From: Gallionella sp.
GTDB taxonomy: Bacteria; Pseudomonadota; Gammaproteobacteria; Burkholderiales; Gallionellaceae
Length of the DNA: 64,000 nucleotides
Direction of reading: 5' to 3'
NCBI GenBank assembly: GCA_013043965.1
Contig: JABEVF010000082.1
Coordinates: 1-64,000, forward strand
Position numbers and translations under genes: made by a program. The notes below the pieces were generated by a model, which worked only from the letters and a program-made list of their open reading frames with translations, had not been told where the DNA came from and made no database searches. Every line of letters begins with the position of its first letter. Position 1 is the first letter of the stretch. Shown piece after piece: positions 1 through 64,000 of the stretch.

Positions 1-58
1 GAGTCTTCAGAACCTTGATCTTGCCAGCAATGGCGGCCCACTTCTACCGCTTTCTAGC

Positions 59-295
59 TCATAAATTCAACTCGTACACAGAGTTTTGCAAGAGGCTCTC
101 CAGATAACGCAGACCGCCATGGATCAGTTTGCTGGAGGCGGACGAGGTGGCGGATGCCCAGTCTCCCTGTTCGACGATGGCCACACGCAAGCCGCGCAAC
201 GCGGCATCATAAGCGGTCCACGCGCCATAGATGCCGCCGCCGCACACCAGCAGGTCGAATTCCCCTCGCGCCAGGTCGGCAAGGTCACGCTGCAT
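59..295 (-). pseudogene. glpD: N-terminal fragment of FAD-dependent glycerol-3-phosphate dehydrogenase (GlpD-like), truncated
   Basis: Translation has FAD-binding GGGIYGAWTAYDAALRG and SSKLIHGGLRYLE, then diverges and stops after 78 aa; a full GlpD is about 500 aa. Confidence 0.7.
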
Positions 296-1037
296 GATCT
301 CTCATCATCAACGCCTGTTGCGGCACATCACTGATCAGAATATCCGCTTCCAGATCCAACGCCTGTCGGATTTCCGCGTCGCTGTTGCAGGTGTAGACCG
401 CGATGATCTTGTTGTGGCTGCGCAGCAGCGCCGCCATCTCGGCGCTCAGGCGCGAGATGTGCAAACAAAAGCCATACAGAAAACTATGCTCGGACAGCAC
501 CGCGCGTGCATCCGCAAGGGTGTGTTCCGGCTCCATGTTATAGACCAGCGGAAAATTCGGCGCGCACTGATGGGCATACACCAGGCTATCCAGGTTGAAA
601 GAGGAAATCAGAATTTCATCGCCGTTTCTTGCGCCCACCAGTGCCAGCGTTTGGCGCACTTTGAGCTGTTGCCTGGCCGACGTTTCCCAGTCGCGGTTCT
701 TGATCTCCAGCAACAAGCGGGTACGCGAGCGGTAGCGTTCGATGAAGTCTTTGAGGCGCATCACGCTTTCCGCCGGGCCGGATGGAGCAAAGTGCGCGGC
801 GAAATCCATCGCCTGCAATTCGGCGAAATCGAAATCGTCCAGGTGTTTGCCCGGCAATCCCACTTTGTCGAGAAAGCGGTCGTGCCACAACACCGTCACC
901 TCGTCGCGACTCAATTGCACGTCGGTCTCCATGCCATTGATATCGTCTTTTAGCGCAAGGTCGAAAGCCGTGCGCGTGTTTTCGGCCGCGCTGCGATTGG
1001 CCCCCCGGTGGGCAAAGATTTGAGTTTTTCTCAGCAT
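285..1037 (-). CDS. glycerophosphodiester phosphodiesterase
   Basis: FAHRGANRSAAENTRTAF, ETDVQLSRDEVTVLWHD; GDPD signature motifs. Confidence 0.88.
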   Translation of the reverse strand: MLRKTQIFAHRGANRSAAENTRTAFDLALKDDINGMETDVQLSRDEVTVLWHDRFLDKVGLPGKHLDDFDFAELQAMDFAAHFAPSGPAESVMRLKDFIERYRSRTRLLLEIKNRDWETSARQQLKVRQTLALVGARNGDEILISSFNLDSLVYAHQCAPNFPLVYNMEPEHTLADARAVLSEHSFLYGFCLHISRLSAEMAALLRSHNKIIAVYTCNSDAEIRQALDLEADILISDVPQQALMMRDHAA

Positions 1038-2260
1038 GGTTCCTCCTTCTGTTGTTCTGCTCCAGGCAGGTTATCCATGAATTTCCGCATGCTGTTCGTC
1101 ATGTCCGCAAAACTGGGGTTGAACATCAGTCTCCGCATGATGCCGGTCTGCAAATTCTCCGGCGTGATCTCGCCCTGCGAGACTTGTGCCGGGTGGGTGC
1201 GGCAGGCGATATATTTTTCGATCTGGTCGGGATAGTAGTGCGCGCAATTTGCGTAGTCACCGTGTACACCATAGTGCGCGTCGGCGGCGGGCAGCACGAT
1301 AGCGGTATGCGCGGAACTTAATATCCGTTGTTCGGGATATGCGCTATTCACCTGTTCCAGGCGGTGTGTGGGAAAACCGTCCGGTAAAGCGGTGGTGGCT
1401 GTGCCGTACCACACCAGCTTGCTGGCGGGATGCCGCGTGCGCGCCATGAAATCCAGTGTCGCCGTGGCTTGCACCGTCGCATCGTCGGCACTAGCGACAG
1501 CGAAGATAGGGATGCTCGATGCCCGTCCACGGTTTGCTGCCTGCACTGCGTGGGTCAGCGAGCGCATCTGGGCCGCGCCATTCTTGGGGAAAGATTCGTA
1601 TTTGTAGAGGTCGGCATCGGGCTGTATCGTCACCCATCTTGCGGCGGGTTTGAACCAGCTATACAGTTTGTGCATCTTGGCGTAAACCGCGCGGCTGGTG
1701 ATCTTCAGGGCCGGGGAGAACAGGAACAGGCCGCGTACACGCGTATCCTTCAGACTCTGGTAGAGACTCAGGGTCGCCCCTGTGGACAGTCCGCCCAGAT
1801 ACACTTCATCGACTTCCCGCGCCACGCATTCTGTGCCGTAGGCCACCGCCTTCGCCCATTCCCGCCACTCGACATCCAGCAGATCGCCGGGCTGCGTGCC
1901 GTGCCCCGGCAGCAGGATGGCCAGCACCAAAAAACCTTGCCCCGCAAAATAATTTGCCAGATGCCGCATGAAATAAGGTGAGTCGGTCAGCCCGTGGGTG
2001 AGCAGGATACCGCGCCGGTAAGGCTTGCTTGTGCCGTCCGCAACGCGGGGTTTGAGCGCGAACGGCATATTGCCCTCGATCACTTTTTCGGGTTCGGTCG
2101 TGCCCAACCTTGCGTGGGCCTCGCGCAGCGTGTCTCGGGTCAGCATCACATAGTCGGCGAACGATAAATCTCCACCGCGAAATGTCGTGTTCAAGCCCGA
2201 TGGCTGATGCCGCCGGGCCAAGTGCGGTGCCGCGATGTCGGGGAGTGAGGGTGGCTGCAT
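1031..2260 (-). CDS. alpha/beta hydrolase (lysophospholipase/carboxylesterase-like)
   Basis: ILLTHGLTDSPYFMRHLANYFAGQGF, GGLSTGAT nucleophile elbow, C-terminal H motif. Confidence 0.75.
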   Translation of the reverse strand: MQPPSLPDIAAPHLARRHQPSGLNTTFRGGDLSFADYVMLTRDTLREAHARLGTTEPEKVIEGNMPFALKPRVADGTSKPYRRGILLTHGLTDSPYFMRHLANYFAGQGFLVLAILLPGHGTQPGDLLDVEWREWAKAVAYGTECVAREVDEVYLGGLSTGATLSLYQSLKDTRVRGLFLFSPALKITSRAVYAKMHKLYSWFKPAARWVTIQPDADLYKYESFPKNGAAQMRSLTHAVQAANRGRASSIPIFAVASADDATVQATATLDFMARTRHPASKLVWYGTATTALPDGFPTHRLEQVNSAYPEQRILSSAHTAIVLPAADAHYGVHGDYANCAHYYPDQIEKYIACRTHPAQVSQGEITPENLQTGIMRRLMFNPSFADMTNSMRKFMDNLPGAEQQKEEPC

Positions 2261-2333
2261 GGCGAATTGTGCGTGTGGGCTGATCTGGTGCGAATTATGA
2301 CTCAGCTGCCATCGATAGATGGAAGTTCCTGCG

Positions 2334-3257
2334 TTACAACCCGCTCAGCACTTTGATGTGTGCCGCCACGCTGCGCCCCAGAGCATGCAGGTCATAACCG
2401 CCCTCCAGTGCGGAGACGATGCGCCGTCGCGCATATCTTTCCGCCATATTTTTCAGCTCGGCGGTGACCCAGGAATAGTCGGGTTCGCTCAATTTCAGCA
2501 TCGCCATATCATCGTCGCGGTGCGCGTCGAAGCCCGCCGAGATCAGCAGTAGCTCGGGCTCAAAACGCTTCAGCGCAGGCAGCCAGTGCCGCGTGACCGC
2601 CTCGCGAAACTCTCTACTACCCGAACCGGCAGCCAGCGGCACATTGATGATGTGCGCGTTGCCGCTGTCGGCGCCGCGATAGGGATAGAAAGGGTGTTGG
2701 AAGGTGGAGCACAGCATGACGCGGGGATCGTCGTGAAAGATATCTTCCGTGCCGTTGCCGTGATGCACATCGAAATCGAGTACCGCGACGCGCTGCAAGC
2801 CGTGCTGCGCCAGCGCGTGAGCCGCCCCCACCGCGATGTTGTTGAAGATGCAAAACCCCATCGCCTGCCGGCGCTCCGCGTGATGTCCGGGCGGGCGGAC
2901 ACAGCAAAAGGCATTCTCGACCTTGCCCGACATCACCAGATCCACCGCCATCACCACCGCTCCCGCCGCACGCAGGGCGGCCTGATAGGTGAACGGGTTC
3001 ATCGCGGTGTCGCCGTCGAGTTGCACGATGGCCTGCGGCGGAACGCTGGCCGCGATCAAATCAACGTAATCCGCATCGTGTACCCGCAACAACTGCTCGC
3101 GTGTCGCTTCTCCCGCCTCGTGATGTTGCAAATAATTCATCAGACCGGACGCGATCAACTGGTCCTCGATGGCGTGGATGCGCGCCGGAGATTCTGGGTG
3201 ATGCGCGCCCATATCGTGTTTCAGGCACAGGGGATGGCTGATATAGGCGGTCTGCAC
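2334..3257 (-). CDS. histone deacetylase family protein (HDAC/acetoin utilization-like deacetylase)
   Basis: RPPGHHAERRQAMGFCIFNNIAVGA, VLDFDVHHGNGTEDIF, ISAGFDAHRDD, ALEGGYD. Confidence 0.92.
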   Translation of the reverse strand: MQTAYISHPLCLKHDMGAHHPESPARIHAIEDQLIASGLMNYLQHHEAGEATREQLLRVHDADYVDLIAASVPPQAIVQLDGDTAMNPFTYQAALRAAGAVVMAVDLVMSGKVENAFCCVRPPGHHAERRQAMGFCIFNNIAVGAAHALAQHGLQRVAVLDFDVHHGNGTEDIFHDDPRVMLCSTFQHPFYPYRGADSGNAHIINVPLAAGSGSREFREAVTRHWLPALKRFEPELLLISAGFDAHRDDDMAMLKLSEPDYSWVTAELKNMAERYARRRIVSALEGGYDLHALGRSVAAHIKVLSGL

Positions 3258-3333
3258 GGTTTGCTCCGTAACGGTTGGTCAATACGACGGTGCTATCATA
3301 GCGGGCAAGCCAATCAAGCTAAAGCACAAAATC

Positions 3334-6012
3334 ATGGGCAAGCACTATCTCAGCACCTTGTTCGCTCCAAAATCCGTCGCGGTATTCGGTGCCAGCGACC
3401 GCGTCGATTCCGTCGGCCAGATCGTCTTCAAGAACATGTTGGAAAGCGGATTCAAAGGTACGCTCTATCCGATCAACGCGAAGAATACCCAAGTCCAGGG
3501 GCAGCGTGCCTATGCCGCCATCGCCGACATCGCCGAGCCGGTCGAACTGGTGGTGATCGCCACCCCGCCCCAGACCGTGCCGGACATCATCGAAGCATGC
3601 GGCATACACGGCGTGAAAGCGGCGGTCATCATCACCGCCGGATTCGGCGAGGCGGGTGCGGCAGGTGTCGCGCTGGAGAAAGAGCTGATCGCGACTGCAT
3701 TGCGCTACAACATCCGCCTGATCGGGCCGAACTGTCTGGGCATCATGCGCCCCTCCATCGGTCTGAATGCCACGTTCAACAAGGGCGGTGCGAACATTGG
3801 CAACATCGCATTCGTGTCCCAGTCCGGCGCGCTTTGCACTGCGATCCTGGACTGGGCGCAGAGCAACGATGTGGGCTTTTCCAGCGTAGTATCGATGGGA
3901 TCCTCTACCGATGTGGATTTCGGCGAGATACTCGATTATCTGGTGTCCGATTCCGATACACACAGCATCCTGATGTACATCGAAGGCATACGCAACGCAC
4001 GCAGCTTTATGAGCGCACTGCGCGCGGCGGCGCGCATCAAACCGGTGATCCTGGTCAAGGTCGGCCGCCATGCGGCAGGCTCCAAGGCAGCGATGTCGCA
4101 TACCGCGTCACTGGTCGGTGCGGACGATGTGTTCGACGCGGCAGTCAGCCGCGCCGGGGTGGTGCGCGTACAGACCATCACGCAACTGTTTACTGCCGCC
4201 AAAGCGTTGTCTTGCGGCTTTCGCCCGGTGGGCAATCGCCTCGCCATCGTCACCAACGGCGGCGGTCCCGGTGTGATGGCGACGGATAGGGTCTCCGATC
4301 TTGGGCTGACCATGGCGGTTTTGTCGGATGCCACCATCGAGACTCTGAACCAGTACCTGCCGCCGAACTGGCCGCATGGTAATCCGGTGGATATCATCGG
4401 TGATGCGCAGGCAGACCGTTACCACCATGCCGTCAAAGCCTGCCTGGAGGACGATAACGTGGACGGCGTGCTGGCTATCCTCACGCCGCAAGCGATGACC
4501 AAACCGCTGGAGTCGGCGCAAGCCCTGATCGCGCTTTCCAACACCCACAGCAAGCCGCTGTTGACCTGCTGGATGGGCGAGTCGCAGGTCTCGGAAGCGC
4601 GCCATGCCTTCGCTGCCGCGCACAAACCGCACTTCCGCACTCCGGAACCTGCCGTCGAAGTGTTCGCTCATCTGTCCGCCTATTACCGCAACCAGAAACT
4701 GTTGATGCAGATGCCCGGATCGTTCTCGCATCACGTCGAACCCGATGTGGAAAGTGCGCGGCTCATCATTGAAGGCGCGATGCAGGAACGCCGCAAAGTT
4801 CTCACGGAAATGGAGTCGAAAGCCCTGCTGTCGGCTTTCCATATTCCGGTTGCCAGAACCATGGTCGCGCGCTCACCCAACGAAGCCCTATTGATCGCCC
4901 AGCAACTGGGCTTTCCGGTCGCGATGAAGGTCAACTCGCACGACATCACGCACAAGAGCGATGCCGGTGGCGTGATACTCAACTTGCGCAACGCGCAGGA
5001 GGTGCGTGCCGCCTATCAGCACATCATCGACAATGTGCAGCGCAATCGCCCCAGTGCCAGAGTGGATGGCCTTTCCATCGAACCGATGATCATCAAACCG
5101 AATGGCCGCGAACTGATGATAGGCGTGACCACCGACCCGGTGTTCGGCCCGGTGATTACCTTCGGCGCGGGCGGCACTGCGGTCGAGATCATGGGAGATC
5201 GCGCCGTTGCGCTGCCGCCGCTGAATAGCTTCCTGGTCAAAGAACTGATCCAGGGCACGCGCATCGGCAAGATGCTGGGCGCGTTCCGCAACATGGTGCC
5301 AGCCGATATGGAAGCCTTGGAAGATGTGTTGCTGCGCGTCTCGGAGATGGTCTGCGAGCTGCCACTTATCAAAGAGATGGACATCAATCCGCTGATACTT
5401 GACGAGAACGGCGCACTGGCCGCCGATGCGCGCGTGGTGGTGGAGTTTAGCCAACCGGGTGCAGACCGCTATGCGCACATGGCGATCTATCCCTATCCCA
5501 CCCAGTTGGTCAGCAGATGGCAACTCGCCGACGGCACCGACATCACGATCCGCCCGATCCGCCCGGAGGATGCCGAACTGGTACAGCAGTTCGTCCGCGA
5601 ACTCTCGGATGAAACCAAGTATTTCCGTTTCATGAACAGCATGCAGGAACTCACCGAGAACATGCTGGTGCGCTTCACGCAGATCGATTACAGCCGCGAG
5701 ATGGCATTGATCGCAGTGACCGAAGGACAAGGCAAAGATATCCAGTTGGGAGTGGCCAGATATGCAATCAATCCGGATGGCGAGACCTGCGAGTTCGCCT
5801 TGGTGGTTGCCGACCATATTACCGGAAAAGGCTTGGGACAGAAGCTCCTGGTTTCGTTGATGGACGCGGCGCGCGACAAAGGACTGAAGACCATCGAAGG
5901 AGAAGTGCTGAACAACAATCACAACATGCTCAAGCTGATGACCCGTCTAGGTTTTTCCATGCACGCCAGCGACGATGATCAGGCCATCACGAAAGTGAGC
6001 AAAAGGCTTTAG
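3334..6012 (+). CDS. bifunctional acyl-CoA synthetase (NDP-forming)-like / GNAT acetyltransferase (Pat/YfiQ-type protein lysine acetyltransferase)
   Basis: CoA-binding/succinyl-CoA ligase-like domains, ATP-grasp region (FPVAMKVNSHDITHKSDAGGV), C-terminal GNAT domain (GKGLGQKLLVSLMDAAR). Confidence 0.88.
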   Translation: MGKHYLSTLFAPKSVAVFGASDRVDSVGQIVFKNMLESGFKGTLYPINAKNTQVQGQRAYAAIADIAEPVELVVIATPPQTVPDIIEACGIHGVKAAVIITAGFGEAGAAGVALEKELIATALRYNIRLIGPNCLGIMRPSIGLNATFNKGGANIGNIAFVSQSGALCTAILDWAQSNDVGFSSVVSMGSSTDVDFGEILDYLVSDSDTHSILMYIEGIRNARSFMSALRAAARIKPVILVKVGRHAAGSKAAMSHTASLVGADDVFDAAVSRAGVVRVQTITQLFTAAKALSCGFRPVGNRLAIVTNGGGPGVMATDRVSDLGLTMAVLSDATIETLNQYLPPNWPHGNPVDIIGDAQADRYHHAVKACLEDDNVDGVLAILTPQAMTKPLESAQALIALSNTHSKPLLTCWMGESQVSEARHAFAAAHKPHFRTPEPAVEVFAHLSAYYRNQKLLMQMPGSFSHHVEPDVESARLIIEGAMQERRKVLTEMESKALLSAFHIPVARTMVARSPNEALLIAQQLGFPVAMKVNSHDITHKSDAGGVILNLRNAQEVRAAYQHIIDNVQRNRPSARVDGLSIEPMIIKPNGRELMIGVTTDPVFGPVITFGAGGTAVEIMGDRAVALPPLNSFLVKELIQGTRIGKMLGAFRNMVPADMEALEDVLLRVSEMVCELPLIKEMDINPLILDENGALAADARVVVEFSQPGADRYAHMAIYPYPTQLVSRWQLADGTDITIRPIRPEDAELVQQFVRELSDETKYFRFMNSMQELTENMLVRFTQIDYSREMALIAVTEGQGKDIQLGVARYAINPDGETCEFALVVADHITGKGLGQKLLVSLMDAARDKGLKTIEGEVLNNNHNMLKLMTRLGFSMHASDDDQAITKVSKRL

Positions 6013-6097
6013 GGTTGCCCGCCTGAACACGAGACGGCCCGGGCAAGGCGACGGTGGTGCGGGGGATGACAACGGCAAAATTGTGCTACAATTCCAA

Positions 6098-6420
6098 GCA
6101 TTGTTGTGAGCAGATTTCGGTCTGCGAAAACTCCGATTCATTAAGGGCTTGTTGGACGGCGGTTCAATTCCGCCCATCTCCACCATAAGTGCAATTGAAC
6201 TAAGTGCGCTTATGCTGGGGATGACATGGCTTCGACAGTGAGCAGATAGGTTTTGGGGCGACACGTCAGGCGATCGACGTAAATGAAGCAAGCATGTAAA
6301 TGCAAACGATGAAAACTACGCTATCGCGGCCTAAAAAACCGTAAGCCGGGGTTGTTGAGCCTTGTCATACAATTCAACTAGATGGGCCTCGGATGATAAT
6401 GATTCCGGGGCCCATTGATT
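6098..6420 (+). ncRNA. ssrA: tmRNA, circularly permuted two-piece form: acceptor piece (~6098-6185) upstream of coding piece (6217-~6420)
   Basis: T-arm GGCGG-TTCAATT-CCGCC and acceptor strand CATCTCC-ACCA (6175-6185) precede GGGGATG (6217-6223), which pairs with CATCTCC over 7 bp (one G-U). Tag ORF 6302-6334 encodes ANDENYAIAA*. Outer ends approximate. Confidence 0.93.
6382..6415 (+). terminator. stem-loop at the end of the tmRNA coding piece
   Basis: ATGGGCCTCGGA / TCCGGGGCCCAT 12-bp stem (one G-U); weak U-tract. Confidence 0.55.
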
Positions 6421-6494
6421 TTGTGCGAGCGAAATCGTCAGACGAACTCCAAGGGCCCTCGCGCCGATGGTGTGCTGTAATGGGCGGTTTGGGT

Positions 6495-7145
6495 TTAATC
6501 CAGATGCGTCAGGAGTTCCGCGGGGTGGTTCACGCTGCCTTGCGCCTTCCAGTCCTTGACAGATACGTCCTCGCTGACGTAGCCGTACAGAGCGATGATG
6601 CCGCGCATGTTGGCGGCATTGGCGGCATCCATATCGCGTCTGTCGTCTCCCAGATACAAGCATTGTTCCGGTACGACCCGGATGATCTCGCAGGCTTTGT
6701 GCATCGGGGCGGGATGGGGTTTGGCATGGGCGCAAGTATCGCCGCTGATCAGGCAGGACGCGCGGGAGGCCATGCCCAGGGCTTGCATGAGCGGCAGGGT
6801 GAAGCGGTGCGGCTTGTTAGTGACGATGCCCCATGTGATGCCGCGTTGTTCGAGGGTATCCACCAGTTCCGCGATGCCCGCGAAGAGCTTGGTTTCCACA
6901 CAGATGTGGTGCGTGTAGTGCGCCAAGAAGATGTCGCGCAAGGCTGGAAAATCGGGTGCATCGGACGTGACGTTCATGCCGGTTTTGAGCAGCCCCGCGG
7001 AGCCGTGCGAGGCTTGCGGACGCAGCACCGCCAGCGGCAGGGGCGGCAAGTTGCGGCTGGCGCGCACATGATTGAGCGCGGCCGCCAGATCAGGTGCGGT
7101 GTCGGCAAACGTGCCGTCCAGATCGAACAGGACGGCTTTGATCAC
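6495..7145 (-). CDS. gph: phosphoglycolate phosphatase (HAD family)
   Basis: GTG start overlaps ubiG stop (GTGA); [28 protein letters not shown] motifs, [10 protein letters not shown]. Confidence 0.9.
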
Positions 7146-7843
7146 TCGTTGCCCTTGCGGCACGCAATCATGTAATTGACATCGGTATCCTTGCCCAGTG
7201 AGTAGACTTTGCTGATGGGGTTGTAGCTCATGCCGATCAGGTCGACGACGTTTAATCGCGCGTTGCGGCAGGACTGCGCCAGTTCGGAAGGCTTGAGGAA
7301 TTTGGCGTAGTCGTGTGTGCCGCGCGGCAGCATGCTGAGCACATATTCCGCGCCGATGATGGCGAACAGATAGGACTTGGGGTTGCGGTTCAACGTGGAG
7401 AAGAACACCCGCCCGCCCGGCTTGACCAGGCTGGCGCAGGCCGCGATGACGCTGTCGGGATCGGGCACGTGTTCCAGCATTTCCAGGCAAGTGACCACGT
7501 CGTAATGCGCGGGTTGATCGGCGGCCAAGGTTTCCACGGCGATCTTGCGGTAGTCCACTCGTTGCTTGCTGTCCAGCAGATGCAGTTTGGCGACTTGCAG
7601 GGCTTTGTCGGACAGGTCGATGCCGGTCACGCGCGCGCCCAGGCCCGCCATCCCTTCGGACAGGATGCCACCACCGCAGCCGACATCCAGAACCGTTTTA
7701 CCAGTCAGTGGCACGTGGCTGTCGATGTACTTCAGACGCAGCGGATTAATGTCGTGCAGCGGTTTGAATTCGCTGTGCGGATCCCACCATTTGTGTGCGA
7801 GTTGCGAGAATTTTTCGATTTCGACCGGATCGACGTTGGGCAT
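7142..7843 (-). CDS. ubiG: bifunctional 2-polyprenyl-6-hydroxyphenol methylase / 3-demethylubiquinol 3-O-methyltransferase
   Basis: [50 protein letters not shown]. Confidence 0.95.
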
Positions 7844-8008
7844 GGCGGGTGGCGGGAGTCTGTTGGATGAGGTAGCGACTTTAGCAAAACTTGGGGGTTT
7901 ACGCCAAATTGCACCGCCAGGGCAGGGTGCATGGGGGGTGGTTTGGGGGGAGATGGCTGTGGTAAACTCGCACGCTGTTTTTTAGCCCCAATAACTACAC
8001 CGGATACC

Positions 8009-10576
<2,568 letters not shown>

Positions 10577-10580
10577 ACCT

Positions 10581-11768
10581 ATGTTGATCGGACAATCACA
10601 ACTGCTAGCATTGCTTTCTGATATGGAGTCGGATCGTGTTGAGCGCACGATTTCAATTTCCAATACGGATAAGTTTGCTGAGGCGATTTGTGCTTTTTCG
10701 AATGATTTCCCTAATCATCGTCAGTGCGGATATTTGCTGATTGGTGTGAATGACGATGGCAGTTTGTCAGGCCTTGAAGTAACTGACGCATTGCTATTAA
10801 AACTGGGGGCGATTCGCTCGGATGGAAATGTGTTGCCATCTCCCGCGATGAGTGTGCAAAAGTTTTGTTTGAATGGTGGCGACGTTGCTGTGGTTGAAGT
10901 ATTGCCCTCAGATATGCCACCCGTGCGTTACAAAGGGCGTGTCTATATTCGCGTTGGGCCGCGTAAGGCGGTTGCGAATGAGCAAGAAGAGCGCGTGCTT
11001 AGTGAGCGGCGCACTGCTGCGGTTCGTTCTTTTGATGCGCGCCCTTGCATCGAGGCAAAATTGGAAGACTTGGCGTTAGGGCAGTTCGACGCTTATCGCC
11101 GGGAGGCTGTAGATGCCGACACTATCGCGGCCAATCACCGTGGCATTGAGCCGCAACTTGCTTCGTTAAGAATGTACGACTTGGAGCGCGCCTGCCCGAC
11201 ATTTGCCGGGATTTTGTTGTTTGGTAAAAATCCCCGGTTCTTTTTACCGGGGGCATACATCCAATATCTCAAATTGCCCGGCATGGGTTTAACCGACATC
11301 CCGGAAGATCAGGCGGAAATATCGGGCGACTTGAATTCGATGTTGCGCGAACTGGAGTTAAGAGTTAAGTCGTTTGTTCAAACCTCAATGCGTCAAATTA
11401 ATGCGTTGGAGGAACGGTTGTTGCCGGACTATCCCGAGTGGGCGTTGCGTGAATTGTTGATGAATGCAGTCATGCACCGTAATTATGAAAGCAACACGCC
11501 GGTTCGTTTTTATGTCTTCAGCGATCACATTGAGATTCAGAGTCCAGGCGGACTTTATGGTGAAGCTACAGCGAGTAACTTTCCGACGCGTAATAGTTAC
11601 CGCAATCCGGTGATCGCCGAGGCAATGAAGTCGCTCGGGTTCGTTAATCGTTTCGGTTATGGTGTGCAACGCGCACAGACATTGCTAAAGGAAAATGGCA
11701 ACCCACCTGCCGAGTTTGAGTTCGACGAGCATGCGGTATTGGTCAAAATATACCGGAGGGCGGCATGA
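10581..11768 (+). CDS. Schlafen-type AlbA_2 domain ATP-binding protein with C-terminal HATPase_c_4/RecG-like module
   Basis: N-terminal KFAEAICAFSNDFPNHRQCGYLLIGVNDDGSLSG; YKGRVYIRVGP; C-terminal ALRELLMNAVMHRNYESNTPVRFYVFSDHIEIQSPGGL. Confidence 0.8.
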   Translation: MLIGQSQLLALLSDMESDRVERTISISNTDKFAEAICAFSNDFPNHRQCGYLLIGVNDDGSLSGLEVTDALLLKLGAIRSDGNVLPSPAMSVQKFCLNGGDVAVVEVLPSDMPPVRYKGRVYIRVGPRKAVANEQEERVLSERRTAAVRSFDARPCIEAKLEDLALGQFDAYRREAVDADTIAANHRGIEPQLASLRMYDLERACPTFAGILLFGKNPRFFLPGAYIQYLKLPGMGLTDIPEDQAEISGDLNSMLRELELRVKSFVQTSMRQINALEERLLPDYPEWALRELLMNAVMHRNYESNTPVRFYVFSDHIEIQSPGGLYGEATASNFPTRNSYRNPVIAEAMKSLGFVNRFGYGVQRAQTLLKENGNPPAEFEFDEHAVLVKIYRRAA

Positions 11769-12763
11769 AAACGATAGCCTTTTTTAATAACAAAGGCGGC
11801 GTGGGGAAAACCTCCTTGGTGTATCACTTGGCTTGGATGTTTGCAGATAAAGGAATTAAGACACTCGCGGTTGATCTTGATCCTCAGGCAAACTTAACGT
11901 CCATGTTTTTGCGCGAAGATCGCCTAGAGCAACTGTGGCCAGATGATGAGCATCCCAATACGATTCACGGTGCTATTAACCCCATATTGCGTGGTGTCGG
12001 GGATATAGCTAAGCCACATGTAGAGAAAATCGCCAAAAATATTGGCTTGGTTGCTGGTGATCTTGGGTTGTCTAAGTTTGAAGATTCTCTTTCAGAAAAT
12101 TGGCCGAAATGTTTGGATGGCAAGCCAGATGCATTTCGCGTGATTACTGCTTTCCACCGGATTATTTTGCAGGCGGCAGAAGATGCAACAGTGGTGTTGA
12201 TTGATGTAGGGCCAAATTTGGGGGCGATTAATCGTTCAGCTTTGATTTCTGCCGAACAGGTTGTGATTCCATTGGCACCAGACTTGTTTTCGCTGCAAGG
12301 CTTGAAGAATCTTGGGCCATCACTCAGGGAATGGCGTGCTGGATGGACAAAACGCTTAGCTGAATTACCAAAGAATGAGAATATCAGCGTGCCTTCTGGT
12401 GGTATGCAGCCATCTGGGTACGTGGTAATGCAACACGGCATTCGTGACAGTCGGCCTGTAAAGGCCTACCAGCGTTGGCTGGATAAGATGCCTGCAGTTT
12501 ATAGGCAAGCTGTGTTGGGCGAGTCGTTTACAAGTGCCATTCCGAGCCCAGAAGATGACCCATATAAATTGGCCTTGTTGAAGCATTATCGCAGCCTCAT
12601 GCCGATGGCAATGGAAGCGAATAAGCCGATGTTTTTTCTTAAGTCAGCGGATGGCGCCATAGGCGCTCATCAAGAAGCCGTTTCGCTTTGCTACAAAGAC
12701 TTTGAGAAACTGGCAGCGAAAATAGCCGCTAACGCAGGGGTTGCGTTTCCGAAAAATAAATAA
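11765..12763 (+). CDS. ParA/MinD-family ATPase (AAA_31-like)
   Basis: Deviant Walker [48 protein letters not shown]; start overlaps upstream stop (ATGA). Confidence 0.88.
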
Positions 12764-12779
12764 GTGGAGAGTAAGTGAA

Positions 12780-13862
12780 ATGACGATTTATAACTTCAGC
12801 GCGGGCCCTGCAGTGTTGCCTAGGGAAGTGTTGCTGCAAGCGCAGGCGGAGATGTTGGACTGGCACGGCAGCGGCATGTCGGTGATGGAGATGTCGCATC
12901 GCGGCAAGGAATACATGAGTATCCATGCCCAGGCCGAAGCCGATCTGCGCGAGTTGATGGCCATTCCCGCCAATTACAAGGTGCTGTTCCTGCAAGGCGG
13001 CGCGCATCTGCAATTTTCGATGATTCCGCTGAACTTGTTGCGCGGCAAGCTCTCCGCCGATTACATCAACACCGGCGAATGGTCGAAGAAGGCCATAGCC
13101 GAAGCGAAGAAATTCAGCCATGTGAACGTGGCGGCGGACAACTCTGATAAGAAGTGCACTTACGTGCCGGCATTCGATACCTGGAAGCTGGATAAGGATG
13201 CGGCTTATGTGCATTACACGCCGAACGAGACCATAGGCGGGGTCGAGTTCAACTGGGTGCCGAATACCGGCGAGGTGCCGCTGGTGGCGGACATGTCGTC
13301 CAACATCCTGTCCCGCCCTGTCGATGTGTGGAAGTTCGGCCTAATCTATGCGGGCGCGCAAAAAAATATCGGCCCGGCGGGTTTGACTATCGTTATTGTG
13401 CGCGAGGACCTGGTCGGTCATGCCAACCCGGCTTTGCCGACGATGCTGGACTACAAGATCCATGCGGACAACGATTCCATGTATAACACGCCGCCCACTT
13501 ACGGCATCTATATGGCCGGCCTGGTGTTTCAATGGCTGAAGAAGAACGGCGGCATCGGTGCGATGGAGAAGAACAACATCGCCAAGGCCAACCTGCTCTA
13601 TACGGCCATCGACAACAGCAACGGTTTTTACAGTTGCCCGGTGAGCAAGGTGGATCGCTCGCGCATGAACGTGCCGTTCACGTTGAAAGACGCTGGCTTG
13701 GATGGCGATTTCCTGAAGCAGGCGGATGCGCGCGGTTTGTTGCAACTCAAGGGGCACCGCTCGGTCGGCGGCATGCGCGCGTCCATCTATAACGCGATGC
13801 CCATCAACGGTGTGCAAGCTCTCGTCGATTTCATGGGCGAATTCGCCAAGAAGAACGCCTAG
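12780..13862 (+). CDS. serC: phosphoserine aminotransferase
   Basis: [45 protein letters not shown]. Confidence 0.96.
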
Positions 13863-13867
13863 GAAGA

Positions 13868-15058
13868 ATGGCTAATCCCTATCGCATTCTCACGCTGAAC
13901 AAGATTTCATCCCAGGGGCTGAAACACTTCCCTGCACCGGTGTATCAGGTTGGCGCGGACATCGCCGCACCGGATGCGATCCTGGTGCGTTCGCATGATA
14001 TGCGCGATATGGATATCCCCCCCAGCGTGAAAGCGATCGCACGGGCGGGCGCGGGCACCAATAACATACCCGTCGCCAAGATGAGCGCGCGCGGTGTGCC
14101 GGTATTCAATGCGGCGGGCGCGAATGCCAATGCCGTGAAGGAGCTGGTGATTGCCGGCATGCTTTTGGCGGCGCGCAACATCGTACCCGCACTCGGCTTT
14201 ACCGCGAGCTTGCGGGGGGACGATGAGGCCCTGCACAACTTGGTCGAGCAAGGTAAGAAACACTATGCGGGCATCGAGTTGCGCGGACGCACACTGGGTA
14301 TCATCGGCCTGGGTGTGATCGGTAGGCTGGTCGCCGATACCGCGTTGGGTCTGGGCATGCGCGTGTACGGCTACGATCCCGAGATCACGGTGGAAGCGGC
14401 ATGGAGTCTGTCGTCGCAGGTGAAAAAGGCACAAAGCGTCGAAGAGCTGCTCAGGCATAGCGACTTTGTCACGCTGCATGTGCCCTTGCTGGATGCCACG
14501 CGCGGCCTGATCGATGCGCGGCGGATACAGGCGATGAAATCCGGCAGCGTGTTGCTGAATTTCTCGCGCGACGCCATCGTCGATAGCGATGCGGTGCTGG
14601 CGGGACTGGCGAGCAAACATCTGCATTATTATGTGTGCGACTTCCCCGCGCAAAAGTTGCAGGAGCAGGTGAACGTGGTGGCGCTGCCGCATTTGGGTGC
14701 ATCCACCGAAGAAGCGGAAGAGAATTGCGCGGTGATGGTGGTGGAGCAGGTGCGCGAATATCTGGAGCAGGGCAACATCACCAACACGGTGAATTTTCCG
14801 ACTTTGGTGATGCCGCGCGAATCGAAGTTCCGGCTGGCCATCGCCAACGCCAATGTGCCCAACATGCTCGGGCAGATTTCCACTGCACTGGCGCAGGCCG
14901 GCATCAACATTAGCAATATGATGAACAAATCACGCGGTGAAATGGCATACACCTTGGTGGATACCGATACCGAATTACCCGCGAAACTAATCGCGCACAT
15001 CTCCGCTATCCCCGGCGTGCTGATGGTACGCGATCTACCCTTACTCGAGGCTGTATGA
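13868..15058 (+). CDS. serA: D-3-phosphoglycerate dehydrogenase (with C-terminal ACT domain)
   Basis: RAGAGTNNIPV, LGIIGLGVIGRLVAD, LPHLGASTEEAEENCA, ACT-like C-terminus. Confidence 0.9.
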   Translation: MANPYRILTLNKISSQGLKHFPAPVYQVGADIAAPDAILVRSHDMRDMDIPPSVKAIARAGAGTNNIPVAKMSARGVPVFNAAGANANAVKELVIAGMLLAARNIVPALGFTASLRGDDEALHNLVEQGKKHYAGIELRGRTLGIIGLGVIGRLVADTALGLGMRVYGYDPEITVEAAWSLSSQVKKAQSVEELLRHSDFVTLHVPLLDATRGLIDARRIQAMKSGSVLLNFSRDAIVDSDAVLAGLASKHLHYYVCDFPAQKLQEQVNVVALPHLGASTEEAEENCAVMVVEQVREYLEQGNITNTVNFPTLVMPRESKFRLAIANANVPNMLGQISTALAQAGINISNMMNKSRGEMAYTLVDTDTELPAKLIAHISAIPGVLMVRDLPLLEAV

Positions 15059-16119
15059 GTGACAAACTGAAACAATGCCGCGATCAGATCGATCGCATCG
15101 ACGACGAAATGTTGCAGTTGCTGAACAGGCGTGCGGCGCTCGCGCAGCAGATCGGCCATCTCAAGGACAACGGCGTGGTGTTGCGTCCTGAGCGCGAGGC
15201 GCAGGTGCTGCAACGTCTGCAAGCCAATAACATCGGTCCTTTGAGCAACGATGCCATCGCCGCTTTGTTCACAGAAGTGATGTCGCAATGCCGTGCATTG
15301 GAATCGCCACTGGCCGTTGCCTACCTCGGCCCGGAAGGGACATTCTCCGAAGCGGCTGCATTGAAGCGTTTCGGCAGCGCGGTACAGGGCCAAGCCTGCG
15401 CGAACATCGACGACGTGTTCCGCGCGGTCGAATCGGGCGGCGTGAATTATGGCGTCGCTCCCGCGGAGAATTCCACCGAAGGGGCGGTGGGTCGCACGCT
15501 GGATCTGTTGTTGCAAAGCAATTTGCAGATCTGCGGAGAAGTGATGTTATCGATACATCAGTGTCTGCTATCGCAGCATTGCGAACTGAGCGCGATCAAG
15601 ACGGTATATTCGCATCCGCAGTCACTGGGTCAATGTCAGGGCTGGTTGAATATACACCTGCCGCATGCGGTACGCGTGCCCCTATCCAGCAACGCCGAAG
15701 CGGCACGTCTTGCCGCCGAGAATCCCCACAGTGCGGCGATTGCCGGCAATCAAGCCGCCGCCCATTTTGGATTGACCGTGTGCGTGGAGAACATCGAAGA
15801 CGACGCGAAGAACACCACGCGCTTTCTGGTGTTGGGCAAACAGCAAGTCGCACCTTCCGGTCGTGATAAGACTTCGCTGGTGTTGTCCGCGCCGAATCGC
15901 CCCGGCGCGGTGCATGAGTTGCTCGCGCCACTGGCCAGGCACGGTGTTTCCATGACCAAACTGGAGTCGCGTCCGGCGCGTTCCGGCCTGTGGGAATATG
16001 TTTTCTTCATTGACATCGAAGGGCATCAAGTCGATGACCAGGTCGCTGCCGCACTTGTTGAACTCAAACAGATCGCGGCGTTTGTGAAGGTGCTGGGTTC
16101 CTATCCGTTGGCGAATTGA
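15055..16119 (+). CDS. pheA: bifunctional chorismate mutase / prephenate dehydratase
   Basis: QCRDQIDRIDDEMLQLLNRRAALAQQIG; YLGPEGTFSEAAALKRFG; ACT domain KLESRPARSGLWEYVFFID. Confidence 0.95.
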   Translation: MSDKLKQCRDQIDRIDDEMLQLLNRRAALAQQIGHLKDNGVVLRPEREAQVLQRLQANNIGPLSNDAIAALFTEVMSQCRALESPLAVAYLGPEGTFSEAAALKRFGSAVQGQACANIDDVFRAVESGGVNYGVAPAENSTEGAVGRTLDLLLQSNLQICGEVMLSIHQCLLSQHCELSAIKTVYSHPQSLGQCQGWLNIHLPHAVRVPLSSNAEAARLAAENPHSAAIAGNQAAAHFGLTVCVENIEDDAKNTTRFLVLGKQQVAPSGRDKTSLVLSAPNRPGAVHELLAPLARHGVSMTKLESRPARSGLWEYVFFIDIEGHQVDDQVAAALVELKQIAAFVKVLGSYPLAN

Positions 16120-16121
16120 AG

Positions 16122-16346
16122 ATGAGATACATTTCCCTGCTCATATTTCTGAGCATCATCGTTCTGCCCGGCTGTGCCGACCCATACCGCAATCTTTACG
16201 AGGGCATGCAAAAGCGCGAGGGCATAGCCAATCCGGTTGCCAAGCCGGCGCAGGACAACGTACCTTATGATCAATACAAAGCCGAGCGCGACAGGTTGCA
16301 GCAAAAGGCTTCTGAAAACCCCCATGGCAGCGACCCTGCCAATTAA
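16122..16346 (+). CDS. small predicted lipoprotein
   Basis: MRYISLLIFLSIIVLPGCADPYRNLYEGMQ; lipobox LPGC. Confidence 0.65.
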   Translation: MRYISLLIFLSIIVLPGCADPYRNLYEGMQKREGIANPVAKPAQDNVPYDQYKAERDRLQQKASENPHGSDPAN

Positions 16347-16358
16347 ACAAAAATCGAT

Positions 16359-17459
16359 ATGAACTACACCGACTTGGCTCCGGCCTATATACGTGCCATC
16401 GCGCCTTACCAACCCGGCAAACCGATCTCCGAGCTGGAGCGGGAACTGGGCATCACCGACATCGTCAAGCTGGCCTCTAACGAGAACCCGCTGGGCGCGA
16501 GTCCCAAAGCGGTCGCCGCGGCACGCGCGGCTTTGGATGATGTCGGTTTGTATCCGGACGGCAATGGTTACGCACTGAAGGACGCGCTGGCTCAGCGTTA
16601 CGGTGTAGCGCTTGATCAGGTGGTGCTGGGCAACGGTTCCAACGACTTGCTGGAACTGGCTGCACGCGCCTACCTCACGGCGGGCGACCGAGCGATATAT
16701 TCCGATCATGCGTTTGCGGTTTACCCGCTGGCTATCCAGGCGGTCGGTGCGACGGGCATCAGCGTGCCGGCAAAGGACTTTGGCCATGATCTGGAGGGGA
16801 TGCATGCAGCGGCCGTGCAGCAAGATGCGAAACTGATCTTCATCGCCAACCCCAATAACCCGACCGGCACGTTTTTGCCCGGTGCGGTACTGCATGAATT
16901 TCTGCGTGCGCTGCCCGCGCAGATTCTGGTGGTGCTGGACGAGGCTTATAACGAATATCTGCCGGTAGAGTGCCGCTATGACAGCGTGAGCTGGTTGTGT
17001 GAGTTCCCCAACCTGATCGTCTCGCGCACCTTTTCCAAGGCGTATGGCTTGGCCTCGCTGCGGGTCGGTTACGCGTTGGGCGATGCACAAGTGATGGACA
17101 TGATCAATCGCGTGCGCCAGCCGTTCAACGTCAACAGCGTGGCGCAGGCCGCCGCGGTCGAGGCCCTGCAGGACTTGGATTTCGTGCGGCGCACTTTCGA
17201 CTTGAACCTGCGCGGCATGCGGCAGATCACCGCTGGCCTTTTCGGGCTGGGCTTGGAATACATCCCTTCCTACGGGAACTTCGTCAGTTTCAGGATCGCG
17301 GATGCCGCGCAGGTCTATCGCCGCCTGCTGGAATTGGGCGTGATCGTCCGTCCTATAGCCAACTACGCGATGCCGGACTATTTGCGTGTGAGCATAGGAT
17401 TGGAAACCGAGAACGAGAAATTTTTGACCGCATTGAAAAAAATATTAGGAGAGCTGTAA
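16359..17459 (+). CDS. hisC: histidinol-phosphate aminotransferase
   Basis: KLASNENPLGASPKA, NPNNPTGTF, VLDEAYNEY, SRTFSKAYGLASLRVGY. Confidence 0.94.
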   Translation: MNYTDLAPAYIRAIAPYQPGKPISELERELGITDIVKLASNENPLGASPKAVAAARAALDDVGLYPDGNGYALKDALAQRYGVALDQVVLGNGSNDLLELAARAYLTAGDRAIYSDHAFAVYPLAIQAVGATGISVPAKDFGHDLEGMHAAAVQQDAKLIFIANPNNPTGTFLPGAVLHEFLRALPAQILVVLDEAYNEYLPVECRYDSVSWLCEFPNLIVSRTFSKAYGLASLRVGYALGDAQVMDMINRVRQPFNVNSVAQAAAVEALQDLDFVRRTFDLNLRGMRQITAGLFGLGLEYIPSYGNFVSFRIADAAQVYRRLLELGVIVRPIANYAMPDYLRVSIGLETENEKFLTALKKILGEL

Positions 17460-18475
17460 TGATTATTGTGATGGGTAAGGATGTGACCGACGAACAGATC
17501 GGGGCGGTGGTCAGGAAGCTTGAAACGGCCGGTCTGAAGGCAAACATTTCGCGGGGTATCGAGCGCACCGTGATCGGCGCGATCGGTGACGAGCGCCCGC
17601 TCACCGAAGAGATGTTCACCCCGTTGCCGGGCGTGGAATCGGCGATGCACATCGCCAAGCAATACAAGATCGTGTCGCGCGAATCGCATCGCGATAACAC
17701 GGTGATCGACATCGGCGGCATCCCGCTGGGTGGCAATCAGATCCAGATCATCGCCGGGCCCTGTTCGGTGGAGACACAGCCGCAGATGGATTTGTCCGCG
17801 CGGTTTGTGCATGAAGCCGGATGTCGTTTGATGCGCGGCGGCGCGTTCAAACCGCGCACCAGTCCATATGCCTTCCAGGGCAAGGGCGTGGAAGGCTTGA
17901 CCATGTTCCGTCAGGCGGCCAGCCAATACAAATTGCCCATCGTCACCGAGCTGATGGACATCCGCATGCTGGACACTTTCATGGAACACGATGTGGACGT
18001 GATCCAGATCGGCACGCGCAACATGCAGAACTTCGATCTGCTCAAGGAAGTCGGGCGCATCAACAAGCCGGTTATTTTGAAACGCGGCATGTCGGCCACC
18101 ATCTCAGAATGGCTGATGGCGGCGGAATACATCGCGGCGGGCGGCAACCACAACATCATTTTCTGCGAGCGCGGCATACGCACTTTCGAGACCTATTACC
18201 GCAACGTGCTGGACGTGACCGCGATTCCGGTGCTGAAGAAGGAAACCCATCTGCCGGTGATCGTCGATCCTTCGCACGCGGGTGGCAAGGCCTGGATGGT
18301 GGCGGCGTTGTCGCAAGCGGCAGTGGCCGCCGGGGCCGACGGTCTGCTGGTCGAGATGCACCCGAATCCTTGCGAGGCATGGTGCGATGCCGATCAAGCC
18401 CTGACTCCCGAAGAGCTCAAAAGGTTGATGGGCACATTGGGCGGGATAGCCACAGCCATAGGGCGCACACTCTGA
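17459..18475 (+). CDS. aroF: 3-deoxy-7-phosphoheptulonate synthase (AroA/type I-beta-like with N-terminal ferredoxin-like domain)
   Basis: MIIVMGKDVTDEQIGAVV, IIAGPCSVE, RGGAFKPRTSPYAFQG, PVIVDPSHAGGK. Confidence 0.93.
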   Translation: MIIVMGKDVTDEQIGAVVRKLETAGLKANISRGIERTVIGAIGDERPLTEEMFTPLPGVESAMHIAKQYKIVSRESHRDNTVIDIGGIPLGGNQIQIIAGPCSVETQPQMDLSARFVHEAGCRLMRGGAFKPRTSPYAFQGKGVEGLTMFRQAASQYKLPIVTELMDIRMLDTFMEHDVDVIQIGTRNMQNFDLLKEVGRINKPVILKRGMSATISEWLMAAEYIAAGGNHNIIFCERGIRTFETYYRNVLDVTAIPVLKKETHLPVIVDPSHAGGKAWMVAALSQAAVAAGADGLLVEMHPNPCEAWCDADQALTPEELKRLMGTLGGIATAIGRTL

Positions 18476-18647
18476 GGATAATACTGGCCCATTACAAGCT
18501 TAAAAATTGAGGTGTTTATGCGCCTCACGACACAAGCACCATTTGCTTAAATACTCGGTTTTATAGCCAACGATTAAGGTGTACTATCCCCACAGCAGCG
18601 GGGTGGTATTTATGGGTGTATTAATCGTTCGAAACGAAATGGGGAAA

Positions 18648-18965
18648 ATGATGAAATCTATTATTGTTGGCGTGATCGTATCTGGCGTGATGGTTTCCGG
18701 TAGCGCGATGGCGGTGGACATGCCTGCGGATGGCAAGGCGAAGTGTGGTGCGTGCCACGCGATCGATGTCAAGAAGATCGGCCCATCTTGGAAAGATGTT
18801 GCTGCAAAATATGCCGGGAAACCTGATGCGGAAGCGACTATCGCCGCTAACATCACCAAGGGTGGCTCATTTGGTTGGAAGATGGGGAACATGCCTCCCA
18901 AGGGTATGGGTGCAAACGATGCCCAGATCCAATCATTCGCAAAGTTCATCGCCGGTTTGAAGTAA
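18648..18965 (+). CDS. periplasmic class I c-type cytochrome
   Basis: Signal peptide, CGACH haem site, C-terminal Met ligand region MGNMPPKGM. Confidence 0.9.
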   Translation: MMKSIIVGVIVSGVMVSGSAMAVDMPADGKAKCGACHAIDVKKIGPSWKDVAAKYAGKPDAEATIAANITKGGSFGWKMGNMPPKGMGANDAQIQSFAKFIAGLK

Positions 18966-18987
18966 TGCATTTCGGCAGATGATCAGG

Positions 18988-19009
18988 AGCCGACGCAAGT
19001 CGGCTTTTT
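18988..19009 (+). terminator. rho-independent terminator after cytochrome gene
   Basis: AGCCGAC-gcaa-GTCGGCT followed by TTTT. Confidence 0.85.
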
Positions 19010-19163
19010 CGTTTGTTGCGGGGCCCTTTGTAGCCAAGGTAAAACGCATTCATCCAGGCTGCAAAACAAGCACCAAAACCTGACACACCGAAATCATATC
19101 CTTTTGCAAGTACGGTTGAACCTTAACAGTTGCTAAATTTTTCTATCGGAGCGAGGTTCTGGC

Positions 19164-20279
19164 ATGAAGATAGGCATTCCCAAAGAAATAAAGATCAACG
19201 AGAACCGTGTTGCTCTGGTTCCGGCCGGAGCTGGGGCTTTGGTTGTCGCCGGACATACGGTGCTGATCGAGAAGGGAGCGGGGTTGGGGAGCGGTTTTAG
19301 CGACGCGCAATATGAGGCGATGGGTGCGTATATCGCGCCATCGGCGGATGAGGTATGGGCGAAAGCGGAACTGATTGTCAAAGTTAAGGAGCCTGTCGAG
19401 TCGGAGTGGCCGCGCATCAAAGCGGGCCAGGTGATCTTTACTTACTTTCACTTCGCCGCGAACGAGGCGTTGACCCTCGCACATATGGTTTCCGGTGCGG
19501 TGTGTATCGCTTATGAAACGGTCACTCTGCCGAATCGTGAATTACCCTTGCTGACTCCGATGTCTGAAGTCGCGGGGCGTATGGCGGTGCAAGAAGGTGC
19601 GAAATATCTCGAGAAACTATACGGTGGACGTGGTGTTTTATTGGGTGGTGTGCCCGGTGTCCAGCCCGCCAAAGTGGTGATATTGGGCGGTGGCGTGGTG
19701 GGTTTGAACGCCGCAAAGATGGCAGCAGGCCTGGGTGCGCAGGTGGTTATCCTCGATTTGTCTCTGGAAAAATTGCGCTATCTGAGCGACGTGATGCCGG
19801 CCAATGTGCAATTGATCTTGTCCAATCGGCAGACTCTCCTAGACCAGATCGCCGATGCCGATCTAATCATCGGAGCGGTACTCATACCCGGTGCGCTAGC
19901 GCCCAAACTCATCCATCGGGAGGATCTCAAGATCATGCGCGCAGGGACGGTGATGGTGGACGTGGCGATAGACCAGGGCGGGTGTTTCGCCACCAGTCGC
20001 CCGACCACACATGAGCATCCGACCTTCGTCGTGGATGGCATCGTGCATTACGCGGTGACCAATATGCCCGGTGGCTTGCCGATGACCGCCACGCTGGCAT
20101 TGACCAATGCTACCTTGCCTTATGTATTGCAGCTTGCCGATCAAGGATATCAGCGCGCACTCAAAGCCTCACCGGCGTTGCTGCAAGGCCTCAATATCTT
20201 CCAGGGCGTGATCACCCACAAAAAAGTCGCCGAGGCATTCGGTTTGGCTTATCGCACTGCCGAAGCTTGTATCGAATAG
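19164..20279 (+). CDS. ald: alanine dehydrogenase
   Basis: MKIGIPKEIKINENRVALVPAGA, EGAKYLEKLYGGRGVLLGGVPGVQPAKVVILGGGVVG. Confidence 0.94.
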   Translation: MKIGIPKEIKINENRVALVPAGAGALVVAGHTVLIEKGAGLGSGFSDAQYEAMGAYIAPSADEVWAKAELIVKVKEPVESEWPRIKAGQVIFTYFHFAANEALTLAHMVSGAVCIAYETVTLPNRELPLLTPMSEVAGRMAVQEGAKYLEKLYGGRGVLLGGVPGVQPAKVVILGGGVVGLNAAKMAAGLGAQVVILDLSLEKLRYLSDVMPANVQLILSNRQTLLDQIADADLIIGAVLIPGALAPKLIHREDLKIMRAGTVMVDVAIDQGGCFATSRPTTHEHPTFVVDGIVHYAVTNMPGGLPMTATLALTNATLPYVLQLADQGYQRALKASPALLQGLNIFQGVITHKKVAEAFGLAYRTAEACIE

Positions 20280-20294
20280 CGCATCGCCACAAAT

Positions 20295-20322
20295 AAAAAA
20301 GCACGCCTGAGGCGTGCTTTTT
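20295..20322. terminator. bidirectional rho-independent terminator between ald and the DEAD-box helicase
   Basis: AAAAAA GCACGCC-tga-GGCGTGC TTTTT. Confidence 0.9.
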
Positions 20323-20344
20323 GTGGTGCTAATTGGCTGGCTGT

Positions 20345-21949
20345 TTAACGGTTGTTACCAAACCCGCCGTTGCCACCTGTGTTGCCACCGCGATTGCCGC
20401 CGAAGGCAGGACGATCACCGGTGCGACGTGGTGCGCTGTTGCCACCACGGTTCTGGTCGCCGAAGCCACGGCTTTGATTGCCCGCGCTACGGTCTTGAGT
20501 ATGACCAGCCGCAGCACCTTGACCACCACCGAAACCTTGAGAACTTGCAGCGCGTTGACCGCCGAAGCCTTGGCCTTCACGGCGTGGTGCATGCGCATGA
20601 CGGCTGTCTGGTGCAGTGTGATGTGAAGCGCCACTATTGCCGCCACCAAAGCCACCTTCACGATTGCCAGAAAAACCACCGCTGTTACCACGATTGCCGC
20701 CGAAGCCGCCGCCATTGCCACGATTGCCGCCGAAGCCGCCACCGTTGCCACCACCATTGCTACGACGCGGGCCGCGATCAGAAGAGGGCGCACCGCCACC
20801 GGTGCGCAGCTTGAACTTTGGTTCCAAGCCTTCGATGGTGTGCATCTTGATGGTTTGTTCGGTGTAGCGTTCGATGCGTTTGAGCATTTGCGCATCACGG
20901 TTCGATGCGAACGAGATCGCGATACCGGATGAGCCGCCACGACCGGTACGACCGATACGGTGGACGTAGTCTTCAGCAAACTTGGGCAAATCAAAGTTGA
21001 TCACGTGGGAGACCCCGCGCACGTCCAGACCGCGTGCCGCCACGTCGGTGGCAACCAGGATACGCACGCTGCCGTTACGCATATTGATCAGGGTGCGGTT
21101 GCGTTCGCGCTGGCTCATGTCGCCATGCAAAGCGGCAACCGAGTGGCCTTGTGAGGAAAGCTGGTCGGCCAGACTGTCCGCATCACGTTTGGTCGCCGTG
21201 AACACAATGGCTTGGTTCACTTCAGTGTCGGTCAGCAGGTGGCTCAGCATCTTATTCTTGTGCGCCACGTCATCGGCGAACATCATGCGTTGTTCGATGT
21301 TCTCGTGTTTGTCTTTGGCAGCCGACACGCTGATGCGTTTAGGTGTTTTGAGCAGACGCGAGGCCAGGTTGCCGACCACGCCATCCAGCGTTGCCGAGAA
21401 CAGCAGTGTTTGGCGGGTGTTGGGCGTGGCGGCAGCGATGCGTTCCACGTCATCCACGAAACCCATGTCCAGCATGCGATCCGCCTCATCGAGAATCAGC
21501 ATTTCCAGGCGCGAAAAGTCGATGCGCCCGCGTTCCAGGTGGTCGATCAGACGGCCCGGGGTGGCAACCAGAATATCGACGTGACCGGACAACATGCGGT
21601 TCTGTACCGGGTAAGGCATGCCGCCCAGGATGCTGATAATCTTGAAACGCATGTTTTGGCCGTATTTGGTCGCAGCATCACATACTTGCTGTGCCAGTTC
21701 ACGTGTCGGAGTCAATACCAACACGCGCGGGCCTTTGCCAGGTAACGCGGAAGGGGTTGCCAAGCGGTTCAGGGCAGGCAGGATAAAGGCGGCGGTCTTG
21801 CCGCTACCTGTTTGGGCAGAAGCCATCAAGTCATTGCCCGCCAAGATTTCAGGAATCGCCTGAGCTTGGATAGGGGTTGGTTCGGTATAGCCAGTTTCGG
21901 CGATAGCTTTGAGGATGGCAGTGTTTAATGCGAGTTCTTCAAACGTCAT
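20345..21949 (-). CDS. rhlE: DEAD-box ATP-dependent RNA helicase (RhlE-type) with Gly/Asn/Arg-rich tail
   Basis: MTFEELALNTAILKAIAETGYTEPTPIQAQAIP, AQTGSGKTAAF, DEADRMLDMGF, HRIGRTGRGG; GNRGNGGGFGGNRGN-rich C-terminus. Confidence 0.92.
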   Translation of the reverse strand: MTFEELALNTAILKAIAETGYTEPTPIQAQAIPEILAGNDLMASAQTGSGKTAAFILPALNRLATPSALPGKGPRVLVLTPTRELAQQVCDAATKYGQNMRFKIISILGGMPYPVQNRMLSGHVDILVATPGRLIDHLERGRIDFSRLEMLILDEADRMLDMGFVDDVERIAAATPNTRQTLLFSATLDGVVGNLASRLLKTPKRISVSAAKDKHENIEQRMMFADDVAHKNKMLSHLLTDTEVNQAIVFTATKRDADSLADQLSSQGHSVAALHGDMSQRERNRTLINMRNGSVRILVATDVAARGLDVRGVSHVINFDLPKFAEDYVHRIGRTGRGGSSGIAISFASNRDAQMLKRIERYTEQTIKMHTIEGLEPKFKLRTGGGAPSSDRGPRRSNGGGNGGGFGGNRGNGGGFGGNRGNSGGFSGNREGGFGGGNSGASHHTAPDSRHAHAPRREGQGFGGQRAASSQGFGGGQGAAAGHTQDRSAGNQSRGFGDQNRGGNSAPRRTGDRPAFGGNRGGNTGGNGGFGNNR

Positions 21950-21986
21950 TTTTGTTCCTTTTGAGACTACGGGAATCCCTCTCTAA

Positions 21987-22051
21987 CCGACAGACGCGCC
22001 CAATAGCCGACCCTAAGATGGCCGAATATCGGGGTGAATTCAGTCTGTCGG
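21987..22051 (-). promoter_or_regulatory. long-range stem in the presumptive 5' leader of the DEAD-box helicase gene
   Basis: CCGACAGAC (21987-21995) and GTCTGTCGG (22043-22051) are perfect 9-bp complements within an unusually long upstream region. Confidence 0.45.
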
Positions 22052-22284
22052 ACCGATCAAGTTCCCTAGTGTGAGCGCAGGTGGTAATACAGCCCGTGGT
22101 ACGGGGAGGAGATTAACCGGCGCATAAAACATCGTTGCTAACCGGAAAACCCAAGAATACTGTTGAGTTCTTTAGACAGGCGCGAGTTACAGACGCGCGA
22201 GAGATAGGTCAGTAAACGATGAACTAAATGCCACATCGTTTGTGGCAAGGCGCGCATTATAGTGAGAAGTGAAATAAAAGCCAG

Positions 22285-22914
22285 TTATATTTTCGGGCGG
22301 GTCAGCCCGGTCATGCGATGTATCAGTGCTTGTACCGCCGCATAGACCAGCAATACCACCGCCAGGCTGGACAGGAATCCCGCCAACACGTCCGCAGGAA
22401 AATGCGCGCCTAGGCTCACTCTGGAGCACCCAACCCACAACACCGAGAACATTCCCGCCATGCGCCACCAACGGTTCAGGATAGGCCACAGGCTGGCCAC
22501 GGTCAGCATCGCAAATGACGAGTGACCGCTCGGCAGGCTGTGGTGATACTCGGCTAGGCCCACGATGTGCACGCTATCCAGAGGCAATGCCAAAGGTGGG
22601 CGAGGGAAGTCCAGCATGGGTTTGAGGATGCTGAGCAACAGGCCATCGAGCAAGTAGGCGATGCTGAACACCGCTATCGCAGACATCCAGCGCAGGGTTA
22701 GCACCCGATATTGCACCGCATCCCGCAGGGGAGTTCTCGCGATTACGACAAGCGCAACAAAGGTCAGTAATCCGAGGTAGATCGGAAAGTTGACATGCTC
22801 GCCCAGCTTGGTGCCCAGCAGCATGAACTTGTCCAAATATTCGGAATGAATGTCGTTGATGAGGTGGAACAGCCAAACATTGATGCCACCCCAGTCATAA
22901 AGAGTTGCTTTCAT
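22285..22914 (-). CDS. PAP2-family phosphatase
   Basis: KPMLDFPRPPLAL, SLPSGHSSFAMLT, SRVSLGAHFPADVLAG tripartite lipid phosphatase signature. Confidence 0.9.
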   Translation of the reverse strand: MKATLYDWGGINVWLFHLINDIHSEYLDKFMLLGTKLGEHVNFPIYLGLLTFVALVVIARTPLRDAVQYRVLTLRWMSAIAVFSIAYLLDGLLLSILKPMLDFPRPPLALPLDSVHIVGLAEYHHSLPSGHSSFAMLTVASLWPILNRWWRMAGMFSVLWVGCSRVSLGAHFPADVLAGFLSSLAVVLLVYAAVQALIHRMTGLTRPKI

Positions 22915-22929
22915 AGAGGTGATTTCCGC

Positions 22930-23499
22930 CTATCCAAGTAGTGCGGCACCCCACATGATGATTCCTCCGGCGGCCGCTACAGCAGCCACAACGAACAACC
23001 ATTTTTTGCGGGTCAATACCGTGATAGAGGCTAAAGAGATGGCGATCTGGATCAGTGTCATCGCCTGCGCCAGTTTATGGTGGGGGCGCAACATATTTTC
23101 GCTTTCCTGATTGGCTTTTTCCGATTCTGCTTCGAGTGCTTCGGCTTTCAGCTTGATCGCTTTCTTGTCCTCGCCATATCTTTGCAGCTGGGCTTGGTAA
23201 TATCCCTGCTTGGCAGCAGGCGCTAAGACTGCTGCGAGCTCCATCAGATGCCCTTTACTGCTCTTGGCTTCGTAAAAATTCCATTGGTCGGAAGCCTGGG
23301 TCTTCTTCAGCACGGCCTCGTTCTTCAATAACATGGACTCGTTCTGGGTCGCGCCGCCCTGATAGCTGATGATCGCGCCTATCGAAGCTAAAATGGCGGT
23401 GAAAATCGCAACTTGCCCGGCAAGATTGTCCCCGCCCTGGGCGTGGTGTTCAAGCTCATGTTCATGGGCACCGTGAACATGGAATCCGTCTTCTGACAT
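22930..23499 (-). CDS. DUF4337-like membrane protein
   Basis: FTAILASIGAIISYQGGATQNESMLLKNEAVLKKTQASDQWNFYEAKSSKGHL; TM helices at both ends. Confidence 0.75.
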   Translation of the reverse strand: MSEDGFHVHGAHEHELEHHAQGGDNLAGQVAIFTAILASIGAIISYQGGATQNESMLLKNEAVLKKTQASDQWNFYEAKSSKGHLMELAAVLAPAAKQGYYQAQLQRYGEDKKAIKLKAEALEAESEKANQESENMLRPHHKLAQAMTLIQIAISLASITVLTRKKWLFVVAAVAAAGGIIMWGAALLG

Positions 23500-23554
23500 A
23501 TCAACTCCTTAAAATCTAAAAAATTTTGCTACCGAGGGTTTTTAGCTAGATCCT

Positions 23555-24784
23555 CTACTTATTGCGGCCGGTCGTCTCGCTCCAGGTTTTTCCAGAACGA
23601 TCATATTGACGACAATATTTTTCCCAGTCCGATTCGATTTTACTTGCATAATTTGTCGCATAGGCTAGCAGGTGAGCTTGCCAGTCGCGCCTGTCACCAA
23701 AGACGATCCATTCATCCGCGATAGCTGATCTGGCACGGCCACCGCCGCGCAAATGGCTCCATGCCACGAGCTCGCCCATGCTGTGTATCACCCGTTCCAG
23801 ACGCTTCAACTTGCCGTTCCACAACTCGAGTGCCAGCCTGTCTTGGGTGGGTTGCAGCCCTTTAAACAAAAACGGCTTATCCCGAAAAGTGACCGCCGAC
23901 AAAAATGCCGGGGCGATGGCCTGAGCCCAGTGTTGAACCGTGGCGACACGCTCGGCTTCATCCTGCCACTCGGGTTGCTTGTTCCTGACGTAAGGAGCCA
24001 GGGCACTGGGTATGGCCTGTTTAAGATCGAGCAGGTAGTTGCAATCCGGGCTGCCCCGGCCCTCGACCAGAATCACATAACGGGCGATACCCAGGCTGCC
24101 GGTTCCGGCGATACGTCTGGCCGCATCCAGCGGACGATAAAAATCGGGGTTGGGTTGTTGCCGCGCATACGCTTGGACAAAAGCCATGATGTCGGCTTTT
24201 TCCTGAGGCTCCAGTGCCAAGGCGCGCTTGCCATCCACCTTGATGCAACGTTGTCCTTTGCGTAACTTGGTCCTGCTGTTCAGAAATGTTGTCCGATTGC
24301 GCAGCCTCAGGGGATCGAGCAGATCCCGTATCATGCCTTTGGCTGTCTCGCGTTCCAGCCACCTGGCCTTGCCTGGTTTCAGGGCTGCGGTGTAGCTGTC
24401 CAGCCCCAGTTGGCAAAGCTGGGTGGCATCGTCCTTGGCTAGCTGCAAGGATTTCGCCGCCACTATGATGCTGGTCAGCCAGCGGCCCAGTTCCCAGGTC
24501 GCGGGAGCTAGCACCGCCTCGTCGAAATCGTTCAGGTCAAAATAAACCAGCCGGTTGTCCCCCTTATAACAGCCGAAATTCTCCAGATGCAGGTCGCCGC
24601 AAATCCAGGCCAAAGGCGCATCGTTCAGCGACGGCTCGGAAGCGGGCCAATCCTGGTAGCACAAATGACAAGTCCCGCGCATGAAGGCGAAAGCATCTTG
24701 CCGCATGGCGCGGTATTTCAAGGCCAGCCGTTCCGGTTCGCGCCCCGCGTTATAGTTGAGGATGGAATCGACAATATCATTCAT
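23555..24784 (-). CDS. DUF2252-family protein
   Basis: FMRGTCHLCYQDW, WICGDLHLENFGCYKGDNRLVYFDLNDFDEA; kinase-like DUF2252 motifs. Confidence 0.85.
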   Translation of the reverse strand: MNDIVDSILNYNAGREPERLALKYRAMRQDAFAFMRGTCHLCYQDWPASEPSLNDAPLAWICGDLHLENFGCYKGDNRLVYFDLNDFDEAVLAPATWELGRWLTSIIVAAKSLQLAKDDATQLCQLGLDSYTAALKPGKARWLERETAKGMIRDLLDPLRLRNRTTFLNSRTKLRKGQRCIKVDGKRALALEPQEKADIMAFVQAYARQQPNPDFYRPLDAARRIAGTGSLGIARYVILVEGRGSPDCNYLLDLKQAIPSALAPYVRNKQPEWQDEAERVATVQHWAQAIAPAFLSAVTFRDKPFLFKGLQPTQDRLALELWNGKLKRLERVIHSMGELVAWSHLRGGGRARSAIADEWIVFGDRRDWQAHLLAYATNYASKIESDWEKYCRQYDRSGKTWSETTGRNK

Positions 24785-24942
24785 CGCGGCAGGATAACAT
24801 CGAGCGGCAGTTCACGCCGGTTGTTTGGCTGACCAATGTGCGCCGCCAGCTAACGGGGCCGCTTCGGGCGCGCAAATTTAGGGTTGAGTATTAATCTCAT
24901 TCGGGGTTAGAATACGCAACTTTTTTTAGGAGTGTAAAACCA

Positions 24943-25212
24943 ATGGCAATTACAGCCGCGCAAAAAGCGCAAATCGTTACTGACTTTCAACGTGCCAAGA
25001 GCGACACAGGTTCCCCCGAAGTTCAAGTGGCTTTGATTACCGCGCGTATCATTTATCTTACTGAGCATTTCAAAGACAATGCCAAAGATCACCATTCCCG
25101 TCGCGGCTTGCTGCGTCTGGTTAGCCGCCGCCGGAAACTGCTTGACTACCTCAAGCGTGAAAATGACGCGAGCTACCGCACACTGATTCAGCGCCTAGAA
25201 ATTCGCAAGTAG
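24943..25212 (+). CDS. rpsO: 30S ribosomal protein S15
   Basis: [52 protein letters not shown]. Confidence 0.98.
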
Positions 25213-25312
25213 AAGTTTGTTGCAAAGCGGGTCGCGATAGCGGCCCGTGTTGTTTTAGCCTGTCCTATTTATTTGGCGCAGTGTTGCGCCATGTCACGTC
25301 TAAGAGGTTATC

Positions 25313-27439
25313 TTGAGTCACTATAAAAAATCATTCGCCTACGGCAAGCAGCAACTGACTATCGAAACCGGCGAGATCGCGCGTCAAGCGACCGGTGCGG
25401 TGTTGGTGAGTCTGGGTGACACGGTCGTGCTGGTTACTGTTGTCGGTAGAAAAGATGCTAAGCCAGAACAGGATTTTTTCCCGCTGACTGTCGATTATCA
25501 GGAAAAGACTTACGCTGCGGGCAAGATACCCAGTGGCTTTTTTAAACGTGAAGGTCGCCCCAGCGAGAAAGAGATACTGACTTCTCGCCTCATCGATCGC
25601 CCGTTGCGCCCGCTGTTCCCGGAAAGTTTTTATAACGAAGTGCAGATCGTCGCGACGGTGATGTCATCCGACAGCGAGATCGATTCCGACATCCCCGCGC
25701 TGATAGGTGCGTCCGCTGCGCTGGCGATCTCGGGTATCCCGTTTGACGGCCCGATAGGCGCGGCTCGCGTGGGTTATGCGGATGGCCAATACATTCTGAA
25801 TCCTACCGCGACTGAACTTGCGACTTCGCAAATGGACTTGGTCGTGGCCGGTACGGATCGGGCCGTGTTGATGGTCGAATCCGAAGCGCAGCAGCTGTCC
25901 GAAGAGGTCATGCTGGGCGGGGTGATGTTTGGTCACGAACAGATGCAGACCGTGATCCAGGCTATCAATGAAATGGCCGATGCAGTGGGTAAAGACGAGT
26001 GGGATTGGGTCGCTCCGGCCAAGAATGAAGCTCTGATCGCACGCATCGCGCAATTGGCGGATGCCGATCTGCAACAGGCATATGCGATCCGTTCCAAGCA
26101 GGAGCGCACCGTTGCGATTGCCGCGATACAAAGCAAAGTCATGGCTGCCGTAACAGCCGAGAACGCCGGCATCGACAAGAATCAAGTGAACGACTTGTTC
26201 AGCGCGCTGGAGGCCAAGATCGTGCGCGGACAGATTTTGAGCGGTGAACCCCGTATCGATGGTCGCGATACCCGCACGGTGCGCCCTATCAGCATACGCA
26301 ACGGCGTGTTGCCGCGCACTCACGGTTCGTCTTTGTTCACCCGTGGCGAAACGCAGGCTATCGTGGTGACGACACTGGGCAGTTTGCGTGATGCGCAAAA
26401 GATCGACGGCTTGCAAGGCGAGCACGAAGACCGGTTCATGTTGCACTACAATTTTCCCCCGTATTCGACCGGTGAGACTGGCCGAGTAGGTACGCCTAAA
26501 CGCCGCGAGATCGGTCATGGCCGCTTGGCCAAACGCGCGCTGGTAGCGGTATTGCCCAGCGAGGCAGACTTCGGTTACGCGCTGCGTGTGGTGTCCGAGA
26601 TCACCGAATCGAATGGTTCCAGCTCGATGGCCTCGGTGTGTGGCGGTTGCTTGTCTTTGCTGGATGCCGGTGTGCCGCTCAAGGCTCATGTGGCCGGTAT
26701 CGCGATGGGCCTGATCAAAGACGGTAACCGTTTCGCGGTGTTGACCGATATCCTGGGTGATGAAGATCATCTGGGTGATATGGACTTCAAGGTGGCTGGT
26801 TCCGAAACCGGCGTGACCGCGCTGCAAATGGACATCAAGATCAACGGTATCACCCGCGAGATCATGCAGGCTGCGTTGGTTCAGGCGCGCGAAGGCCGTC
26901 TGCACATTTTGGGTCTGATGAAGCAATCCATGCCGAGTGCGCGCACCGAAGTGTCCGAGTTTGCGCCGCGCATGATCAAGATGAAAATCCATCCGGAAAA
27001 GATTCGCGATGTTATCGGCAAGGGCGGTGCGGTGATCCGCGCACTGACTGAAGAAACCGGCACGACCATAGACATCGACGAAACGGGCAATATCACCATC
27101 TCCTGCGTGAGCAGCGAGGGCGGCGAGTTGGCCAGACAACGTATCAGCGATATCGTGGCCGACGTCGAAGTGGGCAAAGTTTACGAAGGCCCGGTGGTCA
27201 AGTTGCTGGACTTCGGCGCGTTGATCAACATTCTTCCCGGCAAAGATGGTTTGTTGCATATTTCCCAAATAGCCCATGAGCGTGTCAATGCGGTCACCGA
27301 CCATCTGAAAGAAGGCCAGGTGGTGAAGGTAAAATTGCTCGAGTTGGATGACAAGGGGCGTATGAAACTGAGCATGAAGGCTTTGCTGCCAGCCCCTGCC
27401 GTGGCAGTCGTACCTGCCGCCGCGCCAGAAGCACAGTAA
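25313..27439 (+). CDS. pnp: polyribonucleotide nucleotidyltransferase (TTG start)
   Basis: RNase PH-like repeats, KH ([20 protein letters not shown]) and S1 domains. Confidence 0.97.
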
Positions 27440-27454
27440 GTTATACAGGCAATT

Positions 27455-27488
27455 AAAGAAGCCCCGCCAGATCTGGCGGGGCTTCTTT
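27455..27488. terminator. perfect 34-nt palindromic terminator after pnp
   Basis: AAAGAAGCCCCGCCAGATCTGGCGGGGCTTCTTT. Confidence 0.9.
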
Positions 27489-27723
27489 ATTGGCTCTGTG
27501 GAATTTGCCATCGCAACGATGTGCTCGCCGATTTTACATCGGCCCTGCGATAGGGAGTTCATGGGGGGCTCGTTGTGATAGTGTCCGTCTGGCGGCTAAA
27601 AGAAGCCAGCATGCGTGAAATACATGCGACTCCGTTGCTTCCGGGCGCAGAGATTGCTGTGGTGTGCTCTTAAGGTCGCGTGCGGGTAGCTGTTGAATAA
27701 ATTCCATTCCCCATCGGATTAAA

Positions 27724-29121
27724 ATGAACTACGACGTACTCATCATCGGCTCCGGTCCTGCCGGACAGCATGCGGCATGGCAAGCGGCGCGGATGGGCAA
27801 GCGTGCCGCGATCATCGAACGCAAGCCGAAGATCGGCGGTGCCGGACTGCAGACCGGTACCATACCCAGCAAGGCGATGCGCGAAATGTCATATCTGCTC
27901 ACACGTTCTGGCGGCATGAGACAGGCTCTCGCACCTGACGCACGCAGTCGTCATGGGCTGCTGGTTGATGCGATGCGACGCAAGGAAGTGGTGATCGCGC
28001 AGCAGGAGTCGGTGATACTGCAAAGGTTGTTACGCCATGGTGTGGCACTGATTCCCGGGGAAGCTTCGTTCATCGACGCCCATACCGTTTCAGTCACCGA
28101 TACCCTGGGCAACACGCGCCAGATCACCGCACATTTCATCGTGCTTGCTACAGGTTCCCGCCCGCGTCGACCCGCTGACGTGCCCTTCGACAAGAAGACG
28201 GTGCTCGACTCGACTTCCATTCTGAATATTCGTCACCTGCCCGACAGCCTGCTGGTAGTGGGTGGCGGTGTGATCGCCTGCGAATTTGTTTCCATCTTTG
28301 CCGCGCTGGGCGTGCAAGTGTGCGTGGTCGACAGCCACGCGCAACTGCTCGCCTATTTGAGTGAAGATGTGGTCAGTGTTCTGGCTGACAGTTTTCTCGG
28401 CATGGGTGTCACCTTTCACATGCGAGAACGCGTCGCAGAAATCCGCCGCGAAGAAAATGGCGCGCTTACCATTCTGGAAAGCGGCAAGCAAATTCGTACC
28501 GATGCCGTGCTCTACGCGCAAGGTAGAGAGCCCAACAGCGCGGGGCTGGAAGTGGCGCGCGCCGGTGTCGTCGCGCAAGATGGCTGGATAGAAATCAATC
28601 AGCATTTCCAGACCAGCGTACCGCACATCTTCGCGGTGGGCGATCTGATCGGCCGTCCCGCGCTCGCATCGACCGGGATGGAACAAGGGCGTACTGCCGT
28701 GTTGTATGCCTTCGGTGGCGAGCAATATGCCCCTGCGGCAAACTTGCCGATGGCGGTCTATACTATTCCGGAAATCTCCTATGTTGGCAAAACCGAAGCA
28801 GAAGTGCGGCAGGAAAATGTTCCTTATGTGGTCGGATGCGCTTATTTCAAGGACAGTGCGCGGGGTCAGATCATAGGGGATGCACAAGGTTTGCTGAAGA
28901 TGATTGTCGATGCGCGCAACGAAAAACTGCTAGGTGTGCATATCGTTGGTGAGCAAGCCAGCGAGCTTGTACACATCGGTCAGCTCGTGATGAACCTGAA
29001 CGGCACGGTGCGTGATCTGGTCAGCAATGTCTTTAATTACCCGACTCTGGCAGAGTGCTACAAGATTGCCGCGCTGGATTGCACACAACAATTGGATCAG
29101 CGGAAGAATCTCTGCTCTTAG
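27724..29121 (+). CDS. sthA: Si-specific soluble pyridine nucleotide transhydrogenase
   Basis: MNYDVLIIGSGPAGQHAAWQAARMGKRAAIIE, GTIPSKAMRE (lacks CxxxxC), NAD-binding VVGGGVIACEF. Confidence 0.88.
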   Translation: MNYDVLIIGSGPAGQHAAWQAARMGKRAAIIERKPKIGGAGLQTGTIPSKAMREMSYLLTRSGGMRQALAPDARSRHGLLVDAMRRKEVVIAQQESVILQRLLRHGVALIPGEASFIDAHTVSVTDTLGNTRQITAHFIVLATGSRPRRPADVPFDKKTVLDSTSILNIRHLPDSLLVVGGGVIACEFVSIFAALGVQVCVVDSHAQLLAYLSEDVVSVLADSFLGMGVTFHMRERVAEIRREENGALTILESGKQIRTDAVLYAQGREPNSAGLEVARAGVVAQDGWIEINQHFQTSVPHIFAVGDLIGRPALASTGMEQGRTAVLYAFGGEQYAPAANLPMAVYTIPEISYVGKTEAEVRQENVPYVVGCAYFKDSARGQIIGDAQGLLKMIVDARNEKLLGVHIVGEQASELVHIGQLVMNLNGTVRDLVSNVFNYPTLAECYKIAALDCTQQLDQRKNLCS

Positions 29122-29222
29122 CGATTGCGCTAGCCCGGACAGCTACCCTTCCATTTTTGTCGCGCACAAATTTTCTGCACCGGAAAGCCGCTAGCCCAGC
29201 ATATCAAGAGGCCTTTGACCAG

Positions 29223-29336
29223 GCCGGGCTGGCCAAATTTACCGGGAAGCTTTTGGCTACGCCGGGCTAGCCAAATTTACCGGGAAGCTTTCGGCTACGC
29301 CGGGCTAGCCAAATTTACCGGGAAGCTTTTGGCTAC
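29223..29336. repeat. three tandem copies of a 38-bp unit containing an inverted repeat
   Basis: GCCGGGCTAGCCAAATTTACCGGGAAGCTTTTGGCTAC x3 with minor variants; internal TAGCCAAA...TTTGGCTA. Confidence 0.95.
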
Positions 29337-29357
29337 GCCGAAAGCAGGTAGTCAATA

Positions 29358-29780
29358 TTATTTGGCTACCTGCTTTTCACGGATCTCGTCCAGGGTTTTG
29401 CAATCGATGCACAAGGTTGCGGTGGGGCGAGCCTCCAGACGGTTCAGGCCGATCTCGATGCCGCAATTGTCGCAGTAGCCATATTCGCCCGAGTCGATCT
29501 TGCTGATCATCTCATCAATCTTCTTGATCAGTTTGCGTTCGCGGTCACGATTGCGCAATTCCAGGCTCATGTCGGATTCCTGGGTGGCACGGTCGTTCGG
29601 GTCCGCAAACACCGTCGCTTCATCCTGCATGGTATGCACCGTGCGATCGATATCTGCGCCTAATCCTGCCTTGATCTCATTCATGATTTGGCGGAAATGG
29701 GCCAATTGCTTGGGGTTCATGTATTCCTCCCCCTTTTTTGCTTTGTAAGGGGCGGCGGATTTTTGTGGATGTACCGGCAT
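29358..29780 (-). CDS. dksA: RNA polymerase-binding transcription factor DksA
   Basis: RDRERKLIKKIDEMISKIDSGEYGYCDNCGIEIGLNRLEARPTATLCIDCKTLDE. Confidence 0.95.
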   Translation of the reverse strand: MPVHPQKSAAPYKAKKGEEYMNPKQLAHFRQIMNEIKAGLGADIDRTVHTMQDEATVFADPNDRATQESDMSLELRNRDRERKLIKKIDEMISKIDSGEYGYCDNCGIEIGLNRLEARPTATLCIDCKTLDEIREKQVAK

Positions 29781-29869
29781 TGCACTTCTCCAACTGGATA
29801 AAATTAAAGTTCGCTTTAATACCAGAAAGCGGCTGCCCAAGCAAATGTTTTTAACGTTCTATTGAAGAA

Positions 29870-31117
29870 TCAGGCTTGTGCATCGTGATGGAGGCAAGTT
29901 AACAATGCCGCGCCGTAAGCGGCTTCTGCGTGGCTGCAAGTTTCGACCGGGATGCCCAGTATGCGGGCGCGCATCTGCTGCCACGGCGCATTTTTTGCGC
30001 CGCCGCCATTCGTCATCACACGTTTGAGCGGGGCTGCGCCCAGTTCTCTCAGTTTGGCGTAACCCGCTGCTTCGATGCGTGCCAGCCCTTGCAGCAAGCC
30101 GTGCAAAAACTCCGCGTCGTCTCTCGGGCGTGGCGTGAGCCGCGGCTTGAGTTGCGCATCATTGACCGGGAAGCGCTCGCCTATCTTGGGCAGCGGGTAG
30201 TAATCCAGCGGGCTGTCCAGTAGCGGGTCGATACGTGCGCTTAAGGCCGCCAGTTGTTCATCGTTAAAATGATGACGCAGCATGCCAGAACCGGCATTCG
30301 ATGCGCCACCGACCAACCACATATCACTGTAGCGGTGGCTGTATATGCCGTATTCCGGGGCGTCTATGCGTTGTGAGCTCAGTTGTTTGAGCACCAGCGT
30401 CGTGCCTAATGAGGTCACGCCCACCCCCGTTTCATGAACATCGCTGGCTATAAAAGCGGCGACGCTATCGGTGGTTCCTGCGTGTATCAGGCAATTTTTT
30501 GCAATCCCGAAACGCGCGGCAACGTCGGGCCCGATGTTGCCGATGACTGCGCCGGGCGCGACGACTTCGGGCAGCAGGTGGGCGAGTGGCAAAGCCAGTA
30601 TCCAATCGGGCCAGCACAGGCGTTCAACGTCATAACCCGTTTTGAGTGCGTTGTGATAATCGCTGATGCCGGGTTCCCGGCTGAGCAAGGCGGTGAGCCA
30701 ATCGGCCTGATGCAAGCAATGGTGCGCAGCCGAATGCTGCTGCGTGAGCCAGAGGAATTTAGCCAGCCCGGAGGTGGCGGTGCAAACCGTATGATTTTCT
30801 GGCGCGATGGCGTTGAGCTGCGCGGCCTGAACGCCGGCGCGGCTGTCGTTATACGGCAGGGCAGCGGAGACCGGTTCTAGCAGCTCATCACAGAGCAGCA
30901 CCGTGCCGGACGTTCCGTCGATTGCGATGCCGCACAATTCCCGCGCAAGATGATTCGGCAACAGATCGAGTAATTGATACAACGCCTCTCGCCATTCTTG
31001 CGGCGTTTGTGTTGTCGCGTCGGGATAGTCTACACGCTGCTCCCAAAGCATGACTTTTTGTGTATCGATGACACAAGCACGCGCGCCGGACGTCCCGAAG
31101 TCGATGCCTAAGAACAT
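29870..31117 (-). CDS. FGGY-family carbohydrate kinase
   Basis: MFLGIDFGTSGARACVID, GIAIDGTSGTVLL, TNGGGAKN..W..M.ARILGIPVE. Confidence 0.88.
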   Translation of the reverse strand: MFLGIDFGTSGARACVIDTQKVMLWEQRVDYPDATTQTPQEWREALYQLLDLLPNHLARELCGIAIDGTSGTVLLCDELLEPVSAALPYNDSRAGVQAAQLNAIAPENHTVCTATSGLAKFLWLTQQHSAAHHCLHQADWLTALLSREPGISDYHNALKTGYDVERLCWPDWILALPLAHLLPEVVAPGAVIGNIGPDVAARFGIAKNCLIHAGTTDSVAAFIASDVHETGVGVTSLGTTLVLKQLSSQRIDAPEYGIYSHRYSDMWLVGGASNAGSGMLRHHFNDEQLAALSARIDPLLDSPLDYYPLPKIGERFPVNDAQLKPRLTPRPRDDAEFLHGLLQGLARIEAAGYAKLRELGAAPLKRVMTNGGGAKNAPWQQMRARILGIPVETCSHAEAAYGAALLTCLHHDAQA

Positions 31118-31537
31118 TTAGCCGCGCGTGTTGGACTGTGTGCCGAACTGGCCGAGCTCCACGAATGGTGCGGGTTGCCAGCCGGGTTGGAGGTGTTCGG
31201 CGATGACGTTGGTGAAGATGCCGCCGCGCACATAGAACTTGGCGGTCAGGCGCATGAAGCGCGGTCGGGTCGCGGCGACCAGGTCGTCCAGAATGCGATT
31301 GGTCACGTCTTCGTGGAAGTGCCCCTCGCCACGGAACGACCACATGTAGAGCTTGAGGCTCTTGAGTTCCACGCACTGCTGGTCAGCGATGTAATCCAGG
31401 ATCAGTGTGGCAAAATCGGGTTGCCCGGTCTTGGGACACAGGCAGGTGAACTCGGGAATTTCCATGTGTATGTGGTAATCGCGTTGGGGATGTGGATTCG
31501 GAAAAGTCTCCAAGGTTTTATTGGGCTGCGTCGTCAT
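31118..31537 (-). CDS. queF: NADPH-dependent 7-cyano-7-deazaguanine reductase
   Basis: [19 protein letters not shown]-like [27 protein letters not shown]. Confidence 0.95.
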
Positions 31538-31810
31538 TTGGTGAGGTGTCTCGCTTCGGTTAGAATGGTGCGCATTATAAAACGTTGTGATGCTCAGGAA
31601 CCTTTAGAAATTTGTTTTTTCGAGCCGTGCAGCGAACGATCAGACATATCACCTAGACAGGCGAAGAGTGAGCGACAACGGCGTTGCGGCGGAGACTAAC
31701 CTTTAGGCTAGTCGTAACCAACACGCGATACGGCGATACGCCCGAAACGACTTAAGCAGGCAATCCGCATTTCGGATGCTCGCAAAAACGAATTTATAAA
31801 GGTTGCTCAA

Positions 31811-34800
31811 TTGCGTCTTTCCCATATCAAGCTGGCCGGTTTCAAATCCTTCGTCGACCCCACGCATATCGCCCTGCCGGGGCAGATCGTGGGCGTGGTC
31901 GGGCCGAACGGTTGCGGCAAGTCGAATGTGATCGATGCCCTGCGTTGGGTGCTGGGCGAATCGAAAGCCTCGGCGTTGCGCGGCGCAACGATGCAGGACG
32001 TGATCTTCAATGGCTCCAGCAAACGCAAACCGGTGTCGCGCGCCAGTGTGGAACTGGTCTTTGATAACGCGTTGGGCAAGGCGATGGGGCAGTGGTCCAG
32101 CTATGCGGAAATCAGCATCAAGCGCGTGTTGAAACGCGATGGCGATTCCAGCTACCACATCAACAACCAGCAAGTCCGGCGCAAAGATGTGACGGATATT
32201 TTTCTGGGTACGGGCTTGGGCTCACGGGCTTATGCGATCATCGAGCAGGGCATGATCTCGCGCATCATCGAGGCCAAGCCCGAAGAGCTGCGAATCTTTC
32301 TGGAAGAGGCCGCCGGCGTTTCCAAATATCGCGACCGCAGGCGCGAAACCGAATTGCGCATCGCCGACACCCGCGACAACTTGCTGCGCGTCGGCGACAT
32401 TTTGCAAGAGTTGGACAAGCAGCTGGTGCACCTGGGCGGGCAAGCCGAAGTCGCCAAACAATATCGCGCCCTGGAAAGCCAGCGTGATACCTCGCAGAAA
32501 TTGTTCTGGCTGGTCAAGAAACAGGAAGCCCAGGCGCAACGCGCAAGGTATTTGCAGGCGACGGAAAAGACACGCACCGAGCTGGAGGCGCAGACCGCGC
32601 AGTTGCGCGATCTCGAAAGCCAGCTGGAAAGCGCGCGCAGCGGGCATTACCAGTTGTCCGATGCTCTGCATGTCAAGCAGGGCGAGTTCTACAGCGCGAA
32701 CGCCGAGATCGCGCGGCTGGAGCAACAGATCGCCCACGTGGCCACGCAACGCCAGCGCCTCGCTTTGCAGATCACGCAGGCGAAAAAACACATCGAGCAG
32801 CAACATGCCCAGCGCAGCGGCACACAATCTCTGCTGGAACATTGGCAGCGACAACAGGAGAGCGCCGTAGTGAAGCTGGCCGAGTCCGAACAGAATGCCG
32901 AACGCGAAGCGGAACGCCTACCGGCGGCAGAGGAGGTTGCCAGCCAGGCCCAGCAACGCTATCACGACGCGCAACGCGAGCAATTGCAGCTGCAACAGCA
33001 ATTGCAATTGGCCGACACGCAGCGCGCCAATTTGCAGCGCAATGTGCAGCAATTGGAATCGCGACGCTCGCGTCTGTTGCTGGAAAAGGACAATCTGCCG
33101 CGCACCGAGAGCGGTGCGTTGCAACAGGCTCAACAGCAAGCCGCCGAACTGGAGATAGAACGGGCGATCACATCCGGGCAGCTCGCTACTTTGTTGGAAC
33201 AGTTGCCGCAAGCAGATGCGCGGCGGCGTGAACTGGGCGTCATTTTGCAGCAGCAGGAGCGCGACGTGGCGAAAACCGAAGCGCGTTTGCATGCCTTGCA
33301 ACAGTTGCAGGCGCAGCTGGATAACGATAAAAATCTGACCGCCTGGTTGCAACGGCATCAATTGGATAACAAGCCACGACTCTGGCAATCCATACGCATT
33401 GAGAATGGTTGGGAAGACGCGCTGGAAGCGGTGCTGCGCGAGCGAATCAATGCGATCGCATTGCCGCAAACGGATGCGATGGCCTGGAGCGATGTGCCGC
33501 CCACCAAATTGGCGTTGCTGTTTACCGATAGCGATGTCGGGATCGGTACAGAACGGCCGGTGCAGGCGTATATGCCGTTGCTCAACTACGTGCAATGCCA
33601 GGATTCGAAAGTGTTGCCGGCATTGCGGGACTGGCTGAGTCAGGTCTATGCGGTGGCGGATATGCAGCAGGCACAACAATTGCGCGCGCAGTTGCCCGAG
33701 GGGGCCTGGTTGGTCACCCCGCAGGGCCATCTGTTCGGCGCGCACAGTGTGCTGTTCCACGCGCCGGACAGCCAGTTGCATGGTGTGTTGGCAAGGCAGC
33801 GCGAGATTGAAAAGTTGGAGATCGAGGCGGCTCAACAGAACCAGGAAGTGGCATTGTCCCGCGATAATCTGACCCAGGCCGAGCGGCATCACCGGGATAT
33901 CGATATGAAGATCGTGCCGCTGCGCGTGGCGGGGGACGAGATGCGGCAGCGTTTGCACGCCTTGCAGATGGATATCCTGAAGCTCACACAGGCCGCCGAG
34001 CGGAACGCCGAGCGGGTTTTGCAGATAGGACAGGAGATGCAGGAAATTGCCGAGCTGCTGATGAACGAACAGATGCAAATGCAAGTTGTCGATGAACAGA
34101 TAGCTGGCTTGCGCGAACATGGCGCGGTATTTTGTGCCAAGATCGATGAGGCGCAGCGCCACGCCAGCACCCAGGATATGGTTTTGCGCGAGCAGCGCGG
34201 CCGCGTCCAGCATGCCCAGCACGCGCTGCAAGAAGCGCGCTTCTTCGACCAGACCTGCAAAGAAAAGATCGCCGATCTGCAGCATGGCATAGCACAAGCA
34301 GCTGCTACTTTGTCGCAGCTGCAAATGAACCTGGTCGGCCTGGATGAAGAGCTATCTTCCAGCGCGGATGAAGATGTGCAGAGCCAATTGCAACAGGCAT
34401 TGCAAGCGCGGCAAGTGACCGAGCTGGCATTGGCCGGGGCGCGCAACGCTTTGGAACATGCAGCCGTCAATTTGCAGAAGCTCGAGCAGGCACGCATGGC
34501 CAGCGAACATAGCCTGAATCCGCTGCGCGAAAAGTTGGGCGAATTGACGCTCAAAGAACAGGAAGCCCGTTTACATTTCGAGCAATGGTCCGAACAGCTG
34601 CAGGGCGTGGATGAGGCGGTATTGTTGCCATTGTTGGAATCGGGCAGCTACAAACCGCAGAACTTACAAAACGAGCTCAACCGCTTGCAGGCCGAGATCG
34701 AAGCCTTGGGCGCGGTGAACCTGGCCGCTCTGGAAGAACTGCAAGCGTCCACCGAGCGCAAGACTTACCTGGATGCGCAAGCCAAAGACTTGAACGATGC

Positions 34801-35332
34801 GATGGAGACACTGGAAGATGCGATACGCCGTATCGACAAAGAGTCGCGCGAGTTGCTCATGGAAACTTACAACAAGGTGAACGAACATCTGGCGCAGATG
34901 TTCCCAATCTTGTTCGGTGGCGGCGAGGCGCGTCTGGTGCTGACCGGCGAAGAGATACTCGACAGCGGTGTGCAAGTGATGGCGCAACCGCCGGGCAAGA
35001 AGAACAGCTCTATCCATCTGATGTCGGGTGGGGAGAAAGCGCTGACCGCGATCTCGTTGGTGTTCTCGCTATTCCAACTCAATCCCGCGCCGTTCTGCTT
35101 GCTGGACGAAGTCGATGCGCCGCTCGACGACAGCAATACCGAGCGTTTGTGCAAACTGGTCAAGAAGATGTCGGAACAGACCCAGTTCGTGTTCATCAGT
35201 CACAACAAGATCGCGATGGAGATGGCCGAGCAACTGATAGGCGTGACCATGCAAGAGAAAGGCGTGTCCAAAGTGGTGACGGTGGACATCGAAGAAGCCT
35301 TGCGCATGCGCGACGAGCAGATCGTCGCGTAA
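31811..35332 (+). CDS. smc: chromosome segregation protein SMC (TTG start)
   Basis: [49 protein letters not shown], hinge, [38 protein letters not shown]. Confidence 0.97.
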   Translation: [1173 protein letters not shown]

Positions 35333-35340
35333 TAAGGGGG

Positions 35341-35793
35341 TTACTGGCAGAATTTGTTGATCTGCTGTTGCGCGTCGTCCATGCTCTTTTGCCGTTGCGC
35401 GTCGTCCATATAAGAACGCTCGCCCGTGTTAGGGTCTATCGTCGCGATGCGCATGCCGTCTTTCAAATTGGCCAGATTTTGTTTCGCGGCCAGACAATTC
35501 GCCTGGTTTTGTGCTTTCATTGCAGCCTCTTGCGCGGCTTTGTCGGCTGCGGCCTTCTTGGCTGCCGCATCATTTTTAGCCGCGTCTTTGTCTGCCGCCG
35601 GTTTGCCGCTGACAGGGACACCCGACACCGGAGCCGCGGGGAGAGTGGTGTAAATAGTGGATGTGTCTTTGGCATGCGCAGGCGGGATTTGATCGGAATA
35701 ATGAACCATGCCCTGATCATCGATCCATTTGTTGGTCACGGCAAATGAACTGCCGCTAAGAAGCATCAGCGCAACAATCAGATATTTATACAT
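35341..35793 (-). CDS. DUF4124 domain-containing periplasmic protein
   Basis: Signal peptide then NKWIDDQGMVHYSDQIPP; Ala/Lys-rich helix. Confidence 0.75.
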   Translation of the reverse strand: MYKYLIVALMLLSGSSFAVTNKWIDDQGMVHYSDQIPPAHAKDTSTIYTTLPAAPVSGVPVSGKPAADKDAAKNDAAAKKAAADKAAQEAAMKAQNQANCLAAKQNLANLKDGMRIATIDPNTGERSYMDDAQRQKSMDDAQQQINKFCQ

Positions 35794-35841
35794 AACAAGT
35801 GTCCTTAGTGATTAACAGGGTCATATTTGAACAGTTGATGT

Positions 35842-35879
35842 GGGTTAACCCGACAACTTTACAGACAAGCGTACGCTTG
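35842..35879. promoter_or_regulatory. two adjacent perfect palindromes upstream of an orphan gene
   Basis: GGGTTAACCC (35842-35851) and CAAGCGTACGCTTG (35866-35879). Confidence 0.4.
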
Positions 35880-35981
35880 GCAGGGTATCATTATATGTGG
35901 TTCAGTATAGCTAATAACAATAGATACACATATGGCTAATAAAAACAGATTCATCAATCAAACGAGACATAGGTTAACGTT

Positions 35982-36630
35982 ATGGCACAGAACAAACCGT
36001 CGCATGAAAAATTCTTTGATACGCAAAAAAACGATGAATATGCGCTCAAAGTTTTCACTAGCTACTACCGCGATCACAGTCATTCGGGAAAGTTGTACAG
36101 CGAATTTCCGGACTTTTTTATTGTCAGACCGGCTGTCTTAGAGGGTAAAGATATCGCCAGTCGCCCGTCCGAAAAGCTGCTGTTGGATGATTACATCCAG
36201 CGTGCCAAGGATCGTAATGGCCATATCGGGGTGTCCAAACATAGAAATCCCAAACTGGGTTATTACTGGCTGGAGCTGTCTGTATTGCCGTTCATGTTGG
36301 GTGATCCGGTCAACAAAGATAACAAGGGCGAATTTTTTTATGTGCTCACCAAGTTCATCGAATTTACCAAGAACAACCCGAAAGTTTATGGCGATTTAAC
36401 GGCTGAGATCGATTCCGACAAAGACCTCGCCATCATGTTTGACGGCATCAGCCGCATGGCCAACCGCCTGCATGAAAGTATCGCCGTGTATTCCGAAGAC
36501 CTGTTGGTTTCCTATAACCCGAACTGGCCGGCCGGCGAAGTCAAAAACCTGCTCAACTCATTGAAAGACAATGATCAGGACTGGTGTCAGGTATTCTTTG
36601 AATACATGATGTATGTGATGAGCAAGAAAC

Positions 36631-36641
<11 letters not shown>
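35982..36641 (+). CDS. hypothetical protein, no recognised family
   Basis: 219-aa ORF, protein-like composition, ends convergently with the Smr gene. Confidence 0.65.
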
Positions 36642-38138
<1,497 letters not shown>

Positions 38139-38205
38139 TCAAATGAGGGCGGAATTTACCAGTAGATGCGGCACTTTGTCGAGCTTCGGGTAGAATCCGC
38201 GCACT

Positions 38206-39174
38206 ATGAAATCACTACTTACTTGCGTTTTGGCAATCACTTATTGGCTTGTCAGTTGCACAGTGAGTGCCGTCACCCTTCCCGGCATCCCTGAATTTAT
38301 CGATGAGATGGTCGCCAAACATCAGTTCAAACGCGCCGAGCTGGAAAGTTTGTTTGACCATGCACAATATCGTCCCGATGTCATCGAAGCGATTACCCGT
38401 CCCGCGACCATCAAGCCCTGGCCGGAATATCGTGCCGCGTTCGTCAATCAACAGCGTGTCACATCGGGTGTGGCATTCTGGAAAAAATATCACGCAACTT
38501 TGCGGCGTGCCTCGCGGCGGTACGGCGTCCCCGAAGAGATCATCGTCGCCATCATCGGCGTGGAAACGATATACGGGCAGAACGCCGGGAATTTTCGCGC
38601 CATAGATGCGCTCACGACTTTGGCCTTTGACTACCCGCGCCGGGCGGAATTCTTTCGTGCCGAACTGGAAAATTATTTGTTGTTGGCGCGTGCCCAGCAG
38701 TTCGATTTGCTCGCCGTGCGCAGCTCTTATGCGGGGGCATTGGGGATACCGCAATTCATGCCCAGCAGTTACCGCAACTATGCGGTGGATTTCAACGGCA
38801 ATCACAAAATCGATCTGTTGCATGAAGATCGTGATGCGATAGGCAGCGTCGCCAATTACATGAAAAGCTATGGCTGGATAGCAAACGAGCCCGTCGCCGA
38901 ATTAGCCACGGTGAGCGAACAGATGTGCGTGGGCGACAGTCAAACGCCGCGTACTTTGGCCGATTGGACGAGCGCGGGTATCGCAACCCAAAAAACTGTT
39001 GCCCAGGATAAGGTGGCGAGGTTAGTGGATTTCACGCTTGCCGATGGCAAGGAGTTCTGGCTGGCGTTCAATAATTTTGAAGTCATCACCAAATACAACA
39101 ACAGTGATTTCTACGCGATGTCGGTGCTTCAGTTGGCCGAAGCGATCAAGGCCGCGCGCCATCTCAATCGCTGA
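38206..39174 (+). CDS. mltB: lytic murein transglycosylase B
   Basis: YGVPEEIIVAIIGVETIYGQNAGNFRAIDALTTLAFDYPRRAEFF, SYAGALGIPQFMPSSYRNYAVDFN. Confidence 0.95.
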   Translation: MKSLLTCVLAITYWLVSCTVSAVTLPGIPEFIDEMVAKHQFKRAELESLFDHAQYRPDVIEAITRPATIKPWPEYRAAFVNQQRVTSGVAFWKKYHATLRRASRRYGVPEEIIVAIIGVETIYGQNAGNFRAIDALTTLAFDYPRRAEFFRAELENYLLLARAQQFDLLAVRSSYAGALGIPQFMPSSYRNYAVDFNGNHKIDLLHEDRDAIGSVANYMKSYGWIANEPVAELATVSEQMCVGDSQTPRTLADWTSAGIATQKTVAQDKVARLVDFTLADGKEFWLAFNNFEVITKYNNSDFYAMSVLQLAEAIKAARHLNR

Positions 39175-39637
39175 TGCGCCTCGCGCCGTCGTAGTTCCTG
39201 CGCCAATAACTATTGTTCAACCCATCGATACGCACGTTGCCGCCGCTGCTGGGCGAGTGTATGAAATTGTTGCCGCCCAGATAGATCCCGACATGGGAAA
39301 ACTTGTGATGCTGGGTGTTAAAAAAAACCAGGTCGCCGGCGCGCAGCGCATCGCGGCCGATAGCGTGCCCGCGATGGCTCATGTTGGTGCTGCTGCGCGG
39401 TAGTTCGATACCGAGTGTGTGGCGATAAACGTGGGTGACAAAACCGCTGCAATCAAACCCGCTATCCGGATCGTTGCCGCCATACCGGTAGGGGACTCCC
39501 AGCAAGCTTTGCGCATAGTCGGTCAGTTCAGACCTGGTGACACCCACTGGCACGCCAGCACTCTCCGCGCTCGCCCGGGGAGCAGGCGATGAGCAGGCGG
39601 TGAGCGACAGTAGGGCAAACAGCAGAATGAATTTCAT
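39164..39637 (-). CDS. NlpC/P60-family lipoprotein endopeptidase
   Basis: Lipobox LTAC; GVPYRYGGNDPDSGFDCSGFVTHVYRH, HVGIYLGGNNFIHSPS. Confidence 0.92.
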   Translation of the reverse strand: MKFILLFALLSLTACSSPAPRASAESAGVPVGVTRSELTDYAQSLLGVPYRYGGNDPDSGFDCSGFVTHVYRHTLGIELPRSSTNMSHRGHAIGRDALRAGDLVFFNTQHHKFSHVGIYLGGNNFIHSPSSGGNVRIDGLNNSYWRRNYDGARRISD

Positions 39638-39686
39638 GGTCTGACTATAATGTATGCCGTTTGAGTTTGTAAATGAGGGTGTAAAA

Positions 39687-40553
39687 ATGAGCAAGACCTG
39701 CGTGTGTTTTTTGTTTGCAGTGTGGGGTATGAGTGCGGCGTTTGCCAACGAACTGGAAATCATCACCCTCAAACACCGCAGTGCCGAGGAAGTCTTGCCC
39801 ATGATACGCCCATTATTGGATCAGGATGAGGTGGCAAACGGCATGAACGAACAGTTGATACTGCGCACCTCGCCGCGCAATTTGGCGCAGATCAAGCAAC
39901 TCCTGAACAGTATCGATACCGCGCCGCGCCGTTTGAAAATCAGCGTAGTGCAAAACGTCGACAGAGCCACGCTGGCAAGGATGAACGAGGTGTCCGGCAC
40001 GGTGGGCATAGGATCGGCGGGGCGTATCAGCGTTCCAGATGCCGGCAATCAAGGTGGGGCGAATGCGCGATTGCAACGGAGCGGCGATAAATTGGATGCG
40101 CGATTCGATAGCGGCGATACGCAAATCCAAGACCACAAAACCCAGCAACTGCAAGTGATAGAAGGCGGGCGGGCGTTCGTGCGGGTGGGTTTGTCCGTTC
40201 CCGTTCCTCAGCAGATGGTGATACAGCGCCCCTGGGGCACCGAGGTGATAGACCAGACGCAATATCAGGATGTCAGCAGCGGGTTTTATGTGAGCCCGCG
40301 CATTCGAGGTAATAACGTGATGCTGGAGATCAGCACACAGAACGATTCCATCGGGACCATGCCAGGTCTTTATCCCGGACAGAATGTGCAACGCGCGGCC
40401 AGCACCTTAACGGGCCGTTTGGGTGAGTGGATAGCACTGGGCGGAATGTCACAGGAGCAGAGCAACAAGAGCGGCACACCCAATTCGCGCAGCAGTTCGC
40501 AAGTCAACGAACAGCGCAATGTGTTCATCAAAGCAGAGGAGATCGTCCAGTGA
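39687..40553 (+). CDS. secretin N-domain-containing periplasmic protein
   Basis: Signal peptide; ITLKHRSAEEVLPMIRPLLDQDEVANGMNEQLILRTSPRNLAQIKQLLNSID resembles N1/NolW-like domain. Confidence 0.7.
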   Translation: MSKTCVCFLFAVWGMSAAFANELEIITLKHRSAEEVLPMIRPLLDQDEVANGMNEQLILRTSPRNLAQIKQLLNSIDTAPRRLKISVVQNVDRATLARMNEVSGTVGIGSAGRISVPDAGNQGGANARLQRSGDKLDARFDSGDTQIQDHKTQQLQVIEGGRAFVRVGLSVPVPQQMVIQRPWGTEVIDQTQYQDVSSGFYVSPRIRGNNVMLEISTQNDSIGTMPGLYPGQNVQRAASTLTGRLGEWIALGGMSQEQSNKSGTPNSRSSSQVNEQRNVFIKAEEIVQ

Positions 40554-40587
40554 TGCCTTGTTTACCCTCTTCGTTTTTGGGCATCGC

Positions 40588-42585
40588 ATGTTAGGCAAGC
40601 TGAACCCGGTGCAGCGTGAGGCCGTGACCTATCTGGACGGCCCGCTATTGGTGTTGGCCGGAGCGGGCAGCGGCAAGACACGCGTCATCACGCACAAGAT
40701 CGCGTATCTGGTGCAGGAGTGCGGTTATGCGGCGCGCAACGTGGCCGCGATCACCTTTACCAACAAGGCCGCCAATGAAATGCGCGCGCGGGTGGGGAGT
40801 TTGCTGCAAGGCAAGCAAGCGCAAGGCCTGGTGGTCAGCACCTTCCATTCGCTGGGTATGCACATCTTGCGCAATGAGGGCAAACTGCTGGGCTATAAAC
40901 CGCAGTTTTCGATACTGGATTCCAGCGATGTGTGGAAGATACTGAGCGAGCTGACCAACTCGGGTGACAAGCAGGAGATACGCGATTTGCAGACCCATAT
41001 CTCGAATTGGAAATCCGCTTTTGTCTCGCCGGCGCAGGCGGTTCAGAGCGTTGCCAGCGCAGAAGAAAAAGTCCATGCGCGTATTTATGCGCGTTATCAG
41101 GAAACACTGCGCGCCTATCAGGCAGTGGATTTCGACGACCTGATTCACTTGCCGGTGGCGTTGTTCAACGAGCATTCCGAGGCCTTGTTGCGCTGGCAAC
41201 AACGGCTGCGCTACCTGCTCATAGACGAATATCAGGACACCAATGATTGCCAGTATCAATTGACCAGACTGCTGGCCGGCAATCGCGCCGCGTTCACCGC
41301 CGTGGGCGATGACGATCAGGCGATCTATGCCTGGCGCGGCGCGAGCATCGAGAATCTGCACAATCTGCGCAGCGATTTCAGCAACTTGAAAGTCATCAAG
41401 CTGGAGCAGAATTATCGTTCCTCGCAACGCATCCTGGCGGTAGCCAACCACCTCATCAACCACAACACCAAAGTGTTCGACAAAAAATTGTGGAGCGAAC
41501 ACGGCATAGGCGACACGGTGCGTATCTACGCGGCACGCGATGACGAACACGAGGCCGAGAGCGTGGTGATGAAACTGATGGCGCACAAGTTCGAGCACAA
41601 GACCCGGTTCTCCGATTACGCCATCTTGTACCGCAGCAACTATTTGTCGCGCGCTTTTGAGGAACAGCTGCGCGCCCAGCGCGTGCCTTATACCGTGAGC
41701 GGCGGCACGTCGTTCTTCGACAAGGCCGAGATCAAGGACATCGTGTCGTATTTGCGGTTGCTGGCGAACACCGATGACGATCCGGCTTTCATCCGCGCCA
41801 TCACCAGCCCGAAGCGCGGCATCGGCAACGCGACGCTGGAAAAACTCGGTAACTATGCCGGGACGCGCCATATCAGCCTGTTCGCGGCGGCTTTCGAGGC
41901 GCATATCGCCCAGCAATTGCCGCCACATCAATACGATGACCTGATGACGTTCTGCAACTTTATCACCCGTCTGGAGGGGCGCGCCGACAAAGACCCCTGC
42001 GCCGAGTTGCTGGACGAATTGCTGCGCGCCATCAATTACGAAACCTGGTTGTATGACTCGTTTGAGGCGCGCCAGGCCGAAGGGAAATGGAAGAACGTGC
42101 AAGACTTCATCGCCTGGATCAAGCGCAAAGCGGAAGCTGACGAAAAGTCCTTGCTGGACATGGTGCAAACCATCGCGTTGATCAACATGCTCGAAGGCAA
42201 AGACCAGGAGATCGATGCGGTGTCCTTATCCACGCTGCATGCGGCCAAAGGTCTGGAGTTTCCGCACGTGTTCATCATCGGCGTGGAAGAAGATATCTTG
42301 CCGTTCCGTGACAGCGACGAGAAGGGCATAGAAGAGGAACGCCGTCTCATGTATGTGGGCATCACGCGCGCGGAACGCAGCTTGCAGATCAGTTATTGCA
42401 ACCGTCGCCGTCGCGGCAAGGATTGGTACGCTTGCGAGCCCAGCCGCTTTTTGGATGAGATGCCGGAAGGCGAGTTGACCTATGCCGGAGGCCATGCCGA
42501 TGCCGCACCCACCGTGACCAAAAACGAAGGCATGGATAAATTGGCGCGCTTGAAAGCGATGCTGAATAAAGCTGGCGATGAATAA
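40588..42585 (+). CDS. rep: ATP-dependent DNA helicase Rep (UvrD family)
   Basis: MLGKLNPVQREAVTYLDGPLLVLAGAGSGKTRVITHKIAYL, DEYQDTN, LSTLHAAKGLEFPHVFIIGVEE, RRLMYVGITRAE. Confidence 0.94.
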   Translation: MLGKLNPVQREAVTYLDGPLLVLAGAGSGKTRVITHKIAYLVQECGYAARNVAAITFTNKAANEMRARVGSLLQGKQAQGLVVSTFHSLGMHILRNEGKLLGYKPQFSILDSSDVWKILSELTNSGDKQEIRDLQTHISNWKSAFVSPAQAVQSVASAEEKVHARIYARYQETLRAYQAVDFDDLIHLPVALFNEHSEALLRWQQRLRYLLIDEYQDTNDCQYQLTRLLAGNRAAFTAVGDDDQAIYAWRGASIENLHNLRSDFSNLKVIKLEQNYRSSQRILAVANHLINHNTKVFDKKLWSEHGIGDTVRIYAARDDEHEAESVVMKLMAHKFEHKTRFSDYAILYRSNYLSRAFEEQLRAQRVPYTVSGGTSFFDKAEIKDIVSYLRLLANTDDDPAFIRAITSPKRGIGNATLEKLGNYAGTRHISLFAAAFEAHIAQQLPPHQYDDLMTFCNFITRLEGRADKDPCAELLDELLRAINYETWLYDSFEARQAEGKWKNVQDFIAWIKRKAEADEKSLLDMVQTIALINMLEGKDQEIDAVSLSTLHAAKGLEFPHVFIIGVEEDILPFRDSDEKGIEEERRLMYVGITRAERSLQISYCNRRRRGKDWYACEPSRFLDEMPEGELTYAGGHADAAPTVTKNEGMDKLARLKAMLNKAGDE

Positions 42586-42588
42586 AGT

Positions 42589-42680
42589 ATGTAGGTCGGA
42601 TGAGGCAGCGTTATCCGACATAAATTCCTCCGCCTTTAGCTAGGTCGGTAACGCGATGAATCCGGTCATCCGACCTACAT
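42589..42680. repeat. 92-bp intergenic element with 15-bp inverted termini (REP/MITE-like)
   Basis: ATGTAGGTCGGATGA ... TCATCCGACCTACAT perfect terminal inverted repeats. Confidence 0.8.
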
Positions 42681-42696
42681 TTTGGAATTGAAAATA

Positions 42697-43524
42697 ATGA
42701 TTAAACAACCCTCGCCAGAACTCCGAACCGCCGCGCTGTCTTGCCTCATCGAAGCCGATGCGGTGCGCAAAGCGGCAGGGGTGCGCGAGCTGGCGCGCGT
42801 TTGGACATCGGGCGCGATGACTTTGGATGCACACGCCGGGATTATTGCCCCGCCAGCGATACCGGGCAGACCCGCCAAACCCGAATTGGTGTTGCCGAAA
42901 TCCTTGCCGCATCGTTCGATGGTGACGGCCGAAGGGCGTGCCACTCTGATACATGCGATGACGCATATCGAATTCAATGCCATTAATCTGGCCCTGGACG
43001 CGCTGTGGCGATTTGCCGATATGCCAAGCGAGTATTACGCCGATTGGTTGCAAGTGGCCGATGAAGAGGCGCAGCATTTCTCGATGTTGGCCGGCCATCT
43101 GCAAACATTAGGCTACCAATACGGCGACTTTCCGGCGCACAACAGCTTATGGGAAATGGCTGACAAAACGCGTGGTGATATTCTCGCCCGCATCGCGCTC
43201 GTGCCCAGAACCATGGAAGCCAGAGGCTTGGATGCCACACCCAAGGTGCGCGCCAAACTCGCGCAAGCGGGCGACATGGAAGCGGCGGGAATCATGGATA
43301 TCATCCTGCGCGAGGAGGTAGGCCACGTGTTAGTCGGCAACCGTTGGTACGCTTATCTTTGCGCTCAGCGCGGCCTGGAACCTGTCGCCACATACGCGCG
43401 ACTCGCCGCTGAGTATGAGGCCCCGGTCTTGCGTGGTTCGTTCAACCTGGCTGCCCGGCGTGCTGCCGGATTCAGTGAGGCGGAATTGGCGGCGTTAGCT
43501 CAGTCTGACCCTATTGATTTGTAG
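42697..43524 (+). CDS. DUF455 ferritin-like domain protein
   Basis: HAMTHIEFNAINLALDALWRF, DEEAQHFSMLAGHLQ, ILREEVGHVLVGNRWY. Confidence 0.88.
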   Translation: MIKQPSPELRTAALSCLIEADAVRKAAGVRELARVWTSGAMTLDAHAGIIAPPAIPGRPAKPELVLPKSLPHRSMVTAEGRATLIHAMTHIEFNAINLALDALWRFADMPSEYYADWLQVADEEAQHFSMLAGHLQTLGYQYGDFPAHNSLWEMADKTRGDILARIALVPRTMEARGLDATPKVRAKLAQAGDMEAAGIMDIILREEVGHVLVGNRWYAYLCAQRGLEPVATYARLAAEYEAPVLRGSFNLAARRAAGFSEAELAALAQSDPIDL

Positions 43525-43643
43525 AGTGGTGGGAATGGCTAGCCAGAATGTAGGCCAGACAAGTAACATAATGCCACGGCTGTAGATTCGATCCCGTGTG
43601 GATGTTGGGGCACCCGAGAAGTGTTTTCGAGTGCGGGCTCTGA

Positions 43644-44258
43644 TCAAGCCAACTCGTCGGCAAATTGATGATTGACATCGCGATGATGAGTCTCATCTGC
43701 ACGGATCGCGACGAGAATCTCGCGCAACCTGGCATCGGGAGGAAGCTTCCAATAATCGATAGCGATCTTGGGTGCAGAGATGTTGGAATAAGTGCCGTTG
43801 TCCACGCCAGCCAGGTACTCGGTGTAGCTGTAGATCGCTTCCTCTTCAAAGTAACCCACAACACGATGCGCTGTTTTTGGTGAAATCAGGTAAAGCAGAA
43901 AGAAAAAATTATAGAAGACACCCTGGGCAAACAGAATCAGCAAGCGCTCGAATTTCGAGGGCTGAGCAATATGAATGAAGGTCATCAAGTGCATGCGTTC
44001 ATTCTCCGCTTCTTCCAAGAGCGTGTGGATCCAGCCGTTATCGCCCTCCATTCGACGCAGAGCACGCAAATGTTGCAGGGCACCACCAACCATGCCCGGC
44101 ACGGCAGCCACCGTTTCAAGCACAACCGCGCGATGGCCATATCGGCGGGCGAAAAAAATATCAGCGAAGAACCGCAGAAACTTAACGAAAGCATAAGCGA
44201 TCCGGTCGCGAAAATCTTTTGGTGCGTAGTGTCGCTGAGGCTGAGGTGTGACAGGCAT
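43644..44258 (-). CDS. aox: alternative oxidase (ubiquinol oxidase, AOX)
   Basis: [52 protein letters not shown]: di-iron AOX signature motifs. Confidence 0.93.
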
Positions 44259-44416
44259 GCTTAAACTCCTGTGAATCGTGTTGTGTCGACTAGGCTATAC
44301 GATATCAATATCAAGATACCCTAATGGGGGGTGAAAAGTATCATCATTGCTGCATCGTGCCGTTAACCAAAGTAAATATCAAGGTCGAACTGGCTGACAA
44401 ATTCGCGGGAAAACAA

Positions 44417-44482
44417 ATGGCACGCTACAAATACATCGACACCAGTCCACGCTTGATTGTGGTGGTTCTGCAAGAACAGCTC
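44417..44482 (+). mobile_element. degenerate N-terminal remnant of an IS transposase
   Basis: MARYKYIDTSPRLIVVVLQEQL resembles the start of IS1182-type transposases; reading frame degenerates afterwards. Confidence 0.45.
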
Positions 44483-44694
44483 TCAGCAACGGCTGAAAAA
44501 CACAAAGGTGCTATGTTTGCAAATTCAATTTATTCTTCGTACTTGGAACTTTAAACACTTATCAGCTTTCCTGCTTTAGCGGGATCGGCAAAACCGAATA
44601 TTCTGAATTTCTCTGCTGTAAGTATTTTGTTGCGTTGCGTGCCGCGTGGCACAATTACACCCCGTTTAACCTTTAAATTCCAAATTCCAAATTC

Positions 44695-45540
44695 ATGTTG
44701 AGTTACCGCCACGCCTTTCACGCCGGCAATCATGCCGATGTGCTGAAACATTTTGTGCAGATGCAATTGCTGCGCTATCTGGCGCAAAAAGACAAGCCGT
44801 TCTGGTATATCGACACCCATGCCGGGGCGGGGTGTTACGAGTTGGATAGCGGCTATGCGACACAGAATGCCGAATATGAAAGCGGCATCGCGCGCTTGTG
44901 GGGCCGCACCGATATGCCCGCTGCGCTGGCGGACTATGTGGCGCTGGTGAAGCATACCAACCCGGATGGCCAGATGAGGTTGTATCCCGGTTCACCCTTG
45001 GTCGCGCTGGAATTAATGCGCGAGCAGGACAAGCTGCGCTTATTTGAATTGCATCCCACCGATAGCGAGATTTTGCGGGAGAATTTTGCAGGCTATGGCT
45101 CGCGGGTGCTGATGCAAACCGCCGATGGTTTCGGCGCACTCAAAGCCTTGCTGCCGCCGCAGTCGCGCCGCGCGCTGGTGTTGATCGACCCGCCCTACGA
45201 AGAAAAACAGGATTATCAGCGTGTGCTGAAAGCCCTCAATGAAGGGCTGCTCCGTTTTTCCAGCGGCATCTATGCGGTGTGGTATCCGCAGTTGCAGCGC
45301 GACGATGCCAGGCAGCTACCCGAGCAACTCAAGCGCTTGCCAGTCAAGAGTTGGCTGCATGTGGCACTCATGGTTCAAGCCCCCGGTGCAGACGGTTTTG
45401 GTATGCACGGCAGCGGCATGTTCATCCTCAATCCGCCCTGGTTGTTGCACGGCGTGTTGCAAGCAGCCATGCCGTACCTGGCCACACACCTGGCGCAGGA
45501 TACGCATGCCTATTACACATTGGAGCACCAAGAAAATTAA
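44695..45540 (+). CDS. rlmJ: 23S rRNA (adenine(2030)-N(6))-methyltransferase
   Basis: MLSYRHAFHAGNHADVLKHFVQMQLL, YIDTHAGAGCYEL, VLIDPPYEEKQDY. Confidence 0.95.
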   Translation: MLSYRHAFHAGNHADVLKHFVQMQLLRYLAQKDKPFWYIDTHAGAGCYELDSGYATQNAEYESGIARLWGRTDMPAALADYVALVKHTNPDGQMRLYPGSPLVALELMREQDKLRLFELHPTDSEILRENFAGYGSRVLMQTADGFGALKALLPPQSRRALVLIDPPYEEKQDYQRVLKALNEGLLRFSSGIYAVWYPQLQRDDARQLPEQLKRLPVKSWLHVALMVQAPGADGFGMHGSGMFILNPPWLLHGVLQAAMPYLATHLAQDTHAYYTLEHQEN

Positions 45541-45588
45541 GCATGGGTATAATCGTCCCGTATTTACTTCACGTGCTATGAGAGCCAG

Positions 45589-46230
45589 ATGACGCTAGCT
45601 ATGAACTGTCGCCAGTGCCCGCGCCTCGCCACTTTTCTGGACGATGTGAAATCGCAGCATCCCGGTTATTTCTCCCGTCCCGTCCCGTCGTTCGGTGTGT
45701 CTGGCACACCGTTCCTCATTGTCGGTCTGGCTCCCGGCATGCACGGCGCGAACCGCACCGGACGGCCATTCACGGGCGATTATGCGGGTGATCTGTTGTA
45801 TGGTTCGCTGTATAAATTCGGCTTTGCTAGCAGTGCGCAACCGCTGGACGAAGCGGGCAACGCGAACGCCGCATTGAGCCTGCAAGATTGCCGTATCACC
45901 AACGCAGTGCGTTGTCTGCCTCCGCAAAATAAGCCCGAACCCGCCGAGATCAGGCAATGCAACGGCTATCTCGCACAAGAGTTGGCGCTGCTCCCGCAGG
46001 GCGCGGCAGTGATGGCGTTGGGGACGATCGCGCATAATGCGGTGCTGATGGCGTTGCGGTTGCGCAAAGCAGAGTTTGTGTTCAAGCATGGCGCGCAACA
46101 CCGCTTGCCGGGCGGTGCGACGCTGTTCGATAGCTACCATTGCAGCCGTTACAACACCAACACCAAACGCCTCACCACGCAGATGTTCGAGGACGTGGTA
46201 GCCAACATCTCAGCACATCTTGAGCCCTGA
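45589..46230 (+). CDS. uracil-DNA glycosylase family 5 (UdgB-like)
   Basis: [58 protein letters not shown]. Confidence 0.88.
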
Positions 46231-48088
46231 AAAATTCGATCCTAAACCGACACTCGCCAGCCTACCTTTGTTGCCCGGCGTGTACCGCTATTTTGACGCG
46301 CAAGGTAATGTGTTGTATGTGGGCAAGGCCAAACAGTTAAAGAAGCGGGTCTCTTCTTATTTTCAGAAGACCAATACCTCGCCCCGCATCCGGCTCATGG
46401 TGTCTCACATCGCGCGTATCGAGACCACCGTGACGCGCTCGGAAGCCGAGGCCTTGCTGCTGGAAAATAATCTGATCAAGTCGCTCAAGCCGCGTTACAA
46501 CATTCTGTTCCGCGATGACAAATCCTATCCCTATATCGTTTTGACCGGGCATGCGTTTCCGCGCCTGACCTATTTTCGCGGTACACCGAACCGCAAGCAT
46601 CAATACTTCGGCCCGTATCCGAACGCGCAAGCGGCGAAGGAAAGCAGCCAGCTGCTGCAAAAGATATTCCGCATCCGCACCTGCGAGGACAGCGTGTTCA
46701 GCAACCGCACGCGCCCCTGTTTGTTGCATCAGATCCACCGTTGCACCGCGCCCTGCGTGAATTTGACTTCGGCGGAAGGCTATCAGGCGGATATACGCAA
46801 TGCCGTCTTGCTGTTGAATGGTCGTCATCAGGAGGTCGAGAAAAAACTCCGTGACGCGATGGAGCGGGCGGCCGAAACGCAGCATTACGAGCATGCGGGC
46901 GTGTTGCGTGACCAGTTGCGGGACCTGCATGTGGTACAACAAAAACAATTCGTCGAGTCCACCGGTAGCACCACCGATGCGGACATCATCGCGGTGATGC
47001 AGCATAACGGGGGAGTGTGCGTGAATCTGGCGATGATGCGCGGCGGGCGGCATTTGGGCGATAAGAGTTTCTTCCCCGAGCACGCCGAGGACTTGACCTT
47101 GACCGAGATCGTTGAGGCGTTCATCGCCCAGCATTATCTGAGCCGCAGCGTGCCGCCAGTACTGCTGGTGAACGTGGCATGCGGCGATACCATGCTGGCC
47201 GAATTGCTCAGCGAACAGGCAGGACACGCGGTGCGCATCCTGCAGCCCGTGAGCGGTGATCGAAAAGAATGGCTGGGAATGGCGGAAAAAAACGCGCAGC
47301 TGGCTTTGCAGCAGCGGGCTTTGCAACAAGGCGGGCAGTCTGCGCGTCTGAATCGGTTGCGCGAGTTGCTGGAGCTGCCGGATCTGCAGCGCATCGAATG
47401 TTTCGATATCAGCCATACCATGGGTGAAGCCACGCAAGCCTCGTGTGTGGTGTACGAGAATCTCGATATGCGCCCCTCACAATACCGCCGCTACAACATC
47501 CCTGTCCTGAGCCATTCGACAAGCTCAGGACAAGCTCCGCGTAGCGGAGTCGAGGGAGGGGCTGGCATCACGCCCGGCGACGATTATGCCGCGATGCGCC
47601 AGGCGCTCACGCGCCATTACCAAAAACTGGCAGAGGGAGAAGGTGCGCGGCCTGATTTGATTCTGATCGACGGCGGCCTAGGGCAGTTGCACATCGCCAT
47701 GAAAGTGATGAGCGAGCTGGGTTTGAACGATCTGGCTTTAGTCGGCGTGGCCAAGGGGGTGGAGCGTAAAGCGGGCATGGAGCAGTTGATCTTTCCGGGC
47801 AAAGAGGCGATACGCTTGTCCAGCGATGATCCCGCCTTGCATCTGATCCAGCAAGTGCGCGACGAGGCTCATCGCTTCGCCATTACCGGGCATCGGGCCA
47901 AGCGCGGCAGGGCGCGCACGGTGTCTAGCCTGACCGAGATCAGCGGGGTGGGGGACAAACGCCGCCGCAACCTGCTCACGCATTTCGGCGGGTTACGCGA
48001 AGTGCAACAAGCCAGCGTGGAACAGCTCAGCCAGGTGGAAGGAATCAGCAAAGCGCTTGCCGAAGCGATTTACCAGCAGCTACACTGA
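46220..48088 (+). CDS. uvrC: excinuclease ABC subunit C (TTG start; carries an in-frame repeat insertion)
   Basis: [64 protein letters not shown]-terminal HhH. Confidence 0.96.
47501..47563 (+). repeat. ~63-bp palindromic repeat inserted in frame in uvrC
   Basis: Encodes [21 protein letters not shown] between conserved YRRYNI and [13 protein letters not shown]; hairpins TGTCCTGAGC/GCTCAGGACA and CTCCGC/GCGGAG. Confidence 0.8.
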
Positions 48089-48092
48089 ACAT

Positions 48093-48659
48093 ATGCCACT
48101 CAATATCCCTAATTTACTTACCTGGTTGAGGATTCTTCTGATCCCGGTGTTCGTCGCGGTGTTTTATTTATCCGATCAAACACTCCGCCCTCACCTGAAA
48201 GACGTATTTGCCACCAGTGTGTTTTTGCTGGCTGCCCTTACCGACTGGCTGGACGGGTATTTGGCGCGGAAATTGAATCAAACCTCGGCCTTTGGCGCGT
48301 TCCTCGACCCAGTGGCCGACAAGCTGATGGTGGCGGCGGCGCTGCTTATTTTGGTCAAGCTCGGGCGTGCCGATGCGCTGATCGCTTTCATCATCATCGG
48401 CCGCGAGATTGCGATCTCGGCATTGCGCGAATGGATGGCGAAGGTCGGCGCGAGCAAGAGCATCGCGGTGTCGATGTTGGGCAAAATAAAAACGACATTT
48501 CAGATGCTCGCGCTGCTGCTGCTGCTGTACCACCAACCCTTGCTGGGTATCAATTGCCAGGTGCTAGGCGAGCTGTTGTTATACCTGGCCGCGTTACTGA
48601 CTTTGTGGTCCATGGGGTATTACTTGATGTGCGCCATGCCGCAGTTAAAAAAATCTTGA
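48093..48659 (+). CDS. pgsA: CDP-diacylglycerol--glycerol-3-phosphate 3-phosphatidyltransferase
   Basis: MPLNIPNLLTWLRILLIPVFV; CDP-alcohol phosphotransferase motif DWLDGYLARKLNQTSAFGAFLDPVADKL. Confidence 0.95.
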   Translation: MPLNIPNLLTWLRILLIPVFVAVFYLSDQTLRPHLKDVFATSVFLLAALTDWLDGYLARKLNQTSAFGAFLDPVADKLMVAAALLILVKLGRADALIAFIIIGREIAISALREWMAKVGASKSIAVSMLGKIKTTFQMLALLLLLYHQPLLGINCQVLGELLLYLAALLTLWSMGYYLMCAMPQLKKS

Positions 48660-48716
48660 ATCATTCCGTAAAAAATAATTGCATTACCGGCTGACATCTA
48701 TATAATGCGCAGCCTT

Positions 48717-48793
48717 CGGGGTGTAGCGTAGCCTGGTAGCGCGCCTGCTTTGGGAGCAGGATGTCGGGAGTTCGAATCTCTCCACCCCGACCA
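48717..48793 (+). tRNA. tRNA-Pro (anticodon TGG)
   Basis: CGGGGTG...CCTGC TTTGGGA GCAGG...GGGAG TTCGAAT CTCTC CACCCCG ACCA. Confidence 0.97.
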
Positions 48794-48829
48794 AGTTTCT
48801 AGTAATTCATATTGCCCAAGAAAAGAATT

Positions 48830-48906
48830 GTGCCCGTAGCTCAACCGGATAGAGCACCAGCCTTCTAAGCTGGGGGTTGCAGGTTCGATTCCTGTCGGGC
48901 ACACCA
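48830..48906 (+). tRNA. tRNA-Arg (anticodon TCT)
   Basis: GTGCCCG...CCAGC CTTCTAA GCTGG...GCAGG TTCGATT CCTGT CGGGCAC ACCA. Confidence 0.97.
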
Positions 48907-49002
48907 GTGTCTGCCGGGTGCCGGGACAGTATTTTAGTCCAGCAAATGCATCATAACCAGCGACTGGCCAGTGATGTTTACCGGCCAGTCGTTTTATCAA
49001 TG

Positions 49003-49078
49003 GTGGCTGTAGCTCAGTTGGTAGAGTCCAGGATTGTGATTCCTGTTGTCGTGGGTTCGAGCCCCATCAGCCACCCCA
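49003..49078 (+). tRNA. tRNA-His (anticodon GTG)
   Basis: GTGGCTG...CAGGA TTGTGAT TCCTG...GTGGG TTCGAGC CCCAT CAGCCAC CCCA; G at 49002 can serve as G-1 opposite C73. Confidence 0.97.
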
Positions 49079-49086
49079 TATACCAA

Positions 49087-49126
49087 CATCCCAAGGATGG
49101 CAAGATTGCTATCCTTGGGATGTTTT
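49087..49126 (+). terminator. rho-independent terminator after the tRNA cluster
   Basis: CATCCCAAGGAT...ATCCTTGGGATG then TTTT. Confidence 0.88.
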
Positions 49127-49288
49127 CGTTCCGTATAATCATGCCAGTTGTTTTTCAGCTGAGGATGTCAAGTACATCCTCTGGTGCAGGATCGGCTGAT
49201 TGATACGTTTGCCCGGTTCACTGCAATCTTTAGGTTCGGTTCAAATCTCTGGAACACAAAGATCAATATTTTTCTCAAGAAAAATCTG

Positions 49289-50236
49289 ATGCGGATCACC
49301 ACCCAATCGGGTACGCGCTGGTTGGGTGCGTTAATGATCGGGTTGCCGCTTATTTTTTCTGCGAGCGCTCGTGCTAACGAATTACAGATACTGCTGGTGT
49401 TGAGTAATAGCAGCCCGCCTTATCAGGCGTTTTCCAATGCCTTCACCAAGAACCTGCCCGCTTCGATCCAAACCAGGGTTCTGCAAACTCCGAATGAATT
49501 AACCGGCAATCGAGCGCCTGCGGATTTAATTGTTGCCGTGGGGATGAAAGCTACCGAAGCGGCCACATTACAGTCCGCGCTGCCGATACTGTCCGTCATG
49601 GTCCCACAGGCCGGTTACGAAGCCTTGATCGCCCGTTCTGCGCCACTCAAACACCCGCAAAGCATCGCGGCGATTTATCTCAACCAGCCTTGGGATAGGC
49701 AGCTTGATTTCTTGTTCGCGATATTGCCCGAGCGACGCAAAGTGGGGGTGCTGTGTTCGCCGGCCACACAAAAAGATATTGCGTATTTGCGTGAAGAGGT
49801 CGCCGCGCACGGTGGTACCTTGATTGAGCAGACGGTTTATTCGGATGCGACATTATTTGCTGACTTGGAAAAGGTTTTGCAAGGCAGCGACGTGTTGCTT
49901 GCTTTGCCGGACAGTGCCATTTATAGCAGCAGCAGCGTGCGTAATATTTTGCTAAGCACTTATCGCCTCCATGTGCCGCTGATAGGTTGGTCGCAGGGTT
50001 ATGTGAATGCCGGTGCGGTCGCCGCGCTATTTTCTACCCCGGAACAACTTGCCGAACAAACCGCCGCGACGGTGCATACGTTTTCCCAAACGGGACGGTG
50101 GCCCGGTGCCCAATATCCCAATACCTTCACTATTGCTGTCAATCAACAGGTCGCACGCTCCTTGGGGATTGACTTGAAGTCTGATGAAGAAATTCGTGCG
50201 CAAATGAGAAGAAATCGCAGGGGGGGCCGTGATTAG
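49289..50236 (+). CDS. ABC_sub_bind-type periplasmic binding protein
   Basis: Signal peptide; ADLIVAVGMKATEAATL, KVGVLCSPATQKDIAYLREEVAAHGGTLIEQ, LLALPDSAIYSSSSVRNIL. Confidence 0.78.
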   Translation: MRITTQSGTRWLGALMIGLPLIFSASARANELQILLVLSNSSPPYQAFSNAFTKNLPASIQTRVLQTPNELTGNRAPADLIVAVGMKATEAATLQSALPILSVMVPQAGYEALIARSAPLKHPQSIAAIYLNQPWDRQLDFLFAILPERRKVGVLCSPATQKDIAYLREEVAAHGGTLIEQTVYSDATLFADLEKVLQGSDVLLALPDSAIYSSSSVRNILLSTYRLHVPLIGWSQGYVNAGAVAALFSTPEQLAEQTAATVHTFSQTGRWPGAQYPNTFTIAVNQQVARSLGIDLKSDEEIRAQMRRNRRGGRD

Positions 50237-52259
50237 ACAGCACAATATCCAACAACAAGTCGCTTTGCTGACGCTTATTCCTTTGCTGATTTTGACCGTC
50301 TTTCTGGAGTTCTTTCTGTTGCACGGGCGTTTTTCCGACCTGGACAGCGGCTTGATTGAACGCGGGAAACTGATTGCGCGACAAATGGCTTCAAGCAGTG
50401 AATATGGCGTGTTTTCAAACAATCAGAATTTTTTAAGTACCCTGGCCAACGGGGTGTTGCGCGAGCATGATGTGCGCGGCCTGGTGATTTTGAATGCCGC
50501 TTCCGATATTTTGTTGAGCGCGGGAGAAATCTCCACGACCATGCAAGAACTCAGCAGCAATGCCCGTGCGACACAGATCGGGCTATCCGGAAGTCACGCG
50601 CAACTCAGGCGGGCCGGCCAAGTTGTGTCGCAAGACGGGCAGGGTATGGGCCTGCAGATACCCGTAAAGGTGGACAGCAGGAGCGTGTGGATTTATCAGC
50701 CTATCGTGCCAGCCCAGGTGTCTGTTGATGACCTTGATTTTAGGCCGCCGGCGCAGCAGATTGGTGCGGTGATCATCGAAATGAGCAAGGCCAACACCGA
50801 GAAGTACAAGCGCGAGATGCTGCTTGTCACGCTGGTGGGCACAGCGTTATTTTTGCTGACTTCTTTGTATCTGGTCTATCTGGCGAGTCGTAGTATCACG
50901 ATTCCAACCCGCCAGTTAAGCGTCGCGGTGCAGCAGATCGCACAAGGCGATTTAAGCACCCGGATAACTTTTACCACTAAGGTCGCAGAGCTGGCCACTT
51001 TGGCACAAGGGCTGAATGAGATGACGTTCCAGCTGCAGCAAGACCGGGAAATCTTGCAGCAGCGCATCGAACAAGCCACCCAGGCGTTGCGCGAGAAAAA
51101 GGAGGAGGCCGAACGGTCCAGTCATGATAAGAGCCGTTTTCTGGCGGTAGCCAGCCATGATTTGCGCCAACCATTGCATGCCCTGGGCCTGTATGTGGCT
51201 GAACTGCGCCGCCAGTTATCATTGACGCCCCAGCAGCATTTGGTCGAGCAAGTCGAGCAGTCGGTGGATGCCCTGGCGACGTTGTTGAACGCCTTGTTGG
51301 ATATCTCTAAATTGGATGCGGGCGCGGTGATCCCTCAGAAGCAGTCGTGCAATATCGCCGCCATGGTCACGCGGGTGGCGAGCGATTATCAGATGCTGGC
51401 GACGATCAAAAACATTCATCTGGTGGTGCGCCCTTGCAAAGGGAATGTGACCAGTGATCCCGTATTGCTGGAGCGTATTTTGATGAATCTGGTGAGCAAC
51501 GCGATCCGTTATAGCTACCCAAACGGCTGTGTGCTGATCGCCTGCCGCAAGCGTGGCAACCAGATGCGCATCGAGGTGCGGGATAACGGCATCGGTATTT
51601 CGCAGGCGGACCAAGCCGATATATTCCGCGAGTTCTTCCAGGTGTCCAAACCGCAACTGGACAGTAGCAAAGGACAGGGTTTGGGGTTGGCGATTGTGGA
51701 CAGGCTGGTCAAATTATTGGGCCACGGCATCGAATTGCGTTCCGCGCCGAACCAGGGATCGTTATTTGCCTTGCAAGTGCCCATCAGTACGGAGCCGGAG
51801 AAATTTTCCGGCACCGGTACCTATCCCGTACTTCACGCTTCTTCCGCAGAAGGTTGGGAGAGTTTGCCTCTGAGCGGAAAACGGATACTGGTCGTTGATG
51901 ATGATGAATTGGTCTTGAGCGGTACCGCGACGATACTGACTTCTTGGGGTGGGACGGTTTCCACAGCGACATGTCTGCAGGAAGCGCGCCAATTATTGAT
52001 GGGCGGTGAATGCTGGGATTTGATCATCAGCGATTATCAGCTGGGTGTGGATGAAACGGGTTTCGATGTGATTATAGCCGTGCGCGCGTGGCAGGGAAAG
52101 GATATCCCGGGGATACTGATCAGCGGCGATACCAGTCCCGAACTGCTGCTATCAGCCAGTTCTGCCGGGCATCATCTGCTGTACAAGCCTGTCAGGCCAG
52201 CCAAGCTGCGCTCATTGGCGATATTCTTGCTCAACGATCCGGAGAGTCAAATCATCTAA
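50229..52259 (+). CDS. membrane hybrid sensor histidine kinase / response regulator (HAMP-HisKA-HATPase-REC)
   Basis: ASHDLRQPLHALGLYV H-box; N box LVSNAIRYSYPNG; GQGLGLAIVDRL; C-terminal receiver ILVVDDDELVLSG. Confidence 0.92.
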   Translation: MIRQHNIQQQVALLTLIPLLILTVFLEFFLLHGRFSDLDSGLIERGKLIARQMASSSEYGVFSNNQNFLSTLANGVLREHDVRGLVILNAASDILLSAGEISTTMQELSSNARATQIGLSGSHAQLRRAGQVVSQDGQGMGLQIPVKVDSRSVWIYQPIVPAQVSVDDLDFRPPAQQIGAVIIEMSKANTEKYKREMLLVTLVGTALFLLTSLYLVYLASRSITIPTRQLSVAVQQIAQGDLSTRITFTTKVAELATLAQGLNEMTFQLQQDREILQQRIEQATQALREKKEEAERSSHDKSRFLAVASHDLRQPLHALGLYVAELRRQLSLTPQQHLVEQVEQSVDALATLLNALLDISKLDAGAVIPQKQSCNIAAMVTRVASDYQMLATIKNIHLVVRPCKGNVTSDPVLLERILMNLVSNAIRYSYPNGCVLIACRKRGNQMRIEVRDNGIGISQADQADIFREFFQVSKPQLDSSKGQGLGLAIVDRLVKLLGHGIELRSAPNQGSLFALQVPISTEPEKFSGTGTYPVLHASSAEGWESLPLSGKRILVVDDDELVLSGTATILTSWGGTVSTATCLQEARQLLMGGECWDLIISDYQLGVDETGFDVIIAVRAWQGKDIPGILISGDTSPELLLSASSAGHHLLYKPVRPAKLRSLAIFLLNDPESQII

Positions 52260-52983
52260 CCGCCAGCATTAAGAATAGACTGGGGCGCTTATTGAGCGCT
52301 GGTGCGGGCCTGGTTTTCCATAGTGCGACGCTGAGCGTTTGGATGTCTTCACTGTCAAGCGTGATGTCCGTTGCGATGCACAATAAGGTCTGCGGGCGAC
52401 AGGTCGCCAACAAAGCGGCAAACAGCCTTTCGTTACGATAAGGGGTTTCGATAAACATTTGGGTCTGGTTGCGTTTGGCGGACTCCATCTCTAGTGCACC
52501 GATCGATTTCTTTCTTTCCGCTTCTTCTATCGGTAAATAGCCCTGAAACGCAAAGCATTGCCCGTTCAGTCCGGAAGCCATCAATGCCAGCAAGATAGAA
52601 GAGGGGCCGACCAGCGGAACCACGCGTATCCCTTTACGGTGGGCGAGGCTGACCAAGTCGGCACCCGGGTCGGCGATGCCCGGACAGCCCGCCTCAGAGA
52701 TCACGCCTAAATCATGCCCGGCCAGTAACGGTGCTAAGAACGACTCCAGCTCATCCGTTGCCGTGTGCTGATTCAGGCTGTTGAAGTGCAGCGACTGTAT
52801 GGGCTGCTCGGGTCTTAAGGCCGACAGAAACTGGCGCGCGGTCTTAGCTTGTTCGACGACGAAGTAATTTAAGCGGCGGGCGATGTTAATGACATATTGG
52901 GGTAAAACCTGCTCCGCCGGCGTGTCCCCCAGGGTGCAGGGTATCAGATACAGCGTGCCAGTTTTTTTGATGGAATGGGTCAT
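52252..52983 (-). CDS. SAM-dependent methyltransferase, tetrapyrrole methylase/RsmI-like
   Basis: GTLYLIPCTLGDT, GVISEAGCPGIADPGADLV, VVPLVGPSSILLALMASGLNGQCFAFQGYLP. Confidence 0.82.
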   Translation of the reverse strand: MTHSIKKTGTLYLIPCTLGDTPAEQVLPQYVINIARRLNYFVVEQAKTARQFLSALRPEQPIQSLHFNSLNQHTATDELESFLAPLLAGHDLGVISEAGCPGIADPGADLVSLAHRKGIRVVPLVGPSSILLALMASGLNGQCFAFQGYLPIEEAERKKSIGALEMESAKRNQTQMFIETPYRNERLFAALLATCRPQTLLCIATDITLDSEDIQTLSVALWKTRPAPALNKRPSLFLMLAVR

Positions 52984-52985
52984 GG

Positions 52986-53570
52986 TCAGAATAGATGTAC
53001 GTTTTCGCGGCGCAGCATATCGATCAGCAAAATGAGCGGCAATCCGATCAACGCGTTCGGGTCGTCGCCGCGCATCGCACTCATCAGAGCGATCCCCAGG
53101 CCTTCCGATTTCGCGCTCCCCGCGCAGTGATAGGGTTGTTCTTTACGCAAATAGGACTCGATATCGGCGTCGCTCAGGTCGCGTAGCGTGACGAAATTCT
53201 CCGCCACTTCGCTTTGCATGTTGCCGGTTTTGCTGTTGAACAGCGCCAGTGCGGTAAAGAAACACGTGGTCTTGCCACGCATCTTGCTCAATTGCAAGAC
53301 CGCGTTGTCGTGATTCAAGGGTTTACCCAGCTGCTGCCCATCCAACAAAGCGACTTGGTCCGAGCCTATGATCAGCGCATCAGGATAGTCTTTGGCGGCC
53401 GCATGCGCTTTTTGTTGTGCCAAGCGTAACGAAGTGGTGCGTGCGGATTCCCCTTGCAAGGGTGTTTCATCCACATTTGGCGCAGCAGTCACGAATGGGA
53501 TTCGTAGCCGTTTTAGTAATTCGCTGCGATAAACCGAAGTGGAAGCCAGGACAAGCAACTGAGAGTTCAA
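52986..53570 (-). CDS. maf: Maf-like nucleoside triphosphate pyrophosphatase (YceF type)
   Basis: [39 protein letters not shown]. Confidence 0.92.
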
Positions 53571-53626
53571 GAATATTCCTTAGGATTTTTGACACGAGGG
53601 GGCGAAAAATATATCATGCGCGCCTC

Positions 53627-54124
53627 ATGCATGCACGGCCTTTCATAGATAGTCTTGATTTTGCCAGTAATGGCCAGCAAATTAGCAGTGAAGTGCTGGT
53701 TGCTGACCTGTCACGTTTAGCCGATGTTTTGAGCAATTCAGAGGGAGCCTTGAGCTATACGATACGTGGTGCGGTTAATAAATACCACATCCCTTTGTTG
53801 GTGTTGAAGCTGAATGGGAAGTGTCAGCTGACCTGCCAGCGGTGCTTGCAGGGCATGAGTTATGAAATTCAGGTGGATACGTCGGTGCTGTTGCGTGATC
53901 AGGCTGGTCTAGACCAGTTGGATGATGCGGAGCTAGACGAAGAGTACGAAAGTATTTTGGCGGATGCACACCTGGACGTGTGGCACTTGTTGGAAGATGA
54001 GATTTTGTTAAGCTTGCCTTTTGCACCCAAGCATGAATCGGGTGTGTGTCGATCGACCAGTGAGGTCGAGCCACAACAGAATGAGTCGCATCCTTTTGCG
54101 GCGTTAACGAAATTAAAGAATTAA
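53627..54124 (+). CDS. yceD: YceD/DUF177 family protein upstream of rpmF
   Basis: CQLTCQRCLQGMSYEI, DLWHLLEDEILLSLPFAPKH-like; adjacent to rpmF. Confidence 0.9.
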   Translation: MHARPFIDSLDFASNGQQISSEVLVADLSRLADVLSNSEGALSYTIRGAVNKYHIPLLVLKLNGKCQLTCQRCLQGMSYEIQVDTSVLLRDQAGLDQLDDAELDEEYESILADAHLDVWHLLEDEILLSLPFAPKHESGVCRSTSEVEPQQNESHPFAALTKLKN

Positions 54125-54151
54125 TTACCAGTTTTATCGAGGAGTATCAGC

Positions 54152-54331
54152 ATGGCAGTTCAGCAAAATAAAAAGTCCCCATCCAAACGCGGTATGCATC
54201 GTGCGCATGATTTTTTGACCAATCCACCGATTGCGATCGAGCCGACCACCGGCGAGACACATCTGCGCCATCACATCAGCCCGACCGGTTTTTATCGTGG
54301 CAAAAAAGTAGTTAAGACTAAAGGCGAATAA
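54152..54331 (+). CDS. rpmF: 50S ribosomal protein L32 (absent from the supplied ORF list, 59 aa)
   Basis: Translated directly: [59 protein letters not shown]. Confidence 0.97.
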
Positions 54332-54403
54332 ACCCTTTAACAGCGCAGTCGATCATATGGATCGGCTGCGTTTTCTTTTCTATTTTTTGCCTAGGGTCGC
54401 TTA

Positions 54404-55441
54404 GTGGACGTTACAATAGCTATAGATGCAATGGGTGGTGACCACGGTCCTTCCGTCACGATTCCCGCAGCAATTGAATATCTGAAGCATTTCCCCGGCG
54501 ACACTGTCGTATTGGTGGGTATTTCCGACGCGATCGAATCCGAGCTGCGCACCTTGGGCGTGCAGACCGGTGTGCATCTGCGTGTCCATCCGGCCAGCGA
54601 AGTCGTCGCGATGGACGAGTCGCCGCAATCCGCTTTGCGTGGCAAAAAAGATTCCTCCATGCGTGTCGCGATCAATCTGGTCAAGAGCGGCGAAGCGTCG
54701 GCATGTGTCAGTGCCGGCAATACCGGCGCCTTGATGGCCACCGCACGTTATGTGCTGAAAACCATACCGGGCATCGACAGGCCGGCAATCGCCTCCTTCT
54801 TACCCACCAATACCGGGCAAGTCTGCATGCTGGATCTGGGGGCGAACACCGACTGCACCGCTGAGCACCTGCTGCAATTCGCCTTGATGGGTTCTACCCT
54901 GGTTCATGCCTTGGAGCACAAAAGCAATCCTACGGTAGGTTTGTTGAACATCGGCAGCGAAGACATCAAAGGCAACGAAGTCGTCAAGCAAGCATCGGAA
55001 TTGCTGCGGGCCAGCGACCTGAATTTCTACGGCAACGTGGAAGGCAATGATATTTTCTTGGGTACTACCGATGTGGTGGTGTGCGACGGTTTTGTGGGCA
55101 ACGTCGCGTTGAAGACCGCAGAAGGTGTCGCGAAAATGATGGGTGGTTTTTTGCGCGAAGAATTTAGCCGGAATATCTTTACCAAGCTGGGTGCGTTGCT
55201 CTCTTTGCCCGCGCTCAAGGCTTTCAAACACAGGCTGGATCATCGCCGTTACAATGGTGCCAGCTTCCTCGGTCTCAAAGGTATCGTGGTGAAAAGTCAT
55301 GGTTCGGCCGATGCCTATGCGTTTCTTTGCGCGATTGAACGCGCTGCCGAGGAAGCGCGGGGCGGTATGTTGCAGCACATTAGCGAGCATATCGAAAAAT
55401 GGCATCACCAGCGTCAAAATCCGGGGCAAGGAGCGGCTTGA
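54404..55441 (+). CDS. plsX: phosphate acyltransferase PlsX (GTG start)
   Basis: [44 protein letters not shown]. Confidence 0.96.
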
Positions 55442-56400
55442 TGTACTCACGCATTATAGGAACAGGCAGCTATTTGCCGGCGAGGGCGTTGACCAATTAC
55501 GATCTGGAAAAAATCGTCGAGACTTCGCATGATTGGATTGTTTCGCGCAGCGGTATCCATGAACGTCATTTTGCTGACGACAACGAGCTGTGCAGTGACC
55601 TAGCTTGCAAAGCCAGCCTTAAAGCCATTGAAACGGCAGCTATTTCGGCCAATGACATAGACCTCATCATCGTGGCTACGACCACGCCCGATCAGATATT
55701 CCCGAGTACCGCCTGCATTCTGCAGGACAAGTTAGGCATCAAGAATGGCGGCCCGGCTTTCGATATGCAGGCGGTATGCGGCGGTTTTGTGTACGCAATG
55801 AACACTGCCGATATGTACATTCGGGGTGGGCAAGCCAAGACGGTTCTGGTGGTGGGTGCTGAAGTGTTGTCGCGCATCCTGGATTGGCAGGATCGCACTA
55901 CCTGTGTGTTGTTCGGGGACGGGGCTGGGGCGGTGATTCTGCAAGCGAGTGAAACACCCGGTATCATCGCGGCCAAGCTGCATGCCGACGGCAGACAGCG
56001 CAGCATGCTAAAAGCCGAGGGCAACATACGTAACGGAGTGATCCAAGGCGAGCCCTTCATTAAGATGGATGGCCAGGCTGTTTTTAAGTTCGCGGTCAAT
56101 ATGTTGAGCAAGGTAGTTGAAGAGTTACTTGAGGAAAATAAACTGCCTGAAACGATCATAGATTGGCTGGTTCCTCATCAGGCCAATATCCGCATCATGG
56201 AAGCCACAGCCAAGAAGCTGGGCTTGAGTATGGATAAGGTGGTGGTGACGGTGGGTCAGCACGGCAACACCTCGGCCGCCTCGATTCCGCTCGCCTTGGA
56301 TGTGGCGGTACGCGATGGACGCATCAAAAGAGATCAGCATGTTCTATTGGAAGCAATCGGCGGCGGGTTTACCTGGGGAGCGATTCTGATCAAGTGGTAA
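55441..56400 (+). CDS. fabH: beta-ketoacyl-ACP synthase III
   Basis: [66 protein letters not shown]. Confidence 0.97.
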
Positions 56401-56470
56401 AGGCGCTTGTGGCGTGTAGCCGGTAGCCAAAAACGGCTTTCAGGAACTCGCTAAATTTGTTTTAATCTTT

Positions 56471-56540
56471 ACCAGCTACCAGCTACCAGCTACCAGCTAC
56501 CAGCTACCAGCTACCAGCTACCAGCTACCAGCTACCAGCT
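56471..56540. repeat. 10 uninterrupted copies of the heptamer ACCAGCT
   Basis: 70 nt of perfect period 7 between fabH and fabD. Confidence 0.98.
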
Positions 56541-56569
56541 AACTAATAACTTTCAACTGATTTTTTCCT

Positions 56570-57505
56570 ATGACTAATTTCGCTTTCGTCTTTCCCGGTC
56601 AAGGTTCGCAGTCTCGCGGCATGATGAATGGCTACGCCGATTTTCCCGCCGTGCGCGACACGTTCACCGAAGCCTCAGATGTACTCAAACAAGATCTGTG
56701 GCACCTGGTGACAGAGGGCGCGGATACCGACCTCAACGCGACCGTCAACACCCAGCCCATCATGTTGGCCGCTGGCGTGGCGGTATATCGTGCTTGGCAA
56801 TCCCAACACGGTGCAAATCCCGCGCTCATGGCCGGACACAGTCTGGGTGAATATACCGCCTTGGTTGCGGCGGGCGCGCTGAGTTTTGCTGACGCGCTGC
56901 CGCTGGTGCGCTACCGTGCGCAATGTATGCAAGCTGCTGTGCCCGAAGGCGTGGGCGGCATCGCCGCGATACTCGGCCTGGACGACGACGTGGTGCGTGC
57001 GGTGTGCGCCGAAGCTGCGCAAGGCGAAGTGTTGGAAGCGGTCAACTACAACTCGCCCGCGCAAGTGGTGATCGCCGGTAATCGGGGCGCGGTGGAACGA
57101 GGCATGGAGTTGGCGAAGGCGAAAGGTGCGAAACGCGCCATCATGTTGCCGATGAGTGTGCCGTCGCATTGCAGTCTGTTGAAGGGCGCGGCGGATCAAC
57201 TGCGCGGGTATCTGAACGATATCACCGTAAACGCTCCGGCTATTCCCGTTCTGCACAACGCCGATGTTCAAGCTTACAGCGATGCAGCTTCCATCAAGGA
57301 CGCACTGGTGCGCCAGTTGTATTCACCGGTGCGCTGGGTCGAAACGGTGCAGGCATTTGGCAAGCGGGGCATCACGCATAACGTCGAATGCGCGCCGGGC
57401 AAGGTATTGGCTGGACTCAACAAACGTATCGACACCAATCAACAGGCCTCGGCAATCAACGACGGCGCGGCATTGACGCTGGCTTTGGCGACATTTACAG
57501 GATAA
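56570..57505 (+). CDS. fabD: malonyl-CoA--ACP transacylase
   Basis: FAFVFPGQGSQSRGMM, LMAGHSLGEYTALVAAGAL. Confidence 0.96.
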   Translation: MTNFAFVFPGQGSQSRGMMNGYADFPAVRDTFTEASDVLKQDLWHLVTEGADTDLNATVNTQPIMLAAGVAVYRAWQSQHGANPALMAGHSLGEYTALVAAGALSFADALPLVRYRAQCMQAAVPEGVGGIAAILGLDDDVVRAVCAEAAQGEVLEAVNYNSPAQVVIAGNRGAVERGMELAKAKGAKRAIMLPMSVPSHCSLLKGAADQLRGYLNDITVNAPAIPVLHNADVQAYSDAASIKDALVRQLYSPVRWVETVQAFGKRGITHNVECAPGKVLAGLNKRIDTNQQASAINDGAALTLALATFTG

Positions 57506-57593
57506 GGGACTGCCCACGAAACATACGAACACAAAACGGTTTTTTCGTGACTTTTGTGTATTTCGTGGACCCAGGTTTTCATAAGGAGTGGAC

Positions 57594-58337
57594 ATGACAC
57601 TACAGGGACAAATCGCACTGGTTACCGGTGCTTCGCGCGGCATCGGTCAGGCTATCGCCTTGGAGTTGGGCAAGCAGGGTGCTGTCGTGATCGGTACGGC
57701 GACCAGCGACAAAGGCGCGCAAGCCATCGGCGAATATCTGGCTGCCGCCAACATCAAAGGCGCGGGCTATGCGTTGAACGTGAACGACGCGGCGCAGACC
57801 GAAACTGTACTGGGCGAGTTGCGCAAACAGTTCGGCGAAATCTCTATTCTGGTGAACAACGCCGGCATCACCCGCGACAACCTGCTGGCGCGCATGAGCG
57901 ATGAGGAATGGGACGATGTGCTGGCGACCAACCTGAGATCGGTGTTCCGCATGAGCCGTGCCGTGTTGCGCGCCATGATGAAGGCCAGGGGCGGGCGCAT
58001 CATCAGCATCGCTTCGGTGGTGGGTAGTATGGGTAATGCCGGACAAAGCAACTATGCGGCTTCCAAGGCCGGCATGATGGGTTTCACCAAATCGCTGGCG
58101 CAGGAGATCGGTAGCCGCAATATCACCGTGAACTGTGTCGCACCCGGCTTCATCGACACCGACATGACGCAGGGCCTGGACGAAGAACAGCGTGCCAAAT
58201 TGGTCGAACATGTGCCGCTGAAACGCCTGGGGCAACCCGCCGACATCGCGGCAGCGGTGGCTTTCTTGGCTGGTCCTGGCGCGGCTTATATCACCGGCGT
58301 CACGCTGCATGTGAACGGCGGGATGTACATGGAGTAG
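57594..58337 (+). CDS. fabG: 3-oxoacyl-ACP reductase
   Basis: IALVTGASRGIGQAIALELG, NNAGITRDNLLARMSDEEWDDVL, YAASKAGMMGFTKSLAQE. Confidence 0.96.
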   Translation: MTLQGQIALVTGASRGIGQAIALELGKQGAVVIGTATSDKGAQAIGEYLAAANIKGAGYALNVNDAAQTETVLGELRKQFGEISILVNNAGITRDNLLARMSDEEWDDVLATNLRSVFRMSRAVLRAMMKARGGRIISIASVVGSMGNAGQSNYAASKAGMMGFTKSLAQEIGSRNITVNCVAPGFIDTDMTQGLDEEQRAKLVEHVPLKRLGQPADIAAAVAFLAGPGAAYITGVTLHVNGGMYME

Positions 58338-58390
58338 CCCGCCACGGCGAGTCGAATACCAGGCATCATCTACTTGGGACGCATAATAGA

Positions 58391-59248
58391 TTGAAGAAAA
58401 TCGTCATTTTTGGTGTGGGTCTGATCGGTGGCTCGTTCGCGCTGGCATTGCGCAGGGCCAATGCCGCCGACGAATTGGTCGGTTTCGGACGCAGTACAGC
58501 GACCTTGGAACAGGCTTGCCAGCTGGGCATCATCGACCGCGTCGGACAGGATATCGGACTCGAAGTGGCGGATGCCGACCTGGTTTTGTTGGCGACCCCG
58601 GTGGGGCAGATGACCGGGCTGATGGCCAGGATCGCGCCGCATCTGGGCGCGCATACGCTCATCACGGATGGCGGCAGCACCAAGAGTGATGTGGTAGCTG
58701 CGGCTCGCGCCAATCTGGGCGACAAAATCGCGCAGTTCGTTCCCGCGCATCCCATCGCCGGCGCGGAGCAAAGCGGTGCAGCCGCCGCGCGTGCCGACCT
58801 GTATCGAGATAAAAAAGTCGTTATCACCCCGTTGCCGGAGAACACACCACAAGTTGTGGCGCGGGTGCGCAAGGTTTGGGAGCTGTGCGGCGCGGTGGTG
58901 AGTGAACTGAGCGCGCAGCAGCACGACGACGTGTTCGCCGCCGTGAGCCATCTGCCGCATCTGCTTTCCTTCGCCTTGGTACATGACCTGGCCCAACGAG
59001 ATAACCGTGATGTGCTGCTGTCCTTTGCAGCCAGCGGTTTCCGTGACTTCACCCGTATCGCCGCGAGCAGCCCTGAGATGTGGCGCGACATCTGCCTTGC
59101 CAACCGCGAAGCATTGATGCGCGAGCTACAGCATTACGCCGCCGAACTTTATACCCTGCATCAGGCACTGGAACACAACGATGCTACCAAGCTGGAAGAA
59201 ATCTTCAGGCTGGCGCGCGAGGTGCGCAGTGCCTGGACGCAACAATAA
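58391..59248 (+). CDS. tyrA: prephenate dehydrogenase (TTG start)
   Basis: [50 protein letters not shown]. Confidence 0.93.
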
Positions 59249-59265
59249 CCCAGCTTCCCTATTTC

Positions 59266-61272
59266 ATGCCCCAACACGAATCCCTCTACCTTCCTCCCTT
59301 GATGTCCGCGCGCGGCACCGCGCGCTTGCCCGGCTCGAAGAGTATCTCCAATCGCGTGTTATTGCTGGCTGCGCTTTCTGAGGGCGTGACGGAAGTGCGC
59401 GACCTGCTAAAGTCGGACGATACCGAGCGCATGCTGGATGCCTTGGGCACATTGGGCGTGCAGATGGAGTCGCTCGGCGATAACACCTATCGCATCATGG
59501 GCTGTGGCGGGAATTTTCCGGTCAAACAAGCGGCATTGTTTCTCGGTAATGCCGGCACTGCATTTCGTCCTTTGGTCGCAGCGTTGGCCCTGTCGGGCGG
59601 GCAATATGACCTATTCGGGGGAAGCAATGACTCTCCTGGCGGGCGCATGCACGAGCGTCCCATAGGTGATCTGGTGGATGCGTTGCGCCAGCTCGGCGCG
59701 GATATTTCGTACATGGGCAATGAAGGTTTTCCCCCGCTTGCGATTTCTCCCGGCAAGCTTGAAGGAAACACGGTGAGCGTGCGCGGCGATGTATCCAGTC
59801 AGTTTTTAACGGGCATTTTGATGGCCCTGCCGTTGTTGAAGCGCGAGGTTACGGTAAATATAGTGGGCGATTTAATCTCCAAACCTTACATCGATATTAC
59901 GCTGGCGATGATGAGGCAGTTTGATGCTGTTGTGTTTAGAACTGGTGATTGGCGTCAATCGGTTGTAGAAGGATCAAGGTACACGGATAGCCGTGTAAAT
60001 TACCGCTCTCCAGGTATTGTTTATGTGGAGGGCGATGCGTCCTCCGCTTCTTATTTTTTGGCGGCAGGAGCTATTGGTGGCGGGCCGTTGCGCATCGAGG
60101 GTGTGGGTAGCGAAAGCATACAAGGCGATGTGAAGTTTGCCGATGCGCTGGGGAAAATGGGCGCACGGATCATAATGGGGCCGAACTGGATGGAGGCGAG
60201 CAGTCCTGAAGATGGCAAGCTCAAAGCTATCGATCTCGATTGCAACCACATCCCCGACGCCGCGATGACGTTGGCGGTGGCCGCGCTGTTCGCGGAAGGC
60301 ACGACGACGTTGCGCAACATCGCCAGTTGGCGCGTGAAAGAGACCGATCGCATCGCCGCGATGGCGATCGAGTTGCGCAAAGTCGGCGCGGTGGTGGAAG
60401 AGGGCGCGGATTTCATACGCATCACGCCGCCTGCCTCTCGCGCCGAGATCATCAATCCTGCCGAAGGCATAGACACTTACGACGACCATCGCATGGCGAT
60501 GTGTTTTTCGCTGGCGGCATTCGGCGCGCAAGGAATACGGATCAACGATCCAAAATGCGTTGCGAAGACTTTCCCCGAATATTTCGCCGAATTTGACAAG
60601 GTGACCCGGAAGGTGCCGGTCATCGCCATCGACGGCCCCTCGGCTTCTGGCAAAGGCACGGTGGCTCAACGGGTCGCGGCCGCGCTGGGCATGCATTATC
60701 TGGACAGTGGCGCGCTGTATCGTTTGCTCGGTTTGGCCGCGCAAAAACATGGCGTCTCCTTGACTGAAGAAGCGCGCTTGGCAGCGTTGGCAGGACAGAT
60801 CGACATCCGTTTCGAGGGTGAAAACATCTGGTTGGATGGCCAGCCAGTGGGTGATGAATTGCGCACCGAGGAAGCGGGTGCTGCGGCATCCAAGGTCGCC
60901 GCATTACCTGGCGTGCGTGCCGCTTTGCTCGACAAACAACAAGCCTTCCGGCGTGCACCGGGGTTGGTGGCAGACGGGCGGGATATGGCTTCCGTGGTGT
61001 TTCCCGATGCCGAGTTGAAGGTATTCTTGACCGCCAGTGCGGAAGTGCGCGCCGATCGTCGATATAAGCAGTTGAAACAAAAAGGAATGGATGCTAATAT
61101 TGCCGCCCTTTTGCAGGACATAGAGGCGCGCGACTCTCGTGACACACAGCGTAGCGTCGCACCTTTGCAACAGGCGACTGGCGCGGTGCGGTTGGATACC
61201 ACGGCGATGAACATCGAGCAGGCGGTTAAATTCGTACTCGCTCAATACCAGTTGAAACGTCCAGAAAACTAG
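59266..61272 (+). CDS. aroA-cmk: bifunctional 3-phosphoshikimate 1-carboxyvinyltransferase / cytidylate kinase (AroA-Cmk fusion)
   Basis: [20 protein letters not shown] ... [13 protein letters not shown] continuous with [35 protein letters not shown]. Confidence 0.94.
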
Positions 61273-61351
61273 GCCCCGTCTGACTCTCCGTCGTTTGGGA
61301 ACTTTTAACTAACCTCTGTGCAAACAGAAATTTATCTTAGGTGTATTCACT

Positions 61352-63067
61352 ATGAACGCAACCGTAGCCGCTGTACTTAATCCCGATAGTTTTGCCGCAA
61401 TGTTTGAAGAAAGTTTGACCCGCAAAGAAATGCGCGCTGGCGAACTGATCACCGCGCAAGTCGTGCGCGTAGATCACAACGTGGTCGTTGTAAATGCCGG
61501 ACTGAAGTCCGAAAGTTTGATCGCGATCGAGGAATTCCTCGATGCGAAAGGTGAGTTGGAAGTCAAAGCGGGCGACTTCATCACCGTGGCTATCGAATCG
61601 CTGGAAAACGGCTATGGTGAAACCAAGCTGTCCCGTGAAAAAGCCAAGCGCCTGGCTGCATGGCACGATCTTGAGATCGCGATGGAAGAAGGCAAGATCG
61701 TTGAGGGTTTTGTCAGCGGCAAGGTCAAGGGTGGTTTGACCGCGATGGTCAACGGTATCCGCGCATTCTTGCCGGGTTCTTTGGTGGATATCCGTCCGGT
61801 CAAGGACACCACACCATACGAAAACAAGACCATGGAACTGAAGGTCATCAAGCTGGATCGCAAGCGCAACAACGTCGTGGTGTCACGCCGTGCAGTGCTG
61901 GAAACAACGATGGGCGCAGACCGTGAAGCGATCATGGAAAGCCTGAAAGAAGGCGCGATCGTCAAGGGCGTGGTCAAGAACATCACCGACTACGGCGCGT
62001 TCGTTGACTTGGGCGGTATCGACGGTCTGTTGCACATCACCGACCTGGCATGGCGTCGTGTGAAACATCCTTCCGAGGTCTTGACGGTCGGTGAAGAAGT
62101 CGAAGCCAAGATTCTGAAATTCGATCAAGAGAAGAACCGCGTTTCGCTGGGTATCAAGCAAATGGGCGATGATCCTTGGAATGGTCTGGCGCGTCGCTAC
62201 CCGCAAGGCACCCGCATGTTCGGTAAGGTGACTAACCTGACTGACTACGGTTCATTCGTTGAAATTGAACAAGGTATCGAAGGTCTGGTGCACGTTTCCG
62301 AAATGGATTGGACCAACAAGAACGTACATCCATCCAAGGTGGTTTCTTTGGGTGATGAAGTCGAAGTGATGATCCTGGAAATCGATGAGGCACGCCGCCG
62401 TATCTCTCTGGGCATGAAGCAGTGCAAGTCGAATCCATGGGACGACTTTGAGATCAACCACAAGAAGGGCGACAAAGTCCGTGGTCAGATCAAGTCCATC
62501 ACCGACTTCGGCGTGTTCATCGGTCTGGATGGCGGTATCGACGGCCTGATCCACTTGTCCGACCTGTCTTGGAGCCAGCCTGGCGAAGAAATGGTTCGCA
62601 ACTACAAGAAGGGCGACGAAGTAGAAGCCGTGGTTCTGGCTATCGATGTCGAGCGTGAGCGCATCTCCTTGGGTATCAAGCAGATGGAATCCGATCCATT
62701 CGGCGGCTTCGCATCCAGTAACGAAAAGGGTGCTGTGGTAACCGGCACGGTCAAGTCTTTGGACGCCAAGGGCGCGGTGATCGCATTGGATGGAGATGTT
62801 GAAGCGTATCTGAAGGCATCGGAAGTGTCTGCTGACCGTGTTGAAGATATCCGCACTCACCTCAAAGAAGGCGACACCGTGACAGCTGTCATCATCAATG
62901 TGGACCGCAAAAATCGCGGCATCAACCTGTCGATAAAAGCACTCAACAAGGCTGAAGAATCGGCTGCGATGCAAAAATTCTCTGCTGAAAGCAGCTCCAA
63001 TGCGGGTACAACCAATTTGGGCGCGTTGCTGAAGGCGAAAATGAGCGGCAGCAAGACAGAAGCCTAA
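61352..63067 (+). CDS. rpsA: 30S ribosomal protein S1
   Basis: Six S1 repeats, e.g. [44 protein letters not shown]. Confidence 0.98.
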
Positions 63068-63079
63068 GTTGAGGTAAGC

Positions 63080-63367
63080 ATGACTCGTTCCGATTTGATC
63101 TCAAGGCTTGCCGAACTGCATCCCCAGCTGTTAGCCAAAGATGCGGAGCTGGCCGTAAAAGTGATACTGGATAGCCTGTCCGCCACGTTGGCGCGTGGCG
63201 GGCGTATCGAGATTCGCGGCTTCGGCAGCTTCGGCTTGAACTACCGTCCACCCCGTCTTGGGCGCAATCCCAAGACCGGCGACAAGGTAAAAGTGCCAGC
63301 CAAATATGTGCCACACTTCAAGGCTGGCAAAGAGTTGCGAGAGCGGGTCAGCGAACCACAAACTTGA
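63080..63367 (+). CDS. ihfB: integration host factor subunit beta
   Basis: [47 protein letters not shown]. Confidence 0.95.
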
Positions 63368-63384
63368 GTGGCTGAATAAGTGTG

Positions 63385-63422
63385 AAATGGCGGCGTATCG
63401 TAAGGTATAGCCGCCATTTTTT
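63385..63422 (+). terminator. rho-independent terminator after ihfB
   Basis: AAATGGCGGC...GCCGCCATTT plus TTT. Confidence 0.8.
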
Positions 63423-63467
63423 ATGCTATCGTTCCACGTCTTTTTAACTTATCCCACGGACCAGCCC

Positions 63468-63755
63468 ATGCGTTATTTCAATTGGCTTTGGCGTTTCATC
63501 ACCTTCATCGTGTTGCTTGGTTTTGCCGTCAAAAACAATCAGCCGGTGACCTTGCGATACTTTTTTAACACGGAATGGCACACCTCGTTGGTCGTGGTGT
63601 TGTTGTTGTTTTTTTCCGTGGGGGTGGCGGTGGGGGTGTTGGCCATGATGTTCAATTTGTTAAAACAGCGTAGAGAGATTGCGAATTTGAAGCGGGATTT
63701 CCGGGCCAGAAAACACTTGGCGGATATTGGGACTCAACCCGTGCAACCCACGTAA
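63468..63755 (+). CDS. lapA: LapA/DUF1049 domain protein
   Basis: FIVLLGFAVKNNQPVTLRYFFNTEWHTSLVVVLLLFFSVGVAVGVLAM. Confidence 0.85.
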   Translation: MRYFNWLWRFITFIVLLGFAVKNNQPVTLRYFFNTEWHTSLVVVLLLFFSVGVAVGVLAMMFNLLKQRREIANLKRDFRARKHLADIGTQPVQPT

Positions 63756-63767
63756 AAACAACTAACT

Positions 63768-64000
63768 ATGGAATTCCAACCCTGGATGCTGCTGATCTTC
63801 CCGCTGTTCTTTGGCATGGGATGGTTGGCCGCGCGTATCGACATCAAGGAAATCCTCTCCGAATCGAGTGCCTTGCCGGACTCCTATTTTCAGGGGCTTA
63901 ATTTTTTACTCAACGAACAGCCAGACAAAGCCATAGAGGCGTTTATCGAAGTGGTCAAAGTCGACCCGCAAACCGTCGAGCTGCATTTCGCGCTGGGGAG
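63768..64000 (+). CDS. lapB: lipopolysaccharide assembly protein LapB (YciM), 5' part only, truncated by window end
   Basis: Translated directly: MEFQPWMLLIFPLFFGMGWLAARIDIKEILSESSALPDSYFQGLNFLLNEQPDKAIEAFIEVVKVDPQTVELHFAL. Confidence 0.85.
   Translation, partial: MEFQPWMLLIFPLFFGMGWLAARIDIKEILSESSALPDSYFQGLNFLLNEQPDKAIEAFIEVVKVDPQTVELHFALG

Follow-up and report, generated by a model that had tools for sequence, protein, structure and literature searches.

Organization of the gyrA–serC locus

The stretch of DNA analysed here (the window) comprises 64,000 nucleotides of a Gallionella sp. contig (JABEVF010000082.1, positions 1 to 64,000), in which two genes, ORF1 and ORF2, lie between gyrA and serC and encode a Schlafen/AlbA_2 protein and a ParA-type ATPase, respectively (Table 1). 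A gap of 4 nt separates the gyrA stop (10576) from the ORF1 ATG (10581), the ORF1 stop (11768) and the ORF2 start (11765) overlap as ATGA, and a gap of 16 nt follows the ORF2 stop (12763) up to the serC ATG (12780). The GC content is about 0.46–0.53 in the cassette versus 0.55–0.62 in the flanks. A preliminary description of this DNA had recognised a two-gene cassette filling the gyrA–serC gap, joined by an ATGA overlap and richer in AT than its neighbours; the ORF coordinates and the GC values confirm these features, and Pfam matches for both ORFs bear out the AlbA_2/HATPase and ParA-type identities that it had assigned.

A search for sigma-70-like promoters between 10300 and 13000 found none, and the space from gyrA to ORF1 has no terminator-like site on the + strand. 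Read-through from gyrA would accordingly be the simplest source of the ORF1–ORF2 transcript. The genes around ORF2 (gyrA, the AlbA_2 gene, and serC) include no ParB-type gene, and neither a transposase nor an integrase forms part of the cassette.

Table 1. Features of the gyrA–serC locus and additional AlbA_2-HATPase genes of Gallionella genome G000.
Feature	Position	Strand	Basis
gyrA, upstream host gene, likely transcript source	8009..10576	+	ORF call; promoter-like site absent between
ORF1, SLFN_AlbA_2 + HATPase_c_4, 395 aa, predicted Schlafen-type RNase effector	10581..11768	+	Pfam, AF2, Foldseek
SLFN_AlbA_2 domain of ORF1, residues 16-130	10626..10970	+	Pfam
HATPase_c_4 (GHKL) domain of ORF1, residues 306-389	11496..11747	+	Pfam
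ORF2, ParA-type ATPase, 332 aa, branch-specific C-terminal region	11765..12763	+	
ParA/AAA_31 ATPase core of ORF2	11765..12334	+	KGGVGKT Walker A, D37/D39, D147
C-terminal part of ORF2 (roughly residues 200-332), by which the effector-paired ParA branch is recognised	12362..12760	+	
serC, downstream host gene	12780..13862	+	ORF call
Additional AlbA_2-HATPase relative L067	G000:C132:8703-9713		
Additional AlbA_2-HATPase relative L068	G000:C136:17189-18283		

The Schlafen/AlbA_2 protein and the ParA-type ATPase

The Pfam matches of ORF1 are to SLFN_AlbA_2 (1.7e-16) and HATPase_c_4 (2e-16), and the best solved match of its AF2 model (pLDDT 87.5, pTM 0.61) in Foldseek is DIP2311 (3lmm) from Corynebacterium diphtheriae, followed by weak but consistent matches to SLFN12, SLFN14, SLFN11, SLFN13, and the rSAMD9 tRNase. 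Two glutamates, E16 (codon 10626) and E21 (codon 10641), are invariant in 75/75 sequences and have the same 5-residue spacing as E205 and E210 of SLFN13, mutants of which are inactive (PMC5862951). The third carboxylate, corresponding to D248 of SLFN13, is probably D58 (codon 10752), a tentatively assigned position occupied by D in 67 and by N in 7 of the 75 sequences; spacing alone would point to D59, but this residue varies, and D58 was preferred. Moreover, N295, H299, R300, G323, G359, and G361 are conserved in or around the GHKL domain. The predicted effector encoded by ORF1 is quite likely to be an RNase. Elsewhere in the same genome, G000, lie two further genes for AlbA_2-HATPase relatives, with identities of about 28%, and no ParA relative was found near either of them.

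ORF2 matches AAA_31/ParA in Pfam (5.9e-30), and its structure model (pLDDT 93, pTM 0.92) has DIP2308 (3pg5), also from C. diphtheriae, as its best solved match, so that DIP2308 and DIP2311 are the nearest solved structures to ORF2 and ORF1, respectively. DIP2308 is itself a full-length member (E=4e-71) of the effector-paired branch of ParA proteins considered below. ORF2 covers positions 1-328 of the model of this branch, including the region past residue 200; the two remaining ParA proteins encoded in this genome match only as far as about position 191, and a C-terminal region of the ORF2 type is absent from the canonical ParA proteins of relatives. DIP2308 and DIP2311 are uncharacterised proteins of the same species with locus tags three apart, and may belong to one cluster.

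Occupancy of the site in the genus

Among the 63 genomes of the genus in which the site was readable, the pair is located between gyrA and serC in 10 (G000, G010, G014, G024, G028, G029, G061, G072, G081, and G084; two of these ten sites are at contig ends) and the site is empty in 53, with a gyrA–serC gap of ≤260 bp in all 53. The pair is an accessory cassette, because occupied sites number 10 versus 53 empty ones and the closest relative, G073 (gyrA 95%), is among the empty. These counts agree with the insertion between gyrA and serC that had been proposed initially, and the accessory-cassette idea survives the comparison of synteny, in which the pair is not present at the locus in all relatives.

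On the gyrA tree, presence and absence of the pair require 8 changes, of which well-supported branches impose at least 5, and genome G016 carries the pair at another locus, its own gyrA–serC site being empty. Among the copies at gyrA–serC, AlbA_2 and ParA each fall into two lineages, which occur in three combinations; therefore, alleles of the two genes have been exchanged at the site. The copies in the genus share one site, as gain, loss, and allele exchange would lead one to expect, and mobility of the cassette as a discrete element is not supported. Recent transfer, considered for the window lineage and G010, is not supported either, since identity at four-fold sites is about 45% for the pair, below the value of about 58% for gyrA/serC.

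Many empty gyrA–serC sites contain a long hairpin of short repeats, such as GGATTGA/TCAATCC (e.g., in L077, L079, and L069), with fold z-scores of -7.2, -3.0, and -2.8 in three empty-site examples. The cassette genomes appear to have no such hairpin between gyrA and serC, as though a site could carry either one or the other.

Pairing of the two genes beyond the genus

A scan of GTDB with one genome per species retrieved 321 relatives of the ORF2 ParA. In the best 80 of these 321, which were examined, an AlbA_2 gene (broken in a few cases) lies directly upstream of the ParA gene in 80/80, and most of these loci are elsewhere than between gyrA and serC. Judged from record titles, the best 80 represent about ten phyla, including Pseudomonadota, Desulfobacterota, Chlorobiota, Nitrospirota, Myxococcota, Acidobacteriota, Spirochaetota, Cloacimonadota, Latescibacteria, and Lentisphaerae. 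The gene order and the 4-nt overlap are the same in 73/78 related loci and, thus, the ATGA overlap is more than chance.

Occurrence is patchy, the AlbA_2 gene being present in 16/397 genomes of the phylum and 14/369 of the class. In these two samples, an intact AlbA_2 gene is followed by an intact ParA gene in 26/26 cases, and no intact AlbA_2 gene was seen without an intact ParA among the 26 intact copies. Intact ParA genes do occur beside broken AlbA_2 genes (L222/L349 in G303, L228 in G184, L158, L161, L203, and L204); in G303, a transposase-like frame precedes the 3' part of a split AlbA_2 gene. Such an asymmetry is expected for an antitoxin and a toxin, although the broken copies are few and frameshifts in metagenome-assembled genomes could mimic some of them. 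Protein distances of AlbA_2 and ParA are correlated across 61 loci outside gyrA–serC (r = 0.79, equalled in 0/2000 permutations), a value that still includes shared ancestry. ORF1-type and ORF2-type genes are, in short, an obligate pair. The co-occurrence at many different loci that the preliminary description had proposed to survey was found, and its suggestion that the AlbA_2 protein is the partner of ParA holds, given the obligate pairing and the absence of ParB.

At L235 (G117), positions 1489-2484 encode a branch ParA with a changed Walker A lysine (GGVGTTS) beside an apparently broken AlbA_2 gene, which looks like a decayed copy.

A ParA branch with exchangeable partners

Across genomes, plasmids, phages, and viral contigs, 199 full-length members of the branch to which ORF2 belongs were gathered, and the partner totals depend on how the loci were collected. 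The adjacent partner is AlbA_2 in 96, SIR2 in 29, RelA/SpoT in 15, HEPN in 12, and a cyclase-like protein in 2, and no partner was recognised in 45/199, mostly in prophages. The AlbA_2 partner is always upstream of ParA (96/96), whereas the SIR2, RelA/SpoT, HEPN, and cyclase-like partners are all downstream, mostly overlapping or a few nucleotides away; thus, the regulatory logic may differ between the Schlafen effector and the others. In the phylum sample, 26/28 branch members have an effector (17 AlbA_2, 3 SIR2, 3 HEPN, 2 RelA/SpoT, and 1 cyclase-like). Pfam searches on representatives identified SIR2_2, HEPN_RiboL-PSP, and RelA_SpoT beside distant full-length ParA relatives of plasmids and phages, the HEPN_RiboL-PSP partner being found in phage Pf1 and a related phage. 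Effector motifs are kept in the consensus sequences, namely RRNxIxHE in HEPN, NfD and HG in SIR2, and EiQVRT in RelA/SpoT, and the SIR2 partners are closest to the SIR2 domain of ThsA. The Schlafen pair itself was not detected on plasmids, where ORF1 had no match at 1e-30.

In the tree, the branch is set apart from canonical ParA at 100/100, and effector labels track its clades, with 11 changes versus 64 for shuffled labels. RelA/SpoT partners occur in two separate clades, and HEPN partners in a sister clade. As a control, 23 ParA loci from relatives were inspected; 22 match the ATPase core only, with a toxin-type neighbour at 0/22 of these canonical loci, and the single full-length ParA (L008) has a RelA/SpoT neighbour. 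The occurrence of SIR2 (a probable NADase), HEPN RNase, and RelA/SpoT in related switches indicates that the ATPase is the constant part and the warhead the exchangeable one. This pairing with several other effectors is the strongest support for reading ORF1–ORF2 as an effector and its switch, an idea that had been raised before in a form that did not include the branch and that is now strengthened by it.

Textbooks present ParA ATPases as proteins of DNA partition and positioning. ORF2 shares with ParA/Soj/MinD ATPases the fold, the motifs, and the deviant Walker A, and its distant relatives are found on plasmids and prophages, so a partition or positioning system with a non-ParB partner, serving a mobile element or the chromosome, was considered. 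However, the cassette has no ParB and lies on the chromosome, in one case flanked by housekeeping genes; the branch stands apart from canonical ParA and has its own C-terminal region; and the partners are enzymes typical of toxins. A partition function for ORF2 was rejected on the absence of ParB and the separation of the branch, and such a system is highly improbable.

Proteins with AlbA_2 and HATPase_c_4 domains are often annotated as RecG-C-like regulators. The pair could be non-toxic and regulatory, with the AlbA_2-HATPase protein binding nucleic acids and ParA positioning or titrating it, for instance to tune gyrA–serC or local genes. The location in a housekeeping operon and the existence of the C132 and C136 relatives without ParA in G000 fit this possibility, which seems unlikely when set against the invariance of the nuclease glutamates over 75 sequences, the SIR2, HEPN, or RelA/SpoT enzymes beside sister ParA proteins, and the placement of most loci outside gyrA–serC.

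Several further observations concern the branch. The downstream proteins of 223-244 aa at L249:2539-3270 and L315:7062-7730 resemble nucleotide cyclases by eye and have no Pfam match. Branch ParA genes without an effector are frequent in prophages and viral contigs (e.g., L305-L308 and L326-L332), and in the P22-like phage ST160 (L207) one lies two genes from the c2 repressor; these effector-less prophage proteins possibly act in antitoxin-like counter-defence or in regulation. In filamentous Pf-type phages, ParA-HEPN pairs lie beside the attachment site in Pf1 (L215, 3995-5546) and beside the integrase gene in Pseudomonas phage WX-TY (L212, 2676-4308), positions where accessory cargo is expected.

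Proposed function and defence context

The obligate pair, with its exchangeable effectors, conserved key residues, and patchy occurrence, can be read with moderate confidence as a two-gene module of the toxin-antitoxin or abortive-infection type, in which a ParA-type ATPase acts as the switch of a Schlafen RNase. That ParA controls the effector is very probable. ORF2 would respond to a cue or to its own nucleotide state and, probably through contacts of its C-terminal region with the partner, would either hold ORF1 inactive or trigger it. ORF1, an AlbA_2 nuclease fused to a GHKL ATP-binding domain, would then cut tRNA or other RNA and halt translation, and translational coupling may balance the products of both genes. 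The most likely role of the module would be to defend against phages or other mobile DNA in the manner of a toxin-antitoxin or abortive-infection system, phage defence as such having about an even chance of being the role. The preliminary description had suggested anti-phage or plasmid-interference machinery, and an anti-phage activity is plausible. Several features speak against the module as proposed: the AlbA_2 protein is larger than a classical toxin and has an ATP-binding domain of its own, the Schlafen partner is upstream of ParA and the other partners downstream, D58 is replaced by N in 7/75 sequences, 45 members of the branch have no recognised partner, defence genes lie near some copies only, and the broken copies behind the asymmetry are few.

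PADLOC v2 has no system model for the pair, and its cross-hits, to pAgo-associated and PDC-M28B models, were all partial. Its background is non-zero, since control ORFs of the window also match (e.g., UvrD to GajB), and match counts were for this reason set aside as proof of a defence island. The evidence of neighbouring genes for a defence role is mixed: some loci adjoin Hma components (HmaB in L166 and HmaA in L187), a type III MTase, or AbiD; others adjoin recA/recX or other housekeeping genes, or lie in the gyrA–serC operon.

A pure addiction-type toxin-antitoxin pair, which maintains itself and brings no benefit to the host, would also consist of two overlapping genes, have a patchy distribution, and show gains, losses, and exchanged alleles at a single site, and the fact that the intact effector was never found without ParA in 26 intact copies agrees with it. 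Multiple losses at gyrA–serC would, however, show that loss of the cassette is possible; typical antitoxins are smaller and less conserved than ParA; and the known defence genes HmaB and HmaA adjoin some copies. Selfish maintenance alone is rather doubtful.

Relation to known systems and significance

HerA-SIR2, HerA-DUF4297, and PARIS (AriA-AriB) are two-gene defence systems of an ATPase and an effector (PMC12839542 and general background), like the ORF1–ORF2 pair, and HerA/FtsK and OLD-ABC are ATPase superfamilies other than ParA. Also related to the pair are the HEPN-ParA/Soj dyads, for which a toxin-antitoxin role has been proposed, ParA being the antitoxin (Anantharaman et al. 2013, PMC3710099); in these dyads, a ParA/Soj-like ATPase gene likewise adjoins an RNase toxin gene. 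The HEPN family there is MAE_18760, whereas the HEPN partners found here match RiboL-PSP, and the partner at gyrA–serC is an upstream Schlafen AlbA_2 protein and not HEPN; the available part of that article describes no ParA partnered by SIR2, RelA/SpoT, or Schlafen. The dyads of 2013 and the HEPN class found here (in Pf1-type phages and elsewhere) are probably of one kind.

Bacterial Schlafen defence (Taboada et al. 2025 bioRxiv, cited in PMC12839542) is said to involve tRNA cleavage and aborted infection and shares with the present pair a Schlafen/AlbA_2 RNase, often with GHKL, near defence loci, but no ParA partner is mentioned in the available part of the citing article. The Panacea and D29-AAA hub antitoxins of the NetFlax network (PMC10440598) similarly combine a constant neutralising domain with many unrelated toxins; these hubs are, in contrast, DUF4065 or OLD/ABC-type AAA ATPases, and ParA is absent from the main text of that article. 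A literature search outside preprints found no report of Schlafen-ParA, SIR2-ParA, or RelA/SpoT-ParA pairs or of an anti-phage ParA, with the exception of the 2013 HEPN-ParA dyads.

Extending the switch reading to the whole ParA branch, as a general immune or toxin switch for at least four unrelated effector types (Schlafen RNase, SIR2, HEPN RNase, and RelA/SpoT synthetase) whose effector-less prophage copies would be antitoxin-like counter-defences or regulators, is a proposal evenly balanced between being right and wrong. If true, the ParA branch would be a common switch for interchangeable toxic enzymes and, thus, a new class of regulator in bacterial immunity and toxin-antitoxin biology, and many orphan genes annotated as 'ParA family protein' on plasmids and prophages would be explained. 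Moreover, the pair would provide a simple two-gene test bed for the restraint of Schlafen nucleases, which are common to vertebrate antiviral proteins.
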